The notes under the pieces were generated by a model. That model was not told the origin of the DNA and made no database searches. It saw nothing but the letters and a program-made list of their open reading frames with translations. Position numbers and translations under genes: made by a program. DNA of 64,000 nucleotides from contig NZ_LT900217.1 in the NCBI RefSeq assembly GCF_900199375.1, forward strand, positions 1,178,001 to 1,242,000, given 5' to 3'. Position 1 is the stretch's first letter, and each line of letters opens with the position of its first letter. The stretch comes from Gordonibacter urolithinfaciens. GTDB taxonomy: Bacteria > Actinomycetota > Coriobacteriia > Coriobacteriales > Eggerthellaceae. Positions 1 through 64,000 of the stretch are shown in pieces.

Positions 1-6
1 CGGCGG

Positions 7-762
7 GTGGCCATCGTGCTCGTGGCGCTCGTCGTAGCGGCGGTGCTGGCGGTGGCGGCGTTCCTCGTGTATGCGAGCGACTACTACCGCGACGCAGACG
101 CCGGGCACGAGAACCTTGCGTCCACAGCGCAGCTTCCCGTCGAGCAGGGAGCACACTACGTGGCCTTCGGCGACCCTGCGGCCGAGACGGGGCTGGTGTT
201 TTACCCGGGCGCGAAGGTGGAGTACACGGCATACGCCCCGCTCATGCGCGATTTGGCCGAACGCGGCTACCTGGCTGTGGTCGTTGAGATGCCCTTCAAC
301 TTCGCATTCTTCGGCATCGATGCGGCCGACGAGGTGCGTGCAGCTTTTCCCCAGGTGAGCGAGTGGTGGGTCGGCGGGCATTCGCTCGGCGGCTCCATGG
401 CGGCTCATTACGCGGCCGACCACGCCGAAGACGGCGCACTCGCGGGCCTCGTGCTGCTGGGCGCGTACACCGCGAGCGACCTTTCCGCCAGCGACCTGGG
501 CGCCCTCGTCGTGTACGGCTCGGAGGACCAGGTGCTCAACCGCGGGAAACTCGCCGACAGCGCCGCGCTCATGCCAGAGGGCGCGCGGACGATCGAGATC
601 GTCGGCGGCAACCACGCGGGCTTCGGCGCCTACGGCCCCCAGGAAGGCGACGGCACGGCCACGGTCTCGGCCGAAGAGCAGCAGGGGCAGACCGCCGACG
701 CCATCGACGCGTACGTCAAGGCGCGCCGCCAAGCGACCGCCGAGCTGCCCAAGGCCGCCTGA
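7..762 (+). CDS. alpha/beta hydrolase, membrane-anchored or secreted (5' end may lie outside window)
   Basis: A 251-residue serine hydrolase of the alpha/beta fold. An N-terminal hydrophobic segment (about residues 2-23) followed by a Tyr/Asp-rich stretch looks like a signal anchor. The nucleophile elbow GGHSLGG puts the catalytic Ser near residue 126, and acid (GSEDQV) and His (GGNHAGFG) motifs follow in the expected order. The GTG at base 7 is the first possible start; the two Arg codons before it are in frame, so the true start may lie upstream of the window. The gene stands alone on the + strand. Substrate cannot be read from the sequence. Confidence 0.75.
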   Translation: MAIVLVALVVAAVLAVAAFLVYASDYYRDADAGHENLASTAQLPVEQGAHYVAFGDPAAETGLVFYPGAKVEYTAYAPLMRDLAERGYLAVVVEMPFNFAFFGIDAADEVRAAFPQVSEWWVGGHSLGGSMAAHYAADHAEDGALAGLVLLGAYTASDLSASDLGALVVYGSEDQVLNRGKLADSAALMPEGARTIEIVGGNHAGFGAYGPQEGDGTATVSAEEQQGQTADAIDAYVKARRQATAELPKAA

Positions 763-1048
763 GCACCTGGTTTGCCGACCAAGCGTGCGCCCTGCCTCTC
801 CTTCGTCGCGCATTCGACTTCGTCCCCGCCCGACGCTCGCCCAGCTCTTCCCGACGCCGTCCGATGTCACCCTACGCTCTTCCCGCCAGAGGGACGTCTG
901 CAAGGCACCGTCAGGCACTTGTCCGTCCTCCACACCTTCGGCACGCAAGCTTCAGCTTTGTTTCGCTTTGTCAACGAATAGGTGTCGCCCGGGTGCCCGT
1001 TCCTATACTGATTCGAACGTACCCGAGCCGACCGTCCGAAGGAATCCC

Positions 1049-2410
1049 ATGGCGAGGCCGCGCCGCCCCATCGCATCCGTCATCAACGCATCGCTCACCG
1101 CGCTGGCACTGGTCGGCCTGTTCGTCGTCCAAGCCTACTTCGTGGGCGGGGCCGTGGGCCTGATGCCCGCCGCGCATGCGGAAATGCCGGCCTTCGCGGC
1201 GGCGGACGTGCCTGACGGCCCGATCATGGTGGACTACTGCAGCGAGACCGTGGCCGCGCACGATCCGGGCAACCCGTCGGGCCGCACGTCCACGAGCGTC
1301 GAGCTGGACGACGCCTGGTTCGCCGGCGATTCCCGCCGCTACCACCACGGCATTGCCACGAACTGCGCGGTGCTCAGCGCCGTATGCAACTCCGAATCGC
1401 ACTTCTATTCCGGCAGCGGCGACCGCATCCCCTATGCCGAGCGGGCCCTGAGCGCGCTCGGGTTCTCCCAGGTGCGCACCGATTCCTACGAGTTGCGCAG
1501 CGCCGTGCTCGACCAGTTGGCCGCGCTTGTCAACGGCTCGCACGACGTGGCCGCCTACACGTTCGCCAACCGCAGGATCGAGACCGCCCGCCACGGCGAC
1601 GCCGCTGCGGGCGGCTCCTCCTCAAGCAGCCCGGCGACGGGCAGCTCGCCTGAAACCCTCGTGTTCGTGGGCATACGCGGAAGCTACGGCGCGGAATGGG
1701 TCAGCAACTTCAACCTGCCGGATGCGGCATCGCCCGACGCCGACCATCGCGGTTTCAAGACGGCCGAGCAGGAGGTCGCGCAGGCGCTCGAGCGCTACCT
1801 GGATGAAATCGGCGCAGACCCGGCGCGTACGCGCATCCTCGTGACCGGCCACAGCCGCGGCGGTGCCATCGCCAACCTGCTGGCTGCCGACCTCATCGAC
1901 CGGGCGGACGGACCTGACGCCTTGGCGTCGGCCGACGCCGTCTACGCCTACACGTTCGCCGCGCCGTGCCCCACGAAGTCCGCAAACCGGGGCGACGACG
2001 CGTACGCGGGCATCTTCAACATCGTGAACCCCTCGGACCTCGTGCCGCAACTGCCGCTCCCCGCCTGGGGCTACGGGCGCTACGGCACCACCGTGGAGCT
2101 GCCGGGCTATGCCAGCACCCGCTTTGCGTCGTCGCTCGCCCTCATGCAGCAGGCGTACCAGGCGAACACGGGACTGCTGGACTCCTACAGCCCCGACGCG
2201 CTGGAACGGCTCGACTCGTTCGACGCCCAGGCTTCGCAAAGCCTCCCCACGTTGGAGAGCCTGCTGAACCCCTTCGGCATTTTCACGGCCGTGCGGGAGC
2301 TGCTGGAGATGGACCTGGGGCTGGCGTTCACGTCCCATTGCCCCGACACGTACATCGCCTGGATGCAGGCGGTCGATGCACGGGCGCTCTCGTTCACGCA
2401 GCGGGCCTAG
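1049..2410 (+). CDS. secreted lipase-family (class 3-like) protein
   Basis: Start chosen at ATG 1049, because a GAAGGA Shine-Dalgarno precedes it and translation then begins with a classical signal peptide (Arg-rich n-region, hydrophobic core, AHA cleavage-type site near residue 38). The open frame upstream has no such features. The mature part carries a GHSRGG nucleophile elbow (Ser about residue 269), typical of lipase class 3 / DUF2974-type hydrolases, followed by a conserved NPSDLVPQLP segment. It is probably an exported esterase or lipase of 453 residues. A -10-like TATACT lies at 1004-1009. The gene meets the next one tail to tail with a 4-bp overlap. Confidence 0.75.
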   Translation: MARPRRPIASVINASLTALALVGLFVVQAYFVGGAVGLMPAAHAEMPAFAAADVPDGPIMVDYCSETVAAHDPGNPSGRTSTSVELDDAWFAGDSRRYHHGIATNCAVLSAVCNSESHFYSGSGDRIPYAERALSALGFSQVRTDSYELRSAVLDQLAALVNGSHDVAAYTFANRRIETARHGDAAAGGSSSSSPATGSSPETLVFVGIRGSYGAEWVSNFNLPDAASPDADHRGFKTAEQEVAQALERYLDEIGADPARTRILVTGHSRGGAIANLLAADLIDRADGPDALASADAVYAYTFAAPCPTKSANRGDDAYAGIFNIVNPSDLVPQLPLPAWGYGRYGTTVELPGYASTRFASSLALMQQAYQANTGLLDSYSPDALERLDSFDAQASQSLPTLESLLNPFGIFTAVRELLEMDLGLAFTSHCPDTYIAWMQAVDARALSFTQRA

Positions 2411-3051
2411 CGCAGCTTCGCGCGGCGCTCGCGCCAATCGGGCATATAGGTGTCCATGAGATCCTTGAAACGCTGGCCGTGGCCGCGCTCCCGCAGGTGG
2501 CACAGCTCGTGAACCACCACGTACTCCAGGCACTCGGGCGGGTAGAGCGCCAGACGGACATTGATGCAGATGCGCCCGGTAGCCGGCTGGCAGCTGCCCC
2601 AGCGGCTGGTCATGTTGCGGTAGGCGAGCCGCCCCGCCCTCACGCCCATGATGGGCTCCCAAGCGGCCACGAGCGGCGGCACGCATGCCTCCACCACGGC
2701 GCGCCATGCGGCCACCTCCTCGGGCGATGCCGCCGCGGCCTCCGCCCGCGGCGAGGCGGCCATCTCGGCACGCTTCGCCTCGATCCAGGGGCGCTTCTCG
2801 CGCACGAACGACGCCACGAACGCGTCGGTGGCATGCAGCGGGGCCGATACCTCCACCTGGCCATCGGCCTTCACGCGCAGGTTCACGTTCTTGATGCGCT
2901 TGCGCGCGAGCCGCACGGGCAGCCCGTCCACCTCGAGGACCGTCGGAGCCGGCGCCGCGGTCGCACCCCGGCGCTTGGCCGCCGCCCGTCCCGAGCGCGC
3001 GGGAGCCTGCGCCCCCGTGCGGCCCGCACCGCGCCCTGCCATGCCGCTCAC
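2407..3051 (-). CDS. YgjP/SprT-like M48-type zinc metallopeptidase
   Basis: A 214-residue protein whose C-terminal half has the zinc motif HELCH plus a downstream ERGHGQRFKDLM segment supplying the third ligand, the signature of the YgjP (DUF45) metallopeptidases. The first 45 residues are a basic, Ala/Arg-rich tail not typical of the family. The start is GTG at 3051, overlapping the rsmI stop as GTGA, so it is probably translationally coupled to rsmI; an internal ATG at 3042 is an alternative. Cellular role of YgjP proteins is not well defined. Confidence 0.82.
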   Translation of the reverse strand: MSGMAGRGAGRTGAQAPARSGRAAAKRRGATAAPAPTVLEVDGLPVRLARKRIKNVNLRVKADGQVEVSAPLHATDAFVASFVREKRPWIEAKRAEMAASPRAEAAAASPEEVAAWRAVVEACVPPLVAAWEPIMGVRAGRLAYRNMTSRWGSCQPATGRICINVRLALYPPECLEYVVVHELCHLRERGHGQRFKDLMDTYMPDWRERRAKLR

Positions 3052-3902
3052 GCCTTGAGAGCCAGGTCATACGCCGCGTTGCGCGCGATGCCGAACTCGT
3101 CGGCCAGCGCGCGGGCGATGTCCTTGTTGCGGGCGCCCGCCGCCTTCAGCTCGGCGGCGCGCACGGCGGCGGCCTGCTGCGCGCCCTCGGCGGCGGCCGC
3201 GCTCTCGGCGGCGTTCGGCCCGTCCACCACGATGACGATCTCGCCCTTCACGCCGCGCCCTCCCGCACCCGTTCGTTCCGCGAACTCGTCGCGCAACTCG
3301 GGCAGCGGCCCGCGCACCACCTCCTCGTGCAGCTTCGTGAGCTCGCGGCACACGGCCGCCTCGCGCTGCGGCAGCGCGGCGGCCAGCGCGGCGAGCGCCG
3401 AGGCAAGGCGGTTCGGGCTCTCGTAGAACACGAGCGCCGCATCGAGCGCGCGCAGGCCGTCCAGCAGCGCGGCCCTCTCGGCGTCCTTGCGCGGGAAGAA
3501 GCCGCCGAAGTAGAAGCGGGGGTTGTCGCAGCCACTGGCCACGTAGGCCGTCGCGGCGGCCGTGGGACCCGGCAGCACCTCCACGGCAGCGCCCGCCTCG
3601 CGGGCAGCGCGCACGAGGCGCAGCCCCGGGTCCGACACGCCGGGCATGCCCGCGTCAGAGCAGTAAGCGACGGTCTCGCCGTCTAGCACGCGCTGCACGA
3701 TGCCCGCACCGCGCTCGCCGATCAGGGCCTCGTCCAAACGCTCCAGCCGCTTTTCTATGCCGTACGCCGCCAGCAACCGCCCCGTCACGCGCGTGTCCTC
3801 GGCGCACACGACGTCGGCCGCGCGCAGCGCCGCCAGCGCGCGCTCGGTCATGTCGCCAAGGTTCCCAAGCGGTGTGGGGCAGATGACCAGCTTCCCGTCC
3901 AT
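3048..3902 (-). CDS. rsmI: 16S rRNA (cytidine1402-2'-O)-methyltransferase RsmI
   Basis: A 284-residue tetrapyrrole-methylase-fold enzyme that 2'-O-methylates C1402 in the 30S P site using SAM. Diagnostic segments are the N-terminal PTPLGNLGDMTERAL, the AEDTRVTGRLL motif, SDAGMPGVSDPG (SAM loop) and LPGPTAAATAYVASG. Length matches the family (about 280). The C-terminal 60 residues are an Ala-rich linker and short helical RsmI-type HTH. It is first in a two-gene unit with the YgjP peptidase. Confidence 0.95.
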   Translation of the reverse strand: MDGKLVICPTPLGNLGDMTERALAALRAADVVCAEDTRVTGRLLAAYGIEKRLERLDEALIGERGAGIVQRVLDGETVAYCSDAGMPGVSDPGLRLVRAAREAGAAVEVLPGPTAAATAYVASGCDNPRFYFGGFFPRKDAERAALLDGLRALDAALVFYESPNRLASALAALAAALPQREAAVCRELTKLHEEVVRGPLPELRDEFAERTGAGGRGVKGEIVIVVDGPNAAESAAAAEGAQQAAAVRAAELKAAGARNKDIARALADEFGIARNAAYDLALKA

Positions 3903-3920
3903 GGTTGCTCCCCGCCCCCG

Positions 3921-4046
3921 CTAGCGGTTGCGCCGCATGAGCACGAACGCCACCACCAGCACCGCCGCCGCCACCAGCACCACGCCGGCCACGATGAACG
4001 GCAGCGGGCCGTCCCCTGTGCAGGCCAAGCTCCCCATGCATCCCAT
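3921..4046 (-). CDS. 41-aa single-pass membrane peptide
   Basis: A short gene starting at ATG 4046 behind a good GGAAAGGAG Shine-Dalgarno. It encodes a Cys-containing N-terminus, a hydrophobic span (about residues 16-36) and a positively charged RRNR tail, so it should sit with its C-terminus in the cytoplasm. It lies 18 bp upstream of rsmI on the same strand and may be its leader gene. No family recognised. The longer upstream open frame lacks an RBS and looks non-coding. Confidence 0.5.
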   Translation of the reverse strand: MGCMGSLACTGDGPLPFIVAGVVLVAAAVLVVAFVLMRRNR

Positions 4047-4518
4047 GCCGTCCGCTCCTTTCCGCCGCGTCGTCCGCGCAGCTGCGCCGCTGTGTGCTTT
4101 CATAATCGCACACTTCGGTCCGCGCGCCCAGCATGCGTCCGCCGCCCAGCGGCCACGTCCGCCAAACCACCACGACCACGGCCGCGCAGGCGGCCCGAAA
4201 CGGTGGGGCACGGGGGCCGCTGGGCTGCAAGCCCCGCATGTCCGCTCGCCGCGCGATCGCGCTCGCCCGCGTGCCCGCGCGCCCTCCCGAATCCCCTGCG
4301 GCAACAGCCGGCACGCCGTACCCCGCCGTCACGGCCCGCTCGCCAGGCCCTGCGACCACGCAAGCATAACCTCCCTCACCGGTGATCACCGGTTTTCCGC
4401 CAATCAACCGTTCGCCGCAGATAGATGCCTCCTGCTCGCAGGCTCCTATACTGAACGGATTGGCCCGCGCGCGACGGCACAACCCGATCCCGCCGCGCTC
4501 CGAGAACAGGAGAACGCC
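4047..4518. other. 472-bp intergenic region between divergent genes
   Basis: No convincing gene. Both strands carry only Arg/Pro/Ala-rich open frames without RBS, as expected of GC-rich non-coding DNA. It holds a 16-bp palindrome at 4378-4393 (listed separately) and a -10-like TATACT at 4447-4452 upstream of the aldehyde dehydrogenase. Confidence 0.6.
4378..4393. promoter_or_regulatory. 16-bp perfect palindrome, candidate operator of the aldehyde dehydrogenase
   Basis: ACCGGTGATCACCGGT is fully self-complementary and sits 54 bp upstream of a TATACT -10-like element (4447-4452) and 126 bp before the aldehyde dehydrogenase start. The placement would suit a dimeric regulator. No regulator gene is adjacent, so the binding protein is unknown. 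Confidence 0.4.
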
Positions 4519-6018
4519 ATGGCACCTTCCCCGAACGCATCGTCCCCCGCAATCCCCCAGCCCTACGATGGCCTCGACCGGCTCTACATAGCCGGAGCCT
4601 GGCGCGACGGCGCGAGCGGCGAGTCCGCCCAAGACGTGAACCCCTACAGCCAGGAGGTCCTCTCCACCCACGTGCTGGCGAACCGCGCCGACGTGGACGA
4701 GGCCTACGCCGCCGCCGAGCGCGCCCAACGCGAATGGGCCGCCGCCTTGCCCGCCGAGCGCGCCGCCGTGCTGCGCCGCGCCGTGGACATCTTCGACGCG
4801 CGCCACGACGAGCTGATCGGCTGGGTCCAGCGCGAGTCCGGCAGTATCCGCGCCAAGGCGGAGTTCGAGGTGGGCGCCGCGCGCAACATTACCGAGGAGG
4901 CCGCGAGCTTCCCCTACCGCATGCACGGCGATATCTTCCCCTCCGACACGCCGCGCAAGGAGAACCGCGTGTACCGCCAACCGCTGGGCGTGGTGGGCGT
5001 CATCAGCCCGTGGAACTTCCCCATGAACCTGTCCAACCGCTCCGTCGCCACGGCACTGGCCTGCGGAAACGCCGTCGTTTTGAAGCCGGCCAGCGACACG
5101 CCCGTCACGGGCGGCATCCTGCTGGCGAAGATCTACGAGGAGGCGGGGCTGCCCGAGGGCCTGCTGTCGGTGCTCATCGGGCGCGGCAGCGAGATAGGCG
5201 ACTACTTCGTGGAGCACCCCGTGCCGAAGCTCATCTCGTTCACCGGCTCCACCGCCGTGGGGCGCGGCATCGGCGCGAAGACGGCCGGCGGCAAGCTGCT
5301 CAAGCGCGTGGCGCTGGAGCTGGGCGGCAACTGCCCGCTCGTCGTGCTGGACGACGCCGATGTGCAGCAGGCCGTGGACATCGCGATCATCGGCCGCTTC
5401 CTGCACCAGGGGCAGATTTGCATGAGCACGAACCGCATCATCGTGGACGCGAGCCTGGCCGACGAGTTCACCGAGCGCTTCGTCGACCGCGCGTCCAAGC
5501 TCGTGTGCGGCGACCCGTTGGACCCGGCCACCGATATCGGCCCCATTATCAACCAGTCCCAGCTTGCGGGCTTGGTGAGGAAGGTGCAGCGCGCTAAGGA
5601 CCAGGGCGCCCGCGTGCTGCTTGACGGCGAGCCCGAAGGCCTGGTCATGCCGCCCGTCGTGTTCGGGGATGTCGATCCCACCTGGGACATCGCGATGCAG
5701 GAGAGCTTCGGGCCGCTGGCGCCCATCATCGTGGCGCACGGCGAGGACGAGGCGCTCCGGTTCGCCAACATGAGCGACTACGGCCTGTCGTCCGCCGTCG
5801 TCGGTCGCGACGTGGAGCGCGCCACCGCGTTCGCCCTGAAGATCGACGCGGGCATGACGCACGTGAACGACATGACCGTGGCCGACGAGCAGCACGTGCC
5901 CTTCGGCGGCGAGAAGAACTCCGGCCTGGGCCGCTTCAACGGCCGCTGGATCTTGGAGGAGATGACGAGGACCCACTGGACGAGCGTTCAGCACGCCCCG
6001 CATCCCTACCCGTTCTAG
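4519..6018 (+). CDS. NAD(P)-dependent aldehyde dehydrogenase (aromatic-aldehyde type)
   Basis: A 499-residue ALDH-superfamily enzyme oxidising an aldehyde to the acid. Seen: SPWNFPMN (substrate/cofactor wall), KPASDTPVTGG (cofactor binding), catalytic base Glu about 267 in LELGGN, catalytic Cys about 301 in GQICMSTN, and the C-terminal PFGGEKNSGLGRFNG motif. Overall pattern resembles the vanillin/benzaldehyde dehydrogenase branch, but substrate is inferred only. ATG 4519 has an AACAGGAG RBS. Single-gene unit with a hairpin behind it. Confidence 0.9.
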   Translation: MAPSPNASSPAIPQPYDGLDRLYIAGAWRDGASGESAQDVNPYSQEVLSTHVLANRADVDEAYAAAERAQREWAAALPAERAAVLRRAVDIFDARHDELIGWVQRESGSIRAKAEFEVGAARNITEEAASFPYRMHGDIFPSDTPRKENRVYRQPLGVVGVISPWNFPMNLSNRSVATALACGNAVVLKPASDTPVTGGILLAKIYEEAGLPEGLLSVLIGRGSEIGDYFVEHPVPKLISFTGSTAVGRGIGAKTAGGKLLKRVALELGGNCPLVVLDDADVQQAVDIAIIGRFLHQGQICMSTNRIIVDASLADEFTERFVDRASKLVCGDPLDPATDIGPIINQSQLAGLVRKVQRAKDQGARVLLDGEPEGLVMPPVVFGDVDPTWDIAMQESFGPLAPIIVAHGEDEALRFANMSDYGLSSAVVGRDVERATAFALKIDAGMTHVNDMTVADEQHVPFGGEKNSGLGRFNGRWILEEMTRTHWTSVQHAPHPYPF

Positions 6019-6029
6019 CCCTCGACGAA

Positions 6030-6066
6030 CCTGCCCAGCTCCTACGTCAGCGGAAAGCTGGGCAGG
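6030..6066 (+). terminator. hairpin after aldehyde dehydrogenase
   Basis: An 11-bp perfect stem, CCTGCCCAGCT pairing with AGCTGGGCAGG, starts 11 bp after the stop codon and is followed by the T-rich ACTCTCTTCC. Likely an intrinsic terminator with a weak U tract. Confidence 0.55.
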
Positions 6067-6209
6067 ACTCTCTTCCTACGGCGCCACGAGGCGCATCGCT
6101 CCCGCTCTACTCCTTCGCTTTTCCCGGTTGCGCCATAAAAAACGCCCCCCCCCCCCGCCTTACGTGCTATGCTAGCCTGACCACAGCTATTCCGGGGGAA
6201 ACGGAGATT

Positions 6210-7028
6210 TTGGAGCACCTCACCGACAAAGAGTTCGAACGGGTCTGCACGCACCTTTCTCGCACACTCGGGCTGAACATGCGTTCCAAGCGAGTGTTGC
6301 TCGACTGCCGGCTGTCACGCGAGCGGAATCGCTTGGGGCTGCCCTCGTTCTCGGATTACCTCGACCTTATAGAGTCGGGCACGAATCCCGAGGCCGCCGC
6401 TCGTTTCATCGACCTCGTCACCACCCACTACACCTACTTCCTGCGCGAGCGCAGGCAGTTCGACTTCCTGCGCACCACGGCGTTTCCCGAGCTGGAGGCC
6501 TCGCGACCGCGCCGCACCTGGAACATCCTGTGCGCGGGCTGCTCCACCGGCGAGGAATGCTATACCGTGTCCATGATCGTGGAGGACTACAGGCGCGGAC
6601 GTAACCTCCCACCCGTGCGCGTCACCGGCATAGACGTGTCGGAGCCGGCGCTCGAGGAGGCGCGGCGGGCCGTGTACCCCGCGACGCGCGTGGACAAGGT
6701 GCCCCCTCGCTGGCTGACGTCCTATTTCACGCGCGAGGGCGATGGTTTCGCGGTGGTCGATTCCATCCGCCGGCACGTGTCGTTCGCACGGGCGAACCTG
6801 AGCGACCCGGAGGCGCTCAGGCGCCGCTACGACCTCATCCTCTGCCGCAACGTCATCATCTACTTCGACGAGCCCACGCGCGAGCGGGTGCTGGACACCC
6901 TGCACCGTCATCTGGCGCTTTCGAGCTACCTCATCCTCGGGCACGCGGAGATCGTCCGCGACCGCAAGCGGTTCGCCTACCGGGGCGACTCCATCTACCA
7001 GAAACGATCGGAAGAGACGCATTCATGA
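6210..7028 (+). CDS. cheR: chemotaxis-type glutamate methyltransferase CheR
   Basis: A 272-residue SAM-dependent methyltransferase that would methylate glutamates of the receptor encoded next. The N-terminal CheR helical domain (about 1-75) precedes the catalytic domain with SAM motif [12 protein letters not shown] (about 110-121) and [14 protein letters not shown]. The start appears to be TTG at 6210 with ACGGAG upstream; no ATG or GTG fits better. First gene of a five-gene operon, overlapping the receptor gene as ATGA. No CheB methylesterase is in the window, so adaptation would be one-sided or use a distant partner. Confidence 0.9.
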
Positions 7029-8602
7029 GACCGTCTTTGAAAAACGCGAGCATCAGCCGCATCCTGATGCTTTCCTACGTCACCATCATCGTGCTGTTCG
7101 TGGTGTCTATCGGCGCGTCCATCTTCGGCGTGCACGAGAACTCTTCGATGACCACCGAGTTCTATCAGCGCCCCTACCAGGTGTCGAAGAGCGCCATATC
7201 GCTGCGCAACACGATCGACGAGATGTCGGGCTACCTGGAGCAGTACATCTCCGCCGAGTCTCCCGCCGAAAAGAAACAGTTGCTTTCCAGCATCGACCAG
7301 CTGTCCGCCGAACGCGAAGCCGAGTTCGAGGTCATCTCGTCCAACTTCACGGCCGACCCGAACGCGCTCGCCGAGTTCACCGTCGCGTACGAGGGGCTCG
7401 CGGAGACCCGCAACCAGGTGCTCGAGGCGGCGAAGGCAGGCGACACGGAACGTGCGCACTCGCTCTACGAGCAGAGCTACCTGCCGCAGCGCGAGGTCAC
7501 GCTGGAGCTTTCCGACGGCATCGTCGCCGCTGCCGAGAAGAAGGCCTCCGACTTCGTGCAGAAGACCACCGACGTCGAGATCGCCACGTCGGTGTCCATC
7601 GCGTTGATCGGGCTGCTCACGATCGCGCTCGTGGTGGTCATGTGGCGGCGCATCACACGGGCCATCGCCGAGCCGGTGCGCGAGATCGAGCGGGTCGCCA
7701 AGCGCGTGGCCGCAGGGGACCTCACGGCGAACGCGTCCTGCGCGTCCGAAAACGAGCTGGGCGAGCTGGGCGAGTCCATGAACCGCACGGTGGCGTCGTT
7801 GCGTCTGACGGTGGAGCGCCTGAGCGAGACGGCCGAGCAGGTGGAACGCTCGTCGTCGCAGATGTCCGACAGCTCGCAAACCATCGCTCAGGGCTCGGCC
7901 GAACAGGCCATGTCCATCGAGGAGCTGGCAGTCAACGTCCAAGGCATCACGCAGATGGTGGAGGAGAACAACGAGAGCGTGATCGCAGCCAACGAGAACA
8001 CCTCCGACGTGCTCCAAGCCGTGGAGCGCAGCAACGGCCAGATATCCAAGGCAGTAGAGGTCATCGGCGACATCAAGGTGAGCACGCGCAGCATCTCGCA
8101 GCTGGCCAACTCCATCGAGGACATCTCGTTTCAGACAAACATCCTCGCGCTCAACGCCTCGGTGGAGGCGGCGCGCGCGGGTGACGCGGGCCGTGGATTC
8201 GCCATCGTGGCCGAGGAGATACGACGACTGGCAACCCAGGTGAGCGAGGCATCGCGCGCCGCCGACGAGCTCGCGGTGCGCGCGGCGGAAAGCGTGGAGA
8301 GCGGCAGCGCCCTCATCGAGGACACGTCCGCCAACATGGAGAGCGCCGTCGCGGCTACGGAGGGCGTCAAGGAGATGATGTCGGCCATCGCGCAGGCGTC
8401 CACGCAGCAACTCGAAGCCGTGTCGCAGATCCAGGAGAGCATGGACAGCCTGTCCGACGTGGTGCAGGAGAACTCGGCCGCCTCCGAGGAAAGCGCCGTC
8501 ATCGGCGAGGAGCTTGCCGAGCAAGCTCGCAGCCTCAAGCAGCTTATCGACCGCTTCACGCTCGAGAGGCCCAGCCAGGACGCGGACGGCGGCGCGGCGT
8601 GA
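7025..8602 (+). CDS. methyl-accepting chemotaxis protein (receptor)
   Basis: A 525-residue transmembrane receptor. TM1 spans about residues 13-35, a roughly 145-residue helical extracytoplasmic domain (4HB-like) follows, TM2 is about 182-203, then a HAMP domain and a long coiled-coil signalling domain with the hairpin tip [20 protein letters not shown]. The C-terminus has no recognisable CheR/CheB-tethering pentapeptide. ATG overlaps the cheR stop (ATGA) and the stop overlaps the next GTG (GTGA), so the three are translationally coupled. Ligand unknown. Confidence 0.93.
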
Positions 8603-9204
8603 GGGAGCGTGCCGACGAACCCGCGCGCGACCCCGTCGAGGAGGTCGAGCGCCTTCGCGCGCGAAACGCCGCGCTGAAGGAGCAGCTGGACTCCATGCGC
8701 GGCCTCGCCATGCGCGACCAGCTCACCGGCCTGTTCAGCCGCCATTACCTCACGGACTACCTCGAGGAGAAGATCCAGGAGGCCAGCCGCGAGGCGAACA
8801 CGGTTCTGGCGCTCTGCGACATCGACGACTTCAAGGCCATCAACGACGTGCGCGGACACCAGTCCGGCGACATCGCCATCGTGTGCATCGCCGACATCCT
8901 CGACGACCTCGCCGGAAGCCAGCCCGTCATCCGCTGGGGAGGCGAGGAGCTGCTCGTCGTGCTGTTCTCGTCGCCCGACCACGAGGCGCTGCGCCTGTGC
9001 GATCGCATGCGCGAGGAGGTGGGCTCCTACCGCATCGACGACGGCGAGGGCGAGTTCACCTGCACGCTCACGTTCGGCCTGAGCTCCTACGATCCCAACC
9101 TCACCTTCGCCGAGAACTTCGCGCGGGTCGACCGCGCCCTGTACCACGGCAAGGAAACCGGGAAGAACCGTTGCGTGTTCGCGCGGCCCGACTTGGACGG
9201 ATAG
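8599..9204 (+). CDS. diguanylate cyclase (GGDEF domain, soluble)
   Basis: A 201-residue protein: an N-terminal coiled coil (about 10-35, rich in Glu/Leu/Arg) leading into a GGDEF domain. The active-site signature is WGGEEL and the metal/nucleotide-binding segment [13 protein letters not shown] is intact, so c-di-GMP synthesis is expected. There is no RxxD inhibitory site five residues before GGEEL. GTG start overlaps the receptor stop (GTGA). No membrane segment, so it is presumably controlled through its coiled coil, plausibly by the receptor array encoded in the same operon (inference). Confidence 0.87.
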
Positions 9205-9219
9205 CGGAAGGAGGCCGAG

Positions 9220-10758
9220 ATGGAGCGCGATGAGGAGCTGGTGGTGCAGGTCATGCTCAAGCCCAACTGCGGGCTCGAGAACGTGCGCGCGGCGCTCGTC
9301 GTGCGGCGCATCGCGCCTTTGTGCAGCTCGCTGTCCTTCCACCCGTGCACGGTCAAGAGCGATCCCTCCACCATCTCCTACCTGCGCGACCACGGCCTGT
9401 TCGTCCGCTTCAGCTCGCCCACCCCCGAGAAGGTGCTCATAACCATCAAGGCCTCGTTCTTCGTGGACCGCTTCGCCATCATCGAGGACGCGGACGCCGT
9501 CCCCTCGTTCGCCTCTGCCTCCGACGAGCCCGCAGGCGAGAACAGCCCGGCGATCCCCCTGCGCATCGATTTCGCGAACCGCAGCAGCGTGGACGGGCGC
9601 TACGACGAGCTTTGGAAGCTGCTCGCGCGCCTCGAGGAAGTGCACCGCCAGCTGCGCGCCCGCATCGAGCGCACGCCGCACGACCGCGAGCTCAACACCA
9701 TCTTCTTCACGCATGCCCAGGTCGTGGACGGGCTGCGCACGGCCGTCGCCCGGTCGCGCATCGAGCCGTTCGGAAGGATCGCCCCCTCCCTGCACGCCCT
9801 CGTCGCAGACTACAGCGAGCGTTTCGGCGTGCAGGTCAAGTTCGACATCGCGGACGGGCAGATGGCGCTCGACCAGTCCGTGCTGGCGTCGATGGAGGAG
9901 ATCATCAAACGAGTCATCCGGGCGTGCCTGCGCGACGGCATTGGCAAGCCCGAGGGGCGCAAGGCGGCGGGGAAGCCTCCCTGCGCCACGATGCGCCTCA
10001 CGCTGGAGAGCGACGGCTCCGAGGTGATCTGCCGCATCGAACACGACGGCCACTTGTTCGACGCGCGCCGCATCGGACAGCTGGCCGAGGAGCGCGGCCT
10101 GCTCACCCGCCCTATCGAAGAGTACACCGACGAGGAGATAGGCTCGTTCTTGATGATGCCCGGATTCGCCTCGACGCGCTCGGGCCCGTTCGCCGGCATG
10201 TCCTCCCAGTTCATCGAGATCGGATCCATGCTGTACAACATGGGCGGACGGGGCAAGGTGCGCAACACCGACCACGGCACGCTCGAGATCGTCATGAACT
10301 TCCCCGCGCCGTTCACCGTCATGGAGGCCGCCATCGTGCGCGTCGGCGCAGAGCGCTTCGCCCTGCCCGCGCAGCAGATCGTCCGGTTCGAGGGGCATCA
10401 CCCGGAGCGCCTCGTCGGCGGCTGCGACGCGTCGGGGACGGCCTGCTACGTGGACCGAGACGGCGCGCGCGTCGAGATGCTGAACGGGGCGGGCGCGTCC
10501 ACCCCGTTCAAGGCTGAGAGACCGAGGATCGTGGTGATGCTCGAGGCGCAGGGCGAGCGGCGAGCGCTTGCCGTGGACGAGGTTGACGGCTACGAGCGCG
10601 TATCGGTGTGCCAGCTTCCAGCGCTGCTCAACCGCAGGACGGCGCGCCTCGCCGGCTGCTTCGGGTACGCGTTCCTGCAGGACGGCGCCGCATGCGCCGT
10701 GGTGAGCGCGAGACGCCTGCTGGATTCCGGCTTGGAGGAGGGAGCGCGCCATGCGTGA
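9220..10758 (+). CDS. CheA-like chemosensory protein, no Hpt domain, degenerate ATPase (pseudokinase)
   Basis: A 512-residue protein aligning by pattern with the P2-P3-P4-P5 order of CheA. Residues about 5-92 resemble the P2 domain; about 125-195 is a helical dimerisation-like region (THAQVVDGLRTAVARSR); about 200-370 is the ATPase region; about 375-500 is a CheW-like P5 domain. The P1 phosphotransfer domain with its His is absent. The N box, normally with Asn and His-Gly, reads KRVIRACLRDGIGKP; the G1 DxGxG is reduced to EHDGHLF; the G2 glycines are eroded. It should therefore neither autophosphorylate nor signal to CheY. A scaffolding role linking receptor and cyclase is an inference. ATG has a GGAAGGAGG RBS. 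Confidence 0.8.
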   Translation: MERDEELVVQVMLKPNCGLENVRAALVVRRIAPLCSSLSFHPCTVKSDPSTISYLRDHGLFVRFSSPTPEKVLITIKASFFVDRFAIIEDADAVPSFASASDEPAGENSPAIPLRIDFANRSSVDGRYDELWKLLARLEEVHRQLRARIERTPHDRELNTIFFTHAQVVDGLRTAVARSRIEPFGRIAPSLHALVADYSERFGVQVKFDIADGQMALDQSVLASMEEIIKRVIRACLRDGIGKPEGRKAAGKPPCATMRLTLESDGSEVICRIEHDGHLFDARRIGQLAEERGLLTRPIEEYTDEEIGSFLMMPGFASTRSGPFAGMSSQFIEIGSMLYNMGGRGKVRNTDHGTLEIVMNFPAPFTVMEAAIVRVGAERFALPAQQIVRFEGHHPERLVGGCDASGTACYVDRDGARVEMLNGAGASTPFKAERPRIVVMLEAQGERRALAVDEVDGYERVSVCQLPALLNRRTARLAGCFGYAFLQDGAACAVVSARRLLDSGLEEGARHA

Positions 10759-11194
10759 TCGCGAGCAGCGGCTCCGTTGGATCGAGAAGCTCATCAGCGG
10801 AGGGAGCGAGAGGGCGGCGCGCTCGAACGCCCTCGTCGTGCCCACGCCCGCAGGCGACATGGCCATCGCCTTCGATGCGATCGACGAGGTGGTGCCCGCG
10901 AGCGGCGTGAGGCCCTTCGCCTTCTTGCCGCCCGAGTTCTGCGGCGTGCTGCATCGCGGCGCGGAGCTCGTGCCCGTCGTCGACGCGGGCGGCGGCGCGA
11001 CGGGGCACGTGGTGGTCGTGAAGGCCAAGGGATGCCTCCTGGGCCTCAAGTTCCACGGCACGCCCAGCGTGGCGAACCTGAACGAGGCCGAGCTCGCGTC
11101 GGTGGCCCTTCGCATGGAGCAGCGCTTCGACGGCGAGGGCCTTCCGGTGCTCGACGTGGAGGCCGCCATCGAGGCCCTGCTCGAGCTGGACTGA
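10751..11194 (+). CDS. CheW-like adaptor
   Basis: A 147-residue protein with one CheW-type beta-barrel (about 25-140): VVPTPAGDMAIAFDAIDEVV, then LHRGAELVPVVDA and a closing LPVLDVEAAI strand. The first 25 residues form a basic helix. It overlaps the CheA-like gene by 8 bp and ends the operon. Such adaptors couple receptors to CheA P5 domains; here the only CheA in the window is a predicted pseudokinase. Confidence 0.75.
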   Translation: MRDREQRLRWIEKLISGGSERAARSNALVVPTPAGDMAIAFDAIDEVVPASGVRPFAFLPPEFCGVLHRGAELVPVVDAGGGATGHVVVVKAKGCLLGLKFHGTPSVANLNEAELASVALRMEQRFDGEGLPVLDVEAAIEALLELD

Positions 11195-11212
11195 GCCTAC
11201 GGCGGCCTGAGA

Positions 11213-11244
11213 GGCGGGTGCCGACTTCAGGACCGGCGCCCGCC
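11213..11244. terminator. shared hairpin between convergent genes
   Basis: An 11-bp stem (GGCGGGTGCCG with CGGCGCCCGCC, one wobble pair) sits between the CheW-like stop and the convergent cytochrome stop, placed to serve both strands. No clear U tract on either side. Confidence 0.45.
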
Positions 11245-11249
11245 GTACC

Positions 11250-11855
11250 TCATTGGTGGCAGGTGTGGCACTGGTAGTCGTTCGTATGGTGGCAGCTGAT
11301 GCAGAACTCGGGCGCCGTCTCCTGCACGGGCTCGCCGGAGTGCAGCGCGTGGCAGTCGGCGCACGTCTGGCCGGCATGGCCCTCGCCCGCGGGGCGGGCG
11401 TGCGGGTTCACGACGGTGCCCTTGGCATCGGTCAGCACGGCCGAGTCGGCCGTCTTGGCCGCCAGCTCCTCGTAGCTGCCGTGGCAGGCGAAGCATGCCT
11501 GCTCGTCGATGGCGGTGTCGCGCAACCTCGTGGCGCGCTCCTTCGCGCGGTCGGGCGTGGCGCCCTCGTGGGCCTTCTCCAGGCCGGCCTCGTCGGCATG
11601 GCACACGGAGCAGGTGTTCCCTCCGGCGGCGGAAAGGGCCCCGTAGCACGGCATGCCCTCCAGCGACCCGTCCTCCGTCGCATGGCAGGTCGCGCAGTTG
11701 GCGTCGGCCGACCACGTGAAGTCGACGGTTATGGAGGCATCCTTCGCCAGCGGGCCCTCGTGGGCCTTCGGCGCGCAGCCCGCCCCGGCCGCAACGGCCG
11801 CCAGAAGGCACACGGCGCACACGGCCGACGCGATGCCGGGCTTCACGTTTCTCAT
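11250..11855 (-). CDS. six-haem c-type cytochrome lipoprotein
   Basis: A 201-residue exported electron carrier. An N-terminal signal with lipobox AAGAGC places the mature protein on the outer face of the membrane. Six CXXCH haem-attachment motifs are visible (CATCH, CSVCH, CFACH, CADCH, CISCH, CHTCH), more than the four of typical fumarate-reductase-type small tetrahaem subunits. GAGGGAG RBS before ATG 11855. It lies just downstream of the FAD reductase on the same strand and is the obvious electron donor to it, forming a split flavocytochrome c. Confidence 0.88.
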   Translation of the reverse strand: MRNVKPGIASAVCAVCLLAAVAAGAGCAPKAHEGPLAKDASITVDFTWSADANCATCHATEDGSLEGMPCYGALSAAGGNTCSVCHADEAGLEKAHEGATPDRAKERATRLRDTAIDEQACFACHGSYEELAAKTADSAVLTDAKGTVVNPHARPAGEGHAGQTCADCHALHSGEPVQETAPEFCISCHHTNDYQCHTCHQ

Positions 11856-12022
11856 GGGTTATCTCCCTCGATGGTGAGCCAGCCACGCGGCGGGGAATGG
11901 GGAGGGAGGGTATCCCCGCCGGTGGCATGGATCCGGTACGGATGTCCGGCGCCAAGCGGCGCCGGGCGGGCGCTGGCACGGCCCGCCCGCAGGCCGACCC
12001 GCCGCGCCGCGGGCGCTTCAGG

Positions 12023-13804
12023 CTATTTCGCGTCCCAAGCCGTTTCGGCCGCCGCGTTCTCTCCGGCAATACGGCCGCACACGATGCACTCGGTCACGTT
12101 GCCGCCGCCCTGGTACACGAACTTGAAGCACGAGGAAATCTCGCCGGCCGTGTACAGGCGCGGGATGGGCTCGTTGTTCCAGTCGATGACGCGCCGGTCG
12201 CCGTCGGCCTGCAGGCCGCCCTTCGTGTTCGGACCGCCCGCCACGAGCGGCATGGCGTAGAACGGCGGTGTGCTGATGGCCTGGAAGCCGGGGTCGACCA
12301 CCTCGCCGGTGAGCGCGTTCTTCGTGGCGCTCGTGCGGCCGAACTCCTCGTCGACGCCCGTGTCCACCATCTTCTGGTACTGCTCCATGGTGGCGGCGAG
12401 CACGGCCGGATCCATGCGGCCCTCGTTCAGCTCGTGCGTGTCGCGAATCTTCTGCGCCAGCTCCTCGATGGAATCCGCCTTGATGAGCCAGCCGTTGTCG
12501 ATGGCGTTCTGATTGTCCTTATCCCAATCGATGATGCCGAATCCGCAGGTGGAGAGCGTGGTGTTCACCAGCGGGCCCGCCTTGCGCTTCGTCTCGTCGA
12601 TGATCATGTAGGCCGGGGTGTTCGGGAACTCCAGCGTGACGATGTCCATGTGCACGGCGTTCTTGTAAGAGAAGTAGCGGCTCGGGTCCTTCGTGATGAG
12701 CGTCTCGTCCATGAAGCGCCTGCCCTCGGAGTTCACGACGATGGTGCCGGCTCCGCCCACGGAGTCCGTGATCGAGCCCACGTTCATGGGGCCCACCTGC
12801 ACGTCCGGGCACGACCAGATCAGGCGCGACGCGGCCTTGCCCACCTTCGCCAGCTGAGCGCCCGCCTCGCAGCCCATGCGGATGCCGTCGCCCGTGTTCG
12901 ACAGCGTGCCGTAGAACGCCCAGCCCGTGATGCCCTGGCCCTCCAAAAACGCGCGGCGCATCTCCTCGTTGTACTCGTAGCCGCCGGTGGTCAGGATAAC
13001 GCCCTTGCCGGCCTTCACGCGGATGTCCTTGTCGCCCTGCGTGGCCACCACGCCGATGACGGCGCCCTCGTCGTCCATGATCAGGCTCTTGCCCGGCGTC
13101 TCGTAGGCGATGGTGATGTTGTCGGCGCGGGCGGCGATGCCGGTCTTCAGGCAGTTGAAGAACGCCAGGCCGGCGGCCGTGTCCTCCTTGGGCAGGTCGA
13201 GCGTGGGATAATCCGGCCCGGTGGCCGACTTGCCGTACGTGGAGTTGTAGCTCTTGTAGCCGCTCTCCTTCGCGCCGGGGAAGTCGGGGAACGCCGCGCC
13301 GCCGCGCTCGATGACCTTGTAGTCGGGGTCGAGGCTCTGCATGAACTCGACGTTCTTCGGCGAGTACTCGGCGAACTTCTCCACGATGTCGTCGACGAAC
13401 AGGGGCGACTGCTCGCCCTCGGCCTTCGTGTCCAGGTTCTCGCCGCTGAACATGGCCTTGAGGTACTGTTTCAGGGCCTCCTTGTCGCCGTCGGGATCCG
13501 GAGAGTGGTAGATGCCGCCCGACATGATGGTGTTGCACAGGTGCTTGTCCTCGGCGTTCTTCTCCAGCACGAGCACCTTGGCGCCCGCGTCGGCCGCCGC
13601 GATGGCCGCGCACGCACCCGCTCCGCCGTAGCCGACGATGACGACCTCTGCCTCCTGGTCCCACTGCTCCGCGTCGGCCGATGCTCCCCCGCCGCCCGCG
13701 CACCCCGCGAGGCCCAAGCCCGCCGTCGCCATGGCGGCCCCCGCCGCGGCGACGCCGGCCCCCTTGAAGAAGTCCCGACGTGAAACGCCCTTTTCCTGCG
13801 CCAT
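12023..13804 (-). CDS. Tat-exported FAD-dependent reductase (flavocytochrome c / FAD_binding_2 family)
   Basis: A 593-residue flavoprotein. ATG 13804 is preferred: it has a GGAAGGGGAG RBS and begins with the twin-arginine signal SRRDFFKG, ending in a lipobox-like LAGC. Next come the FAD dinucleotide fold VVIVGYGGAGACAA with its acidic partner LVLEKN, TTGGYEYNEEMRRAF, and the C-terminal FAD segment LYTAGEISSCF. Fumarate reductases carry an HTMGG-type catalytic motif; here the equivalent is NTKGGLQ, with Asn in place of His. Fumarate is therefore an unlikely substrate, and another alkene-type or organic acceptor is more likely. Electrons probably come from the adjacent six-haem cytochrome. Confidence 0.85.
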   Translation of the reverse strand: MAQEKGVSRRDFFKGAGVAAAGAAMATAGLGLAGCAGGGGASADAEQWDQEAEVVIVGYGGAGACAAIAAADAGAKVLVLEKNAEDKHLCNTIMSGGIYHSPDPDGDKEALKQYLKAMFSGENLDTKAEGEQSPLFVDDIVEKFAEYSPKNVEFMQSLDPDYKVIERGGAAFPDFPGAKESGYKSYNSTYGKSATGPDYPTLDLPKEDTAAGLAFFNCLKTGIAARADNITIAYETPGKSLIMDDEGAVIGVVATQGDKDIRVKAGKGVILTTGGYEYNEEMRRAFLEGQGITGWAFYGTLSNTGDGIRMGCEAGAQLAKVGKAASRLIWSCPDVQVGPMNVGSITDSVGGAGTIVVNSEGRRFMDETLITKDPSRYFSYKNAVHMDIVTLEFPNTPAYMIIDETKRKAGPLVNTTLSTCGFGIIDWDKDNQNAIDNGWLIKADSIEELAQKIRDTHELNEGRMDPAVLAATMEQYQKMVDTGVDEEFGRTSATKNALTGEVVDPGFQAISTPPFYAMPLVAGGPNTKGGLQADGDRRVIDWNNEPIPRLYTAGEISSCFKFVYQGGGNVTECIVCGRIAGENAAAETAWDAK

Positions 13805-14145
13805 GATGCTCCCCTTCCTCCGTTTCGTCTCGAGCATGCGACTCCCCGTGAAGTTGCGCGCTATGCTCCGCAAAAGGAGTCTGCGATTGCAGTATACGAG
13901 GGCTGACCTGCATAGATAAAATGCGAGTATCGGATGGGGCCATGCGCTTCGGCCCACATGCGGGCAAAACCTGCATACCGGTATGCGGAAAACGCAAGGG
14001 CACGGGCGGGGCTTCGGCGGCAAGATGGCCGGGCGGCGGCCTTCCCCTCCGGCAAAGCATGTTCGCCGTCGGAATGACCGCTATAAGCGTCAATTCGTGG
14101 TACGATGGAAAGGACGAGTGGAACCCCGTGCCACAGGAGGGGAGC
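13805..14145. promoter_or_regulatory. divergent promoter region of the FAD reductase and its LysR regulator
   Basis: 341 bp between divergent genes. Toward the reductase (minus strand) a TATACT -10 (complement of 13891-13896) has a TTATCT -35-like box 17 bp upstream (complement of 13914-13919). A perfect 14-bp palindrome, GCATACCGGTATGC at 13973-13986, lies between the genes and is a candidate LysR-type recognition site. The reductase is probably inducible by its substrate through the regulator at 14146; this is inferred from layout. Confidence 0.5.
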
Positions 14146-15246
14146 ATGGACATCAACGTCTTTCGCGAGTTCGCCGAAGTCGTGCTGCAAGGCAGCTACT
14201 CTGCCGCGGCCAAGGCCCTCAACCTGTCACAGCCCACGCTAAGCCGCCACGTGGGTGCGCTGGAGAAGGAGCTGAACGTGAAGCTGGTGGCCGACATCTT
14301 GCCCGTGAGGCTGACGCCGACAGGCGACACGGTGCTCCAAACCGCCCTGCGCATGGACGACCTCTACACCGGCATGCAGGACGAGCTGGCAGAATTGCGC
14401 CGTGTGGCGCCCGCGCGCATCCGCATCCACGACACGCCCGCGCTCAGGCCGCTGTCCGCACGACTCGCGGCCGCAGCGGACGGAACGGTACGCGCACATC
14501 CGCGCACCATCGTGGAGTACGTGGCACCGCCCGCGGGAAAGACGCCGGGAGAGGCGGTGGCCGAGGACCTTTGCGACGTGGCGTTCGTGCAGTTGGTGAA
14601 AGAGGCTCGTCCTTGCGGGGCGGGAAGCGTCAGCGAGGACGGGCAGGACGGCCGGGTGGCCACGCCGGACGCAGGTGCCCCGGCCTTCAAGCCCCCTGCC
14701 GGCGTGGGAATGGCGGCGATCTCGCGACCGGGGAGCCGGTTGGTGTTCGGCCTGCCGCGAGAGGCGGCGGGACTGCCGGAAGCGGAGCTCGCATCCCTGC
14801 GCCACGAGACGTTCCTCCTGTTCGCGCACAAGGCCTGCAAGCCGTTGAGGGACACGTTCGCCGCCGCCTGCCGAAGCCGCGGCTTCCGGCCGGCCGTCAA
14901 GCTGCTGCCCTGCTCCCGCTACGAGGAGCTCTACCTGATGGGCCACGGCGACGGCATCCACCTATTGTCCGAGGACGACCTTGCATCGGACGACTCCCTC
15001 GCGCACCGGCTGGAAGAGCGCATGTCCCTCGTGCCCTCGGCTGCCGCCGACGGGTTGCAGCTGAGCTGGCACGCGCTCTACCGGGACGAAGGCTCCGTTC
15101 GCGACCCCGCGCAGGCGCGCGTCGCAGGCCGACGCCCGGATGCCGGCGCGCGGCCCGCCGGTGCCGGCAGCGGCGGAGCCTCGCATGCCACCGCTCTCGC
15201 CTGCTTCCTCGAACTGCTGTCGGAACCGGGCGCTTGCCCCGCGTAG
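14146..15246 (+). CDS. LysR-family transcriptional regulator
   Basis: A 366-residue regulator, divergent from the FAD reductase it probably controls. The N-terminal winged helix-turn-helix (about 5-60) shows LQGSYSAAAKALNLSQPTLS, a standard LysR recognition helix. The effector domain is longer than usual (family about 300) because of a low-complexity Ala/Gly/Asp-rich insertion near residues 165-195 and an Ala/Gly-rich C-terminal stretch. ATG has an AGGAGGGGAG RBS. Confidence 0.85.
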   Translation: MDINVFREFAEVVLQGSYSAAAKALNLSQPTLSRHVGALEKELNVKLVADILPVRLTPTGDTVLQTALRMDDLYTGMQDELAELRRVAPARIRIHDTPALRPLSARLAAAADGTVRAHPRTIVEYVAPPAGKTPGEAVAEDLCDVAFVQLVKEARPCGAGSVSEDGQDGRVATPDAGAPAFKPPAGVGMAAISRPGSRLVFGLPREAAGLPEAELASLRHETFLLFAHKACKPLRDTFAAACRSRGFRPAVKLLPCSRYEELYLMGHGDGIHLLSEDDLASDDSLAHRLEERMSLVPSAAADGLQLSWHALYRDEGSVRDPAQARVAGRRPDAGARPAGAGSGGASHATALACFLELLSEPGACPA

Positions 15247-15285
15247 CCTCGCGCCCACAGGCTCCCGCCACGCGGCGCCGTTCGA

Positions 15286-15947
15286 TCAGTTATTTCCGGC
15301 CGCTCTGTCCATGGCCTCCACAAACGCCTCTGGGTGATCGTAGTGGATGTCGTGGCCCGACTCGACGACGATCGTCTCGCAGGCGCCGACGAGCTCTTGC
15401 ACGCGCGCGGCGTCCTCGTCGGAGTTGGCTGCCAGCGAAAGGCCGTCCTCGCCGTAGTTCGTCTTCGCCTTGAGGTAGACGGCAGGACAGGCGATGCGGG
15501 AGAGCAGGTCGGCCTGGTCGACGCCTGCGAACCACGAGCCGTCGTGGAACGTCTCGGCGAACCGCACGTCGAAGTCGTCGTAGAAGTACAGGCCGCGCAC
15601 CCAGTCGTGCGGCACCCAGGCCAGCGTGAGGTGCGCGTCGGGGTTCGCGGCGCGCTCGGCCGCCGTCCACTCCGCGATCTTGGACTGCAAGCCGCCGAAC
15701 AGGCCGAACAGGTAGGAGTGCTGCGCGGCGGCATGGGCAGCATCGTGCCCTGCGGGTCAAAGCCCACGAGCGCGTCGAGCGACACGTCGAGCGCCTCGAC
15801 CAGCGCGCCCGCGTGCGCGAGATCGGGAACGGAATCGCCCGCCTCCCACTTCGCCACGGTCTGCCGCGCCACGCCCAAGCGCTCGGCCAGCTGCTCCTGC
15901 GTGAGGCCCGTCATTTTGCGCCTGCTCTGAATGTTCGAACCGATCAT
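15286..15947 (-). pseudogene. chimeric remnant: XRE-family regulator N-terminus joined out of frame to an alpha/beta hydrolase C-terminus
   Basis: From ATG 15947 (RBS AGGAGTAGGA) an XRE helix-turn-helix reads normally for about 70 residues: SRRKMTGLTQEQLAERLGVA, then LVGFDPQGTMLPMPP. In related regulators the LPMPP-type segment leads into an AbrB-like domain. Here, around 15715-15735, the sequence switches to the C-terminal part of a hydrolase in another frame (SYLFGLFGG, HLTLAWVPHDW, and catalytic His in SGHDIHYDHPEAF), ending at 15286. Neither half is complete. This looks like a deletion that fused two neighbouring genes. The XRE part could still be translated with a frameshifted tail. Confidence 0.7.
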
Positions 15948-16068
15948 GTTTTTCCTACTCCTCGCCACGACACGATACGCCTGATGCCGCCGCCTTTCCA
16001 CCACCCGATGATGGCAGATCGCACGCGGTTTGTCGCGAAGAGGTTGCAGGGGCCGCATCGAGCCTCGA

Positions 16069-16084
16069 TGTTTCACGTGAACCA
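16069..16084. promoter_or_regulatory. parS: parS-like ParB binding site (one mismatch)
   Basis: TGTTTCACGTGAACCA matches the bacterial parS consensus TGTTTCACGTGAAACA at 15 of 16 positions. The flanks (GA before, TCCGTTCC after) are shared with the perfect site at 26540. ParB nucleates chromosome segregation and SMC loading at such sites, which cluster near oriC. Confidence 0.75.
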
Positions 16085-16208
16085 TCCGTTCCGACTCCCC
16101 CTTTGGCGTGCAATCGCCCGATTCGGAAGGCGCCGCGCGCGAATCGGGCGCCCGGACGGGCGGGCCGTGCGCCAAAGGGGAGGGGCCCTTCGGGTTTCGG
16201 GCCCTCCG

Positions 16209-16361
16209 AGTCACAGTTTTGACCGCTCTGAAGCCTTTTGACGCCCTGCGGGCCGCCTGGACGCCCGAGCGGCGGCCGGCCGAGGCCGTTCGCCCAGGTG
16301 GCGCGAAGCGGGCTCCCGCCAGGCCGCCCGCGCGGGCTTCAGAGCAGTCAAAACTGTGACT
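16209..16361. repeat. 153-bp inverted-repeat element, copy 1
   Basis: Starts AGTCACAGTTTTGACCGCTC and ends with its near-complement. Arms with immediate flanks pair over 33 bp (16203-16235 with 16335-16367, one mismatch). The same outer sequence and exactly the same length recur at 19664-19816 with an unrelated GC-rich centre here. It could be a non-autonomous mobile element (MITE-like) or a structured DNA/RNA repeat. No transposase or clear target duplication seen. Confidence 0.7.
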
Positions 16362-16511
16362 CGGAGGGGCAGAAAACGCGAAGAGGGGCGCCGGCGGCCG
16401 ACCGGGCAGCGGGCCGCATGCGGATCCGGGCCGATCGACGCGGAAGCCTCCATCGGCAAGCTGCCGAGCTGTGCGTCAAAGGGGGAGTTAGAATATTCGT
16501 TCGGATAAAAA

Positions 16512-16537
16512 CTGCCGCATCGAATGCGATGCGGCAG
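16512..16537 (-). terminator. intrinsic terminator of the glutathione peroxidase
   Basis: On the minus strand an 11-bp perfect stem (CTGCCGCATCG arms, 4-base loop) is followed directly by TTTTTATC, about 30 bp beyond the stop codon: a textbook rho-independent terminator. Confidence 0.9.
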
Positions 16538-16567
16538 CGAAGTTGGCGCAGGCGTTGGCGGCGGAGG

Positions 16568-17119
16568 CTACAGCAGCTCCTCCACGGCGGGGGACACGAC
16601 GTCGGGGGTACTGGCCGTGGGCTCGAAGCGGCGAACGACGTTGCCCGCGCGGTCGACGAGGAACTTCGTGAAGTTCCACTTGATATCGGGCTTGGAGGCG
16701 TAGTCGGGGTCGGCCTTTGCCAGCAGGTCCTCGAGGATCGGGGTGAGCTCGTGGCCCTCGTCGAAGCCCTCGAAGCCTTTCTGCTGCTGCAAGTAGGCGA
16801 ACAGCGGGTCGGCGTCCTGGCCGTTGACCTCGATCTTCGAGAACTGCGGGAACGTCACGCCGAAGCGCGAGGTGCAGAACTGCGCGATCTCCTCGTCCGT
16901 GCCCGGCGCCTGGTGGCCGAACTGGTCGCACGGGAAGTCGAGGATGTCGAGGCCGCGCTCGTGCAGGCTGCGGTACAGCTCCTCGAGCTGGGCGTAGGTG
17001 GGCGTGAACCCGCATTCCGTGGCGGTGTTCACGATGAGCAGCACGCGCCCCTGGTAGTCGGCGAGCGAGACGTCCTCGCCCTGCTGGTTCTTGACGGTGA
17101 AATCGTAGAGGGAGGCCAT
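16568..17119 (-). CDS. glutathione peroxidase-family thiol peroxidase
   Basis: A 183-residue thioredoxin-fold peroxidase. The peroxidatic residue is Cys36 in TATECGFTPTY (Cys rather than Sec), followed by FPCDQFGHQAPG and the Trp motif WNFTKFLVD, so Cys, Gln and Trp of the catalytic set are present. Bacterial members usually use thioredoxin as reductant. ATG 17119 with a GAAGGA RBS; single gene with its own terminator. Likely peroxide defence in an anaerobe. Confidence 0.92.
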   Translation of the reverse strand: MASLYDFTVKNQQGEDVSLADYQGRVLLIVNTATECGFTPTYAQLEELYRSLHERGLDILDFPCDQFGHQAPGTDEEIAQFCTSRFGVTFPQFSKIEVNGQDADPLFAYLQQQKGFEGFDEGHELTPILEDLLAKADPDYASKPDIKWNFTKFLVDRAGNVVRRFEPTASTPDVVSPAVEELL

Positions 17120-17231
17120 GGTTCCTTCTTTCAGACGGCGGCTTTTGTTCGGGCCTCATGCTACCGCAAAATGATACTTTTTTGATAACAATTTACGGAA
17201 CGGACACGGAACCGCCGCATGCGGCACGCTC

Positions 17232-18008
17232 TCACAGGAAGCGCACGTCCGCAGGCTCCTTCGGGGCGGTGCGGCGGTACGTCACGGCGGGGTGGCCCAC
17301 CACGAGCGCCGCGACCACCTTCTGTCCGCGCGCGAGTCCGAGCTCGCGGCGCAGCGCGGGCGAGAGCTTGGCCGCCAAGGCGAAGAAGCCGCTGTAGAGC
17401 ACGCCAAGGCCGTGCGCCTGGGCCGCAAGCTCCATGTTAGAAGCGGCGAGCGCGCCGTTCACCTGGTCCTTCGCCACCACCACGATCACGGCCGGCGCGC
17501 CTTTGAAGAAGAAATGCTCGTCAACCTCCGTGCGGCGCGCCGTGGCGTCCACGAGGCGGGCGAGAGGCAGGATGCGGCGGAACAGACGCACGGCCAGCTG
17601 CTCGCAGCGGTCGAGGCGCTCGCGCAGCACGATGTAGGAGACGTCCTGGGCGTTTTTGCCCGTGGGCGTGAGGCGGCCGGCCTCCACGATGTCGGCGATC
17701 GCCTCGTCGGACACGGGCCCTTCGGCGAAGCGCCTCATGCTGCGACGCGCGCCGATGGCAGCGAGCAGCCGGGCGGGCTCGAGCGCCTCCGCTCCGTCGA
17801 GCGGGCGCGGCTCCTCGTCGAAGCCGCTGATGGAAACCGCATTCGTCGGGCAGACGGCCACGCAGTGCGCGCACATGATGCAGGCCTGCGTGAGCGGCGC
17901 CGCCTTCCCGCCCGCGACGGAGAGGTTGCTCGCCGGGCAGTCGTCGCGGCACAGCCCGCAGCCGATGCAGCGTGCAGGATCGATCGCTATCTCGTGAGGG
18001 AAGCGCAT
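17232..18008 (-). CDS. nitroreductase-family protein with N-terminal 2x[4Fe-4S] ferredoxin domain
   Basis: A 258-residue fusion. Residues 13-60 carry two cluster motifs (CIGCGLCRDDCPAS and CIMCAHCVAVCP); from about 80 on a nitroreductase FMN fold begins (IGARRSMRRFAEGPV, GRLTPTGKNAQ, GVLYSGFF). Such proteins pass electrons from low-potential donors through the clusters to FMN; substrate unknown. AAAGGAG RBS before ATG 18008. It follows the EFR1 ferredoxin gene on the same strand, separated by an inverted repeat. Confidence 0.88.
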   Translation of the reverse strand: MRFPHEIAIDPARCIGCGLCRDDCPASNLSVAGGKAAPLTQACIMCAHCVAVCPTNAVSISGFDEEPRPLDGAEALEPARLLAAIGARRSMRRFAEGPVSDEAIADIVEAGRLTPTGKNAQDVSYIVLRERLDRCEQLAVRLFRRILPLARLVDATARRTEVDEHFFFKGAPAVIVVVAKDQVNGALAASNMELAAQAHGLGVLYSGFFALAAKLSPALRRELGLARGQKVVAALVVGHPAVTYRRTAPKEPADVRFL

Positions 18009-18039
18009 GGGGGCTCCTTTCTGGATCGGCAGGCTAGCC

Positions 18040-18119
18040 CGTAGGGCATGGGCTCTGCCCTTGCCGTCGACCGGAAACGTCTTACCTGTTGAACGGCAAG
18101 GGCAGACTCTTGCCCTACG
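18040..18119. repeat. imperfect 27-28-bp inverted repeat between two redox genes
   Basis: Left arm 18040-18067 and right arm 18093-18119 pair almost fully (for example GCCCTTGCCGT with ACGGCAAGGGC, and CGTAGGGCA with TGCCCTACG), with a 25-base loop. The right arm overlaps the stop codon of the EFR1 gene at 18115. On the minus strand it would form a large hairpin after EFR1 and before the nitroreductase; either a partial terminator or a mobile palindromic unit. Confidence 0.55.
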
Positions 18120-18879
18120 AGGCGACCGCGCCCTCTTCCAGGTAGTAGCGGCGGCGGCCCTTCGACTTCTCGCCGTACTCGATGGCCTCGGTCGGGCAGC
18201 CGCCGATGCAGGCCATGCAGTGCGTGCACTCGCCCTTCCAGACGGGCCGGCCCCCTTCGAGCACGATGTTGTTCAGCGGGCAGCGCGCGGCGCACAGGCC
18301 GCACGACGTGCACGCGTCCGAGGCGGCGAACGCCTTGTCGTGCACGAGCGCCGGGTAGAACGCGGCGTTCACCGGGCCGCTGCGGAAGCGCGCCTTCATG
18401 TTCGGGGGCGCCTCGGGAAACGGCACGCCCGCCTGCACGAGCGCCGCGAGCTGGTCGAGGCGCTCCCCCGTCCGCGCCAACAGCTTGCGGCATTCCTCCT
18501 CGTCGGGCACGTCGTAGAGCGCGACGTAGTTCTCCGGCATGACCACCTCGGCCAAGCCGCGAAAGCGCAGGCCCGCCACCCGGCAGAGCCTTCGCGCGTA
18601 CTTCGCCGCGTTGCCCACGCCGCCGCCGCAGGTCAACACGAAGTAGACGTCGCGGTTGTCCTCGAAGCTCACGCGGCGCAGCCACGCGTCCACCACGCGC
18701 GGCAGGCGCCACGCGTACGTCGGCGCCACCACCGCTATCGGACGCTCCGAGCGCAGCGCGGGCGCCTCGCCCGCTTTCAAGGCGTCGTTGATGGACACGA
18801 CCTCGGCGTCGCCCAAGGCGTCGGCGAGCCGCCGCGCCGCCCACCGGCTGTTGCCCGTGCCGCTGAAGTACAGGATCAT
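18115..18879 (-). CDS. EFR1-family ferredoxin (flavodoxin-like plus 2x[4Fe-4S])
   Basis: A 254-residue protein joining an N-terminal flavodoxin-like domain (ILYFSGTGNSRWAARRLAD binds the FMN phosphate) to a C-terminal ferredoxin domain (CTSCGLCAARCP and CTHCMACIGGCP). EFR1 proteins are predicted electron carriers of anaerobes. ATG 18879 with AGAAGGGGAAG RBS. Divergent from a TetR regulator across a region with operator-like dyads, which probably controls it; the ferredoxin-nitroreductase gene follows. Confidence 0.88.
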   Translation of the reverse strand: MILYFSGTGNSRWAARRLADALGDAEVVSINDALKAGEAPALRSERPIAVVAPTYAWRLPRVVDAWLRRVSFEDNRDVYFVLTCGGGVGNAAKYARRLCRVAGLRFRGLAEVVMPENYVALYDVPDEEECRKLLARTGERLDQLAALVQAGVPFPEAPPNMKARFRSGPVNAAFYPALVHDKAFAASDACTSCGLCAARCPLNNIVLEGGRPVWKGECTHCMACIGGCPTEAIEYGEKSKGRRRYYLEEGAVAS

Positions 18880-18931
18880 GGCGTCTTCCCCTTCTTTTGA
18901 CCGGTTCTTCGCATGCGGCTCGCTAAGCCCT

Positions 18932-18987
18932 GTTGTCGCCCGAAAAGCACGATTTTGAAACGAAAACCGCGTTTTTCGGGCGACAAC
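18932..18987. repeat. 15-bp inverted repeat in the EFR1-TetR promoter region
   Basis: GTTGTCGCCCGAAAA (18932-18946) faces its exact complement TTTTCGGGCGACAAC (18973-18987) across 26 bases. Located 53 bp upstream of the EFR1 start on its 5' side: either an operator or a leader hairpin of the EFR1 transcript. Confidence 0.5.
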
Positions 18988-19025
18988 GCGCATCGGGAAG
19001 AACCATTGCCCCGCTCTACCTGATG

Positions 19026-19042
19026 TGATACATTTTGTATCA
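19026..19042. promoter_or_regulatory. TetR-type operator dyad
   Basis: TGATACATTTTGTATCA is a perfect dyad of 7-bp arms with a 3-bp spacer, AT-rich against the local background, 54 bp before the TetR start and between the two divergent genes. Likely the binding site of the TetR repressor encoded at 19097. Confidence 0.6.
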
Positions 19043-19096
19043 TGTTGTGCGATGCCGTCAACTGCCGCGACGGGACAAAACGGGGGGATGTGCCTC

Positions 19097-19633
19097 ATGG
19101 ACAAGCGGAAGCTCGCGAACCAGCAGGTGAAGGACCGGCTGCTGGCCGCGCTCGTGGAGTTCGCCGGCCGCAAGGACTGGTCGAAGGTGACGGTCACCGA
19201 GCTCGTGGAGCAGGCCGGCGTGGCGCGCGCTTCGTTCTACCGCAACTTCTCCTCGGTGGAGGAGCTGGTGGACTACGGTATCCGCCAGGTCACCGAGCGC
19301 TACCATGCGGGCAAGCCGGAGGGCCGCGAGGGCTTCCGCGACCGCGCGCTCGTGGAGTACAAGTTCCGCTTCTACCGGGAGAACGCGAAGCTCGTGCTGG
19401 CCTTCCACCGCGCGAAGGCCGCCACGTCGCTGCTCGACCTCGTCACCGACTGCGAGATAGCCGCGTGGGGCGACATGCCCCTGAGCTCGCCCGCGCGCTA
19501 CGAGGTGTACTTCTACGCGGGCGCGTTCTACAATGTGTTGCTCTGCTGGCTCGAGAGCGGCGCGAAGGAATCGCCCGAGACGATGGCCGACACGTTCATG
19601 GGGCTAGTAGACGGAGTTGTTCGCCACAGCTGA
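19097..19633 (+). CDS. TetR/AcrR-family transcriptional regulator
   Basis: A 178-residue repressor. The N-terminal HTH (about 10-55) shows WSKVTVTELVEQAGVARASF followed by YRNFSSVEELVDY, the standard TetR arrangement. The C-terminal ligand domain is all-helical and unassigned. ATG 19097 is chosen because a G-rich RBS-like run lies 9 bases upstream; ATG 19088 is too close to it. Divergent from EFR1, with the dyad at 19026-19042 between them, suggesting autoregulation and control of EFR1. Confidence 0.85.
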   Translation: MDKRKLANQQVKDRLLAALVEFAGRKDWSKVTVTELVEQAGVARASFYRNFSSVEELVDYGIRQVTERYHAGKPEGREGFRDRALVEYKFRFYRENAKLVLAFHRAKAATSLLDLVTDCEIAAWGDMPLSSPARYEVYFYAGAFYNVLLCWLESGAKESPETMADTFMGLVDGVVRHS

Positions 19634-19663
19634 CAAAGTCGCTACGCGAAAAGCGGGGCTCGA

Positions 19664-19816
19664 AGTCACCGTTTTAACCGCTCTGAAGTCTTTTCGTTCA
19701 CTTGGAGCTCGATTTCGGCAGCCAGGCAGTCGTCTTCTCCGCGTTTACGCAGGTCGTGAAGAGCGCCAAACGCCTGCTTCCCGCCGAAAAGCTTCACAGC
19801 TGTCAAAACGGTGACT
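19664..19816. repeat. 153-bp inverted-repeat element, copy 2
   Basis: Same length and outer sequence as the element at 16209-16361. Arms 19664-19696 and 19785-19816 pair imperfectly. Where copy 1 has an A:T pair (AGTCACA / TGTGACT) this copy has C:G (AGTCACC / GGTGACT), a compensating change that keeps the pairing. The centre is unrelated and less GC-rich. Lies 30 bp after the TetR stop. Confidence 0.7.
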
Positions 19817-19941
19817 GGAAGCCTGCGAATCCGCGAAGTCCCTCCGCACCGGCTGCGCGCCCGCACGGCGACAATAGTGACGCTTTGCGCCGACGGTTCT
19901 CTTCCCTGAGAACAGTTGACCGTGTCGTCCGCAGCTGACGG

Positions 19942-20412
19942 TCAACCCACCATGACGAGAATGTCGTAGTCCATGCTCCAGCCGCCGCTCTTCGCATCTT
20001 CGTAGCAATAGGGATCGTAGGGCGGAAGCGAGTCGAACAGCGCCGCGACCTCGTCCACCTCCGCGCGATGCTCCTCGTGGTGATACGAAACCCGGTTCCC
20101 GGTCTGATAGTACGAGGCGTTGCCAGTCGTGACGTGCTCGAAGCCGAGCGCCTCGATTTTCTCGGCAGCCTTGCGCGCCGCTCCCTCCGCGCTGCTCGCG
20201 TTGAGCACGAGCACGGTAACCTCCTCCTTGCCCTCGCGCAGCCGAGGGTCGCCGGACGCGGACTCCTTGAAATCGGGGGTCGGCTGAACGGCCGCCTGCG
20301 GAGCCGGATCCGCCTCCTCCTGGGCCGCAGGCTCCTTCACGGCGCATCCAGAAAGCGCCGCGCACAGGCATGCGCATGCTGCCATGGCCGCCAACGCTTC
20401 GATCCTCCGCAT
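19942..20412 (-). CDS. lipoprotein with LytR C-terminal (LytR_C) domain
   Basis: A 156-residue exported lipoprotein. ATG 20412 (RBS GCGAGGAAGG) starts a signal peptide with lipobox LSGC. After a Pro/Ala/Glu-rich linker (about 25-60), residues 68-156 form a LytR_C-type domain: VTVLVLNASSAEGAARKAAE and GFEHVTTGNASYYQTGNRV. This domain accompanies cell-wall LCP enzymes, but no catalytic part is present. An envelope role is likely; partner unknown. Confidence 0.72.
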   Translation of the reverse strand: MRRIEALAAMAACACLCAALSGCAVKEPAAQEEADPAPQAAVQPTPDFKESASGDPRLREGKEEVTVLVLNASSAEGAARKAAEKIEALGFEHVTTGNASYYQTGNRVSYHHEEHRAEVDEVAALFDSLPPYDPYCYEDAKSGGWSMDYDILVMVG

Positions 20413-20528
20413 ACGCGCCGCCTTCCTCGCGAAGCTTTTCTCCCGAGTATACAGGATTCGGTGCATGAAGCCCCCCCCCCCCGAATTCGGCGAATGGGCC
20501 GCGGCGTTTCGGCGGCGGCCCCTCGGCA

Positions 20529-23500
20529 TTACGCTTTCTCGGTCTCGATCTCCAGCTCGCCGGCGTCCTCTTGGGTTGCATGCGGGCGGGCGGCGTCCAC
20601 GAACCGGTCGCGCGCCGCCTTCGCCTCGGCCTCCTTCTCGGCTAGGTTCGCCTTCGCCACGCTGATCATCAGCTTGATGCGGTTCAGCTGGTTAACCTCC
20701 GACGCGCCGGGGTCGTAGTCCACCGCAACGATGTTGCTGTCGGGGTAGCGGCGGCGCAGCTCCTTGATGACGGCCTTGCCCACCACGTGGTTCGGCAGGC
20801 ACGCGAACGGCTGCGTGCACACCACGTTGGGCGCGCCCGTCTTGACGAGTTCCACCATCTCGGCCGTAAGCAGCCAGCCCTCGCCCATCGAGTTGCACAG
20901 GCTGAGGATCTCGCTGGCGTACTCGGCCAGCTCGTAGATGTCGGCCGGCGGCTCGAAGCGGCTCGAAGCCTTGAGCGCGCGCGTCACGGGCGCGCGCAGC
21001 TTCGCGATGGCCCAGAGCCCGATGCGGCTTCCCAGCGCCCCCTTCGCCGAACGCCCGAGCGGATCTTTCTGGAAGATGCCGCCCGCGATGCCGAACAGGA
21101 AGAACTCGGCCAGCCCCGGCACCACGGCCTCGCAGCCCTCGCGCTCGATGACGTCCACGATCTGGTTGTTCGCCGTGGGGTGGAACTTCACGAGGATCTC
21201 GCCCACCACGCCCACGCGCGGCTTCGTGCCCTCGCCGACCAGCGGCAGCGTGTCGAAGTCCTCCACGATGCGGCGCACCGTGTCCTTGAACTCGCGGCGC
21301 TTGAGTCCGCGCATGAGCTGACCCTGGCACACGGACATCCAGTGGTCGAACAGGCGGTTCGCGCTGCCCGGCTCCGCCTCGTAGGGGCGCGTGCGGTACA
21401 GCGCCATCATGAGCAGGTCGCCGTAGAAGATGGAGTACGCGGCCTGCAGGAGCATGCTCGGCGTCACCTTGAAGCCCGGGTTGCTCTCGCCCAGGTCCTT
21501 GAACGACAGCGCGATCACCGGAATGTGCGGCAGGCCCACGGCCGCGAGCGCCTTGCGGATGAGCGAGATGTAGTTCGTGGCGCGGCAACCGCCGCCCGTC
21601 TGCGTGATGATGACGGCCAGCTTGTCGGTGTCGTAGCGCCCCGACATGACGGCCTCCATGATCTGGCCGGTGACCAGGATGGACGGGTAGCATATGTCGT
21701 TGTTCACGTACTTGAGGCCCGCGTCCACCGCGCCGTGGTCCACCGACGGCAGCAGCTCCAGGTTGTAGCCGTTGCGGTGGAAGATCTTCACCAGCAGCTC
21801 GAAGTGGATGGGCGCCATCTGCGGGCACAGGATGGTGTAGCCGGCCTCCTTCATCTCCTCGGTGAACACCGCGCGCGGGAACTCGGTGGTGGCGCCCTCG
21901 CGCTGCCTGAAGCGCGCGATGACCTCGGGCGCCGCCTTTTGGGTGAACGTCTCGGGGGTTGCGCCGGTCAGCTCGCGTGCGATTACGGCCTCGGCCTGGC
22001 CGGACTTTGCCTGGACGGCAGCTTCGCGCGTGGCGGCAAACTTCTCGGGGTCGATGCTGAGCGCCGGGCAGCCGCGCGGCATGCGCTCGGCGTCGGCCCG
22101 CTCGTCGGCCTGGTCCTTGAGCGCCGCCAAGAGCGAGCGCACGCGGATGCGCGCCGCTCCCAGGTTCGACACCTCGTCGATCTTCAGCACGGTGTACACC
22201 TTGCCCGCGCGCTCGAGGATCTCCTGCACCTGGTCGGTGGTGAGCGCGTCGAGCCCGCAGCCGAAGCTGTTCAGCTGCACGAGGTCGAGGTCGCGCCGCT
22301 CGGTGGCCACCTTCGCCGCCGCGTACAGCCGCGTATGGTACATCCACTGGTCCACGAGGCGGATGGGGCGCTCGAGCGTGCCGAGGTGCGCGATGGAGTC
22401 CTCGGTGAGCACGGCCAGGCCGAAGCTGGTCAAGAGCTCGGGAATGGCGTGGTTGATCTCCGGGTCGTTGTGGTAGGGACGGCCCGCCAGCACGATGCCG
22501 TGCGTGCCCGTGGCCTCCATCCAGGCGAGCGTCTCCTCGCCCTTCGCGCGGATGTCGCGCTTGAAGGCCTCGTCCTCGGCCCACGCGGCATCCACGGCGG
22601 CGTCCACCTCGGCCTGCGTCGGCGCGCCCGCCGTGCCCATGAGCTCGGGGTGCGCCTCCACCAGCTCCACGAACAGGCGCTTCTTGAGGTGCTCCTTCTG
22701 GTCGTAGGGCAGCCATGGGGTGAGCAGCTTCACATCGGACGTGCGCAGCTCGTCGATGTTGAGGCGCAGCGCCTCGGGGTAGCTGGCCACGATGGGACAG
22801 TTGAAGTGGTTGCCCGCGCCCTCGTCCTCCTGGCGCTCCCACTTGCTGCACGGGAACCAGATGAAGTCGGGATGCTTGTCCAGCAGGTTCATGATGTGGC
22901 CATGGGAAAGCTTGGCCGGGTAGCACACGCTCTCGGACGGCATGGACTCGATGCCGGCCTCGTAGGTCTTCTTCGTGGACGGGTCGGACAGCACCACGCG
23001 GAAGCCCAGCTTCGTGAAGAACGTGAACCAGAACGGGTAGTTCTCGTACTGGTTGAGCGCGCGCGGGATGCCCACGCTGCCGCGCGTCGCCCGGTCGGCG
23101 GGCAGCGGCTCGTAGCCGAACAGGCGCTGGCTCTTGTACTCGTAGAGGTTCGGCACGGCGGCCTTGGCCTCGTCGAACGTGCCCGCGCCCTTCTCGCAGC
23201 GGTTGCCCGTGATGAAGCGGCGGTGCTTGCCCGTGGCCTCGTCCACGCCGAAGTCGTTGACGGTGAGCAGGCAGTGGTTCTCGCACGCCTTGCAGCGCAC
23301 GGTCTTGTGCGTGGGAGAGAGGGCCGCCAGCTGCTCGAGCGAGAGCAGGGTCGAGCACACCGCGGCGGGCGCGGCCAGCTCGTCGTTCTCGGAGCTCCAC
23401 GCCGCCCCCGCCTTTGCCTTGCGCGCCTCGAGCGCCATGGCCTCGTGGCAGCGGTCGCGGGCGAGCAACGCGGCGCCGAACGCGCCCATGTTGCCGGCGA

Positions 23501-25382
23501 TGTCGGGGCGCACGGCCTGGACCTCGGACAGCTGCTCGAACGCGCGCAGCACGGCGTCGTTCAGGAACGTGCCGCCCTGCACGATGACCTTCGTGCCCAC
23601 GTCGTGCGGGTCGCGGATCTTTATGACCTTGAACAGCGCGTTCTTGATGACGGAGATGGCAAGGCCCGCGGCGATGTCGCCCACGGTGGCGCCTTCCTTC
23701 TGCGCCTGCTTCACGCGGCTGTTCATGAACACGGTGCAGCGGCTGCCCAGGTCGACAGGGCGCTCGGCGCTCACGGCCGTCTGCGCGAACTCGGCCACGT
23801 CCAGGTTGAGGCCCGTGGCGAAGCTCTCGATGAAGCTGCCGCAGCCCGAGCTGCACGCCTCGTTGAGCATGATGTGGTCGATGACGCCGTCCTTCACGCG
23901 CAGGCACTTCATGTCCTGGCCGCCGATGTCCAGGATGAACTCCACGCCCGGCAGCATCTCCTGCGCACCGCGCAGGTGCGCCACCGTCTCGATCTCGCCG
24001 GAGTCCACGCGCAGCGCCTCGAGCAGCAGGTGCTCGCCGTAGCCCGTCACCGTGGCGTGGCCGATGCGCACGAGCGGCTCGCCGGTGTCTGCGTTCACCG
24101 GCATGGCGTTGTATAGGTTCGTGAGCGCCGTGCGGGCGCAGCCCAGCACGTCGCCCTTGTTGCTGGCGTAATGCGACCACAGAAGCGCGCCGTCCTCGCC
24201 GATGAGCGCGGCCTTGAACGTGGTGGAGCCGGCGTCGATGCCAAGGTAGGCCGTGCCCTCGTAGTCCATGAGGCTGCCGCGACGCACGCATTCGCCGTCG
24301 TGGCGAGCTTTGAACTGGGCGTACTCCTCATCGCTGGCGAACAGCGGGGGCAGGCGCACCACCTCGGAGCCTTGGATGTCGCCGAGGCTCTTCAGGCGGT
24401 CGAGCACGTCGCCCAGAAGCTCGGCACGCGTCGTCTCGCTGGCCGCGCCCGCGATGGCGCAGCCGCTGGCCACGAACAGGTGGGCGTTGTCGGGCACGAC
24501 GATGTGCTCGTCGTCCAGCTCCAGCGTCTCGTAGAAGCGCTTGCGCAGCTCGGGGAGGTACTGCAGCGGGCCGCCGAGGAAGGCCACGTGGCCGCGGATG
24601 GGGCGGCCGCACGCCAGGCCGCTGATGGTCTGCGTCACCACCGACTGGAAGATGGACGCGGCGATGTCCTCCTTGCGCGCGCCCTCGTTGATGAGCGGCT
24701 GCACGTCGGTCTTCGCGAACACGCCGCAACGGCTGGCGATGGGATACAACGTGGTCGCGCCCTGCGCCAGCACGTTCAGGCCGCCGGCGTCGGTGTTCAA
24801 GAGCGCGGCCATCTGGTCGATGAAGGCGCCCGTGCCGCCGGCGCACGTGCCGTTCATGCGCTGTTCGATGCCCTGGTCGAAGTAGATGATCTTCGCATCC
24901 TCGCCGCCCAGCTCGATGGCCACGTCGGTGGCGGGGATGAAGGTTTCCACCGCCGTCTTGCTGGCGATGACCTCCTGCACGAACTCGATGCCCAGCCACT
25001 GGGCGAGCAGCAGGCCGCCCGAGCCCGTAATGGCGATGGTCATGCGCTTGTCGCCGAAGTCGGCTGCGGCCTCCGAGAGCACTTCCACGATGGTGGCGCG
25101 CACGTCGGCGTGATGGCGGCGATAGACGGAGAACTTCACGTCGTTCGCCGCATCGAGGATGGCCAGCTTCACCGTGGTGGACCCCACGTCGATGCCGATA
25201 TGCAGCGGGACGGGCTCCACGGCAGCGCCTTCAGCCGCCGTCACAGCCGGCCCTTCCGCGCCGTCTCCACCCGCCAACCCTTGGCCGGCAGCCTCGTTCC
25301 GGGCCTCCACGCGCCCTGCCCGCTCTTCGTTGGTGTCCATGGGCTCGTTCGCCATGACGCTCTCCTTCATAGGTTCCTTCAC
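20529..25382 (-). CDS. giant acyl-CoA dehydratase activase (BadF/BadG tandem ASKHA with HgdB-like C-terminus)
   Basis: A 1617-residue protein. Two ASKHA ATPase domains are visible: [11 protein letters not shown] (about 62-72) and [17 protein letters not shown] (about 380). Each is followed by a cluster-type motif (TCAGGTGAF with [17 protein letters not shown] with SRCTVFMNS), as in activators of 2-hydroxyacyl-CoA dehydratases. A Cys-rich segment ([10 protein letters not shown], then NRCEKGAG) begins a DUF2229-type part, and the last 400 residues resemble dehydratase component B ([18 protein letters not shown]). Role: ATP-driven low-potential electron transfer; target unknown. GTG 25382 has a GAGGAGG RBS; ATG 25352 with AAGGAG is an alternative. 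A TetR gene lies 33 bp upstream in the same direction. Confidence 0.85.
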
Positions 25383-25415
25383 AGAGTCCGCCTCCTCGGC
25401 TTGCGCTTCGAGGCG

Positions 25416-26135
25416 CTACAGTTTGATCGATTCGCCCGGCTTGATGAAGAACAGCCGCATGGCGATCAACGCCATCTCCTCCGAGCTCTCCTGCATACCC
25501 GTCTCGATCCACCGCTCGATCACGCCCAGGTACGCCGAGGCGAAGAACGCCACGTAGTAGCCGACGAACGGCGAGGGATCATTGCGGTAGCGCTCGTGCA
25601 GGATGGACTGCACGAGGTTGGTGCACACCGAGTCGCGCAGGCGCGGGCCGAAGCGCACATCGCCACCGGGGCCGAGCACCGCGTGCAGGAAGTCGCCCTG
25701 CTCGCGCAGGTAGTCGAATAGCTCCACGAGGAATGGCAGTGGCTTTTTGCGCGCACGGTACGTCATAAGGCTGCGCACCGTAAGGTCCTGCATCTGGACT
25801 TGGAAGCGCTCGAGGTCGTGCATGATCTCGCCCTCGAACGCGGCGAGCAGCGCCTCCTTGTCGTGGTAATGGTTGTAGAACGTCCCGCGGTTCAGGTCGG
25901 CCCGGACGCACAGGTCGTTCACCGTGAAGCCGTCGAAGCCGCGCTCCTCCATGAGCTCGATGAGCGCGTCGCGCAGCGCCCGCTTCGACCGCGTGATCCG
26001 CCGGTCCTCGCAGCACGCGGGAACGGAACGGGCGCCATCGTCCGACTTCGCATCAGCGGGAACGGGTGCGACCGCGACCGGTACAAGCGATTTCGCGGTG
26101 CCCCGAGCCATTTTTCCAGCAACAGCCGTCGTCAT
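25416..26135 (-). CDS. TetR-family regulator co-transcribed with the activase
   Basis: A 239-residue regulator. About 45 N-terminal residues of low-complexity sequence precede the HTH (FDGFTVNDLCVRADLNRGTF, YNHYHDKEALLAAF). The C-terminal domain (RPRL, YVAFFASAYLGVIERWI) matches the TetR group found beside dehydratase activases in Firmicutes and Coriobacteria. ATG 26135 with GAAGGGAG RBS. A TTGAACA/TGTTCAA dyad at 26192-26198 and 26221-26227 in the upstream region could be its operator. Probably controls itself and the activase. Confidence 0.83.
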   Translation of the reverse strand: MTTAVAGKMARGTAKSLVPVAVAPVPADAKSDDGARSVPACCEDRRITRSKRALRDALIELMEERGFDGFTVNDLCVRADLNRGTFYNHYHDKEALLAAFEGEIMHDLERFQVQMQDLTVRSLMTYRARKKPLPFLVELFDYLREQGDFLHAVLGPGGDVRFGPRLRDSVCTNLVQSILHERYRNDPSPFVGYYVAFFASAYLGVIERWIETGMQESSEEMALIAMRLFFIKPGESIKL

Positions 26136-26405
26136 GCGGCTCCCTTCGTTTTTACCGATACCGGCAGGTCGAACAGGCGAATTACACGCTTTTGAACATT
26201 TCGGCCAATAATAGACAACTTGTTCAATAGCGTCCATTGTACGAGGATAACCGCAGAATTTCAACGCCGCTCCCCGATTCCCGGACTTTCCCCACCCAAA
26301 TCCGACCGTAGCCGGAGACCCCAAGCCGGCAGACGAAAAATCAACCGGAAAAAGCTGCTGGAAAAGACCGCCGGCGAAGCCGATGCGCAGAGCCCCCTCC
26401 CCTTC

Positions 26406-26441
26406 TGCATCTGCTTATGCATCTGCTTCTGCATCTGCTTT
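26406..26441. repeat. three tandem 12-bp repeats
   Basis: TGCATCTGCTT is repeated three times in register at 12-bp spacing, differing only in the twelfth base (A, C, T). Non-coding; function not apparent. Confidence 0.7.
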
Positions 26442-26539
26442 TTCGGGACATGAATTTTTCGTTCCGCATAAACGCTTCATCCCACGAATAGAAGGCCGGA
26501 CTCCGCGCGAATCTTTCATTGCGCAGAGCATAAGCCTGA

Positions 26540-26555
26540 TGTTTCACGTGAAACA
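26540..26555. promoter_or_regulatory. parS: parS site for ParB (perfect consensus)
   Basis: TGTTTCACGTGAAACA is identical to the consensus parS palindrome bound by chromosomal ParB. Its presence in a non-coding gap upstream of birA marks an origin-proximal segregation site. Flanking bases GA and TCCGTTCC are shared with the site at 16069. Confidence 0.92.
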
Positions 26556-26633
26556 TCCGTTCCATTTTTCGATTCGTATCTCATAAAAGAGCGGTTGCGC
26601 GCTTCTCATTGTCACCTTTCTTTATCATTCACG

Positions 26634-26663
26634 TTGACAGCGAGGGAACCGCACTTCTAGGAT
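26634..26663 (+). promoter_or_regulatory. sigma-70-type promoter of birA
   Basis: TTGACA at 26634-26639, 18-bp spacer, TAGGAT at 26658-26663. Transcription would begin near 26670, which makes the downstream ATG at 26692 the natural start of birA. Confidence 0.7.
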
Positions 26664-26691
26664 GGAAGCGGACGAACGAGGGAGGCGCGCG

Positions 26692-27663
26692 ATGGGAACC
26701 AAAGAGCTCGTACTGCGGATGCTGGAGTGCCAGCGGGACCGGCATGTGTCGGGAGCATGGCTGGCAGAGGAGCTGGGGGTGACCCGCAACGCGGTATGGA
26801 AGGCCGTTGAGGTGCTGCGGGCGGAAGGGTACGTTGTTGAGGCGGCCACGAACCGGGGATATCGCTTGGCGCAGGAGAACGACCTGCTGTCGCCGGCCAG
26901 CATCGAGCGGTTCCTCCCGGACGGGCATCCGTTCGATATAACGGTGCGCAAGAGCGTGGACTCCACAAACGCCGAAGCGCGGCGCCGGGCGCTCGAGGGC
27001 GCGCCCGAGGGCGTGGTCGTGGTGGCCGAGGAACAGACGGCCGGACGGGGGCGGCTGGGCAAGACGTTCTACTCCCCCGCCGGCGCGGGCGTGTACCTGA
27101 GCGTGGTGCTGCGCCCCCGGCTGCAGGCCGACGCCGCCCAGTACCTCACCTGCGCGGCTGCCGTGGCGTGCGCGCAGGCCATCGAGGCCGTCACCGGCGA
27201 GGAGGCCCTCATCAAGTGGGTGAACGACATCTTCTGCCGTGGCCGCAAGGTGGCAGGCATCCTCACCGAGGGCGTAGTGGACATGGAGTCGGGACGCTTC
27301 GAGCACGCCGTGCTCGGCATGGGCGTGAACGTGCGGGTGCCTGCCTCCGGTTTCCCCAGCGAGATCGCCGACGTGGCCGGTGCCGTGTGCGAAGAGGCCG
27401 TCGGCGCGCTGCGCAGCCGGCTGGCCGCCGAGATGCTGGCGCGCTTTTGGAGCCTCTACGAGAGCCTTCCCCACCGCTCGTTCTACGACGAGTACCGCCG
27501 TCGGTGCTTCCTTCTGGGCCAGCCCATCGTCGTGGCGCGCAACGGCTCGCGCGTGCGTGCCCGCGCCGTCGACCTGACCGAGGACTTCAAGCTGGTGGTG
27601 GAGCTGCCCGACAAGACGCGCCGCGAGCTGCCCTACGGCGAGGTGAGCACCGGCCCCGCCTAG
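26692..27663 (+). CDS. birA: bifunctional biotin-protein ligase / biotin operon repressor BirA
   Basis: A 323-residue enzyme that activates biotin to biotinyl-AMP and transfers it to carboxylase lysines; class II members also repress biotin genes. The N-terminal winged helix (about 5-60, VSGAWLAEELGVTRNAVWKA) precedes the ligase domain with GRGRLGK (family GRGRRGR), STNAEARR, IKWVNDI and KVAGIL, and a small C-terminal SH3-like domain. ATG 26692 has a GAGGGAGG RBS; ATG 26662 overlaps the -10 and is rejected. Confidence 0.93.
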   Translation: MGTKELVLRMLECQRDRHVSGAWLAEELGVTRNAVWKAVEVLRAEGYVVEAATNRGYRLAQENDLLSPASIERFLPDGHPFDITVRKSVDSTNAEARRRALEGAPEGVVVVAEEQTAGRGRLGKTFYSPAGAGVYLSVVLRPRLQADAAQYLTCAAAVACAQAIEAVTGEEALIKWVNDIFCRGRKVAGILTEGVVDMESGRFEHAVLGMGVNVRVPASGFPSEIADVAGAVCEEAVGALRSRLAAEMLARFWSLYESLPHRSFYDEYRRRCFLLGQPIVVARNGSRVRARAVDLTEDFKLVVELPDKTRRELPYGEVSTGPA

Positions 27664-27786
27664 CCTCCTTCCGCCCAGCCTTCCCCTCTTTTCGCACCCG
27701 CCCCCGACCCCCTCTCTCGCGTCGAGCCGACGCGCGCCCGTTGCGCCTTCGCCGCCCCATCACCGGCTCCTGCAATCTCGCTGCGA

Positions 27787-27802
27787 AGTTCCATATGAGA
27801 CG
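27787..27802. repeat. degenerate copy of the parS-type block downstream of birA
   Basis: AGTTCCATATGAGACG aligns with parS at 10 of 16 positions, with CATATG in place of CACGTG. It is followed by the same TCCGTTC and T-rich TTTTTCG seen after the true parS at 26540. Looks like a decayed duplicate; unlikely to bind ParB. Confidence 0.4.
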
Positions 27803-27931
27803 TCCGTTCTTTTTTCGCATTCCTCGTGAGAAGAAACCTCGGAATCGAACGAACGGTGCCGCCGCCGCACGCGCGGTTTGCTAGACTGGTTCGACACGCA
27901 TTCCGAGCACGCCAAAGAGAAGGACGGGGCC

Positions 27932-29296
27932 ATGCAGATCACGCCTGCCGAAATCGCCGAAACGCTTGCCATGGTGAGCAAGCAGCACCTCGACATCCGC
28001 ACCATCACGCTGGGGCTGAACCTGCGAGGTTGCACGGACTCCGATATCGACGTCATGGCGCGCAAGGTGTACGACCGCATGACCACGGCCGCCGAGCGCC
28101 TCGTGCCCACGGCCGAGCAGCTGGAGCGCGAGTACGGCATCCCCATCGTGAACAAGCGCATCTCCGTCACGCCCATCGCCGAGATCTGCGCCGCCACCGA
28201 CGCGACCGACCTCACGCCTATCGCCGTGGCTATGGACCGCGCCGGGAAGGAGGTGGGCGTGGACTTCGTGGGCGGCTTCAGCGCGCTCGTGCACAAAGGT
28301 GCGTCAGCCGCCGACCACAAGCTCATGGACTCCATCCCTCACGCGCTCTCCGTCACCGACAACGTGTGCTCGAGTGTGAACGTGGGCTCCACGCGCGCGG
28401 GCATCAACATGGACGCCGTGCTCAAGATGGCGGGCATCGTCAAGGCGACGGCCGAGGCCACGGCCGACCGCCAGTGCATCGGCGCGGGCAAGCTGGTGGT
28501 GTTCTGCAACGCCGTGGAGGACAACCCCTTCATGGCCGGCGCGTTCCACGGCTCGGGCGAGGCCGATGCGGTGGTGAACGTGGGCGTGTCGGGCCCCGGT
28601 GTGGTGCGCGCCGTGCTGGCCGACCTGCCGAAGGACGCCGACCTCACGAGCGTGGCCGAGGCCATCAAGGCCACGGCGTTCAAGATCACGCGCGCCGGCG
28701 AGCTCATGGCCCGCGAGGCGTCGAGGCGCCTGGGCGTGCAGCAGGGCATCCTCGACCTGTCGCTCGCGCCGACGCCGGCCGAGGGCGACTCGGTGGCCGA
28801 GATCCTCGAGGCCATCGGCGTGGGCCAGTGCGGCGGCCCCGGCACCACGGCGGCGCTCGCCATGCTCAACGACGCGGTGAAGAAGGGCGGCGTCATGGCG
28901 TCGTCGTCCGTCGGCGGATTGTCGGGCGCGTTCATCCCCGTGTCCGAGGACGCCGGCATGATCCGCGCGGCCGAGGACGGCGCCCTGTCGCTCGAGAAGC
29001 TGGAGGCCATGACCTGCGTGTGCTCGGTGGGCCTGGACATGATCGCCGTGCCCGGCGACACGTCCGTGGAGACCATCTTCGGCATCATCGCCGACGAGTG
29101 CGCCATCGGCATGATCAACTGCAAGACCACCGCCGTGCGCCTCATCCCCGCCATCGGCAAGACCGTGGGCGACCGCCTCGACTTCGGCGGCCTGCTGGGC
29201 TACGCGCCGGTCATGCCGGTCAACCAATACGCCGGCAGCGTGTTCGCCCACCGCGGCGGCCGCATGCCCGCGCCGCTCAACTCGCTGAAGAACTAG
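27932..29296 (+). CDS. PFL-family protein (DUF711 / UPF0210)
   Basis: A 454-residue protein, the usual length for the DUF711 family, which is structurally related to pyruvate formate-lyase-like barrels but has no assigned reaction. Seen: [54 protein letters not shown] and [23 protein letters not shown] 27932 with AAGGACGGGG RBS; an in-frame ATG at 27878 lacks one. A TG-extended TAGACT -10-like element is at 27882-27887. The ACT-domain gene that often precedes this family is absent. Confidence 0.85.
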
Positions 29297-29320
29297 GGCG
29301 TAACCGGTTCCCTGTTTCTT

Positions 29321-29348
29321 GGGAGGCGACAACCGCGGATCGCCTCCC
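29321..29348 (+). terminator. hairpin after the DUF711 gene
   Basis: GGGAGGCGA pairs with TCGCCTCCC across a 10-base loop, 24 bp after the stop. No strong U tract follows, so termination efficiency is uncertain. Confidence 0.5.
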
Positions 29349-29411
29349 AGCATTGCACCATGACCATTGCGGTATGACAACCCTTAGGTGCACGGCCCAG
29401 GAGCGGAGCCT

Positions 29412-29867
29412 TCAGAACGGTATTTCTTCGTAGACGAGCCCTTTCTCTTCCGCTAGGTAATCGAACAGCTCCTCGCAATCTAATACCCTGATGGATGATT
29501 TCTCGAAGTCTTTCCGATTGCGCGTGATGATGGCGTCCGCCTTCAGCTTGAGCGCGCACTGGTAAACGCACGCATCCTCGAAGTCGTTCCACGTCGAGTC
29601 GAGCGCAGCATCGACATCGGCCTCGTTGAGAGAACAAACTCGGATGAATTGTCGGGCGCGTTGCATGGTTCTCTTTACTTCCGTTGCCTCGGAAGCTCGA
29701 CCTCCGTTTGTGAGCAAATAGAACAGATCCGTTGTTTGGGAGGCGCTCATCCACAGATCGAACTCATGCAAGAAGCCCAGAATCATGAGCTTGCGGGCGG
29801 GCCCGACGTATCCGGGGCGTTCGTCGAGGTAGTCTAAGATAATGTTCGTGTCGACGAAAAGCCTCAT
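29412..29867 (-). CDS. PIN-domain toxin (VapC-like RNase)
   Basis: A 151-residue PIN-fold protein. The acidic active site is visible: FVDTNIILDYL (Asp6), SASQTTDLFYLL, DFEDACVYQ (Asp about 97) and ADAIITRNRKDF. PIN toxins cut specific RNAs such as tRNA. Start overlaps the stop of the preceding antitoxin gene as ATGA, so expression is coupled and the antitoxin is made first. Base composition is lower in GC than neighbours, suggesting acquisition. Confidence 0.88.
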   Translation of the reverse strand: MRLFVDTNIILDYLDERPGYVGPARKLMILGFLHEFDLWMSASQTTDLFYLLTNGGRASEATEVKRTMQRARQFIRVCSLNEADVDAALDSTWNDFEDACVYQCALKLKADAIITRNRKDFEKSSIRVLDCEELFDYLAEEKGLVYEEIPF

Positions 29868-30184
29868 CGATCGCCACCTGGCTGCATGAGCCCCTTGGCA
29901 ATCAAGCGCTCCCGTTTTGCCTCCTTAACGGTCATATCTGAAAAGCGTCCCGTGGTCCTTTTCTGGGAAAGGCCGTCGACCCAGGCGATCGCTTCGGCGA
30001 TTTCCTCCTGCGTATAGTGCCTCCTTTCTTCCCGATCGAAAAACGGCAGCTCGCGCTTCTCTATCACGTAGTCGTACAGACGGTTCACCGCTTGCGAGGC
30101 GTTCGTGCCCATCTGCTCGAGTATGCGGTTGCCCGCCTCTTTTTTCTCCGACGACATGCGCGCCGTCACCATTGCGTCGGCCAT
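29864..30184 (-). CDS. RelB/DinJ-like antitoxin partnered with the PIN toxin
   Basis: A 106-residue protein whose N-terminus (VTARMSSEKKEAGNRILEQM, then TNASQAVNRLYDYV) is a RelB/DinJ-type ribbon-helix-helix, expected to bind its own promoter; the C-terminal tail should wrap the toxin. AAAGGAGG RBS. RelB/DinJ antitoxins usually pair with RelE/YafQ toxins, so pairing with a PIN toxin is a mixed-family arrangement. Promoter and operator are immediately upstream. Confidence 0.82.
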   Translation of the reverse strand: MADAMVTARMSSEKKEAGNRILEQMGTNASQAVNRLYDYVIEKRELPFFDREERRHYTQEEIAEAIAWVDGLSQKRTTGRFSDMTVKEAKRERLIAKGLMQPGGDR

Positions 30185-30196
30185 GCTACCTCCTTT

Positions 30197-30239
30197 GTTG
30201 TACGTACAACATTATAACGGACGGCAGGAATGCAGGCAA
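30197..30239 (-). promoter_or_regulatory. toxin-antitoxin promoter with overlapping operator palindrome
   Basis: On the minus strand: TTGCCT (-35-like, complement of 30234-30239), 17-bp spacer, perfect TATAAT (complement of 30211-30216), then directly GTTGTACGTACAAC (30197-30210), a 14-bp perfect palindrome covering the expected transcription start. This suits autorepression by the ribbon-helix-helix antitoxin. Confidence 0.7.
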
Positions 30240-30368
30240 GACAATTTCGGAATCAATGCGGCAGCGCAAGAAGCCGGCGGAAAGAAAGCAGGGAGCGGAC
30301 GGCAGAGAGCAAAGACGCAGTGCCAAAAAGCAAGAGGGGAAGAGGAGCGGGGACGATGAGCGGGCGCG

Positions 30369-30734
30369 CTACTTTCCCCGCACGACGGCGCCGAAGGGCA
30401 GCAGCGCGAGCTTCGCCTGCTTGAAGCATTGGAGGCCGAAGGGGATGCCGATGATGGTGATGCAGAGCAGCACGCCGTTGATCAGGGCCTCGAGGGCGAG
30501 GAAGACGCCGCCGAAAACGAACCAGAGCACGTTGAGGATGGCGGAGCCGGCTCCGCCGCCGTACTCGACCTCCTTGCCGAACGGGAAGAACGCGAGCCCG
30601 GCCATCTTGAAGCACTGCGTGCCCACCGGGATACCCACGATGGTGATGCACCACAGTGCGCCGACGAGGATCCAGCTCACACCCTGCCAAAGCCCCGCGA
30701 AGACGAACCACAGTATATTGCCGAGCACGCTCAT
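30369..30734 (-). CDS. YccF-domain inner-membrane protein
   Basis: A 121-residue membrane protein with the duplicated YccF pattern: two halves each ending in a hydrophobic span and a CITIVGIPVGTQCFKMA / CITIIGIPFGLQCFKQA signature. Function unknown in any bacterium. ATG 30734 with GGGAAAGGA RBS; length agrees with the family. Confidence 0.85.
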   Translation of the reverse strand: MSVLGNILWFVFAGLWQGVSWILVGALWCITIVGIPVGTQCFKMAGLAFFPFGKEVEYGGGAGSAILNVLWFVFGGVFLALEALINGVLLCITIIGIPFGLQCFKQAKLALLPFGAVVRGK

Positions 30735-30825
30735 ATCTTGTCCTTTCCCCCTGTCGTCCAGCGAGTATGGCACACCAGGGCGCCCGAAGGGGAAACCGTT
30801 ACCGCTTCATAAGCAATGAGCACGA

Positions 30826-30875
30826 GGGTGCGGGGTGCGGGGTGCGGGGGTGCGGGGGTGCGGGGGTGCGGGGCG
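30826..30875 (+). repeat. G-rich tandem repeat just downstream of tlyA
   Basis: About six units of GGGTGC/GGGGTGC in a row, with G runs of 3-5 separated by TGC. Strictly G-rich on the + strand, i.e. C-rich in the tlyA mRNA sense. Fits a G-quadruplex motif. Ends next to the tlyA stop codon at 30877. Confidence 0.75.
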
Positions 30876-30876
30876 G

Positions 30877-31620
30877 TCAGGCGCTCCTCTTGTACACTGC
30901 GCGCACAAGGTACTCCACGTTGCCCTCGGGGCCGGTGATGGGCGACTCCACCACGCCGGTCGTGCGGAAACCGGCGTCCTCCAGGGCCGCGCGCACCTCC
31001 TCGACCACGCGCCCGCGCACGGCCTCGTCGCGCACCACGCCGCCCTCCGTCTCGCCGGGGCGCGACTCGAACTGCGGCTTCACCAGTCCCAAGAACACGC
31101 TCCCCTCCCGGGAGAGCCGCGCGAACACGGGCGCGAGCTGCGCCAGGCCGATGAAGCTCAAGTCGGCCACGAGCACGTCGAACGGCGCGCCGAGCGCGGC
31201 GGGGTCGGCCAGCTTGATGTTCGTGCGCTCGAACACGGTCACGCGCGCATCCTGCCTAAGCGACCACGCCAGCTGTCCGTAGTTAACGTCGACGCAGGCC
31301 ACGCTGGCCGCCCCGGCCTGCAGCAGGCAGTCGGTGAAGCCGCCCGTGGACGAGCCGATGTCGATGCAGCGCAAGCCGGACACATCCTGCCCGTACGCGT
31401 CGAGCGCGCCCTGCAGCTTGTGGCCGCCACGCGACACGAACCGCCGCCGCCCGCGCACCACGATCTCGGCATCGGGCGCCACCTTCAGGGCAGCGCTCGA
31501 GGCGTACACGTCGTCCACCTTCACCTCGTGCGCCAGCACAGCGCGCAGCGCGGCATCCGCATCGGGGAAATAGCCCTGCTCAACGAGCAGCGTATCGAGT
31601 CTCGTCTTCTTCATGGGCAT
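30877..31620 (-). CDS. tlyA: TlyA-family rRNA (cytidine-2'-O) methyltransferase
   Basis: A 247-residue enzyme: S4 RNA-binding domain (about 6-65, RLDTLLVEQGYFPDADAAL), then a FtsJ-like methyltransferase with KLQGALDAY, CIDIGSSTGGFTDCLLQ (SAM motif), VADLSFIGL and LVKPQFES. TlyA methylates 16S C1409 and 23S C1920 in actinobacteria, affecting capreomycin sensitivity. Start ATG 31620 or 31614; the second directly begins the canonical S4 sequence. Confidence 0.92.
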   Translation of the reverse strand: MPMKKTRLDTLLVEQGYFPDADAALRAVLAHEVKVDDVYASSAALKVAPDAEIVVRGRRRFVSRGGHKLQGALDAYGQDVSGLRCIDIGSSTGGFTDCLLQAGAASVACVDVNYGQLAWSLRQDARVTVFERTNIKLADPAALGAPFDVLVADLSFIGLAQLAPVFARLSREGSVFLGLVKPQFESRPGETEGGVVRDEAVRGRVVEEVRAALEDAGFRTTGVVESPITGPEGNVEYLVRAVYKRSA

Positions 31621-31668
31621 CAGTATAGCGCATGCGGCCGCCCCGTCGCGGACAGGCGCGCAGCGCTC

Positions 31669-31720
31669 CTTAACGCGATCTTAATCGCCGGCGCCAGCTT
31701 CTTCAACGCGCCTTAACGCC
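31669..31720. promoter_or_regulatory. tandem CTTAAcgc-type repeats, candidate response-regulator boxes
   Basis: CTTAACGCG (31669), CTTAATCGC (31680), CTTCAACGCG (31701) and CTTAACGCC (31712): two pairs, each with 11-bp internal spacing and 32 bp apart, about three helical turns. This is the geometry bound by OmpR/KdpE-type regulators. They precede the small membrane protein gene, with kdpDE beyond. Confidence 0.5.
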
Positions 31721-31764
31721 CCCTTGGCTAAGCTGTACGCGCGCACTGGGGAAAGGAGTTCGCG

Positions 31765-31893
31765 ATGTCGGCACTGGATCTGCTCTTCGCGCTGCTGGGC
31801 ATTGCAGCGCTTGCGGGAGCGGGAGCGTTCGTCTCGTTCCTGCTGTTGGTCGAGCGCGCCGGCCGCACATGGCGCATCAGGCTTCCCTGGTAG
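31765..31893 (+). CDS. 42-aa single-pass membrane peptide upstream of kdpD
   Basis: ATG 31765 stands 6 bases after a strong GGAAAGGAG Shine-Dalgarno. The product has one hydrophobic span (about residues 5-29, FALLGIAALAGAGAFVSFLL) and a basic C-terminus (ERAGRTWRIRLPW). It resembles KdpF-type small subunits only in size class and position; no sequence identity is claimed. Response-regulator-like repeats lie just upstream. Confidence 0.55.
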   Translation: MSALDLLFALLGIAALAGAGAFVSFLLLVERAGRTWRIRLPW

Positions 31894-31959
31894 CGGGCGG
31901 CGTGCTGCAGCAGAGCGGCGCGCCGCCCGAAGCGCGCTACCGCACGATCTTCATGCTTT

Positions 31960-32013
31960 CTTAATGCCAGAACCATGACCTTAATGCCGCGCTCATAGGC
32001 ACTGGCGTATGAT
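31960..32013 (+). promoter_or_regulatory. kdpD promoter with CTTAATGCC repeats; leaderless transcript likely
   Basis: CTTAATGCC occurs at 31960 and 31980, 20 bp apart. TATGAT at 32008-32013 is a good -10, placing the transcription start at about 32020-32023, i.e. at the kdpD ATG itself. No Shine-Dalgarno precedes that ATG. The repeats match those at 31669-31720. Confidence 0.5.
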
Positions 32014-32022
32014 GGGCCCGCT

Positions 32023-34920
32023 ATGGAGACATCCTCGACAGAACCGATTCGGCCGAACCCCGACAAGCTGCTGCGGGCTATTTCGGCAGATGCGGGCGCA
32101 TGTGCATGCGATAACGAGCAGCGCGGTCGCCTCAAGATATTCTTCGGCTACGCAGCCGGCGTGGGCAAGACCTACGCCATGTTGGAGGCGGCCCATGTGG
32201 CGAAGGACCACGGACGCGACGTGGTGGTGGGCTACATCGAGCCGCATACGCGCCCCGATACGCTCGCCCTACTGGACGGCCTCGAGCAACTGCCCGTACG
32301 CGAGATGCCGTACAAGGGCATCTCGCTGCGCGAGTTCGACGTGGACGCGGCGCTCGCGCGCAAGCCCGGCCTCATCCTCGTGGACGAGCTGGCCCACACG
32401 AACGCCCCCGGCAGCCGCCACGCCAAACGCTACCGCGACGTTGAGGAGCTGTTGCACGCGGGCATCGACGTGTTCACCACCGTGAACGTGCAGCACCTGG
32501 AAAGCCTGAACGACAAGGTGTCCGCCACCACCGAGGTGGTGGTGCAGGAGCGCATCCCCGACCGCATCTTCGATTACGCCTCGTCGGTGGAGCTGGTGGA
32601 CCTGGATCCCGACGACCTCCTTGAACGTCTGGAGGGCGGCAAGATCTACGGCGCCGAGCGCGCCGAGACGGCGCTCGCGAACTTCTTCTCAAAGAAGAAC
32701 CTCGCCTACCTGCGCGAACTGGCGCTGCGCCGCACGGCCGACCGCCTGAACCGCAACCTCGAGCGCGGTCTGGGGCGCGCAGCGGGCGACGCCGGCGATG
32801 ACGTGCTCGTGCACGTGAGCCCCTCCGCCGGCAACGCCACCGTCATTCGCGCCGCGGCGCGCCTGGCCGCCGCCTACCGCGGCACGCTCACGGCGCTGGT
32901 GATGGAGCCCGTCGACGACCAGAAACTCTCCGAGGAAGACGCCCGGGCGCTGCACGCGAACGTGGAGCTGGCCGAGGAGCTGGGCGCGCACGTCGTGACT
33001 GTTTACGGCGGCGATCTGGCTCTCCAGATCGCCCAGTACGCGCTCTCGGGCACCATCTCGAAAATCGTCATCGGCTCGTCCGAGAACCAGCGCAAGCGCG
33101 CACTGCCCAACCTATTCCCACGCGAGTCCGTGGGAAGTCGCCTGGCGAAGCTGTCCTGCACGGCCGACGTCGTGGTCATCGCCGACCGCCACGAGGCCCG
33201 CCCCACGTCCGGCCCGCGCCTGGCCACGCGCTTCAAGCCCACGCGCACCGACTTCGCCGCCGCGTTCTTGGCCCTGCTGGGCGCCACGGTGCTCGGGCTC
33301 GCGTTCCACGAGGCCGGGCTCGCCGGCAGCACCATCCTGGCCGTCTACCTCGTGGCAGTGCTACTAGGTTCGCTCAAGGCCGACAGCTTCTTCTACAGCA
33401 TCGTGGCCTCGCCGCTGGCCGTCATCCTGTTCAACTACTTCTTCCAAACGCCGCGCTTCACCTTGACGGCCTACGGACTGAACTACCCGTTCACGTTCGC
33501 GTTTTTGTTCGTCACGTCCGCCGTGGTGTCGTCGCTCACCATCCGCACGCGCCGCGAGGCCCAGATGAACGCCCGCAAGGCCTATCGTACCGAGGTGCTG
33601 CTGGAAACGGAACACCGCCTGCAGGAGGCCAACGGCGTGGACAGCATCCTGTCCACCACGGCCGAGCAGGTCATCAAGCTGCTGCGCACCACCGTCGTCA
33701 TCTACCAGGTATCCCCCAGCGGCCGGCTGCTCGACCCCAGCCTGTTCTCCTCGGGCAACCCCGACGAGGACGTGACCATGACGTCGCTGGTGAGCGACGA
33801 CGAGCGCGCCGTGGCCGCCTGGGTGGCCGGCAACAACAAGCGCGCCGGCACGGGAACGGGCACGCTCATGAACGCGCGGTGCCTCTACCTGCCCATACGC
33901 GGCAAGGACACCGTGGTGGGCGTGGCCGGTATCGTGCTGGCCGACGAGGACCTGGACGCGTTCGAGAAGAACCTGCTGCTGGTCATGCTGGACGAGTGCG
34001 GCCAGGCCGTGGAGCGCGAGCGCTCGGCCGAGGACGCGCACCGCATCCGCCTGCAAGCCGAGCAGGAGAGCCTGCGCGCGAACCTGCTGCGCAGCATCTC
34101 GCACGACCTACGCACGCCGCTCACCAGCATCTCCGGCGATGCGTCTATTTTGCTGTCGAGTGCCGATGCGCTCACGGACGACAAGAAGCGCGCCATCTAC
34201 ACCGACATCTACGAGGATGCGCTGTGGCTCGTGAACCTCGTGGAGAACCTGCTGGTGGTCACGCGGCTGGACAACGGCACCATGGCGCTCAAAACCGAGC
34301 CGGAGCTGGTGGAGGACGTGATCCGCGAGGCGTTCCACCACCTGAACCGCAAGGCCGCGCTGCACGAATTGCGCGTGCAGGTGGACGACCCGCTGCTCAT
34401 GGCCCAGATGGACGGGCGCCTTATCATGCAGGTCATCATCAACCTGGTGAACAACGCCGTCACTTACACGCCGGAAGGTTCGCGCATCACCGTATCGGCG
34501 CGGCGCGCAGGCCGCGGGCAGCGCCCGGGCACTGCGGGGCTCGTGGCTGTGTCCGTGGCCGATGACGGCCCCGGCATCGAGCCGGCCGACCGCACCGAGA
34601 TATTCACGATGTTCTACAAGGGGAAGAACGTGGGCAGCGATGCGCGACGCGGCATGGGCCTCGGCCTGGCCCTGTGCAAGTCCATCGTGGAGATACACGG
34701 GGGCACCATCGCCGTCGACGCGCTCCCCAAGAGCGAGCGCACCTCTCCCGACCGTCCGGGCACCGTCATCACGTTCACGCTGCCTGCGGTAGAATACGAG
34801 GCGAACCACGCGGAGGCCGAGCAACGTGCGACGGCCGCGACAGAGGGCCGTCCCGCAGCGGATGCCGCGAGGCCGCCCGAGACGACCCGCACCCCGGACG
34901 ACGAAGGAGGAGGCGCATGA
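32023..34920 (+). CDS. kdpD: sensor histidine kinase KdpD (K+/turgor sensing)
   Basis: A 965-residue kinase with complete KdpD order: N-terminal KdpD domain with Walker A FGYAAGVGKT (about 41-50) and LVDELAHTNAPGSRH; USP domain (VIGSSENQRKRAL); DUF4118 membrane block (about 410-510); GAF-like region; HisKA with phosphoacceptor about His694 in SISHDLRTPLTS; HATPase (NNAVTYTPEGS, DDGPGI, GMGLGLAL). It phosphorylates KdpE. No kdpFABC pump genes are in the window. ATG has no RBS and lies at the predicted transcript start. Confidence 0.95.
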   Translation: METSSTEPIRPNPDKLLRAISADAGACACDNEQRGRLKIFFGYAAGVGKTYAMLEAAHVAKDHGRDVVVGYIEPHTRPDTLALLDGLEQLPVREMPYKGISLREFDVDAALARKPGLILVDELAHTNAPGSRHAKRYRDVEELLHAGIDVFTTVNVQHLESLNDKVSATTEVVVQERIPDRIFDYASSVELVDLDPDDLLERLEGGKIYGAERAETALANFFSKKNLAYLRELALRRTADRLNRNLERGLGRAAGDAGDDVLVHVSPSAGNATVIRAAARLAAAYRGTLTALVMEPVDDQKLSEEDARALHANVELAEELGAHVVTVYGGDLALQIAQYALSGTISKIVIGSSENQRKRALPNLFPRESVGSRLAKLSCTADVVVIADRHEARPTSGPRLATRFKPTRTDFAAAFLALLGATVLGLAFHEAGLAGSTILAVYLVAVLLGSLKADSFFYSIVASPLAVILFNYFFQTPRFTLTAYGLNYPFTFAFLFVTSAVVSSLTIRTRREAQMNARKAYRTEVLLETEHRLQEANGVDSILSTTAEQVIKLLRTTVVIYQVSPSGRLLDPSLFSSGNPDEDVTMTSLVSDDERAVAAWVAGNNKRAGTGTGTLMNARCLYLPIRGKDTVVGVAGIVLADEDLDAFEKNLLLVMLDECGQAVERERSAEDAHRIRLQAEQESLRANLLRSISHDLRTPLTSISGDASILLSSADALTDDKKRAIYTDIYEDALWLVNLVENLLVVTRLDNGTMALKTEPELVEDVIREAFHHLNRKAALHELRVQVDDPLLMAQMDGRLIMQVIINLVNNAVTYTPEGSRITVSARRAGRGQRPGTAGLVAVSVADDGPGIEPADRTEIFTMFYKGKNVGSDARRGMGLGLALCKSIVEIHGGTIAVDALPKSERTSPDRPGTVITFTLPAVEYEANHAEAEQRATAATEGRPAADAARPPETTRTPDDEGGGA

Positions 34921-35633
34921 CCGACGCAGCCGAAGGCCGTGGAGCCTTCACCATCCTCATAGTGGAGGATGACAGCGCCGTGAAGAGCCTCATCGCCACG
35001 GCGCTCAAGGTGCAGGGCTACCGCCTGCTCGAAGCGAGCACGGGAGGAGCGGCCCTGCTGGAGGCCACCACGAAGAACCCCGACGTGATCATCCTCGACC
35101 TGGGGCTGCCAGACGCCGACGGCATCGACCTCATCCGCCAGGTGCGCACGTGGTCGCACACCCCCATCATCGTGGTGTCCGCACGCACCGAGGACGCCGA
35201 CAAGGTGGCCGCGCTGGACGCCGGCGCCGACGACTACCTCATCAAGCCGTTCTCGGTGGAGGAGCTGCTGGCGCGGCTGCGCGTGGCCACGCGGCGCTTG
35301 GCGGCGGATGCCGGCGCCGACCGGGACGGCCCCGTCTACGAGAACGGCGACCTGCGCATCGACTACGCCGCCCGCACCGTCACCCTCGCCGGCGAAGAGG
35401 TTCATCTCACCCCCATCGAGTACAAGCTGCTGGCGCTTTTGGCCCGCAACACCGGCAAGGTGCTCACGCACAACGCCATCCTGAAGGAGGTGTGGGGCAA
35501 CGCCCTGGCCAGCGACCTGCCGTCGCTGCGCGTGTTCATGGCCACCCTGCGCAAGAAGATCGAACGCGACCCGGCCCACCCCGCCTACCTCCAAACCCAT
35601 GTGGGCATCGGTTACCGCATGCTGCGGAAGTAG
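34917..35633 (+). CDS. kdpE: response regulator KdpE
   Basis: A 238-residue OmpR-family regulator. Receiver domain with acidic pocket IVEDDS, phosphorylation site Asp61 in IILDLGLPDADG and conserved Lys in DDYLIKPFS; C-terminal winged helix with LTPIEYKLLALL and RVFMATLRKKIERDP. ATG overlaps the kdpD stop (ATGA) and has a GAAGGAGGAGG RBS. It probably acts on the CTTAA repeats at 31669-31720 and 31960-31988 (inference). Confidence 0.95.
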   Translation: MTDAAEGRGAFTILIVEDDSAVKSLIATALKVQGYRLLEASTGGAALLEATTKNPDVIILDLGLPDADGIDLIRQVRTWSHTPIIVVSARTEDADKVAALDAGADDYLIKPFSVEELLARLRVATRRLAADAGADRDGPVYENGDLRIDYAARTVTLAGEEVHLTPIEYKLLALLARNTGKVLTHNAILKEVWGNALASDLPSLRVFMATLRKKIERDPAHPAYLQTHVGIGYRMLRK

Positions 35634-35675
35634 CACCCTTTCACCGCCGAAGAGCACGGGGAAGCTTGTCGGCAG

Positions 35676-37952
35676 TCAGTCTCGGGGCGCACCCTCGTCC
35701 GGTGCGACCGTGTCCAGCAGCCGGTAGAACTCCTCGGGGGGCACGGGGCGCGAGAACACGAAGCCCTGCACCATGTCGCACGCCGTCGTGCGCAGGAACG
35801 CCAGCTGCTTCGGCGTTTCCACGCCCTCCATGACCGTGTCCATGCGCAGCTCCTTGGCCATGGTGATGACCGTGCGCACCACCGTTTCCTCCGTGCCGGG
35901 AAGCGATCCCTCCAGCAGGAAGTCGCGGTCGAGCTTCAGCACGTCGGCGGGCAGGTCCTTCAGCACGTTGAGCGACGACTGGCCCGAGCCGAAGTCGTCG
36001 ATGGCGCAGCGGAACCCGGCGCGGCGCATGCTGTCCATGATGTCGAACATGCCGTGCAGGTCCTCGATGACGATGCTCTCCGTCAGCTCCAGCTCGCACA
36101 GCCCGTCGGGGATGCCGTGCTCGTCCTTGATGCGCACGTACGTGGACAGGAAGTCGGGGCGGTGCAGGTGCAGGCGGGACACGTTCACCGAGATCGGCAC
36201 CACGGGCAGCCCGGCATCCAGGCGTGCACGCAGGTCGCGGCACACGCTCTCGAACACGAACTCGTCGAGCCTCAGGATGAAACCGTTCTGCTCGAACAGC
36301 GGGATGAACTCGTCGGGGCCCACGACGCCCTCGTCGGGACGGCTCCAGCGCACGAGCGCCTCTCCGCCCAGCACGCGCGTGCCCGTCACGTCGTACTTCG
36401 GCTGCACGAGGTGGAAGAACTCGCCGTGCTCCAGCGCGCCCTCCATCGAGCGCTCCAGGTCGGCCCGGCGCAGGAGCGCGTCGCGCATGGGCTTGCTGTA
36501 GGCGCACGGCGTCTCGCCGCGCTTGCGCGATTCGACCTGGGCGATGCGCGCGCGGTCGGTGAGCTCGTTCGCGTCGCGCGCCTCGGGCGCGTCCTCCGAG
36601 CAGCACAGGCCGATGTGCAGGGCAAGCGGCTTCCCGTTGCCCACGATGTCGCGCGCCCGCTCGGCTATGCGCTTGCAAACGTCCAGCGCGTCCTCGCGGC
36701 GCACATACGGAACCAGCAGCTGGAAGTAGTCGGCCGACAGGCGCGCCGCGATGCCGTCCTTCCCCGCCTCCTCGCGCAGGATGGCGGCGAGCTCCCGCAG
36801 CACCTCGTCGCCCCGCGCGTACCCATCCACATCGTTGATGAGCTTGAAGTTGTCTATGTCGATGCACGCCGCGGCCATGCCGCCCCCTGCGCCCCCGCCG
36901 GCCCTGTCGGCCCTCGCGCGCTCCGCCAGCCGCACGTCGCCCTCCAGCGCGAACTTGTCGGCGCTGAACAGCCCGGTGAGGCCATCGAAGAACGCCATGC
37001 ACTCGATCTCCCTGCGGTGCGCACGGCTGCCGCGCCAGTACACCGTCAGCACGATGCCCAGCCCCACGATGATGACCAGGCACAAAAGAAGCGTGGCGTT
37101 GATGATGGCGTTGGCCTGCTCCATGACCACTTCGTTCGGGATGATGGACACCACGTCCCAGCCGTCCGTGCCCTCCAGCGGCGTGTAGCAGAACACGTAC
37201 TCATCGCCCCGGTACGAGAACAGCGCCACGCCGCGCGCGTTCTGCTTGAGCGCAGCGCGGAACGAGTCCACGTCCACCTGGTCGTTGCCCTCGAAGCCCA
37301 CGATGTCGTAGATGCTGGAGAACGTGCGGTTGCTGTCGCGGTGCTGCGAGCGCATGACCACCTCGCCCTCGTCGTTCACCACGTACGAGAAGCCGCTGTC
37401 GTTGTAGAACGACAGCGAGAACCGCTCCTCCACGTCGCCGAGCGGGCGCGCCTTGCGCACGATGCCCGGCGTGCCGTCGGAGAACGTGAAGCGCTCGTAC
37501 ACGCCTATCATGTTGCCGCCCGTGCGCTCGTCCAAAAACGGCTCCAGCACGCCCCGATCGGCGGCCGCGGCGGTCGAGGCCATCTGCTCGTCCGTGAGCC
37601 TCGCAGCGTTGGCGTTGTCCGTGCGGTACACCGCGCCCGTGTTCAGGTCGACGCACACGTACACCGTGCCGTCGTCATCCATCCCGAACAGCGCCAGCTT
37701 CTCGATCAAGCGGTCCTCGTCGTCGTGGCGCTGCACGGAAAGCTCGGCCGCGAGCAGGTCGAGCGTGTCCAGGTCCTTCTCGAAGTAGGTGTCCAGCGCA
37801 TGCTGGCCCTGCGCCGTCACCTCCAGCACGTCGGTCACGGACTTCTCCCACAGCGAGTCCTGCACGAAGCGCGCGAACAGCACCGTGCCGATGATCACGG
37901 CCACGGACGCCGCCGCCACGAGGATCGAGATGAGCGTCTTGCGCGACTTCAT
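35676..37952 (-). CDS. membrane c-di-GMP phosphodiesterase (degenerate GGDEF, intact EAL)
   Basis: A 758-residue protein: TM1 about 7-27, a large extracytoplasmic sensor (about 30-290, Cache-like FYNDSGFSYVVNDEGEVV), TM2 about 300-322, GGDEF-type domain and EAL domain. The GGDEF motif has decayed to LSADYF, so no cyclase activity is expected. The EAL domain keeps GGEALVRW, ISVNVSR, ELELTES, AIDDFGSG, LKLDRDF and VMEGVET, all key metal and catalytic positions, so c-di-GMP hydrolysis is likely. Its start overlaps the stop of the binding-protein gene by one base (TGATG), implying a ligand-sensing pair. Confidence 0.9.
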   Translation of the reverse strand: MKSRKTLISILVAAASVAVIIGTVLFARFVQDSLWEKSVTDVLEVTAQGQHALDTYFEKDLDTLDLLAAELSVQRHDDEDRLIEKLALFGMDDDGTVYVCVDLNTGAVYRTDNANAARLTDEQMASTAAAADRGVLEPFLDERTGGNMIGVYERFTFSDGTPGIVRKARPLGDVEERFSLSFYNDSGFSYVVNDEGEVVMRSQHRDSNRTFSSIYDIVGFEGNDQVDVDSFRAALKQNARGVALFSYRGDEYVFCYTPLEGTDGWDVVSIIPNEVVMEQANAIINATLLLCLVIIVGLGIVLTVYWRGSRAHRREIECMAFFDGLTGLFSADKFALEGDVRLAERARADRAGGGAGGGMAAACIDIDNFKLINDVDGYARGDEVLRELAAILREEAGKDGIAARLSADYFQLLVPYVRREDALDVCKRIAERARDIVGNGKPLALHIGLCCSEDAPEARDANELTDRARIAQVESRKRGETPCAYSKPMRDALLRRADLERSMEGALEHGEFFHLVQPKYDVTGTRVLGGEALVRWSRPDEGVVGPDEFIPLFEQNGFILRLDEFVFESVCRDLRARLDAGLPVVPISVNVSRLHLHRPDFLSTYVRIKDEHGIPDGLCELELTESIVIEDLHGMFDIMDSMRRAGFRCAIDDFGSGQSSLNVLKDLPADVLKLDRDFLLEGSLPGTEETVVRTVITMAKELRMDTVMEGVETPKQLAFLRTTACDMVQGFVFSRPVPPEEFYRLLDTVAPDEGAPRD

Positions 37953-39334
37953 CAGGACGCATCCGCCCCCTCGGCCAGCAGGCTGCGCAGCTGGTCCTCG
38001 GCTTGGGCGGCCGTCGCGCCCTCGAGCAGGGACACCACGCTCTGGCGCAGCGCGCCCCAGACGGGTAGGAGGATGTTGTCGTCCGAGCCCACGACCGCGC
38101 CCGCGGCGAACGCCCCGGCCAGCGGCTGCAGCGAGGCGTCGTCGGGGGCGGCGTTGCCCTCCAGCGGGCTGAACGAGCACTGGCTGTTCGCGAAGCGCTC
38201 GATGGCGGACGGCTGGGTGAGGAAGGCCGCGAACTCCTTGGCCTCTTCGACATGGGCGCCGTTCGCGTTCACGCTCACCCGCGTGTCGACGTTGACCACG
38301 AGCACGGGCCGGTCTTCGAGGACCGGATAGGGATGCACCTCGTACGCCAGGTCCGGCGCCATGTCGTGCACGCGCACCGAGGCCCAGGCGCCCGTGAGCA
38401 TGAACGGGTAGCTGCCGGTGGCGAACTGGTCCAGGTCGTCGGAGGTCTTCTCCGTTTCCAGGGCCATGCCCGCGTCCACGCAGCCGCGCTTAACGATGCG
38501 CTCCACCAGCTCCAGGCCGGGGCGCAGCTGAGCGGCCAGCGCATCGGGATCGGCGCTCAGGGTGGCGACGCGCTCGCGCACGTTGTCGGCGGCGTACACC
38601 TCCGCCATGCCCCGCGCGATGGCGAGCGTCTTGAGCGAGATGTCGTTGTTCGCCACGAGCGGCGTGACGCCTTCGGCGAGGAACGCGTCGCAGGCGCGCT
38701 CGAACTCCGCCAGCGTGCGCGGTGCGTCGATGCCGTGCGCGGCCAGCAGGCCGGTGTTGCAGTACAGGCCGAACGCGGAGATGGACGTCGGCACGTACAG
38801 GATAGTGCCCTCGGCATCCATCTGGTCAAAGGCCAGCCTGCTGAACGTGGAGATGGTGGGCAGGCCGGCCAAGTCGGCCAGGTAGCCCTTCTTCTCGAAC
38901 GACAGCGCCGTGTCATGGTCGATCATGAACACGTCGTCGCCGGTGCCGGAATCGAGGCGCTTCACAAGCGCCTCGTAGTAAGGCCTGCTCTTGATACCCT
39001 CGTAGGACACGGACACGTTCGGATGGGCATCCATGAAGTCGCGCAGGATGTCCTCGATGGCCATGACGTTGATGGACTCGTACTTGAAGCCGAAGAACGT
39101 GAGCCGGGTGTCGACCTCCACGTCGGCCGTCTCGCCGACGACTATGTTCTTGCTGGTGGAGCAGCCGGGAAGCGCGAAGGGGGAGAAGGCCGTCGCCAAT
39201 CCGACAGCCGACACGGCCAGGAAGCGGCGGCGCGTGAGCGGCAAGGCAGAGCCGGTCTCGGCGGGCGCTTCCGCGCGGAAGGCGGTGCCCTGCGAGGGCA
39301 AGGTTCCGTGTTCGTTGCTCGGTGTATGCGTCAA
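37952..39334 (-). CDS. Tat-type lipoprotein, extracellular solute-binding protein (family 1-like)
   Basis: A periplasmic-binding-fold protein of about 460 residues. The signal has a twin-arginine motif (LTRRRFLAVSA) and lipobox LPGC. The mature region matches sugar-type binding proteins: FRDFMDAHPNVSVSYEG-like strand, DDVFMIDHD, LYVPTSISAFGLYCNTGLL and FMLTGAWA. The start is uncertain: TTG 39334 with ACGGGGA upstream is preferred over more distal GTG/ATG codons. No ABC permease or ATPase is nearby; instead it is coupled to the EAL phosphodiesterase, so it may present ligand to that sensor. Confidence 0.82.
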   Translation of the reverse strand: MTHTPSNEHGTLPSQGTAFRAEAPAETGSALPLTRRRFLAVSAVGLATAFSPFALPGCSTSKNIVVGETADVEVDTRLTFFGFKYESINVMAIEDILRDFMDAHPNVSVSYEGIKSRPYYEALVKRLDSGTGDDVFMIDHDTALSFEKKGYLADLAGLPTISTFSRLAFDQMDAEGTILYVPTSISAFGLYCNTGLLAAHGIDAPRTLAEFERACDAFLAEGVTPLVANNDISLKTLAIARGMAEVYAADNVRERVATLSADPDALAAQLRPGLELVERIVKRGCVDAGMALETEKTSDDLDQFATGSYPFMLTGAWASVRVHDMAPDLAYEVHPYPVLEDRPVLVVNVDTRVSVNANGAHVEEAKEFAAFLTQPSAIERFANSQCSFSPLEGNAAPDDASLQPLAGAFAAGAVVGSDDNILLPVWGALRQSVVSLLEGATAAQAEDQLRSLLAEGADAS

Positions 39335-39577
39335 ATCCCCGTCTTTCGCCAAACGGCATCTGCCTGATATGGTAGCGCAAAATAGCCCGCCGCGCACGCA
39401 GAACACGACTGCATGCGATCGGCGTGCGTGCGATTCGAGCCTAAGTTGAACGTCGCCGCCCCGCGCGGTGCGTTCGGGAGCGGTGAAGGCGCCTCCAGGG
39501 CGCGAAGGTTCCGCGAAGAACGGAGCCGGGCCGCATGGCGGGCCGGCTCCGCTGGGCGGACGCAGGCGAGCGCTGCC

Positions 39578-40627
39578 CTACGGCAGCAGCAGCTGGGCGA
39601 TCTGCACGGCGTTGAGCGCGGCGCCCTTGCGGATCTGGTCGGCCACCACCCACATGGCCAGCCCGTGCTCCACCGTGTCGTCGCGGCGCAGGCGGCCGAC
39701 GTAGGTGTCGTCGGTGCCGGCCAGGATGCCCGGCATGGGATAGGTGTTCGTGGCGCAGTCGTCCATGACCGTGATGCCGTCGGTCGCCGCGAGGGCGGCC
39801 CGCGCGGCCTCCACGCCCACGTCGCCGGCGAACTCCACGTTCACCGACTCCGCATGGCAGCGCAGCACGGGCACGCGCACGCAGGTGGCGGCCACCTTGA
39901 TGCCCTGGTCGCCCATGATCTTCTTCGTCTCCACGACCATCTTCCACTCTTCCTTGGTGGAATCGTCGTCCAGGAACACGTCGATGTGCGGGATGCAGTT
40001 GAACGCGATGCGGTGCTGGAACACCTTCACCTCCAGCTCGTCCTCCGGCGTGCCGTCGAGGAACGCCTTGGTCTGGTCGTACAGCTCGGCCATGGCCGGC
40101 GCGCCGCCGCCGCTGGCCGCCTGGTAGGTGGACACCACCACGCGCGTGATGGGAGAGAGGTCGTAGAGCGGCTTCAGCGCCACCACCATCTGGATGGTGG
40201 AGCAGTTCGGGTTCGCGATGACGCCGTTGTGCCAGGCCACGTCGCCCGGGTTCACCTCGGGCACCACCAGCGGCACGTCCTCGTCCATGCGGAACGCGCT
40301 CGAGTTGTCGATCATGACCGCGCCGGCGGCCGTCACGGCCTCGCGCAGCTCCTTCGACACGCCCGCGCCGCAGCTGAACAGCGCGATGTCAACGCCCTCG
40401 AACGACTCTGGGCACATCTCCTGCACCGTGAGCTCGCCCGCCGGCACCTGCCCGCAGCCCGCGAACGGCAACTTCCTGCCCGCCGAACGCGCCGACGCCA
40501 GCGCCCGCACCTCGCTCGCCGGAAAGTCCAGGTCGTGCAGCACCTTCAGGAACTCGCTGCCCACGGCTCCCGTAGCTCCCGCCACCGCCACCACCGGATT
40601 CGCCGGCATTTCCTTCGTCCAAACCAT
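39578..40627 (-). CDS. asd: aspartate-semialdehyde dehydrogenase
   Basis: A 349-residue NADPH enzyme that reduces aspartyl phosphate to aspartate semialdehyde, the branch point to lysine/diaminopimelate, threonine and methionine. Seen: VVAVAGATGAVGSEFLKVL (NADP fold), the catalytic Cys in NPNCSTIQMV, and TYQAASGGG. ATG 40627 with AAAGGAG RBS. lysC, the preceding step, lies upstream on the same strand with a small-RNA/peptide locus between them. Confidence 0.95.
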   Translation of the reverse strand: MVWTKEMPANPVVAVAGATGAVGSEFLKVLHDLDFPASEVRALASARSAGRKLPFAGCGQVPAGELTVQEMCPESFEGVDIALFSCGAGVSKELREAVTAAGAVMIDNSSAFRMDEDVPLVVPEVNPGDVAWHNGVIANPNCSTIQMVVALKPLYDLSPITRVVVSTYQAASGGGAPAMAELYDQTKAFLDGTPEDELEVKVFQHRIAFNCIPHIDVFLDDDSTKEEWKMVVETKKIMGDQGIKVAATCVRVPVLRCHAESVNVEFAGDVGVEAARAALAATDGITVMDDCATNTYPMPGILAGTDDTYVGRLRRDDTVEHGLAMWVVADQIRKGAALNAVQIAQLLLP

Positions 40628-40661
40628 TTTTTGCTCCTTTGCTGCACAAGCCCCGAACCGT

Positions 40662-40691
40662 TTGCAAAAACACCCTCGTTGCGGTTATACT
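40662..40691 (+). promoter_or_regulatory. promoter of the + strand small RNA
   Basis: TTGCAA (40662-40667), 18-bp spacer, TATACT (40686-40691). It predicts a start at about 40698 and drives transcription toward the 43-aa peptide gene, which is read in the opposite direction. Confidence 0.65.
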
Positions 40692-40697
40692 GCAGAA

Positions 40698-40779
40698 GTC
40701 AGCGGACTGCCTGAGGTAGGAACCAGGCGGCACCGCTAAGGGAGCATGACCGCTAGTTCCTGCTAGCGGTCATCTTTTT
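40698..40779 (+). ncRNA. predicted ~80-nt small RNA, convergent with the peptide mRNA
   Basis: Bounded by the promoter at 40662-40691 and an intrinsic terminator ending in TTTTT at 40775-40779. It has no reading frame with an RBS. The 5' half can fold by AGCGG (40701-40705) with CCGCT (40733-40737) and GCCTG (40709-40713) with CAGGC (40724-40728). Its last part is antisense to the 3' end of the peptide mRNA, including the stop codon. It starts with GTCAGCGGAC, identical to the predicted 5' end of the opposing mRNA. Candidate antitoxin RNA; unproven. Confidence 0.6.
40746..40779. terminator. terminator of the small RNA, shared by both convergent transcripts
   Basis: An 11-bp perfect stem (ATGACCGCTAG with CTAGCGGTCAT, 6-base loop) followed on the + strand by CTTTTT. 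The peptide stop codon lies inside the stem. On the minus strand the hairpin is the same but has no U run. Confidence 0.85.
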
Positions 40780-40894
40780 GGTGCGCCATCAGCGCCTTGG
40801 CGAGCGCCATCGCCTCCCGCAGCAGCCCGACGACCGCAGTCGCCAGCGCAACAGCCGAAGCTGCAAGCTGTAGGAATGCAAGCGTGACACCCAA
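40763..40894 (-). CDS. 43-aa hydrophobic peptide, candidate type I toxin (holin-like)
   Basis: TTG start at 40894 behind AGAAAGGAGGTGAT, a Shine-Dalgarno complementary to the full 16S 3' end. The peptide has one hydrophobic helix (about residues 3-24, LAFLQLAASAVALATAVVGL) and a charged tail ending QKDDR, like Fst/TxpA-type membrane toxins in layout. The RBS is part of a stem (40902-40922; ACCTTCTTT pairing with AAAGGAGGT), so translation would be self-blocked in the full-length transcript. The 3' end is overlapped by a convergent small RNA. No sequence homologue is claimed. Confidence 0.55.
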   Translation of the reverse strand: MGVTLAFLQLAASAVALATAVVGLLREAMALAKALMAHQKDDR

Positions 40895-40901
40895 GCGAAT
40901 C

Positions 40902-40968
40902 ACCTCCTTTCTAAAAGAAGGTGCCGCCCGACGCTCAGGACTTACGTCCGCTGACCCTTTCCATCATA
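40902..40968 (-). promoter_or_regulatory. promoter and RBS-sequestering leader of the peptide mRNA
   Basis: Extended -10 TGCTATGAT (complement of 40963-40971) predicts a start at about 40956. The leader begins GTCAGCGGAC, has a GGAC-GTAA-GTCC hairpin, then GGCGGCACC, and finally the stem hiding the Shine-Dalgarno (40902-40922). The blocks GTCAGCGGAC, CCTGAG and GGCGGCACC recur in the same order at the start of the opposing small RNA. Confidence 0.6.
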
Positions 40969-41009
40969 GCATGATATACAATGCCTTTACGGATGCATCG
41001 CCCATTCCC

Positions 41010-42290
41010 CTACCTCCCCTTGTTCATCTTCGCGGCGATCTCCTCGGCGGAAAGCTGCGTCTCCTCGAATACGCTGTCGCTGTCCAGGTCGAACGCCGTG
41101 TGCAGGCAGCGCACGGCCTCGGCGGCCTGCGAGCCGTCCACCACCACGGACAGACGGATGGGCGACGTGGAGATGGCCAGGATGTTGATCTGGTTCTCCC
41201 CCAGCGTCGTGAACGCGCGCGCCGCCACGCCGGGCGACGACTTCATGCCCGTGCCCACGAGGCTCACCTTCGCGATGTCCTCGTCTACGTCGAACTCGCG
41301 GGCGCTGATGTCGGGCAGGATGCGCTCGATGGTCTCGCGTGCGAGCGCCAGGTCGGCGCCGGCGCACGTGAAGCTGATGTCCGTGAAGCCGTCCTCCGAG
41401 ATGTTCTGGATGATCATGTCCACGCGCACGTTGTTCCCGGCCAGCGCGCTGAACACCTTCGCCGCCACGCCCGTCATGTCGGGCACGCCGCGGATGGTCA
41501 CCTTCACCTCGGACGTGTCGTGCGCGATGCCGGTGATGACGGCTTCTTCCATCATGTCGGTTTCCTCCTTGATGTAGGTGCCCTCGGCCTCGGAGAACGC
41601 CGAGCGGGAATGGATGACCACGTCGTACTTGCGCGCGAACTCCACGGCGCGCATCTGCAGCACGCCCGCGCCCGAGCCGGACAGCTCCAGCATGTCGTCG
41701 TAGGACACGGCGTCGAGCTTCTTGGCGCGCGGGCACACGCGCGGGTCGGCCGTGTACACGCCGTCCACATCGGAGTAGATCTCGCATACGTCCGCGCCGA
41801 TGCCCCAGGCAACGGCCACGGCCGTCGTGTCGGAGCCCCCGCGGCCGAGCGTGGTGATGTCGCCGTTCGCGTCGATGCCCTGGAAACCTGCCACCACGGG
41901 GATGGCGCCGGCGGCGATGGCCTCCATGATGCGCTCGTTGTGCACCTTCACGATCTTGGCCTTCGCGTGCATGCCGTCGGTCTCGATGCCGGCCTGGCGG
42001 CCCGTGAAGCTCATGGACTTGTAGCCGCGCGCCTCGATGGCCATGGCCAGAAGCGTCATGGACACCTGCTCGCCGGTGGAAAGCAGCCGGTCCATCTCGC
42101 GGGCGGGCGGATCTTGGTTGAGTGCGCGGGCGAGGCCCACCAGCTCGTCGGTGGTCTTGCCCATGGCGGACACCACGGCCACCACGTCGTGGCCGGCCTG
42201 CTTCTTCGCGATGACCTTCTTCGCAACCATCTGGATGCGTTCAGGCGAGGCAACTGAGGTTCCCCCGAATTTTGCTACGATTAGCGACAT
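41010..42290 (-). CDS. lysC: aspartate kinase
   Basis: A 426-residue kinase making aspartyl phosphate, the substrate of Asd. Seen: N-terminal KFGGTSV (ATP/aspartate), FQGIDANGDITTLGRGGSD, SDVDGVYTADPR, and two C-terminal ACT domains (about 265-420) that normally bind lysine/threonine for feedback inhibition (VKVTIRGVPDMTGVA; VSLVGTGMKSSPGVAA). ATG 42290 chosen for the canonical N-terminus; RBS GAGAAAG is weak. Confidence 0.95.
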   Translation of the reverse strand: MSLIVAKFGGTSVASPERIQMVAKKVIAKKQAGHDVVAVVSAMGKTTDELVGLARALNQDPPAREMDRLLSTGEQVSMTLLAMAIEARGYKSMSFTGRQAGIETDGMHAKAKIVKVHNERIMEAIAAGAIPVVAGFQGIDANGDITTLGRGGSDTTAVAVAWGIGADVCEIYSDVDGVYTADPRVCPRAKKLDAVSYDDMLELSGSGAGVLQMRAVEFARKYDVVIHSRSAFSEAEGTYIKEETDMMEEAVITGIAHDTSEVKVTIRGVPDMTGVAAKVFSALAGNNVRVDMIIQNISEDGFTDISFTCAGADLALARETIERILPDISAREFDVDEDIAKVSLVGTGMKSSPGVAARAFTTLGENQINILAISTSPIRLSVVVDGSQAAEAVRCLHTAFDLDSDSVFEETQLSAEEIAAKMNKGR

Positions 42291-42459
42291 GGCGTTCTTT
42301 CTCGTCATTGGCCCAGTTGGCTCTCCACTATACCAAAGAGCCGGCCTCCACGCGCACCGAACACCCGCGAGCAGGCGTTTTTTCACGGGGAAAGCGAAAG
42401 GCGGAACTGGGAACGAAGATGCTATCCGGTGGGGATGCATGCGCCCGACCTGTCGGGCG

Positions 42460-43632
42460 TCAGCGCCCGAGCAGCGGATTCGTGCGGTCGAGGAAGATAA
42501 GGCCCAGCAGGAAGGCGAACTCGCGGTCCGGGGCGTCGGGCATGCCGAGGACGGCCTTCGCCTTGCGCAGGCGGTAGCGCACGGTGTTGGGATGCTGGTG
42601 CAGCTGCTCGGCGGCCGCGCGCACGTCGCCGTAGGCGCGGGCGAGGGCTTCGGCCGTGGGGGCCAGCTCGGCATCGTTTTCCGCGTCGTATTCCTCCAGC
42701 AGAGCGCGATGAAACGCGGCGGTGCGGCCGAACAGGCGGCTGGCGGCCGCCGCGGCGCGGAAGGCGTCGTGATGCAGGTCGGCCCAGCACACCACCGCAT
42801 CGGCCTCGATGCGAGCGGTCTTGAGCGCGGCCAGGGCCTCGCGCACGCTCAGGTCGCCGTCGGACAAGGGACCCTCCTCCCCCACCCCGAGCCACAGAGG
42901 GCCGATGCCCTGGATGCGCGCCACCAAGTCGGCCTCGGAAGCCGCGCGAACGGAGGCCGGAGGCTGCGCATAGGACACGAACGCAAGCAGGAGGTCGTGG
43001 TAGCGGCAGGCGAACACCGTGTCCACGCTGGCCCAATCGGCCTTGAACGCGCGCAGCACCTCCGCAAGCGCATCGAGCGCGGCGTACAGCGAGCATTCGT
43101 CGGCGTTGCGCGGCGCCACGGCGAGGCACTGCAGCGTGGCGCCCATGGCTCCGGTGAGCTGATAGAGCTTGGCGCGCGTGCCCTGGCTATCGCGAGCTGC
43201 CAGAAGCGCATCCACCAAACGCCCCTTGTCCGACTCCTCGCCGTCGCGGCGAATGAGATCGAGCGCTTGATAGGCCAGAACCTCGTGGTAGGCTCCGTCG
43301 TAGAGGTACAGCGGAACGCCAGCCGACGTGCTGGCCGCGCGCACCGCCTCGCTCAGATGAGGGTGGTGCCCGTTCTTAACGGCCACCGCCGCCACGTTTC
43401 TCTTTATGAGCGTGAGAAGCGAAGCCTCGGCAAGCGCCGCATCGTCGCGTGCGAAACCGAGGTTCGACGCGATGAACTCGCCTGGCAGGTAATCGGCATA
43501 CGCCTGCTCGTCTGGTGCGAGATCCAGAATACCCACGTTGCGCACCTCGCGCGCACCCGCCCCCGCGCACGGAGCCGCCAGCTCGATTCGCTCGAACGCC
43601 GGCAACGCGATGATGTCCGCAACGGTTATCAC
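42460..43632 (-). CDS. PucR/CdaR-family transcriptional regulator
   Basis: A 390-residue regulator. The N-terminal PucR-type domain (about 5-120: LPAFERIELAAP, VRNVGILDLAPDE, ASLLTLIKRNVAAVAVK) is joined through a GGDEF-like middle segment to a C-terminal HTH_30 (AAAEQLHQHPNTVRYRLRKA). Such proteins control purine, proline or GABA genes; target unknown. GTG start at 43632 with GAGAGGGG upstream. It stands alone, upstream of lysC. Confidence 0.85.
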   Translation of the reverse strand: MITVADIIALPAFERIELAAPCAGAGAREVRNVGILDLAPDEQAYADYLPGEFIASNLGFARDDAALAEASLLTLIKRNVAAVAVKNGHHPHLSEAVRAASTSAGVPLYLYDGAYHEVLAYQALDLIRRDGEESDKGRLVDALLAARDSQGTRAKLYQLTGAMGATLQCLAVAPRNADECSLYAALDALAEVLRAFKADWASVDTVFACRYHDLLLAFVSYAQPPASVRAASEADLVARIQGIGPLWLGVGEEGPLSDGDLSVREALAALKTARIEADAVVCWADLHHDAFRAAAAASRLFGRTAAFHRALLEEYDAENDAELAPTAEALARAYGDVRAAAEQLHQHPNTVRYRLRKAKAVLGMPDAPDREFAFLLGLIFLDRTNPLLGR

Positions 43633-43678
43633 ACCTGAACCCCTCTCGACGATGGGCCCATACTACACCAAATGCGTC

Positions 43679-43732
43679 GCTGCCGTCGGGGTGCGCCGTC
43701 CTACGGGCAGGGCGATGCACCCCGACGGCAGC
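43679..43732. repeat. 16-bp perfect inverted repeat with 22-base loop
   Basis: GCTGCCGTCGGGGTGC (43679-43694) and its exact complement (43717-43732), 46 bp upstream of the PucR-type gene. Candidate operator or the end of a palindromic element. No gene inside. Confidence 0.6.
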
Positions 43733-43771
43733 GGGACCGCGCGCCAACCATATGCGCCAGCAGGCACCGTT

Positions 43772-43796
43772 GCCGGCCGGCATTTTGCAGGCCGGC
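43772..43796 (-). terminator. hairpin downstream of the 61-aa gene
   Basis: GCCGGCC pairs with GGCCGGC around an 11-base loop, 26 bp after the stop codon at 43822. Possible terminator without a U tract. Confidence 0.4.
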
Positions 43797-43821
43797 CAGC
43801 GCTCCGCAAGGTAAGCACCGT

Positions 43822-44007
43822 CTATCCAGCCTGGTAAAGATCTTCCAAGTTGCCGTTATCCACCAGCGTGCAGAGCGCGTTGCTGGCATGCTGGGGGTTC
43901 ACGCCCATTTGCTCGAAGCGCTTCGTCAGCTTCAGGCAGTACGCCAAGTCTCCAGAATCCAGCGAGAGCAGGGCCGACGTGGCCCGCTCGTCCAACTTCT
44001 CCAACAT
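43822..44007 (-). CDS. 61-aa hypothetical protein
   Basis: ATG 44007 with a GAGAGGAG Shine-Dalgarno. The product is soluble, helical and acidic, starting MLEKLDERATSALLSLDSG and including GVNPQHASNAL. No family recognised. It is preceded by a strong hairpin (44094-44125) and followed by another; the clear RBS and codon pattern support a real gene. Confidence 0.6.
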   Translation of the reverse strand: MLEKLDERATSALLSLDSGDLAYCLKLTKRFEQMGVNPQHASNALCTLVDNGNLEDLYQAG

Positions 44008-44093
44008 GGGATGCTCCTCTCGATCGAATTCTCGTACCAAGAGGATATCCTGCACGCCCCCGCCCTCTTTTGGACAAGCGGGACAATCGCAAG

Positions 44094-44125
44094 CCCCCGT
44101 TTTGTGCCATTGGACAAAACGGGGG
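44094..44125. terminator. 12-bp stem hairpin between MFS and 61-aa gene
   Basis: CCCCCGTTTTGT pairs perfectly with ACAAAACGGGGG around 8 bases. It lies 97 bp beyond the MFS stop on the minus strand. TTGTCC/GGACAA blocks recur around it. Either a terminator for the transporter or a regulatory dyad for the small gene. Confidence 0.5.
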
Positions 44126-44222
44126 CAAAAGGCCTTGCTTTCCCGGTTGACGATAACGGAGCTGCCGGCCAGCGGCATCCGCGCCCCGCCCCGACCGACG
44201 GTGCGCTCGCGCCGCAGCCTCC

Positions 44223-45449
44223 CTATTCCCTCTCCGGCATCCGCCACAGCAGCACGAAGCCCACCACGAACAGCACGGCAATGGACAGCACGCCCATGGA
44301 CGAGTTGCCGGTGAGCTGCGTGAACACGCTCACCAGAAACGTGCCCATGACGGCGGCGTACTTGCCGAAGATGTCGAAGAAGCCGTAGTACTCGTTGGCG
44401 TGCTCCTTGGGAATGAGCTTGCCGAACTCGCTGCGCGAGAGCGCCTGGATGCCGCCCTGGAACAGGCCCACGCAGATGGCGAGGATCCAGAACTCGAACG
44501 CCTCGCGCAGGAAGAACGCCGCGAACAGCGTGATGCAGAAGTACGCGCCGATGGCCACGAGCAGCATGCGCTTCGTACCGAACCTGCCGGACAATCGCCC
44601 GTAGGCGATGGCCGACGGGAACGCCACGAACTGCGTCACCAGCAGCGCCAGCACGAGCTGCGTCGCATCGATCCCCAGATCGGTGCCGTAGCTCGTGGAC
44701 ATCTTGATGATGGTGTGCACGCCGTCGATGTAGCAGAAGAACGCCAGCATGAACAAGCGCAGCCGCCGATCCTTGAAGATGCGCTTCACCGTCTTCCACA
44801 GGCCGCCGAACGTGTCGCGGATCAGGTGCTCGGCGCGCTCCTTGTAGTGCGTCTGGTGCACGTCGCGAATGAGCGGGATGCTAAACGCCACCCACCACGC
44901 AGCCGTGATGAGAAACGCTATCTTCATACCGATATCCATGGGGATGCCGATAGACGGCCCACCCAACACCACGGCCAAGCATGCGATGAACGGCACGCAC
45001 GAGCCGATGTAACCCCATGCGTAGCCCTGCGACGACACCTCGTCGTAGCGCTCGTCGCAGGTGGCATCTACAAGGAACGCGTCGTAGAACACCATGGAGC
45101 CGTTCAGCATGATGGACGCGATCACATACAGCACGAGGAACGTCATGGCAGCCGTGGGAATGCCAAGGGCCGCCAGCGCGATGGCGCCCGTGCCCACCGT
45201 GCCGACGAAGAACTTCTTCTTGTTGCCCTTGAGATCGGCGAGGCTGCCCAGGACGGGCATGAGCAGGGCCAGGATGAGCGACGCCACCGTCTCGGCGTAG
45301 CCCCAGGCCACCACCACCGATGAGCCTTCCTCGGCGATCGAGGCGAAGTACACCGGAATAAGGGCCGTGGCCAGCAGCACGAACGCCGAGTTTCCCACGT
45401 CGTACAGAACCCAGCTGCGTTCCTGCCTCGTCAACTTCGCTCGCGCCAT
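44223..45449 (-). CDS. UMF1/Atg22-type MFS transporter
   Basis: A 408-residue membrane protein with about 12 hydrophobic spans. The N-terminal RSWVLYDVGNSAFVLLATAL is the mark of the UMF1 family, and ALSRSEFGKLIPKEHANEYY is its late signature. Substrate unknown (fungal Atg22 exports amino acids). ATG 45449 with GAGAGGAAGG RBS; the upstream in-frame codons are Arg/Gly-rich and rejected. Confidence 0.85.
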   Translation of the reverse strand: MARAKLTRQERSWVLYDVGNSAFVLLATALIPVYFASIAEEGSSVVVAWGYAETVASLILALLMPVLGSLADLKGNKKKFFVGTVGTGAIALAALGIPTAAMTFLVLYVIASIMLNGSMVFYDAFLVDATCDERYDEVSSQGYAWGYIGSCVPFIACLAVVLGGPSIGIPMDIGMKIAFLITAAWWVAFSIPLIRDVHQTHYKERAEHLIRDTFGGLWKTVKRIFKDRRLRLFMLAFFCYIDGVHTIIKMSTSYGTDLGIDATQLVLALLVTQFVAFPSAIAYGRLSGRFGTKRMLLVAIGAYFCITLFAAFFLREAFEFWILAICVGLFQGGIQALSRSEFGKLIPKEHANEYYGFFDIFGKYAAVMGTFLVSVFTQLTGNSSMGVLSIAVLFVVGFVLLWRMPERE

Positions 45450-45617
45450 GGTGCGCCTTCCTCTCGTCCCGCGCGCCCCCGCGCGCCTCGCCACCGCCGT
45501 TCAGCCGGAAACGTTCTTCACAACTGGGAAACCGACGGTTAACAAGCACCGCCTCATTGTATATGATAGCGCTAAGCGACACGGGTAAATTTCACGTCAG
45601 AAACGGGGTACCGCGCC

Positions 45618-46676
45618 ATGCCCGCTCTCATCACGCACGACTTCTTCGGCCAAGACGTCTACGACCATATCTTCCGCAACGTCGGCGGAACCCGCGACGA
45701 GGCCGAGGCGTTCCTGCTGGGCAACCAAGGTCCGGACCCCCTGTTCTACGCGGTGGCCGACCCGCGCCTGCACGAGCACAACCGCTTGGGCAACGTGATG
45801 CACAGCGAGAAGCCGAGCGAGCTCATCAAGGCATTCAAAGACTCCCTCGGCATCCTCGATGACGACGAACTGCCCGTCGGGCGCGCCTACGCGTTCGGCT
45901 TCCTGTGCCACTACACGCTGGATTCCACCATGCACCCGCTCGTGTTCTTCCACGAGTACCTGCTCACCGATGCCGGCGAACCGGGCCTCTCGCGCGACGA
46001 CGCCCATGAGGTGCACGCCGTCATCGAAAGCGAGCTGGACGAGCTCGTGCTGTTCGAGAAGCGCGGCGAGACGGTGGCAACGTTCCAGCCGTGGCGCGAG
46101 ATCCTGCAGGCCAGCGACTTCGTGCTGGGCGCGGTGTCGAAGATGTACTCCTACGCAGCGCTCACGGTGTACGGGCGCATCGTGCCGCGCGACCTGTTCG
46201 CGCGGTCGGTGCGCAACTTCCGCCGCGTGCAACGGCTGTTCTACTCCAAGACCGGCGCCAAGCGTGCGCTGCTGGGACGCATCGAGGGGCTCGTGCGCCC
46301 TTACTCGTTCTACCAGTCCATGAGCCATCGTCCCGTGGCGCTCACCGAGAGCATCTACGACAACCGCGCCCACGAGGCCTGGGAGAACCCGTACACGGGC
46401 GAGGTGAGCACGGCGAGCTTCTGGGACCTGTACGGCCGGGCGCTCGAGAAGGCCGAGGAGAACATCGACGCCTTCGACCGCGACGACTTCGACCTGGGGG
46501 CCGCGCGCGCCCTGACCGGCGAGCTGGACTTCTCGGGCCGACCCGTGGTGGCCACGCTCGTGTCGGTGGAGGACGGCGGCACGGCGCACGGCGCAGAGGG
46601 CGAGACGGCGAACGCAACGGAGCCCTCTGGCCGCAACGCGGCCGCCTCGAACTCCCCCGCCCCCCGCGGCGCCTAG
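45618..46676 (+). CDS. zinc-dependent phospholipase C family protein
   Basis: A 352-residue protein of the PF00882 type. The zinc-ligand pattern is visible as ALITHDFFGQDVYDHI at the N-terminus, FLCHYTLDSTMHPLVF and repeated His/Asp helices. There is no signal peptide, so a cytoplasmic role is likely despite the family name. The last 40 residues are low-complexity. It precedes the TRIC-type channel gene by 6 bp, so the two form an operon. Confidence 0.8.
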   Translation: MPALITHDFFGQDVYDHIFRNVGGTRDEAEAFLLGNQGPDPLFYAVADPRLHEHNRLGNVMHSEKPSELIKAFKDSLGILDDDELPVGRAYAFGFLCHYTLDSTMHPLVFFHEYLLTDAGEPGLSRDDAHEVHAVIESELDELVLFEKRGETVATFQPWREILQASDFVLGAVSKMYSYAALTVYGRIVPRDLFARSVRNFRRVQRLFYSKTGAKRALLGRIEGLVRPYSFYQSMSHRPVALTESIYDNRAHEAWENPYTGEVSTASFWDLYGRALEKAEENIDAFDRDDFDLGAARALTGELDFSGRPVVATLVSVEDGGTAHGAEGETANATEPSGRNAAASNSPAPRGA

Positions 46677-46682
46677 CGCGCC

Positions 46683-47651
46683 ATGCTGGAAGTCGTCCTC
46701 ACCATCCCGTTCTGGCTGGAGCTGGCCGCCGCGCTGACGGGCGGCTTGTCGGGCGCCATGAGCGCCGTGCGCGCCCGCTACGACATCTTCGGCGTGGTGT
46801 GCATCGCGCTCACCGCCGGCCTGGCGGGCGGCATCATGCGCGATCTGCTCATGCAGAACTACGGCATCTACGCATTCCAGAAACCAGAGCTGCTGCTGGC
46901 TTGCGCGGGAGCAGGCGTCATCGTGTTCTACTTCGGCAAGCTGGCCACGTACCTGGACCCGGTGGTGGCGCTGCTGGACAACCTCTCGGTAGCGCTGTGG
47001 GCCGTGATCAGCGTGGGCAAGGGCCTGTCGGCCGGGCTCGACGTCGTGCCCTCCATCATCCTGGGCACCGTGACCGCCGTGGGCGGCGGCATCCTGCGCG
47101 ACGTGTTCATGAACCGCGAGCCGGAGGCGTTCCAGGCCGGCGCCATGTACGGCTCGGCCGCGCTCATCGGCTCCACGGTGTACGCGCTCATGGCGCAGAA
47201 CCACGTGCTGGACCAGTACGCGCCCTACGCCTGCGTGGCCATCGTGCTGGGGCTGCGCTACGCGTCGCTGTTCTTCGGCTGGAAGACCACGCCGCCCAAG
47301 GACTACACGGACGTGGTGACGAGCGCCGTGGCCCGCCCGGTGAAATCGGTGGCGCGGCGCGTGCGCCCGCCCAAGGGCAAGGTGGAGCGCGAGCGCGAGC
47401 GGCGCCGCGCCTACGAGCGCCTGCGCTGGCTGTGGCGCGCGCCCGGCAGCACGTCGCCCCTGCCGCCGGTGGAGATGCGCGGGACCGAGGACGACGAGCG
47501 ACCCGACGCACCCGCGTCCTCGCAGGCAGCTCCGACCGACGCCGCGCCCAGCGACCCGAGCGACCGTATCCACGTGGACCGCGAGGAGCTGCGCCGCATC
47601 ATGGGCGGCGAGGACGACGAGCCCCGCGACCCGTTCGAGCCGCGCTCGTAA
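46683..47651 (+). CDS. UPF0126 / TRIC-family cation channel
   Basis: A 322-residue protein with seven hydrophobic spans in the first 205 residues, carrying the duplicated glycine-rich signatures GLAGGIMRDLLM and AVGGGILRDVFMNREP typical of trimeric intracellular cation channels. The C-terminal 110 residues are a charged cytoplasmic tail, longer than usual for the family. ATG 46683 lies 6 bp beyond the phospholipase-like stop. Confidence 0.85.
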   Translation: MLEVVLTIPFWLELAAALTGGLSGAMSAVRARYDIFGVVCIALTAGLAGGIMRDLLMQNYGIYAFQKPELLLACAGAGVIVFYFGKLATYLDPVVALLDNLSVALWAVISVGKGLSAGLDVVPSIILGTVTAVGGGILRDVFMNREPEAFQAGAMYGSAALIGSTVYALMAQNHVLDQYAPYACVAIVLGLRYASLFFGWKTTPPKDYTDVVTSAVARPVKSVARRVRPPKGKVERERERRRAYERLRWLWRAPGSTSPLPPVEMRGTEDDERPDAPASSQAAPTDAAPSDPSDRIHVDREELRRIMGGEDDEPRDPFEPRS

Positions 47652-47656
47652 GGAGC

Positions 47657-47798
47657 GGTCAGCCGAGGAGCCTCCGCGCAGGGGCGAAGCGACCTGCGCC
47701 TCGCGCGAAGCGCGAGAACAACCGCCCAGGTTGGCGGGCGGAAGCGAAGCGACCCGCCCATGCGCCCGGAGGGCGCATAACAGCCGCCCAGGTTGGCG
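47657..47798 (+). repeat. tandem hairpin array (two ~55-bp units)
   Basis: Unit 1 (47684-47736) and unit 2 (47744-47798) both begin GCGAAGCGACC and end CCGCCCAGGTTGGCG, 60 bp apart. Between these blocks each has a different perfect 7-bp stem: CTCGCGC/GCGCGAG and TGCGCCC/GGGCGCA. A GTCAGC-GAGGAGCC block precedes unit 1 (47657) and recurs after unit 2 (about 47804). Stem sequence changes while pairing is kept, so structure appears to be conserved. Confidence 0.65.
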
Positions 47799-47813
47799 TA
47801 GTAAGTCAGCGAG

Positions 47814-47912
47814 GAGCCCCCTGGCACCCGAGATTGGCAGGATCGCGGAGGTGAAGCGTACTGCGGTACGCGAACCTACGGGATCGTGACAAGCTCGGGT
47901 GCCAGGGGGCTC
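47814..47912. repeat. 99-bp palindromic element with 19-bp perfect arms
   Basis: GAGCCCCCTGGCACCCGAG (47814-47832) is exactly complementary to 47894-47912. Inside, a second stem (AGGT..GCGTAC with GTACGC..ACCT) folds around a TGCG loop. Lies between the convergent TRIC and DUF47 genes. Possibly a REP/MITE-type unit. Confidence 0.7.
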
Positions 47913-47929
47913 CGCAGCGTCGGCAGGGG

Positions 47930-47955
47930 TTTCGCGGGCCGGAAGGCCCGCGAAA
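47930..47955 (-). terminator. hairpin after the DUF47 gene
   Basis: TTTCGCGGGCC pairs with GGCCCGCGAAA around a GGAA loop, 2 bp beyond the DUF47 stop. An 11-bp perfect stem, no U run. Confidence 0.6.
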
Positions 47956-47957
47956 CG

Positions 47958-48587
47958 CTATACGTTCTTCAGCAGGATGGTGCTCATGGTGTCGGCCACG
48001 TGCTCGCAGGCGTCGCAGCACTTCTCCATGCGGTCGAAGATCTGCGACCACACCAGCACGCGCATGGGGTTGTCGTTGTCCTCGGTGTGCAGCTTGCGGA
48101 TGACCTTGAGGTACAGCCGGTCGGCCTCTTCCTCGTAGGTGTTCACGTCCACGATGAGCTGCTTGAACGTCTTCGACTTCTTGAAGTTGCGGAAGTCCAC
48201 CATGGCCTTGTCGAGCGCCTCGCAGCTCTTCTTGATAAGGCAGGCGAACTCTTCGGCATCGTGGTGCATGAAGTGGACGTCGTACATGTAGAAGCGCTGC
48301 ATGACGTCCTCGATGTAGTCGATGATGTTGTCGAGGTACTGCGACAGCTCGATGATGTCCTCGCGCTCGATGGGCGTGATGAAGTCGGTGGCCACCGTCT
48401 TGAAGATGGCGTGGTTGACCTCGTCGCCCTCGTGCTCGAGCTCGTGCGCGCGCTCCATGATACCGCGCAGGTCCTCGGCCTCGGTGAAGTTCTCGATAGC
48501 CTCGATAAGCAGCTCGGCCTCCTTCACGGCCATCGCGGACTGCTTTTCAAAGGCGTCGAAGTAATCGAACTTGTGCTTCTTGGACAT
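47958..48587 (-). CDS. DUF47 (PhoU-like) accessory protein of the PiT phosphate transporter
   Basis: A 209-residue all-helical protein with the DUF47 pattern: HELEHEGDEVNHAIFKTV and TPIEREDIIELSQYLDNIID, where the acidic/His clusters may bind metal. DUF47 proteins pair with PiT transporters and modulate their flux. It follows the PiT gene by 12 bp on the same strand, giving a two-gene operon with a hairpin terminator. Confidence 0.9.
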   Translation of the reverse strand: MSKKHKFDYFDAFEKQSAMAVKEAELLIEAIENFTEAEDLRGIMERAHELEHEGDEVNHAIFKTVATDFITPIEREDIIELSQYLDNIIDYIEDVMQRFYMYDVHFMHHDAEEFACLIKKSCEALDKAMVDFRNFKKSKTFKQLIVDVNTYEEEADRLYLKVIRKLHTEDNDNPMRVLVWSQIFDRMEKCCDACEHVADTMSTILLKNV

Positions 48588-48599
48588 TGAACTCTCCTT

Positions 48600-49652
48600 T
48601 TACGAGAAGAACAGGAACAAGTGGGCGAATGCGAACCCGAGCAGGCCGCATCCGGGGAACGTGAGCACCCACGTCTTCACCATATCGACGGCGATGCCCC
48701 ATTTCACGGCGCTCTTGCGCTTGGCGGCGCCCACGCCCATGATGGCCGTGGTGTTCGTGTGCGTCGTGGAAACCGGCAAGCCGGCGAACGTGGACAGCAT
48801 GAGGCAGAAGAACGTGGCGGCGCTGGCCGCGAACCCTTGGAACGGCTCCAGCTTCACCATGTCGAGGCCGACGCTCTTGATGATGCGCTCGCCTCCCACA
48901 GCCGTGCCGATGCCCATGTTCAGCGCGCAGAAGAACATGAGCCAAATGGGCAGGACCATCTGGTCGGCCTGGCCCACGCCCGTGGCCAGCGTGATGGCCA
49001 GCACGAAGATGCTCATGAACTTCTGCCCGTCCTGGGCGCCGTGCATGAACGCCACGCCCGCGCCCGAGGCCACCTGGGCCCAGCGGAACACCTTCGTCGT
49101 GCGCTTGCGGTCCATGTTGCGGCACACGCGGCCGACGATCTTGGAATTGGCCCAACCCAGGAAGAACCCCAGCAGCGTGGACAGCAGGATGCCGTACACC
49201 ACCTTCATCCACTCGCCGCCGTTGATGGCGCCGAAGCCGCCCTGCAGCGCGATGGCCGCACCCGTGAGGCCGGCGATGAGCGAATGCGACTGGCTCGTGG
49301 GAATGCCGAACCACCAGGCCGCCGCACCCCACACGATGATGGCGATCATGGCGGCCGTAAGCGCGATGAGCGCCTGTTGGGAGTTGCCGCCGAAATCCAC
49401 CATGTTGAAGATGGTGTGCGCGACGGCGGACGTGACGAGCGAGACGAGCAGCAGGCCCAGGAAGTTGCAGACCGCCGCCATGAGGATGGCTAGCTTGGGC
49501 TTCATGGCCCGCGTCGAGACGACCGTGGCAATGGCGTTGGGGGCGTCGGTGGCGCCGTTGACGACGATGACGCCGATATTGAGCAGCGTCACGGCCACCA
49601 GCACCGGGTTGGAGGCGAGCTCGGCAATGAACGTAGCCCACTCTATGGTCAC
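48600..49652 (-). CDS. pit: inorganic phosphate transporter, PiT family
   Basis: A 350-residue transporter with about ten hydrophobic spans and the duplicated PiT signatures: GATDAPNAIATVVSTRAM near the N-terminus and GLPVSTTHTNTTAIMG near the C-terminus, plus IPTSQSHSLIAGLTG. It imports metal-phosphate with H+ or Na+. GTG 49652 (RBS GAGAGGG) begins the canonical N-terminus; the longer frame adds a Cys-rich stretch without RBS. DUF47 partner follows. Confidence 0.92.
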   Translation of the reverse strand: MTIEWATFIAELASNPVLVAVTLLNIGVIVVNGATDAPNAIATVVSTRAMKPKLAILMAAVCNFLGLLLVSLVTSAVAHTIFNMVDFGGNSQQALIALTAAMIAIIVWGAAAWWFGIPTSQSHSLIAGLTGAAIALQGGFGAINGGEWMKVVYGILLSTLLGFFLGWANSKIVGRVCRNMDRKRTTKVFRWAQVASGAGVAFMHGAQDGQKFMSIFVLAITLATGVGQADQMVLPIWLMFFCALNMGIGTAVGGERIIKSVGLDMVKLEPFQGFAASAATFFCLMLSTFAGLPVSTTHTNTTAIMGVGAAKRKSAVKWGIAVDMVKTWVLTFPGCGLLGFAFAHLFLFFS

Positions 49653-49943
49653 AGGTTCCCTCTCGACAAAACAGCAAAAAGGCCAGCAGCTCATCAGTTT
49701 AACGTAAATCTAACAAAGAGCTAGGGGAGCAACCTGCTTTTTACGTCGACGGACGAACCGTTTGGTAAAATTCGCGTAAAGGGGCCTATACGAAAAGAAA
49801 ATACCGGGCATTCGGCAAAGGGCCGCGTGCGCCGACTGCTAATATATAAGCATGCCGCTATGGATTGGAGGCGAGGGCCGCGCAGGGAGGCCGATGCCTC
49901 CGGCGGCACGAGGGGGACATCTTTGCTCGAGGGGAGCAAACGC

Positions 49944-51098
49944 ATGAAGAAGAGCATACAGCTGCCGCTGCAGACGGGCGACCTCATCGTGGGCTTCATG
50001 GTGTGGGTGATCCTGTCGTCGCTGCTGCCGTACATCTTGCAGGACATTGCCATTCCGCCTGATCGGGTGGCGCTCGTCACGGCCGTCCCCGTGATCCTGG
50101 GCTCGGTGCTGCGCGTGCCGTTGGGCTACCTGACGAACCGGCTGGGTGCACGCACGGTGTTCCTGGCCAGCTTCGTCTGCCTGCTCCTCCCCGTGTGGCT
50201 CATCAGCGAGGCCACCACGTACGAGGCGCTCATCACCGGCGGGGTGTTCCTGGGCATAGGCGGCTCCGTGTTCTCCGTGGGCGTGACGTCGCTGCCGAAA
50301 TACTACCCGCGCGAGCGTCACGGTTTCGTGAACGGAGTGTACGGGTTCGGCAACATGGGCACGGCGCTTACCACGTGGCTCGCACCCCTCGCGGCGGCGG
50401 CCTGGGACTGGCGTGTGGCCGTGAAGCTGTACCTGGTGCTGCTCGTGGCGGCCATAGCGGTGAACCTCGTGCTGGGCGACCGCGCCGAGCCGCGCGTGAG
50501 GACGCCCATCGTGGCCCAGATCAAAACCGTGTGGCGCGATGGGCGCCTGTGGGCCCTGTCGCTGTTCTACTTCGTGACGTTCGGGGCGTTCGTGGCGCTC
50601 ACCGTGTACCTGCCGAACTTCCTTGTGACGCACTATGGGCTGGACGGCGTGACGGCAGGCATGCTCACCAGCGCATTCATCGTGGCGGCCGCAACCTTGC
50701 GCGTCTTGGGCGGCTGGCTGGCCGACCGGTATGACTGCTTACGGCTTCTGGCGGTCGTGTTCGCTGCGCTCGCGGTGGGCGCCGCGGCGCTGGCGCTGGC
50801 ACCTGGCCTGCCCGTGTACCTGGCGGGCATCTATCTGATCAGCGCGGCATGCGGCATCGGCAACGGCGCGGTGTTCAAGCTGGTGCCCACGTACTTCCTG
50901 GGACAAGCCGGCCCGGTGAACGGCCTGGTGTCCATGTGGGGAGGCCTGGGCGGCTTCTTTCCCCCGCTCGTGCTGGCCGCGAGCACGGCCGTCTTCGGCT
51001 CGAACGTGCCGGGGCTGGCCCTGTTCGCGGCGTTCTGCATCGCATGCCTGGGTGTGGCAGCCTGGATGGGGAGGAAGGAACGGGCGCAGGCGAGCTAG
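49944..51098 (+). CDS. NarK-like MFS transporter (nitrate/nitrite porter type)
   Basis: A 384-residue MFS protein of about 12 spans. Early VPVILGSVLRVPLGYLTNRL and LGIGGSVFSVGVTSLPKYYP resemble the NarK group, as does VNGVYGFGNMGTA. Substrate may be nitrate, nitrite or an organic anion. ATG 49944 has a GAGGGGAG RBS; the upstream in-frame extension is Arg/Gly-rich and excluded. AT-rich DNA at 49840-49855 probably holds the promoter. No nitrate reductase is nearby. Confidence 0.82.
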   Translation: MKKSIQLPLQTGDLIVGFMVWVILSSLLPYILQDIAIPPDRVALVTAVPVILGSVLRVPLGYLTNRLGARTVFLASFVCLLLPVWLISEATTYEALITGGVFLGIGGSVFSVGVTSLPKYYPRERHGFVNGVYGFGNMGTALTTWLAPLAAAAWDWRVAVKLYLVLLVAAIAVNLVLGDRAEPRVRTPIVAQIKTVWRDGRLWALSLFYFVTFGAFVALTVYLPNFLVTHYGLDGVTAGMLTSAFIVAAATLRVLGGWLADRYDCLRLLAVVFAALAVGAAALALAPGLPVYLAGIYLISAACGIGNGAVFKLVPTYFLGQAGPVNGLVSMWGGLGGFFPPLVLAASTAVFGSNVPGLALFAAFCIACLGVAAWMGRKERAQAS

Positions 51099-51128
51099 GC
51101 GCCCACGCGGCGCCGCCTTGCGGCCGCC

Positions 51129-51788
51129 TTACGCGTACAGCTTGAACACTCGGCCGCGCTCGGCGCCGATGGTGGTGAGGGCGTTGTGGCCGGGAAGGAC
51201 GACCGTATCGTCGGGCAGCTGGGCCAGGCGCTTCAGGGAGCGGCGCATGTCGTCCATGCTGCCGCCGATGAAATCGGTGCGGCCGACCGTACCGCAGAAC
51301 AGCGTGTCGCCCGACACGAGCACGGGAGCGGCGGCCGGGTTCCCGGTGCATTCCGGGTCGAGGTACAGGCAGATGCCCCCCTTCGTATGGCCGGGCGTCG
51401 CGATGACCTTCCACGCCATGCCGCCCACCTGGACCTTGTCGCCATCCTTCACGGTGAGGTCGACCGGGCAAGTCTCGAAAGGCCGGTCGTCCCGCGGCAG
51501 CTCCTCGTCGCCCGAGATCACCGGGGCGTCGACGGCGGAGGCGATGACGGGTGCGCCCGTCTTCTCGCGCAGGGCACGCGCCGCGCCCACATGGTCGAAA
51601 TGCCGGTGCGTGAGCACGATGGCGTCCACCTTGCGGCCGTCGAGCGCCTCCAGGATGGCATCCGCCTTGCAGGAGGGGTCGACCACCAAGGTGGACTCCC
51701 CGTCCGAGATGAGGTACACGTTGTTCTCAAGCATGCCGAGCACGAGGTACTCCACCGACACGCATGTTCCTTTTGCCTGGTAAGCCAT
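51129..51788 (-). CDS. MBL-fold metallo-hydrolase (glyoxalase II-like)
   Basis: A 219-residue hydrolase with the metal motif THRHFDHVG, then TPGHTKGGICLY, SGDTLFCGTVGRTDF and LPGHN, the full ligand set for two metals. The N-terminal 15 residues (MAYQAKGTCVSVEYL) replace the shorter lead of most members. ATG 51788 with GGAAGGA RBS. It lies just after relA on the same strand (14 bp), the order seen in many actinobacteria and Firmicutes. Confidence 0.88.
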   Translation of the reverse strand: MAYQAKGTCVSVEYLVLGMLENNVYLISDGESTLVVDPSCKADAILEALDGRKVDAIVLTHRHFDHVGAARALREKTGAPVIASAVDAPVISGDEELPRDDRPFETCPVDLTVKDGDKVQVGGMAWKVIATPGHTKGGICLYLDPECTGNPAAAPVLVSGDTLFCGTVGRTDFIGGSMDDMRRSLKRLAQLPDDTVVLPGHNALTTIGAERGRVFKLYA

Positions 51789-51802
51789 GGGGTGTTCCTT
51801 CC

Positions 51803-54211
51803 CTATTTCTTCTTCTTGCCGCTCTCGCCGGGGAGCATGCGGCGGGCATCGAACACGCCCTCGATGCCGCGCAGCTTGCTCAGGATGAGGTCGATGTGCT
51901 TGATGTCCGAAACCTGGAACAAAAAGCGCATCTCGGCCATGCCGTCGCGATGCGACGTGGTGGACGACGACAGCACGTTCGCACCCACCTCGGACAGCGT
52001 CACGGCCACGTCGCGCAGCAGGTTCATGCGGTCGAGCGCCTCCACGAACACCTCGATCTGGTACGACGTGCTCTTCGACGGCTCGTTCTCCCACGACACC
52101 TCGATGATGCGCTCGGGTTCCGTCATGAGGTCCTGCGCGTTCGGGCAGTCTGCGCGGTGCACCGACACGCCACGGCCGCGCGTGACGAACCCGAGGATCT
52201 CGTCGCCCGGCACCGGGTTGCAGCACCGGGACAGGCGCACCAGCACGTCGTCGATGCCCTTCACCACCACGCCGTTGGAGCTGTGGGCCTCGTGCTTTTT
52301 CGGGCGCTTCACGCTGGTGAGCATGGGCGGCAGCTTGCCCGTGGACATGTCGCCCGCACCCAGGCCCACCGTCTCGGCCGCCTCGTTGCCCTTGTCCACC
52401 AGTATCTTGAGCAGGCGGTTCGCCACGTGCTGGGCGCTCTCCTTACCCGTGCCGATGTTCACGAGCATGTCGTCGGGATCGTTGTAGCCCAGATGCTCCG
52501 ACACCGACTTCACCGCGCGCATGGACTGCGCGCTGGAGATGCCCAGGCCATGCTTGCGCATCTCGCGCGTGAGCTTGTCGCGGCCGTTCTGCAGATCGTC
52601 GCCGCGGCTCACCTTGCTGAAGTACGAGCGTATCTTGCTGCGTGCGCTCGGCGTCTTCACCAGGTTCAGCCAGTCGCGCGAAGGGCTCGCGCTCTTCTGC
52701 GTGAGGATCTCCACGCGGTCGCCCAGCTGCAGCTCGTAGGTGAGCGGCACGATGGCGCCGTTCACCTTCGCGCCCACGCAGTGGTTGCCCACCTCGGTGT
52801 GGATGGCGTAGGCGAAATCAACCGGCGTTGAGCCGGCGCGCAGGCTCATGGCCTCGCCCTTCGGCGTGAACACGAACACCTCGGACGGCGCCAGATCCAC
52901 TTTCAGGTCTTTCAGGAACTCGCGCGAGTCCTGCGTCTCGTCCTGCCAGTCGACCATCTGGCGGAGCCACGCCAGCTGCTGGTCGATGGCATCGCCGCTC
53001 TTGCCGCCCTTCTCCTTGTAGCGCCAGTGCGCGGCCACGCCGTACTCGCTCTGGCGGTGCATGTCCTCGGTGCGGATCTGCACCTCGAGCGGGCGTCCCG
53101 CCGGGCCGATGACCGTAGTGTGCAGGCTCTGGTACATGTTGTACTTCGGCATGGCGATGTAGTCTTTGAAACGGCCGGGCATCGGGTGCCACAGCGTATG
53201 GACCGCGCCGAGGGCCGAGTAGCAGTCCTTCACCGACGGCACGATGATGCGCACGGCAATGAGGTCGTAGATCTCGGAGAAGCCCTTGCCCTTCTGCGTC
53301 ATCTTCTGGTAGATGGAGTAGAGGTGCTTCGGGCGGCCCATGATCTGGGCCTGGATGCCCACCTTCTCCATCTCGTCGTGCAGGATGCCGATGATCTGGT
53401 CCAGGTAGCCCTCGCGCTCGGCGCGGCTCTCCGTGACCATGCGGCTGACCTGCTTGTACTTGTTCGGCTCCAGGTAGTAGAACGACAGGTCCTCAAGCTC
53501 CCACTTGATGTTGTTGATGCCCAGCCGGTGCGCGATGGGCGCGTAGATCTCCAGCGTCTCGCGCGCCTTGAAGATGCGGCGGTCCTCGCGCAGGGCGCCC
53601 AGGGTGCGCATGTTGTGCAGGCGGTCGGCCAGCTTGATGACGATGACGCGGATGTCCTTGCTCATGGCCACGAACATCTTGCGGATGGTGGCGGCCTGCT
53701 CGTCGGACAGGCTCTCCACCTCGATGCGCGTGATCTTCGTCACGCCCTCCACCAGCTGGGCCACCTGCTCGTTGAACTCGACGGCCACCTGCTCGGTGGT
53801 GACGCACGTGTCCTCGACGGTGTCGTGCAAGAGCGCCGCGCAGAGCGTTTCCACGTCCATGCGCAGGTCCGCCAGGATGATGGCCACCTCCACGGGGTGC
53901 GCCACGAACGGCTCGCCGCTCTTGCGGCACTGGCCCTCGTGCGCCTCGCTGGCGAACTGGAACGCCTTGGCGAGCAGCGCCTGATCGGGCTCGGAGAGGT
54001 AGGCGGACGTGAGCCGCTGGAGCTCGGCGAAGCGCTCCTCGGGCGTCTCCGTGCGGTGCGGGTTGCGCGCGTCGGCGCGCCCTTCGGAGGCGAACGCCTT
54101 CTGGGCCACGTGGGGGCGGCCCAAGAGGTCGTCCTCGACCGTCTGCTTATGCGACGCCTGTTCGAGCGGCTCCCCCAGCAGCTCTTCGCGCTTGTGATCG
54201 GCTTTGCCCAT
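51803..54211 (-). CDS. relA: bifunctional (p)ppGpp synthetase/hydrolase RelA/SpoT
   Basis: An 802-residue stringent-response enzyme. Order: HD hydrolase domain (about 75-225, HPVEVAIILADL and ALLHDTVEDT keep His-Asp metal ligands), synthetase domain (about 280-410, YDLIAVRIIV and GRFKDYIAMPKYNMYQSLHT), TGS (about 455-515, VFVFTPKGEAMSL), ZFD-type CC motif (RLSRCCNPVPGDEI) and C-terminal ACT. Both catalytic domains look intact. The first 55 residues are an extra charged extension. ATG 54211 with AAAGGAGG RBS; 24 bp after the recJ-recQ stop. Confidence 0.96.
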   Translation of the reverse strand: MGKADHKREELLGEPLEQASHKQTVEDDLLGRPHVAQKAFASEGRADARNPHRTETPEERFAELQRLTSAYLSEPDQALLAKAFQFASEAHEGQCRKSGEPFVAHPVEVAIILADLRMDVETLCAALLHDTVEDTCVTTEQVAVEFNEQVAQLVEGVTKITRIEVESLSDEQAATIRKMFVAMSKDIRVIVIKLADRLHNMRTLGALREDRRIFKARETLEIYAPIAHRLGINNIKWELEDLSFYYLEPNKYKQVSRMVTESRAEREGYLDQIIGILHDEMEKVGIQAQIMGRPKHLYSIYQKMTQKGKGFSEIYDLIAVRIIVPSVKDCYSALGAVHTLWHPMPGRFKDYIAMPKYNMYQSLHTTVIGPAGRPLEVQIRTEDMHRQSEYGVAAHWRYKEKGGKSGDAIDQQLAWLRQMVDWQDETQDSREFLKDLKVDLAPSEVFVFTPKGEAMSLRAGSTPVDFAYAIHTEVGNHCVGAKVNGAIVPLTYELQLGDRVEILTQKSASPSRDWLNLVKTPSARSKIRSYFSKVSRGDDLQNGRDKLTREMRKHGLGISSAQSMRAVKSVSEHLGYNDPDDMLVNIGTGKESAQHVANRLLKILVDKGNEAAETVGLGAGDMSTGKLPPMLTSVKRPKKHEAHSSNGVVVKGIDDVLVRLSRCCNPVPGDEILGFVTRGRGVSVHRADCPNAQDLMTEPERIIEVSWENEPSKSTSYQIEVFVEALDRMNLLRDVAVTLSEVGANVLSSSTTSHRDGMAEMRFLFQVSDIKHIDLILSKLRGIEGVFDARRMLPGESGKKKK

Positions 54212-54235
54212 AACGGTGCGCCTCCTTTCCTCGTC

Positions 54236-57200
54236 CTAGCGCGTTCCACGCGGCGCGGAGCCCGGCAGGATGGGGCGCGAGACACGCACGTGCAGGCTGG
54301 CTGCGTCGGTGCCCATCGCCCAGTCGCGGAACGCGCTGAATATAGCGCGCTCGCCCAAGCCCTCGCGGTAGCGCACGCTGTCGGTGAGCTCCACCTTGCT
54401 GGCGGTGTCCACCACACGGATGGAGCGGGTGATCTCGCCCGACGCGTAGGCCGTGTGCGTTTCGATGAGCCCCAGCTCGCGGAACACGGCCACGCCGCAT
54501 GCCGCCGACTGGGAGCTCACGGCGTGCCCGCCCTCGCTGGCGAGCTTGGCCAAATCCACGTTGCCCAGCGTGAAGAACCCGTCGCCGTGATCGCGCTGCA
54601 GCGCGCGCAGGCGGCGGTACACCTGGGCCAGGCAGTCGTGGTCGGGCGTCATGTCGCGCAGCACCTGCTCGTTCACGCACGCATCGCCGCGACCGAACAG
54701 CAGGTGCACCTGCGCGGCGGCGCCGTCGCGGCCGGCACGGCCGCTCATCTGGTTGAACTCCACCTCGTTGTACGGCAGGTGGTACAGCACCACGTGCCGA
54801 ATGTTTGGTATGTTCACGCCCTCGCCGAAGGCGGACGTGGCCACGAGCACCTTGAGCGCATCGGTGCGGAACAGCTGCTCCACCCGTGCGCGCTCGGCAC
54901 GCGTGAGGCCCGCGTTGTAGAAGCCGATGAGCGGCGCCATCTGCGGCACGCGCTTGCGCAGAGTGCGCGCCACGGCCACCGACTGCTCGCGCGAGTTCAC
55001 GTACACGACCGTCTTCTCGCCGCCGGCCACGAGGTTCGCCAGGTAGTCGTCGCGGTTCTTCAGGTTGCGCCGGTCGTCCACGCCCAGGTTCGCGCGTTCC
55101 GTCTCGTCGAGCACGAGCTCGTCGAGCGGCAGGGCGCCTCGGATGGCGTCGGCTATGCCGTCGTCGGCCGTGGCGGTGAGCGCGAGCACCGTGGGCGCGG
55201 GGCGGCCCGCCGTGCGGACGCCGGCGGCCAGCTGCTCCACGGCCTGCCCGATGGCGGCATAGGCGGGGCGCTGTCCCGCGCGGGCCAGGCCGATGTGGTG
55301 CGCCTCGTCCACCACCACGAAGCCCACGCGGCCCGGGCGCGCGAACTCCCCGGCGTGGTAGCCCAGGAACTCGGGCGTGGTGAGCACGATGTCCACCGAG
55401 CCGTCCGCAAGCCCCGCGAACGTCTGGCGGCGCTCCTCGGGCGTGCTCTCGCCCGTGAGCACCGCCACGGCGATGCCGAAGGGCTCCAGCGCCTCGTTCA
55501 GGTGGAACGCCTGGTCGGCGATCAGCGCGCGCAGCGGGTACACGAACAGGCTGGCCGTGCCCTCGCGCAGGGCGCGCTCGGCCGCATGCACCTGGAACAG
55601 GAGCGACTTGCCGCGCCCCGTGGCCATGACGGCCAGCACCGAGCGGCCCGCGTCCAGGCAGTCGAGCACGGTGCGCTGCGACGCATGGAGCGAGCCGTCC
55701 CCGATGATGGCCCGCACGATGTCGGCCTCGAGGCCCGCCGGGTCCTCGTGCGCACGGCGCTCCCACTCGGCGCGCCGCGCGGCGCGGGCCGCCTCGTAGG
55801 CCTCGATGTCCTCGGGGTTGTGGGCCACGTCGGCGCAGAGCTCCGCATCGCTCGTGGCGTACAGGTCGGCCACGAACGAGCGCTCCACCGGGTCGAGGCA
55901 CGCCTCGAGCGCGCAGCATGTGCGCGCGGGGGCGAGCGACTGCAGCATGGCCTTCACCGAGCGGCGGCCGCGCCATTCGTCTATCTGCACCTCGAACGCG
56001 GCGTTGACCACGCTGTCGGTGTGCATGAGCGCCTCGATGTCCGTGCAGTGGAACATGATGCCGGCCACCGTGTTGCGTCCGTCGGAAAGCGCGCACGAGA
56101 AGTGGTTCTTCTCCGCGCCCACCGCGCGGCAGTTCGCGAGGGTGACGTCGCGCGCGAGGAAGCACGGCACGGGGTTCTCCTGGCCGAAGGGGGCGAGCGT
56201 GTCCAGCTTCTCCACGTTCTCCAGCGTGAGCTCGCCGAGCGCGACGCAGGCGTCGATCTCGATGAGCGGGTGGAACGCGCCCTCGGGCAGCTCGTCCATG
56301 TAGGCGCACAGGCGGCGCTCGAACTCCGGCAGGTTGGCCGTGGGCAGGGTGACGCCCACGGCGGCCTCATGCCCGCCAAAACGCGTGACCAGGTCGGATG
56401 CGGCCTCCACGGCCTTGAACAGGTTCACCTGGCCCACGCTGCGGCCCGAGCCGCGCGCCTCGTCGCCGGTTATGGTGAACAGCAGGCTGGGCACGCCGTA
56501 GGTGTTCACCAGGCGGCTGGCCACGATGCCCTTCACGCCCTCGTGCCAGCCGTCCCCCGACACCACGAGCGCGCGCTGGCCACGGTAGACGTCGGCAGCC
56601 TGGGCCTTCGCTATCTCGGAGAGCTCGGCCTCGATGGTGCGGCGCTGGTCGTTCACGGCCTCGAGCTCGGCCGCCAGACGGCAGGCGGCGTCGAAGTCGT
56701 CGGTCATGAGCAGGTCGAGCGCCAGCTGCGCGTCGCCCATGCGTCCGGCGGCGTTGAGGCGCGGAATGAGCGAGAAGCTGAGGTTCGTGGCGGAGACGGG
56801 CTTGTCGGCCGCGCCGCTCGAGCCCAGCAGCGCCGCGATGCAGGGGCGCGGGGCGCTGTTCATGCGGCGGATGCCGTCGGACACGAGCGCGCGGTTCTCG
56901 CCGCGCATGGGCATGAGGTCGGCCACCGTGCCGAGCGTGGCCAGGTCGGTGTAGCTTCGCCACAGGTGTGGGTAGCCGAAGCGGCCGCCCAGCACCTGCA
57001 CGAGCTTCAAGGCCACGCCCACGCCGGCCAGGATGGCGCTCTCGCAGTTCTCGTCGCACTTCGGGTCGGCCACGGGCACGTCCTCGGGCACGAGGTCGAC
57101 CGGCTCGTGGTGGTCGGTGACGGCCAGGCCCACGCCGGCGGCCACGATGGCGGCCGCCTCCGCCTTGCAGGCGATGCCGCAGTCCACCGTGACGATGAAG

Positions 57201-57619
57201 TCGGGGTTGAGCGTGCGGGCGCGCGCGAAGGCGGCCTCGGTCAGGCCGTAGCCCTCCTCGAAGCGCCGCGGGATGAACGGGTCGGCGTGGGCGCCGAGCG
57301 CACGCAGGCCGCGCGTGAGCACGGACGTGGCCGAGATGCCGTCGAGGTCGAAGTCGCCGAACACGAGGATGCGGCCGTCGGCGCGCATGACCTGCTCCAA
57401 CGCGTCCGCCACCTCGGACAGGCCGGGTATGGTGTAGGGATCGAGCCAGTCGCGGTCGAGCGAGGGCTCCAGGAAGGCGCGGACCTCGGAAGGCTCGGAG
57501 ATGCCGCGCGCGACGAGCGTCGCGGCCACGAAACGCGGAAGCCCCAGCCCGCGCTCGATGCGCGAGACGGCGGCGGGGTCGGCCGCTTTGATGTTGAACT
57601 GGGCAGACATGGCGCTCAT
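54236..57619 (-). CDS. recJ: RecJ exonuclease fused to a RecQ-type helicase
   Basis: A 1127-residue fusion. Residues 1-570 are RecJ: FGDFDLDGIS (87-96), VTVDCGI, TDHHEP, DLATLGTVADLMPM and the DHHA1 motif RFGGHEAAVG, the full metal set of a 5'-3' ssDNA exonuclease. Residues about 640-1110 are a RecQ-like SF2 helicase: Walker A ATGRGKSLLFQ, VVDEAHHIGLA, TATADDGI, and motif VI NQMSGRAGRDG. RecQ unwinding and RecJ resection cooperate in RecF-type repair, so the fusion joins both in one chain. ATG 57619, or 57610 with better RBS spacing. Confidence 0.9.
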   Translation of the reverse strand: MSAMSAQFNIKAADPAAVSRIERGLGLPRFVAATLVARGISEPSEVRAFLEPSLDRDWLDPYTIPGLSEVADALEQVMRADGRILVFGDFDLDGISATSVLTRGLRALGAHADPFIPRRFEEGYGLTEAAFARARTLNPDFIVTVDCGIACKAEAAAIVAAGVGLAVTDHHEPVDLVPEDVPVADPKCDENCESAILAGVGVALKLVQVLGGRFGYPHLWRSYTDLATLGTVADLMPMRGENRALVSDGIRRMNSAPRPCIAALLGSSGAADKPVSATNLSFSLIPRLNAAGRMGDAQLALDLLMTDDFDAACRLAAELEAVNDQRRTIEAELSEIAKAQAADVYRGQRALVVSGDGWHEGVKGIVASRLVNTYGVPSLLFTITGDEARGSGRSVGQVNLFKAVEAASDLVTRFGGHEAAVGVTLPTANLPEFERRLCAYMDELPEGAFHPLIEIDACVALGELTLENVEKLDTLAPFGQENPVPCFLARDVTLANCRAVGAEKNHFSCALSDGRNTVAGIMFHCTDIEALMHTDSVVNAAFEVQIDEWRGRRSVKAMLQSLAPARTCCALEACLDPVERSFVADLYATSDAELCADVAHNPEDIEAYEAARAARRAEWERRAHEDPAGLEADIVRAIIGDGSLHASQRTVLDCLDAGRSVLAVMATGRGKSLLFQVHAAERALREGTASLFVYPLRALIADQAFHLNEALEPFGIAVAVLTGESTPEERRQTFAGLADGSVDIVLTTPEFLGYHAGEFARPGRVGFVVVDEAHHIGLARAGQRPAYAAIGQAVEQLAAGVRTAGRPAPTVLALTATADDGIADAIRGALPLDELVLDETERANLGVDDRRNLKNRDDYLANLVAGGEKTVVYVNSREQSVAVARTLRKRVPQMAPLIGFYNAGLTRAERARVEQLFRTDALKVLVATSAFGEGVNIPNIRHVVLYHLPYNEVEFNQMSGRAGRDGAAAQVHLLFGRGDACVNEQVLRDMTPDHDCLAQVYRRLRALQRDHGDGFFTLGNVDLAKLASEGGHAVSSQSAACGVAVFRELGLIETHTAYASGEITRSIRVVDTASKVELTDSVRYREGLGERAIFSAFRDWAMGTDAASLHVRVSRPILPGSAPRGTR

Positions 57620-57858
57620 ACCTCACATGCGAAGAGTAATATTTCACGCCCCATTGTCCCACAATCGGCGCGAGCTGTCACCGCAGGGAACGAAGCGTGC
57701 ACGAGAAGAAAACGGAGGGCGTTCGAGAGGGCGCCCTCGGCCGACGGGCGACGGTTGTTCTCGCCGAGGGTGCCCCCGCTGCCGCCGGGCGGTCGCGACC
57801 GCATCTGCACGATCGGCGTCTGCCCGCGGAGGGTGCGCCGACACGATTTTCCCCACCG

Positions 57859-57886
57859 CGAACAATCGCGGCGCTTCGTTCGTGTT
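57859..57886 (+). promoter_or_regulatory. ECF-type promoter motif, module 1
   Basis: CGAACA (57859-57864), 16 bp, CGTGTT (57881-57886). The same AACA-N16-CGT(A/G)T layout precedes the other two ECF genes, suggesting each sigma factor drives its own operon. Confidence 0.6.
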
Positions 57887-57907
57887 ATGGTCGAGGAGGT
57901 GAAACCC

Positions 57908-58660
57908 ATGCCCGAACATATCCCCTGCAGCCACGACTCGGCGGACGCCGACGGCCTGCGCCCCGATGCGTTCCTCGAGGATGCCATGCACCGCTGGGGC
58001 GACACGGTGCTGCGGCTGGCGCTGAGCCAGCTGCGCGACGCCTCCGATGCCGAGGACGTGTTCCAAGACGTGTTCGTCCGCCTGCTCAAGGACCGCACGG
58101 CGTTCAACGACGACGAGCACCTGAAGGCGTGGCTGCTGCGCGTGACCATCAACCGTTGCCGCGACATCGGGCGCTCGGGATGGAAACGCCGCAACGAGCC
58201 GCTTGCAGAACGCCATGCGGCCCTGGCCGTCGAGGCTCCCGACCTGCTGGAATCCGACATCTGGAACGCCATCGGCGCCCTCCCGCCCGACCTGCGCGCC
58301 GTGGTGCACCTGCACTACGTGGAGGGCTATTCCACCGACGAGGCGGCCGCCCTCGTGGGATGCCGCCCCTCCACGGCGCGCACGCGCCTTCACCGCGCCC
58401 GCAAGCACCTGAAGGCCGCCCTCGAGACCGCGGACCTCGCAGGCCGCCCTGCGCCCTGCCAACCTGCAGGCGCATCGCTCGCGGACGACGGCTCCGCTTT
58501 TTCGCGCCCCGCCCGCAGCACGTTCGCAAGCACCCGGCCCGCGCGCCCCGCAACCACCGATTCCCCGTCTTCCGGAAAGGAGGCCGACCATGAGCCAGGA
58601 CCCCTTCAACGATTATGCTGCGAAGATGCAGGAGGTGAGAACCTCCGACCGCCTGCGTGA
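57908..58660 (+). CDS. ECF RNA polymerase sigma factor, module 1
   Basis: A 250-residue sigma-70-family factor of the ECF type. Region 2 shows DAEDVFQDVFVRLLKD and HLKAWLLRVTINRCRD; region 4 shows LHYVEGYSTDEAAALVGCRP and STARTRLHRARKHL. ATG 57908 with GAGGAGGTGAAA RBS. About 60 C-terminal residues beyond region 4 are low-complexity and overlap the next gene by 71 bp in another frame. The downstream membrane protein is the likely anti-sigma. Confidence 0.92.
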   Translation: MPEHIPCSHDSADADGLRPDAFLEDAMHRWGDTVLRLALSQLRDASDAEDVFQDVFVRLLKDRTAFNDDEHLKAWLLRVTINRCRDIGRSGWKRRNEPLAERHAALAVEAPDLLESDIWNAIGALPPDLRAVVHLHYVEGYSTDEAAALVGCRPSTARTRLHRARKHLKAALETADLAGRPAPCQPAGASLADDGSAFSRPARSTFASTRPARPATTDSPSSGKEADHEPGPLQRLCCEDAGGENLRPPA

Positions 58661-60509
58661 CGAAGTGCTGAAGAAGGCGGCGGCCGAACGACGGGCCGCA
58701 GGCGCAACCGGGAAGGTGCCCGCAGGCAGCGGCGCAGCTTGCAACGAGGCGCGGCCGTGCGCGGGCCCGGGCGCATCTTCGCACAGCGGATCCGCCCGCA
58801 AGCCCAGCGCTCGTCCGCGCGCCAAACGGCCCGCGATCCGCAGGCTCGCCCTGGCCGCCTGCCTGGCCGCACTCGCGGCGGTCGTGGGCATCTCGCTCGC
58901 GTGGCCGCAGGGAAGCGGTTCCCTGCCTGCGGGGATATCCCCCACCGCGTTCGCCGTGAAGGCCTACGGCGCGGTTGACGACACCCTGTTCCCCACCGGC
59001 TCGAACGGCACCATCGTCTTTAACTGCGAGACGGAGACGCAGCGCATGATCCCGCCCGAAGGCGACGAGTACGCCAACGAGGGCTTCTACACCGGCTGCG
59101 TGTTCAGCGTGGAGGGCGACAACATCGCCCGCGTCCAGGCGAACGTGTCGCGCGGCGAGCTGTACCGGGTGACGAGCAAGGTATGGTCGCGCGAGAACGA
59201 CCCGGAGTTTGTAAAGGAAGTCAACAGTTGGAAACCCTATAAGATCGGGCAGGGAGAGCTGCTGGGAAAGTACGACTACGTGGCCGGCGTTCTGTATTAC
59301 GGCACCATCGAACCCGGCGACGAAAACGTGGGGAAAGACCGCAATGACCCCAGCAGAACGGGCAAGTCCAACCTTTACCAGCGGCTCGGGTCCACGGTCG
59401 ACACCTCCGCCATGGACGCGCCCGAAGCGAGCGCAAGCGAGTACCGCTTCGGGCTGTGGACGAACGAGCCGTTCGATGCCGTTGAGAACGATCGCGGGGA
59501 GCTTGACGGGCTGGCCAGCATGAACGCCGCCCTCGACACGCTCGACGGCGCACAGCTCACCATCACCGTCACGTTCACGGACGGCCGCACGGCCACGCAG
59601 GTGGTAGACCTGCACGCCGCCGATTTCAAAGCCAACATCATCGAGACCGCCGACGGGGTGAACCACGTGCTGGAGCTGGTGCCCCAGATCACCACCGAGG
59701 CGAAGAAGACCACGGACGAGTTCTGGGAGGCCTACAACCAGGGCATCGCCTCCATCCACACGCTGTACGGCACGGTCGCGAGCGAGACGGACGAGCCGTT
59801 CCCCTGCGGCGAGGCGTCGTACCCCTTCCTCACCGAACCGCTCACGCAGCCGCGAGAGCTCGAACTGCCGCCCGAGACCTCGCCCGATGGCGATGCATCC
59901 AACAGCAAGTCCAACGTGCCGCCGGGCCCGACCATCGAGAAGGGCAACGTCGCCGACCTCGCGTCCATGCAGCCGTACCACGAGGCAGACACCACGACCA
60001 CGTTCGAGCGCGTCGAACGCCTGGACGGGTTGCCCGAGGGCGTGGCGGTGGAGGACCTCATCCTGTACTACGAAGGCAGCGGCGGCCGGCGCGACGAGGA
60101 GACCGGCAGCATCGATGTGCGTGGGAAGTTCTCCATCGCGGCCGACGGAACGCTGTCGCCCGGCTTCTCGTACGTGCTGATCACAAAGACGGTGACGAAC
60201 AACTCCAGCGAGCAGGCCGACGTGTTCCTGACCCAAGGGTTCTTCGTCACGCTCCAGCCGGACGGCGGCAATCGGTACACTTCCGGGAGAGACATGCTCT
60301 CCGAGGCGATCTGGCGCAGCGGCCACGATGGACCCGCCTGGGAATCGCACTACTACTTCCAGATGATGGAACCTGGCGAGACGCGCGAGGTATCGGTGCT
60401 GTATGTGATCAGCGATGAGATGCTGGCCAACCCCGGATTCTCGTTCGTGTACTACGGCCACGAAGACATGCCCGGCGTGCTGGCCTTCCGCATCGGAGCA
60501 CTCGGATAG
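58590..60509 (+). CDS. membrane protein, putative anti-sigma factor of module 1
   Basis: A 639-residue single-pass protein. The N-terminal 80 residues are cytoplasmic (MSQDPFNDYAAKMQEVRTSD, helical, conserved in layout with the module 2 partner), TM about 89-108 (RLALAACLAALAAVVGISLA), then a large extracellular domain of about 520 residues rich in beta strands and Asp/Glu, with no recognised fold. No zinc HxxxCxxC anti-sigma motif is present. AAAGGAGG RBS. Assignment as anti-sigma rests on topology and pairing with the ECF gene. Confidence 0.65.
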   Translation: MSQDPFNDYAAKMQEVRTSDRLRDEVLKKAAAERRAAGATGKVPAGSGAACNEARPCAGPGASSHSGSARKPSARPRAKRPAIRRLALAACLAALAAVVGISLAWPQGSGSLPAGISPTAFAVKAYGAVDDTLFPTGSNGTIVFNCETETQRMIPPEGDEYANEGFYTGCVFSVEGDNIARVQANVSRGELYRVTSKVWSRENDPEFVKEVNSWKPYKIGQGELLGKYDYVAGVLYYGTIEPGDENVGKDRNDPSRTGKSNLYQRLGSTVDTSAMDAPEASASEYRFGLWTNEPFDAVENDRGELDGLASMNAALDTLDGAQLTITVTFTDGRTATQVVDLHAADFKANIIETADGVNHVLELVPQITTEAKKTTDEFWEAYNQGIASIHTLYGTVASETDEPFPCGEASYPFLTEPLTQPRELELPPETSPDGDASNSKSNVPPGPTIEKGNVADLASMQPYHEADTTTTFERVERLDGLPEGVAVEDLILYYEGSGGRRDEETGSIDVRGKFSIAADGTLSPGFSYVLITKTVTNNSSEQADVFLTQGFFVTLQPDGGNRYTSGRDMLSEAIWRSGHDGPAWESHYYFQMMEPGETREVSVLYVISDEMLANPGFSFVYYGHEDMPGVLAFRIGALG

Positions 60510-60527
60510 GCACCGGCCGTTCTCAAT

Positions 60528-60550
60528 GGGGAGGGGCCTCGCCCCTCCCC
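60528..60550 (+). terminator. first of two hairpins ending module 1
   Basis: GGGGAGGGGC pairs with GCCCCTCCCC around CTC, 18 bp after the stop codon. Acts with the adjacent stronger terminator. Confidence 0.6.
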
Positions 60551-60557
60551 TTCTCGC

Positions 60558-60595
60558 GAACGCCGCTCCCCGTTATGGGGTGCGGCGTTCTTTTT
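60558..60595 (+). terminator. intrinsic terminator of module 1
   Basis: GAACGCCGC pairs with GCGGCGTTC, with an inner CCCC/GGGG stem, followed directly by TTTTT: a strong rho-independent terminator isolating module 1 from module 2. Confidence 0.92.
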
Positions 60596-60616
60596 AGTGC
60601 GGCTTTTCCTTTCTCT

Positions 60617-60644
60617 GAAACATTCCCTCCTTCTTGATCGTATG
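60617..60644 (+). promoter_or_regulatory. ECF-type promoter motif, module 2
   Basis: GAAACA (60617-60622), 16 bp, CGTATG (60639-60644), 22 bp before the ECF2 start. Same AACA-N16-CGT(A/G)T pattern as modules 1 and 3. Confidence 0.6.
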
Positions 60645-60665
60645 CTTCTTCAAGGAGGTGAAACC

Positions 60666-61325
60666 ATGCCGAACCATGAACGAGCGGAAGACGGGGCGTT
60701 GCGAGAGCCCGCGGCGCTGCGGCAAAGCGGGGCGAACCCGCATCCCGAGGCGTTCCTCAGGCAGGCCATGGCCGATTGGGGCGATGCGGTATACCGGCTG
60801 GCGCTCGGCCAGACCAGATCGCGCGCCGACGCGGAGGACGTGTACCAAGACGTGTTCCTGCGGCTGCTGGACAGCGGCACGGCTTTCGAGAGCCCTGAGC
60901 ATCTGAAGGCATGGCTGCTGCGCGTGACCGTGAACCGGTGCCGCGACCTGGCACGGTCGGGCTGGAAGCGCCGCACAGTCGCGCTCGACCCCGAATGGGA
61001 CGCGCCCGACTCCCCCGCGCGCGACGACGAGGACGCCGCCGTCTGGGACGCCGTGGGCCAGCTGCCCGAGCAGCAGCGCACGGCCGTGCACCTGCACTAC
61101 GTGGAGGGCTACTCGACCGAGGAGATAGCGAGCGCACTGGATTGCCGGCCCGCGACGGCACGCACCTGGCTGTTCCGCGCCCGGGCGCGCATCAGGGAGC
61201 TGATGGAGGCCGACGCTGCCGAAGGCGCGCCCGCAACGCTCCCGAACAGCGGAAACGCGTCCGCGACCAGCGGCACGCCCACCCTGCCGCGGCCGCCCAA
61301 CGCCGCAGCGCTGACCGCCGAATAG
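60666..61325 (+). CDS. ECF RNA polymerase sigma factor, module 2
   Basis: A 219-residue ECF factor, clearly paralogous to modules 1 and 3: DAEDVYQDVFLRLLDS and HLKAWLLRVTVNRCRDLARS in region 2, LHYVEGYSTEEIASALDCRP in region 4. ATG 60666 has AAGGAGGTGAAA, the same RBS block as module 1. The C-terminal 35 residues are Pro/Ala/Thr-rich. The membrane partner starts 49 bp downstream. Confidence 0.92.
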   Translation: MPNHERAEDGALREPAALRQSGANPHPEAFLRQAMADWGDAVYRLALGQTRSRADAEDVYQDVFLRLLDSGTAFESPEHLKAWLLRVTVNRCRDLARSGWKRRTVALDPEWDAPDSPARDDEDAAVWDAVGQLPEQQRTAVHLHYVEGYSTEEIASALDCRPATARTWLFRARARIRELMEADAAEGAPATLPNSGNASATSGTPTLPRPPNAAALTAE

Positions 61326-61374
61326 CCCCCCCCCCGACTGACCACTCCATCCTCCCCTTGAAAGGAGGCACCCT

Positions 61375-62484
61375 ATGAGTACCGACCCCTTGGACCGCTA
61401 CCAGTCCATGATGCACGACACCCATGTGCCTGCCCACCTGCCCGACCAGGTGCTCGAACAGGCCCGCGCCCGGCTGGCTGCCGATAAGGTCGAATCAGCC
61501 GCAGCGGCAAGCTGCAGCGCCCGTGCGGCCAACGCAACCCGCACGCCGCAGCCGAGCGCTCCCACTCCGACACGCGAGGCGCCTGCAACTCCCGTGTTCT
61601 CCGTGAAGCGCAGCCGCATGAAGGGCTTCGCCCTAGCCGCCTGCACCGTGCTAGCCCTGGGCCTGGGCGGCACGGCCATCGCGCTGGGACTGCCCGGCCT
61701 GGTTGGGAACGACGACGTCCCGGCAGTCGCCAACTCGTTCCAGCTGGCCGCCTTCGCCGACGAGGGCGGGACGCCGGCGAACGGGCCGGTTACGTTGAGC
61801 TCCCAGGATTTCATGCTCATGCGCGCGTCGACCGGACCCCTCTTCGATGCCGAAACTGGTTCGTATCCGGGCCCTATCGTGGCATCGCGCGCCTACAACC
61901 TGAACCTCACCTGCTCGGGCGAGAACATCGCCTCCATTACCTACGAGCTTCAGGGCGAAGGGGTCTCCTTCAACAACTGGCAGCTGACGAGCGAGTACCT
62001 TGAATCGAACGGCGAACCCGAGGTGGGAAGCGCCGTGGCAACCGCAGACCAAGACAGTACGTTCACCGTCGATTACCACGACCAGGACATGAGCGCCATC
62101 GATCGCGTACACCATGAAATCTGCCTGAGCTACGTGCTCGAGGGCAGCGACAGGCAGGCGTGGGACGAGCTCCAAGCCAGCACCGCCCAGCCTCGGGTTC
62201 CGCGCGACAACATGACCGAAGAGGAAATCGCCGCATGGAACGAGGCGTCTGACAAATTCGAGCTTGTACTCGGCCAGCATGATGCCGAGATAATCTCGCA
62301 GGCCAAGATCGCCATCACCGCCACGTTCAACGACGGAACAACCGCAACCAAAACCTACCGGCTTGTCCCCGTGGACGACTTCGAACAGGCGTACTCCGCG
62401 TACCTTGCAGACCGCTTCTCCACCGATGGTGCTGCCGAGCCGAACCGTCCCGTCCTCTACACGCTCGAGGAAGTGACCGGTTAG
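61375..62484 (+). CDS. membrane protein, putative anti-sigma factor of module 2
   Basis: A 369-residue single-pass protein resembling the module 1 partner: N-terminal cytoplasmic DPLDRYQSMMHDTHVPAHLP helix region, Pro/Ala/Thr linker, TM about 84-105 (GFALAACTVLALGLGGTAIA), and an extracellular domain of about 260 residues, half the size of that in module 1. AAAGGAGG RBS. Function inferred from synteny and topology; the different outer domains suggest different signals. Confidence 0.65.
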   Translation: MSTDPLDRYQSMMHDTHVPAHLPDQVLEQARARLAADKVESAAAASCSARAANATRTPQPSAPTPTREAPATPVFSVKRSRMKGFALAACTVLALGLGGTAIALGLPGLVGNDDVPAVANSFQLAAFADEGGTPANGPVTLSSQDFMLMRASTGPLFDAETGSYPGPIVASRAYNLNLTCSGENIASITYELQGEGVSFNNWQLTSEYLESNGEPEVGSAVATADQDSTFTVDYHDQDMSAIDRVHHEICLSYVLEGSDRQAWDELQASTAQPRVPRDNMTEEEIAAWNEASDKFELVLGQHDAEIISQAKIAITATFNDGTTATKTYRLVPVDDFEQAYSAYLADRFSTDGAAEPNRPVLYTLEEVTG

Positions 62485-62540
62485 ACGGCGCGTCCAACCG
62501 GGCCGCGTTTGCGGAATGCGGCCGTGCGTCCTATGATGTC

Positions 62541-62567
62541 GGGAGCCCGAACGGTGTTCGGGCTCCC
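62541..62567 (+). terminator. 12-bp perfect stem between module 2 and nrdG
   Basis: GGGAGCCCGAAC and GTTCGGGCTCCC around a GGT loop, followed by GTTCTCTTGT. Could terminate module 2. A -10-like TATGAT at 62532-62537 just before it would place the nrdG transcript start inside the hairpin, so it may instead be part of the nrdG leader. Confidence 0.6.
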
Positions 62568-62592
62568 GTTCTCTTGTCCAAGGAGCCGACCC

Positions 62593-63294
62593 ATGAGAAT
62601 AGCCGGATTGCAGAAGCTGACATTGTTGGACTTCCCCGAGCACACTGCGGCCACCGTTTTCCTCCCGGGATGCAACTTCCGCTGCCCCTTCTGCCACAAC
62701 GCCGCGCTCGTGCTGGGCGCGGGCGATGCAACCGGCGATACGCCGGTCGAGGAGTTCTTCGCGTTCCTAGACAAGCGGCACGGCCTGCTCGACGGCGTGT
62801 GCATCACCGGCGGCGAGCCGCTGCTCCAGCCCGAGCTGGCCGATTTCTGCGCCCGCATCAAAGGCGCGGGCTTCGCGGTGAAGCTGGACACGAACGGCAG
62901 CTTTCCCGACCGGCTGCGCGAGCTCGTCGAAAGCGGGCTCGTGGACTATGTGGCGCTGGACGTGAAGAACGCGCCCGAGCGCTACGCGGAAACCGTCGGC
63001 GTACCCGGCTTCGACCCGGCGCCCGTCGCCGCATCGGTCGATTACCTGCTCGCCGACGCGGTGCCCTACGAGTTCCGCACCACCGTCACGCGCGAGCTGC
63101 ACGGGGCGGCCGACCTTGTGGCGCTCTCCCGCTGGATCGCCGGCGCCCATGCCTGGCACCTGCAGAGCTTCGTCGACGCCGACACCGTACTTGCCGGCCC
63201 CGGCGCCCTGCACGCCTGGAACCCCGACGACCTCGAGGCCCTCCTTCCCGAACTGCGCAAAGCCATCCCCAACACCCAGCTGCGCGGCGTGTAG
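62593..63294 (+). CDS. nrdG: anaerobic ribonucleotide reductase activating protein (radical SAM)
   Basis: A 233-residue radical SAM protein. The cluster motif CNFRCPFC (CxxxCxxC) is followed by CITGGEPLLQ and VKLDTNGSFP; the family is the NrdG-like / pyruvate formate-lyase-activase group, and the N-terminal LQKLTLLDFPEHTAATVFL is typical of NrdG in Firmicutes and Coriobacteria. It makes the glycyl radical on NrdD. No nrdD is in the window. CAAGGAG RBS before ATG 62593. It separates ECF modules 2 and 3. Confidence 0.88.
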   Translation: MRIAGLQKLTLLDFPEHTAATVFLPGCNFRCPFCHNAALVLGAGDATGDTPVEEFFAFLDKRHGLLDGVCITGGEPLLQPELADFCARIKGAGFAVKLDTNGSFPDRLRELVESGLVDYVALDVKNAPERYAETVGVPGFDPAPVAASVDYLLADAVPYEFRTTVTRELHGAADLVALSRWIAGAHAWHLQSFVDADTVLAGPGALHAWNPDDLEALLPELRKAIPNTQLRGV

Positions 63295-63327
63295 AAGAGC
63301 GCACGCGACGAATTTTTGCCTTTCTTC

Positions 63328-63355
63328 GGAACAATCGGGACGCCTCTCCCGTATT
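63328..63355 (+). promoter_or_regulatory. ECF-type promoter motif, module 3
   Basis: GGAACA (63328-63333), 16 bp, CGTATT (63350-63355). It shares the longer block GAACAATCG with module 1. Confidence 0.6.
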
Positions 63356-63375
63356 GTCTGCAGAGAGGTGAATGC

Positions 63376-63969
63376 ATGCACATTCCGTTTAAGCGCAAAA
63401 CGGGCCGTACCGATGCGGCCGACAACCCTTGCCCGCTTCGTTCGGACGCGTTCCTGAAACGCGCCATGGATGCGTGGGGCGACACGGTGTATCGAGTGGC
63501 GCTCGCGCAGACGGGTTCGCCGAGCGACGCCGACGACGTGTACCAAGACGTGTTCATGCGCCTGCTGGAGCACACGGCCGCCTTCGAGAGCGACGAACAC
63601 CTGAAGGCGTGGCTGCTGCGCGTCACCATCAACCGCTGCCACGATATCGCGCGGCTGAGCTGGAACCGCCGCACCGGCGGGTTGGAGCAGGAGCTCATCG
63701 ACATTCCCGCGCCCGATGCCTTCCGGGCGGATATCTGGGAAGTTGTCGGCGCGTTGCCGCCCGACCTGCGCACCACCGTTCACCTGCACTACGCAGAAGG
63801 CTATTCGACCGAGGAGATCGCCCGCATTGCAGGCTGCAAGCCGAGCACCGTCCGCACCCGCCTCCACCGGGCGCGCGAGCGCCTTCGGACAACGTTGCTG
63901 GACGAGCAGCTTGAGCAAGCTGGCAGCACCGTGTCGAGAAAGGAGCCGGACCATGGCCGAACAGCATAA
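63376..63969 (+). CDS. ECF RNA polymerase sigma factor, module 3
   Basis: A 197-residue ECF factor, the shortest of the three: DADDVYQDVFMRLLEH and HLKAWLLRVTINRCHDIARL in region 2, LHYAEGYSTEEIARIAGCKP and STVRTRLHRARERL in region 4. ATG 63376 with GAGAGGTG RBS. Its end overlaps the next gene by 17 bp in another frame, as in module 1. Confidence 0.92.
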   Translation: MHIPFKRKTGRTDAADNPCPLRSDAFLKRAMDAWGDTVYRVALAQTGSPSDADDVYQDVFMRLLEHTAAFESDEHLKAWLLRVTINRCHDIARLSWNRRTGGLEQELIDIPAPDAFRADIWEVVGALPPDLRTTVHLHYAEGYSTEEIARIAGCKPSTVRTRLHRARERLRTTLLDEQLEQAGSTVSRKEPDHGRTA

Positions 63970-64000
63970 CCGTCCTCAACCTCCCACCCTCGACGACTAC
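63953..64000 (+). CDS. start of the module 3 membrane partner (truncated by window end)
   Basis: ATG 63953 stands after a GAAAGGAG RBS and overlaps the ECF3 stop. Only 16 codons are visible, beginning MAEQHNRPQPPTLDDY. By position it should be the anti-sigma-like partner of module 3; the sequence alone cannot show this. Confidence 0.45.
   Translation, partial: MAEQHNRPQPPTLDDY

Follow-up and report, generated by a model that had tools for sequence, protein, structure and literature searches.

All chemosensory arrays that we know of end in phosphate transfer by CheA. How, then, could an output arise from a chemosensory operon that has a CheA-like protein without kinase motifs and no CheY? Such an operon is found at positions 6210..11194 of a window of 64,000 nt (the whole stretch of DNA analyzed) from Gordonibacter urolithinfaciens, with the gene order CheR, MCP, GGDEF cyclase, CheA-like and CheW-like (from the ORFs and Pfam). 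The analysis suggests that in this operon a receptor cluster may control c-di-GMP by physical contact instead of by the passing of phosphate.

The operon and its conservation

All five genes are on the + strand. The first (6210..7028, TTG start) encodes a CheR-type methyltransferase of 272 aa (Pfam CheR 5e-49, CheR_N 1.8e-9) and the second (7025..8602) a transmembrane chemoreceptor (MCP) of 525 aa with a 4HB_MCP_1 sensor, a HAMP domain and a signaling hairpin (MCPsignal 1.1e-30). Then come a stand-alone diguanylate cyclase of 201 aa (8599..9204, GTG start; GGDEF 9.4e-32), a CheA-like protein of 512 aa with the domains P2-P3-P4-P5 and without P1 (9220..10758; Pfam, phmmer and motif alignment), and a CheW-like adaptor of 147 aa (10751..11194; PF01584 in homologues). 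The preliminary description had read a packed operon with three overlaps, and all five ORFs are found where it placed them; the overlaps are 4, 4 and 8 nt, and 15 nt separate the cyclase gene from the CheA-like gene.

A synteny search with this order (CheR-MCP-GGDEF-CheA without Hpt-CheW), proposed at that stage, returns the identical arrangement in 10 of the 119 genomes of the family, G. urolithinfaciens itself counted. The order is kept in all ten carriers, which belong to five genera. The receptor domain is confined to those 10 of 119 family genomes, with one copy in each, and the dead CheA co-occurs with it. (The search at the level of the class covered 396 genomes, with at most three candidates scored per genome.) In all five genes, conservation among the ten carriers is lowest at third codon positions, and the medians of dN/dS (NG86) lie between 0.26 and 0.44, with dS near saturation. 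The conservation and dN/dS counts exclude three genes, CheR in G031 and in G066 and the CheA-like one in G105. Because of the constant order, the third-position pattern and the dN/dS values, the operon appears conserved beyond chance.

The receptor is the sole MCPsignal match in its own genome (profile search). The tip of its hairpin (residues 360-400, 8102..8224), which we take from general knowledge of MCPs to be the array contact region, has a mean pairwise identity of 93.7%, with 34 of 41 columns invariant in the alignment of 10 homologues. CheR is intact in eight of the ten carriers (in G031 the frame is broken and in G066 the N-terminal half is absent). The CheW-like protein is poorly conserved (45.0% identity in the homologue alignment). 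In the G. urolithinfaciens copy PF01584 falls below the cut-off (4.1e-4), and nine of ten homologues match it at E<=0.1 (best 7.7e-5).

The CheA-like protein

The fourth gene is recognized as a CheA by phmmer against solved CheAs (best 5.2e-20), and Pfam places a CheW domain at its C-end (9.3e-6). The claim that it cannot be a kinase by its motifs extends to the homologues: in ten of ten, P1 is missing and the ATP-binding boxes N and G1 are gone, and G2 is lost in all nine that are readable there. The three boxes are retained in the four canonical CheAs of the same class (4/4). The P4-like region (residues 181-362, 9760..10305) is, by the motif alignment, a degenerate ATP-binding domain, and ATP binding has presumably been lost. 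The full-length AlphaFold model, built with two sequences, has a mean pLDDT of 42.6 and supports no claim.

Residues 5-92 (9232..9495) form a P2 domain, which the preliminary description overlooked and which, to judge from profiles and models, is conserved in an otherwise dead CheA. All ten homologues match Pfam P2 (best 5.4e-6), the G. urolithinfaciens protein itself standing just below the cut-off (22.6 bits versus 23). The fold is predicted by AF2 with a pLDDT of 88.8; two of the five AlphaFold P2 models are poor (pLDDT 43.0 and 40.0). The closest fold in the PDB is the P2 of Thermotoga CheA, 1u0s_A (Z 9.2, rmsd 2.4, 82 residues aligned; Foldseek E 8.9e-4). A comparison with three canonical P2 domains by hhalign gives a weak match (E 0.0033, probability 9.8%), a fourth canonical sequence (L063) having been dropped beforehand for its poor alignment. 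Among nine sequences, P2 is the most conserved domain, with 62.4% identity against 44.5% for P3, 52.7% for P4 and 43.2% for P5. In CheA, P2 docks CheY and CheB, according to PMC8552884. With a conserved P2 retained, the idea of control by contact gains a concrete candidate site.

Do these losses mean that the operon is a decaying relic of an ordinary chemotaxis operon after the loss of flagella, with the cyclase a bystander? Two annotated relatives in other orders retain CheR-MCP-CheW-CheY-CheB-CheA-CheC-CheD with a GAF-GGDEF gene behind. The operon lacks CheY, CheB, CheC and CheD as well as the kinase motifs, and, besides the two damaged copies of CheR, the CheA-like frame is broken in one of the ten carriers. 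Against decay stand the constant order of five genes over five genera with the dN/dS medians given above, the near-identity of the receptor tip, the GGDEF domain of the cyclase (76.2% mean pairwise identity) and the presence of the GGDEF gene within the operon in all ten carriers; decay would also not be expected to spare P2 above the remainder of CheA. We consider a relic quite unlikely.

Other chemosensory parts in the genomes

The preliminary description reported no CheY, CheB or flagellar gene, and this extends from the window to the genomes as far as the profile searches go. CheB is found in none of the ten carrier genomes, and neither is FlhA over the cut-off (a match in G066, at 1.6e-4, is below it and was not taken as flagellar). 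In G. urolithinfaciens, a stand-alone CheY is not among the 32 receiver domains. Profiles were also used to look in that genome for another, complete CheA/CheY set that could have used this receptor; none was found, nor was a second CheA or a second MCP; the one CheW match at E<=0.001 is inside the CheA-like gene.

Phosphate could still flow if a histidine kinase or Hpt acted in trans and P2 docked the receiver domain of another response regulator, in keeping with the docking of CheY and CheB by the P2 of CheA (PMC8552884). The carriers have 28-45 receiver domains and 2-3 Hpt matches each (32 and 2 in G. urolithinfaciens), so that another phosphorelay could touch the array. Split CheAs exist as well: in Rhodobacter sphaeroides (R. 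sphaeroides), CheA4 lacks P1 and pairs with CheA3, the kinase domain of which is judged non-functional (PMC10782961). However, CheA4 is a working kinase, whereas here the N, G1 and G2 boxes are gone. All 32 receivers of the genome sit in larger proteins, there is no CheB, and of the 24 Hpt matches across the ten carriers not one falls within the operon regions retrieved. Persisting phosphate flow is thus, in our estimate, unlikely.

The diguanylate cyclase

The GGDEF domain of the third protein starts at residue 37, and Pfam detects no domain N-terminal of it, neither REC nor sensor; the inhibitory I-site is absent from the alignment. The active-site loop (8938..8952), described earlier as an intact GGEEL, is preserved as RWGGEE[LM] in ten of ten homologues, where the fifth letter of the GGDEF-type motif is L in nine, M in one and never F. 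CDIDDFK, IND, GHxxGD and KETGKN are likewise present in all ten; the metal and substrate residues of diguanylate cyclases have known roles. The cyclase is therefore predicted, from its catalytic motifs, to be active. Since REC, I-site and sensor are lacking, either a partner supplies the control or there is none. The N-terminal stalk, emphasized in the preliminary description and read from the alignment as a short helix or coiled-coil-like (8629..8700), belongs to a poorly conserved segment (residues 1-34, 41.2% mean identity).

The nearest solved structures are of DgcZ/YdeH (DgcZ 3.3e-25). The SiaD model is also among the nearest matches (1.4e-37, below the cut-off of that model), and chain 7e6g among the structure matches is presumably SiaD. 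SiaD and DgcZ are, like the operon cyclase, GGDEF enzymes without REC. SiaD is controlled via a partner protein, SiaC, and DgcZ via zinc, for which it has a binding sensor of its own, unlike the operon cyclase. We know of no report of either being held by a chemoreceptor array.

The genome contains 28 GGDEF domains (profile search). In a tree with 10 domains from operons, 4 from che clusters and 25 from paralogues (two of the 27 other domains of the genome, being partial, were omitted), the operon cyclases form one clade, with a printed support of 78, which adjoins L016, a paralogue within this genome, and is separate from the 25 other domains. Descent of the cyclase from the GAF-GGDEF gene of a canonical che cluster was considered and set aside, the tree joining no such pair; its deep nodes are weak, so that this descent is not disproved. 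By BLAST, three of the four che-cluster GGDEF genes score 84.3, 83.6 and 79.3 bits and the fourth 70.9, versus a best of 73.2 bits for eight paralogues.

The cyclase could simply be co-transcribed with the array genes. It would then be constitutive or controlled in some other manner, and the array would have a separate role. Membership in the operon is the sole tie of the cyclase to the array, the genome is rich in GGDEF domains, feedback through an I-site is lacking and the stalk is poorly conserved. But the gene is placed between those of the receptor and the CheA-like protein in ten of ten carriers, no enzyme of the operon other than CheR has intact motifs besides the cyclase, and the operon cyclases stand as one clade apart from the others of the genome. 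Mere co-expression seems to us fairly unlikely.

A proposed mechanism by contact

We lean, with modest confidence, toward a kinase-free chemosensory array that docks a diguanylate cyclase and sets its activity, and thereby c-di-GMP, by contact. This reading draws its support from the constant gene order, the loss of P1 and of the ATP-binding boxes, the intact cyclase motifs and the conservation of P2 and of the receptor tip. A more specific form, in which the CheY-docking P2 of the dead CheA is re-used as the dock of the cyclase in an array free of phosphotransfer, has in our view slightly less than an even chance.

In such an array, the single receptor would sense an extracellular ligand via its four-helix bundle and would form, with the CheW-like protein and P5 of the dead CheA, a receptor-adaptor base plate of the usual kind. 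This CheA would neither bind ATP nor transfer phosphate and would act as a dimeric scaffold, the P2 arm of which would hold the stand-alone cyclase. Changes in the array driven by the ligand would alter the packing or dimerization of the cyclase and with it the activity. Methylation by CheR would adjust the receptor in the absence of a CheB. We infer that the array assembles, that either P2 or the receptor has the cyclase as its client, in which direction control runs and that there is a downstream target; PilZ, a c-di-GMP target, is found in none of the ten carrier genomes. Against control by contact, CheR is damaged in two of the ten carriers, and the stalk, P5 and the CheW-like protein are poorly conserved, which is unexpected if docking by the stalk or the building of the array were the tightest constraint.

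If this reading is right, the receptor lattice would be an allosteric platform for further enzymes, and bacteria of the Gordonibacter type would have a receptor input to c-di-GMP, for which there is no publication among the matches listed. With five genes and one receptor per genome, the system is small and amenable to simple assays of interaction and activity.

Comparison with known systems

In the Wsp system of Pseudomonas (WspA-F and WspR; ACF-type), a receptor controls c-di-GMP (PMC8846402, PMC8552884). As in the operon, there is a 4HB_MCP_1 receptor with adaptors of the CheW type (CheW-like in the operon), a methyltransferase and a GGDEF output. However, the WspE kinase phosphorylates the REC domain of WspR and the methylesterase WspF is present, whereas the operon has no REC, no CheB and no kinase motifs. 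PMC8552884 reports no significant similarity to P2/P3 in WspE; on that account, the P2 retained in the CheA-like protein is a further difference.

The canonical chemotaxis clusters L060 and L062, from other orders, share with the operon CheR, MCP, a P2-bearing CheA, CheW (CheW-like in the operon) and a GGDEF gene, which in them lies behind the cluster. They differ by a full kinase with P1, by CheY, CheB, CheC and CheD, and by the GAF domains of the GGDEF protein, and their GAF-GGDEF cyclases are not sister to the operon cyclases in the tree. A cluster of this type was probably ancestral for the CheA-like protein.

In Pseudomonas aeruginosa, the c-di-GMP phosphodiesterase Pch is found in complex with CheA or a partner and is controlled thereby (PMC3861689). 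There too an enzyme of c-di-GMP is complexed with CheA and steered via it, as proposed here, but, by the same text, control depends on phosphorylation of histidine 49 of CheA, c-di-GMP is degraded and the array is one of full chemotaxis. A survey of thousands of CheA sequences finds the core P1, P3, P4 and P5 in all and P2 most often absent (PMC10782961). The operon CheA-like protein would be the reverse, with P2 kept and P1 and the function of P4 lost. The CheA3/CheA4 pair of R. sphaeroides still moves phosphate, unlike the array proposed here. In Caulobacter, the dead histidine kinase DivL is retained as a signaling scaffold (PMC12189002, PMC12471899), the role proposed for the CheA-like protein. 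DivL, however, tunes an active kinase, CckA, outside chemoreceptor arrays, whereas no active kinase partner was found in the operon.

Surroundings of the operon

Within the 64,000-nt window, Rfam gives no match at the gathering score, and a simple scan of the + strand finds neither a sigma-70-like promoter nor a terminator-like site. A putative aldehyde dehydrogenase gene (read from the sequence) is directly upstream of the operon in at least six of the ten carriers. In L029 it is downstream, and none occurs among the flank matches listed for three carriers. It was rejected as a part of the system: with a position that varies among carriers, it is rather a neighbor.

An operon of five genes in ten genomes

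The operon (6210–11194, + strand) contains, head to tail, the genes for a CheR methyltransferase, a transmembrane chemoreceptor, a GGDEF protein (201 aa), a CheA-like protein (512 aa), and a CheW-like protein (147 aa). The names are backed by Pfam, weakly for the CheW-like protein. There are overlaps of 4 nt (CheR/MCP), 4 nt (MCP/GGDEF), and 8 nt (CheA/CheW), with a gap of 15 nt between the GGDEF and CheA-like genes, and the window sits within a single 3.29-Mb contig. This anatomy, with its three overlaps, was already noticed in the preliminary description and turns out stronger than claimed, with the identical five-gene order in 10/10 carriers. The CheA-like protein occurs in 10 of 119 genomes of the Eggerthellaceae (five of 48 genera) and the receptor domain in the same 10 genomes, one copy in each. 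The 4-nt CheR/MCP overlap is found in nine carriers and a CheA-like/CheW-like overlap (4–14 nt) in all ten; among the flanks listed, those of the operon differ between carriers.

The receptor has a 4HB_MCP_1 sensor flanked by two hydrophobic stretches (~7–39 and ~183–211). Two carrier genomes, G031 (locus L027, 4630–6345) and G066 (locus L030), have ~45 extra residues in the receptor, after the first HAMP and ahead of the signalling hairpin; the stretch of G031 matches HAMP_2.

Lost and kept domains of the CheA-like protein

In phmmer searches against solved CheAs, E-values for the CheA-like protein go down to 5.2e-20 and, by sequence, it is clearly CheA-derived. In an alignment with four canonical CheAs from other orders of the class, P1 is absent in 10/10 members, the N-box asparagine is replaced in 10/10 (by A, L, S, F, V, or M), the DDGxG of the G1 box is HDGxx in nine and HNGxx in one, and the GRGVG pattern of G2 is gone in the 9/9 readable proteins (at most the first glycine remains, in three). 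The carrier G105 is outside the latter count, its frame being broken at G2. Among the nine full-length members, Pfam (E ≤ 1) finds no Hpt, H-kinase_dim, or HATPase_c, and finds CheW and P2 in all. By these motifs, as stated earlier, the protein cannot play a normal kinase role.

Residues 1–95 match Pfam P2 in 10/10 members (best 5.4e-6), with 22.6 bits in the window protein (cut-off 23). For this domain, AlphaFold2 with three sequences gives five models, the best with pLDDT 88.8 and pTM 0.79 (the others with pLDDT 87.8, 75.4, 43.0, and 40.0). Against 350,542 PDB chains, the sole Foldseek match at ≤0.001 for the predicted fold, also the top one (E 8.9e-4), is 1u0s_A, the P2 domain of Thermotoga CheA solved with CheY. 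VIA-align gives Z 9.2 with it (rmsd 2.4, 82 aligned residues) and Z 8.3 in the next row, a modest lead over other ferredoxin-like folds. With predicted fold, sequence, and position in CheA in agreement, we take residues 1–95 to be a P2 domain. Over nine sequences, P2 is the most conserved part of the protein (62.4% mean pairwise identity, compared to 52.7% for P4, 44.5% for P3, and 43.2% for P5).

P2 docks CheY and CheB in CheA, according to excerpts of PMC8552884. In excerpts of a large survey (PMC10782961), P2 is the part of CheA most often missing, whereas P1, P3, P4, and P5 are found in all CheAs; the CheA-like protein reverses that pattern, with P2 kept and core features lost. That a docking domain should persist as the best-conserved region of the protein, where neither CheY nor CheB is found, suggests a new client.

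The cyclase

An intact cyclase active site had been described, and RWGGEE[LM] is indeed present in 10/10 operon cyclases, as are DxDxFK, ND, GHxxGD, and KETGKN. The RxxD inhibitory site is missing from its usual position in 10/10. Mean identity over the GGDEF domain is 76.2%; the ~34 residues ahead of it have no Pfam match. The closest NCBIfam models are PRK09894 (6.1e-40) and SiaD (1.4e-37), both under their cut-offs, and the closest solved relative is DgcZ (3.3e-25). A tree that covers 25 of the 27 remaining GGDEF domains in the window's own genome sets the operon cyclases apart as one clade.

A proposed output without phosphate

The reported lack of CheY, CheB, and flagellar genes holds: CheB, and FlhA over the cut-off, occur in 0/10 carriers, and none of the 32 REC domains in the own genome is a stand-alone CheY (26 are followed by at least 97 residues; the other six are C-terminal in hybrid kinases with HisKA and HATPase_c). 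A CheA/CheY set elsewhere does not appear in that genome either, with one MCP and one CheW match (E ≤ 0.001, within the CheA-like gene). Hpt domains number two to three per carrier (24 in total), none within the operon regions examined.

In excerpts of the literature, Wsp couples receptor to cyclase by a kinase and REC (PMC8846402, PMC8552884); Pch of P. aeruginosa, a c-di-GMP enzyme held at CheA, requires CheA histidine 49 (PMC3861689); DivL is a dead histidine kinase retained as scaffold (PMC12189002, PMC12471899); and in R. sphaeroides CheA3, with a kinase domain judged dead, phosphate still passes via CheA4 and an Hpt domain (PMC10782961). Compared to the six minimal chemosensory proteins of an excerpted review (PMC8846402), CheA, CheB, and CheY among them, the operon is without CheB, CheY, or a CheA bearing kinase motifs. 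Among the matches listed (most subscription journals being outside their scope), no report describes c-di-GMP output from a CheA that is kinase-dead or a pseudokinase, or chemosensory systems in Gordonibacter's group.

The best reading, in which we place moderate confidence, is that a phosphate-free array would steer the cyclase through a re-used, putative P2 dock. Against it stand the poor conservation of the CheW-like protein (45.0%), of P5, and of the N-terminal stalk of the cyclase (41.2%), the lack of a CheB to undo CheR methylation, and broken genes. Since CheR is broken in two of the ten carriers (a frame break in G031, the first half absent in G066), methylation may be dispensable. The frame break of the CheA-like gene in G105 (assembly completeness 82%) is perhaps a sequencing error.

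Although the own genome has 28 GGDEF domains, PilZ matches are found in 0/10 carriers, and these bacteria may therefore use c-di-GMP receptors of a different type. A GGDEF–EAL protein (35676–38180, − strand; EAL 1.2e-58, weak dCache match), ~25 kb from the operon, is a possible partner for c-di-GMP turnover. At 32023–35633 (+ strand), the gene for a KdpD sensor kinase (KdpD domain 4.2e-93) precedes that for a likely KdpE, a receiver protein bearing a Trans_reg_C domain.

Origin of the operon

In the class, the CheA-like protein has matches in 76 of 396 genomes. Ten are Eggerthellaceae, all operon carriers; the other 66 (65 outside the order) have more distant matches. Two annotated relatives from other orders of Coriobacteriia (L060 and L062) have full clusters, CheR–MCP–CheW–CheY–CheB–CheA (P1 to P5)–CheC–CheD, followed by a GAF–GGDEF gene. 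The simplest story would be a loss of P1, ATP binding, CheY, CheB, CheC, and CheD, with a cyclase inserted between receptor and CheA; that cyclase may or may not descend from the old GAF–GGDEF gene. In both relatives, a protein with peptidoglycan-binding domains is encoded near the canonical cluster (L060, 3908–4816; L062, 13531–14604).
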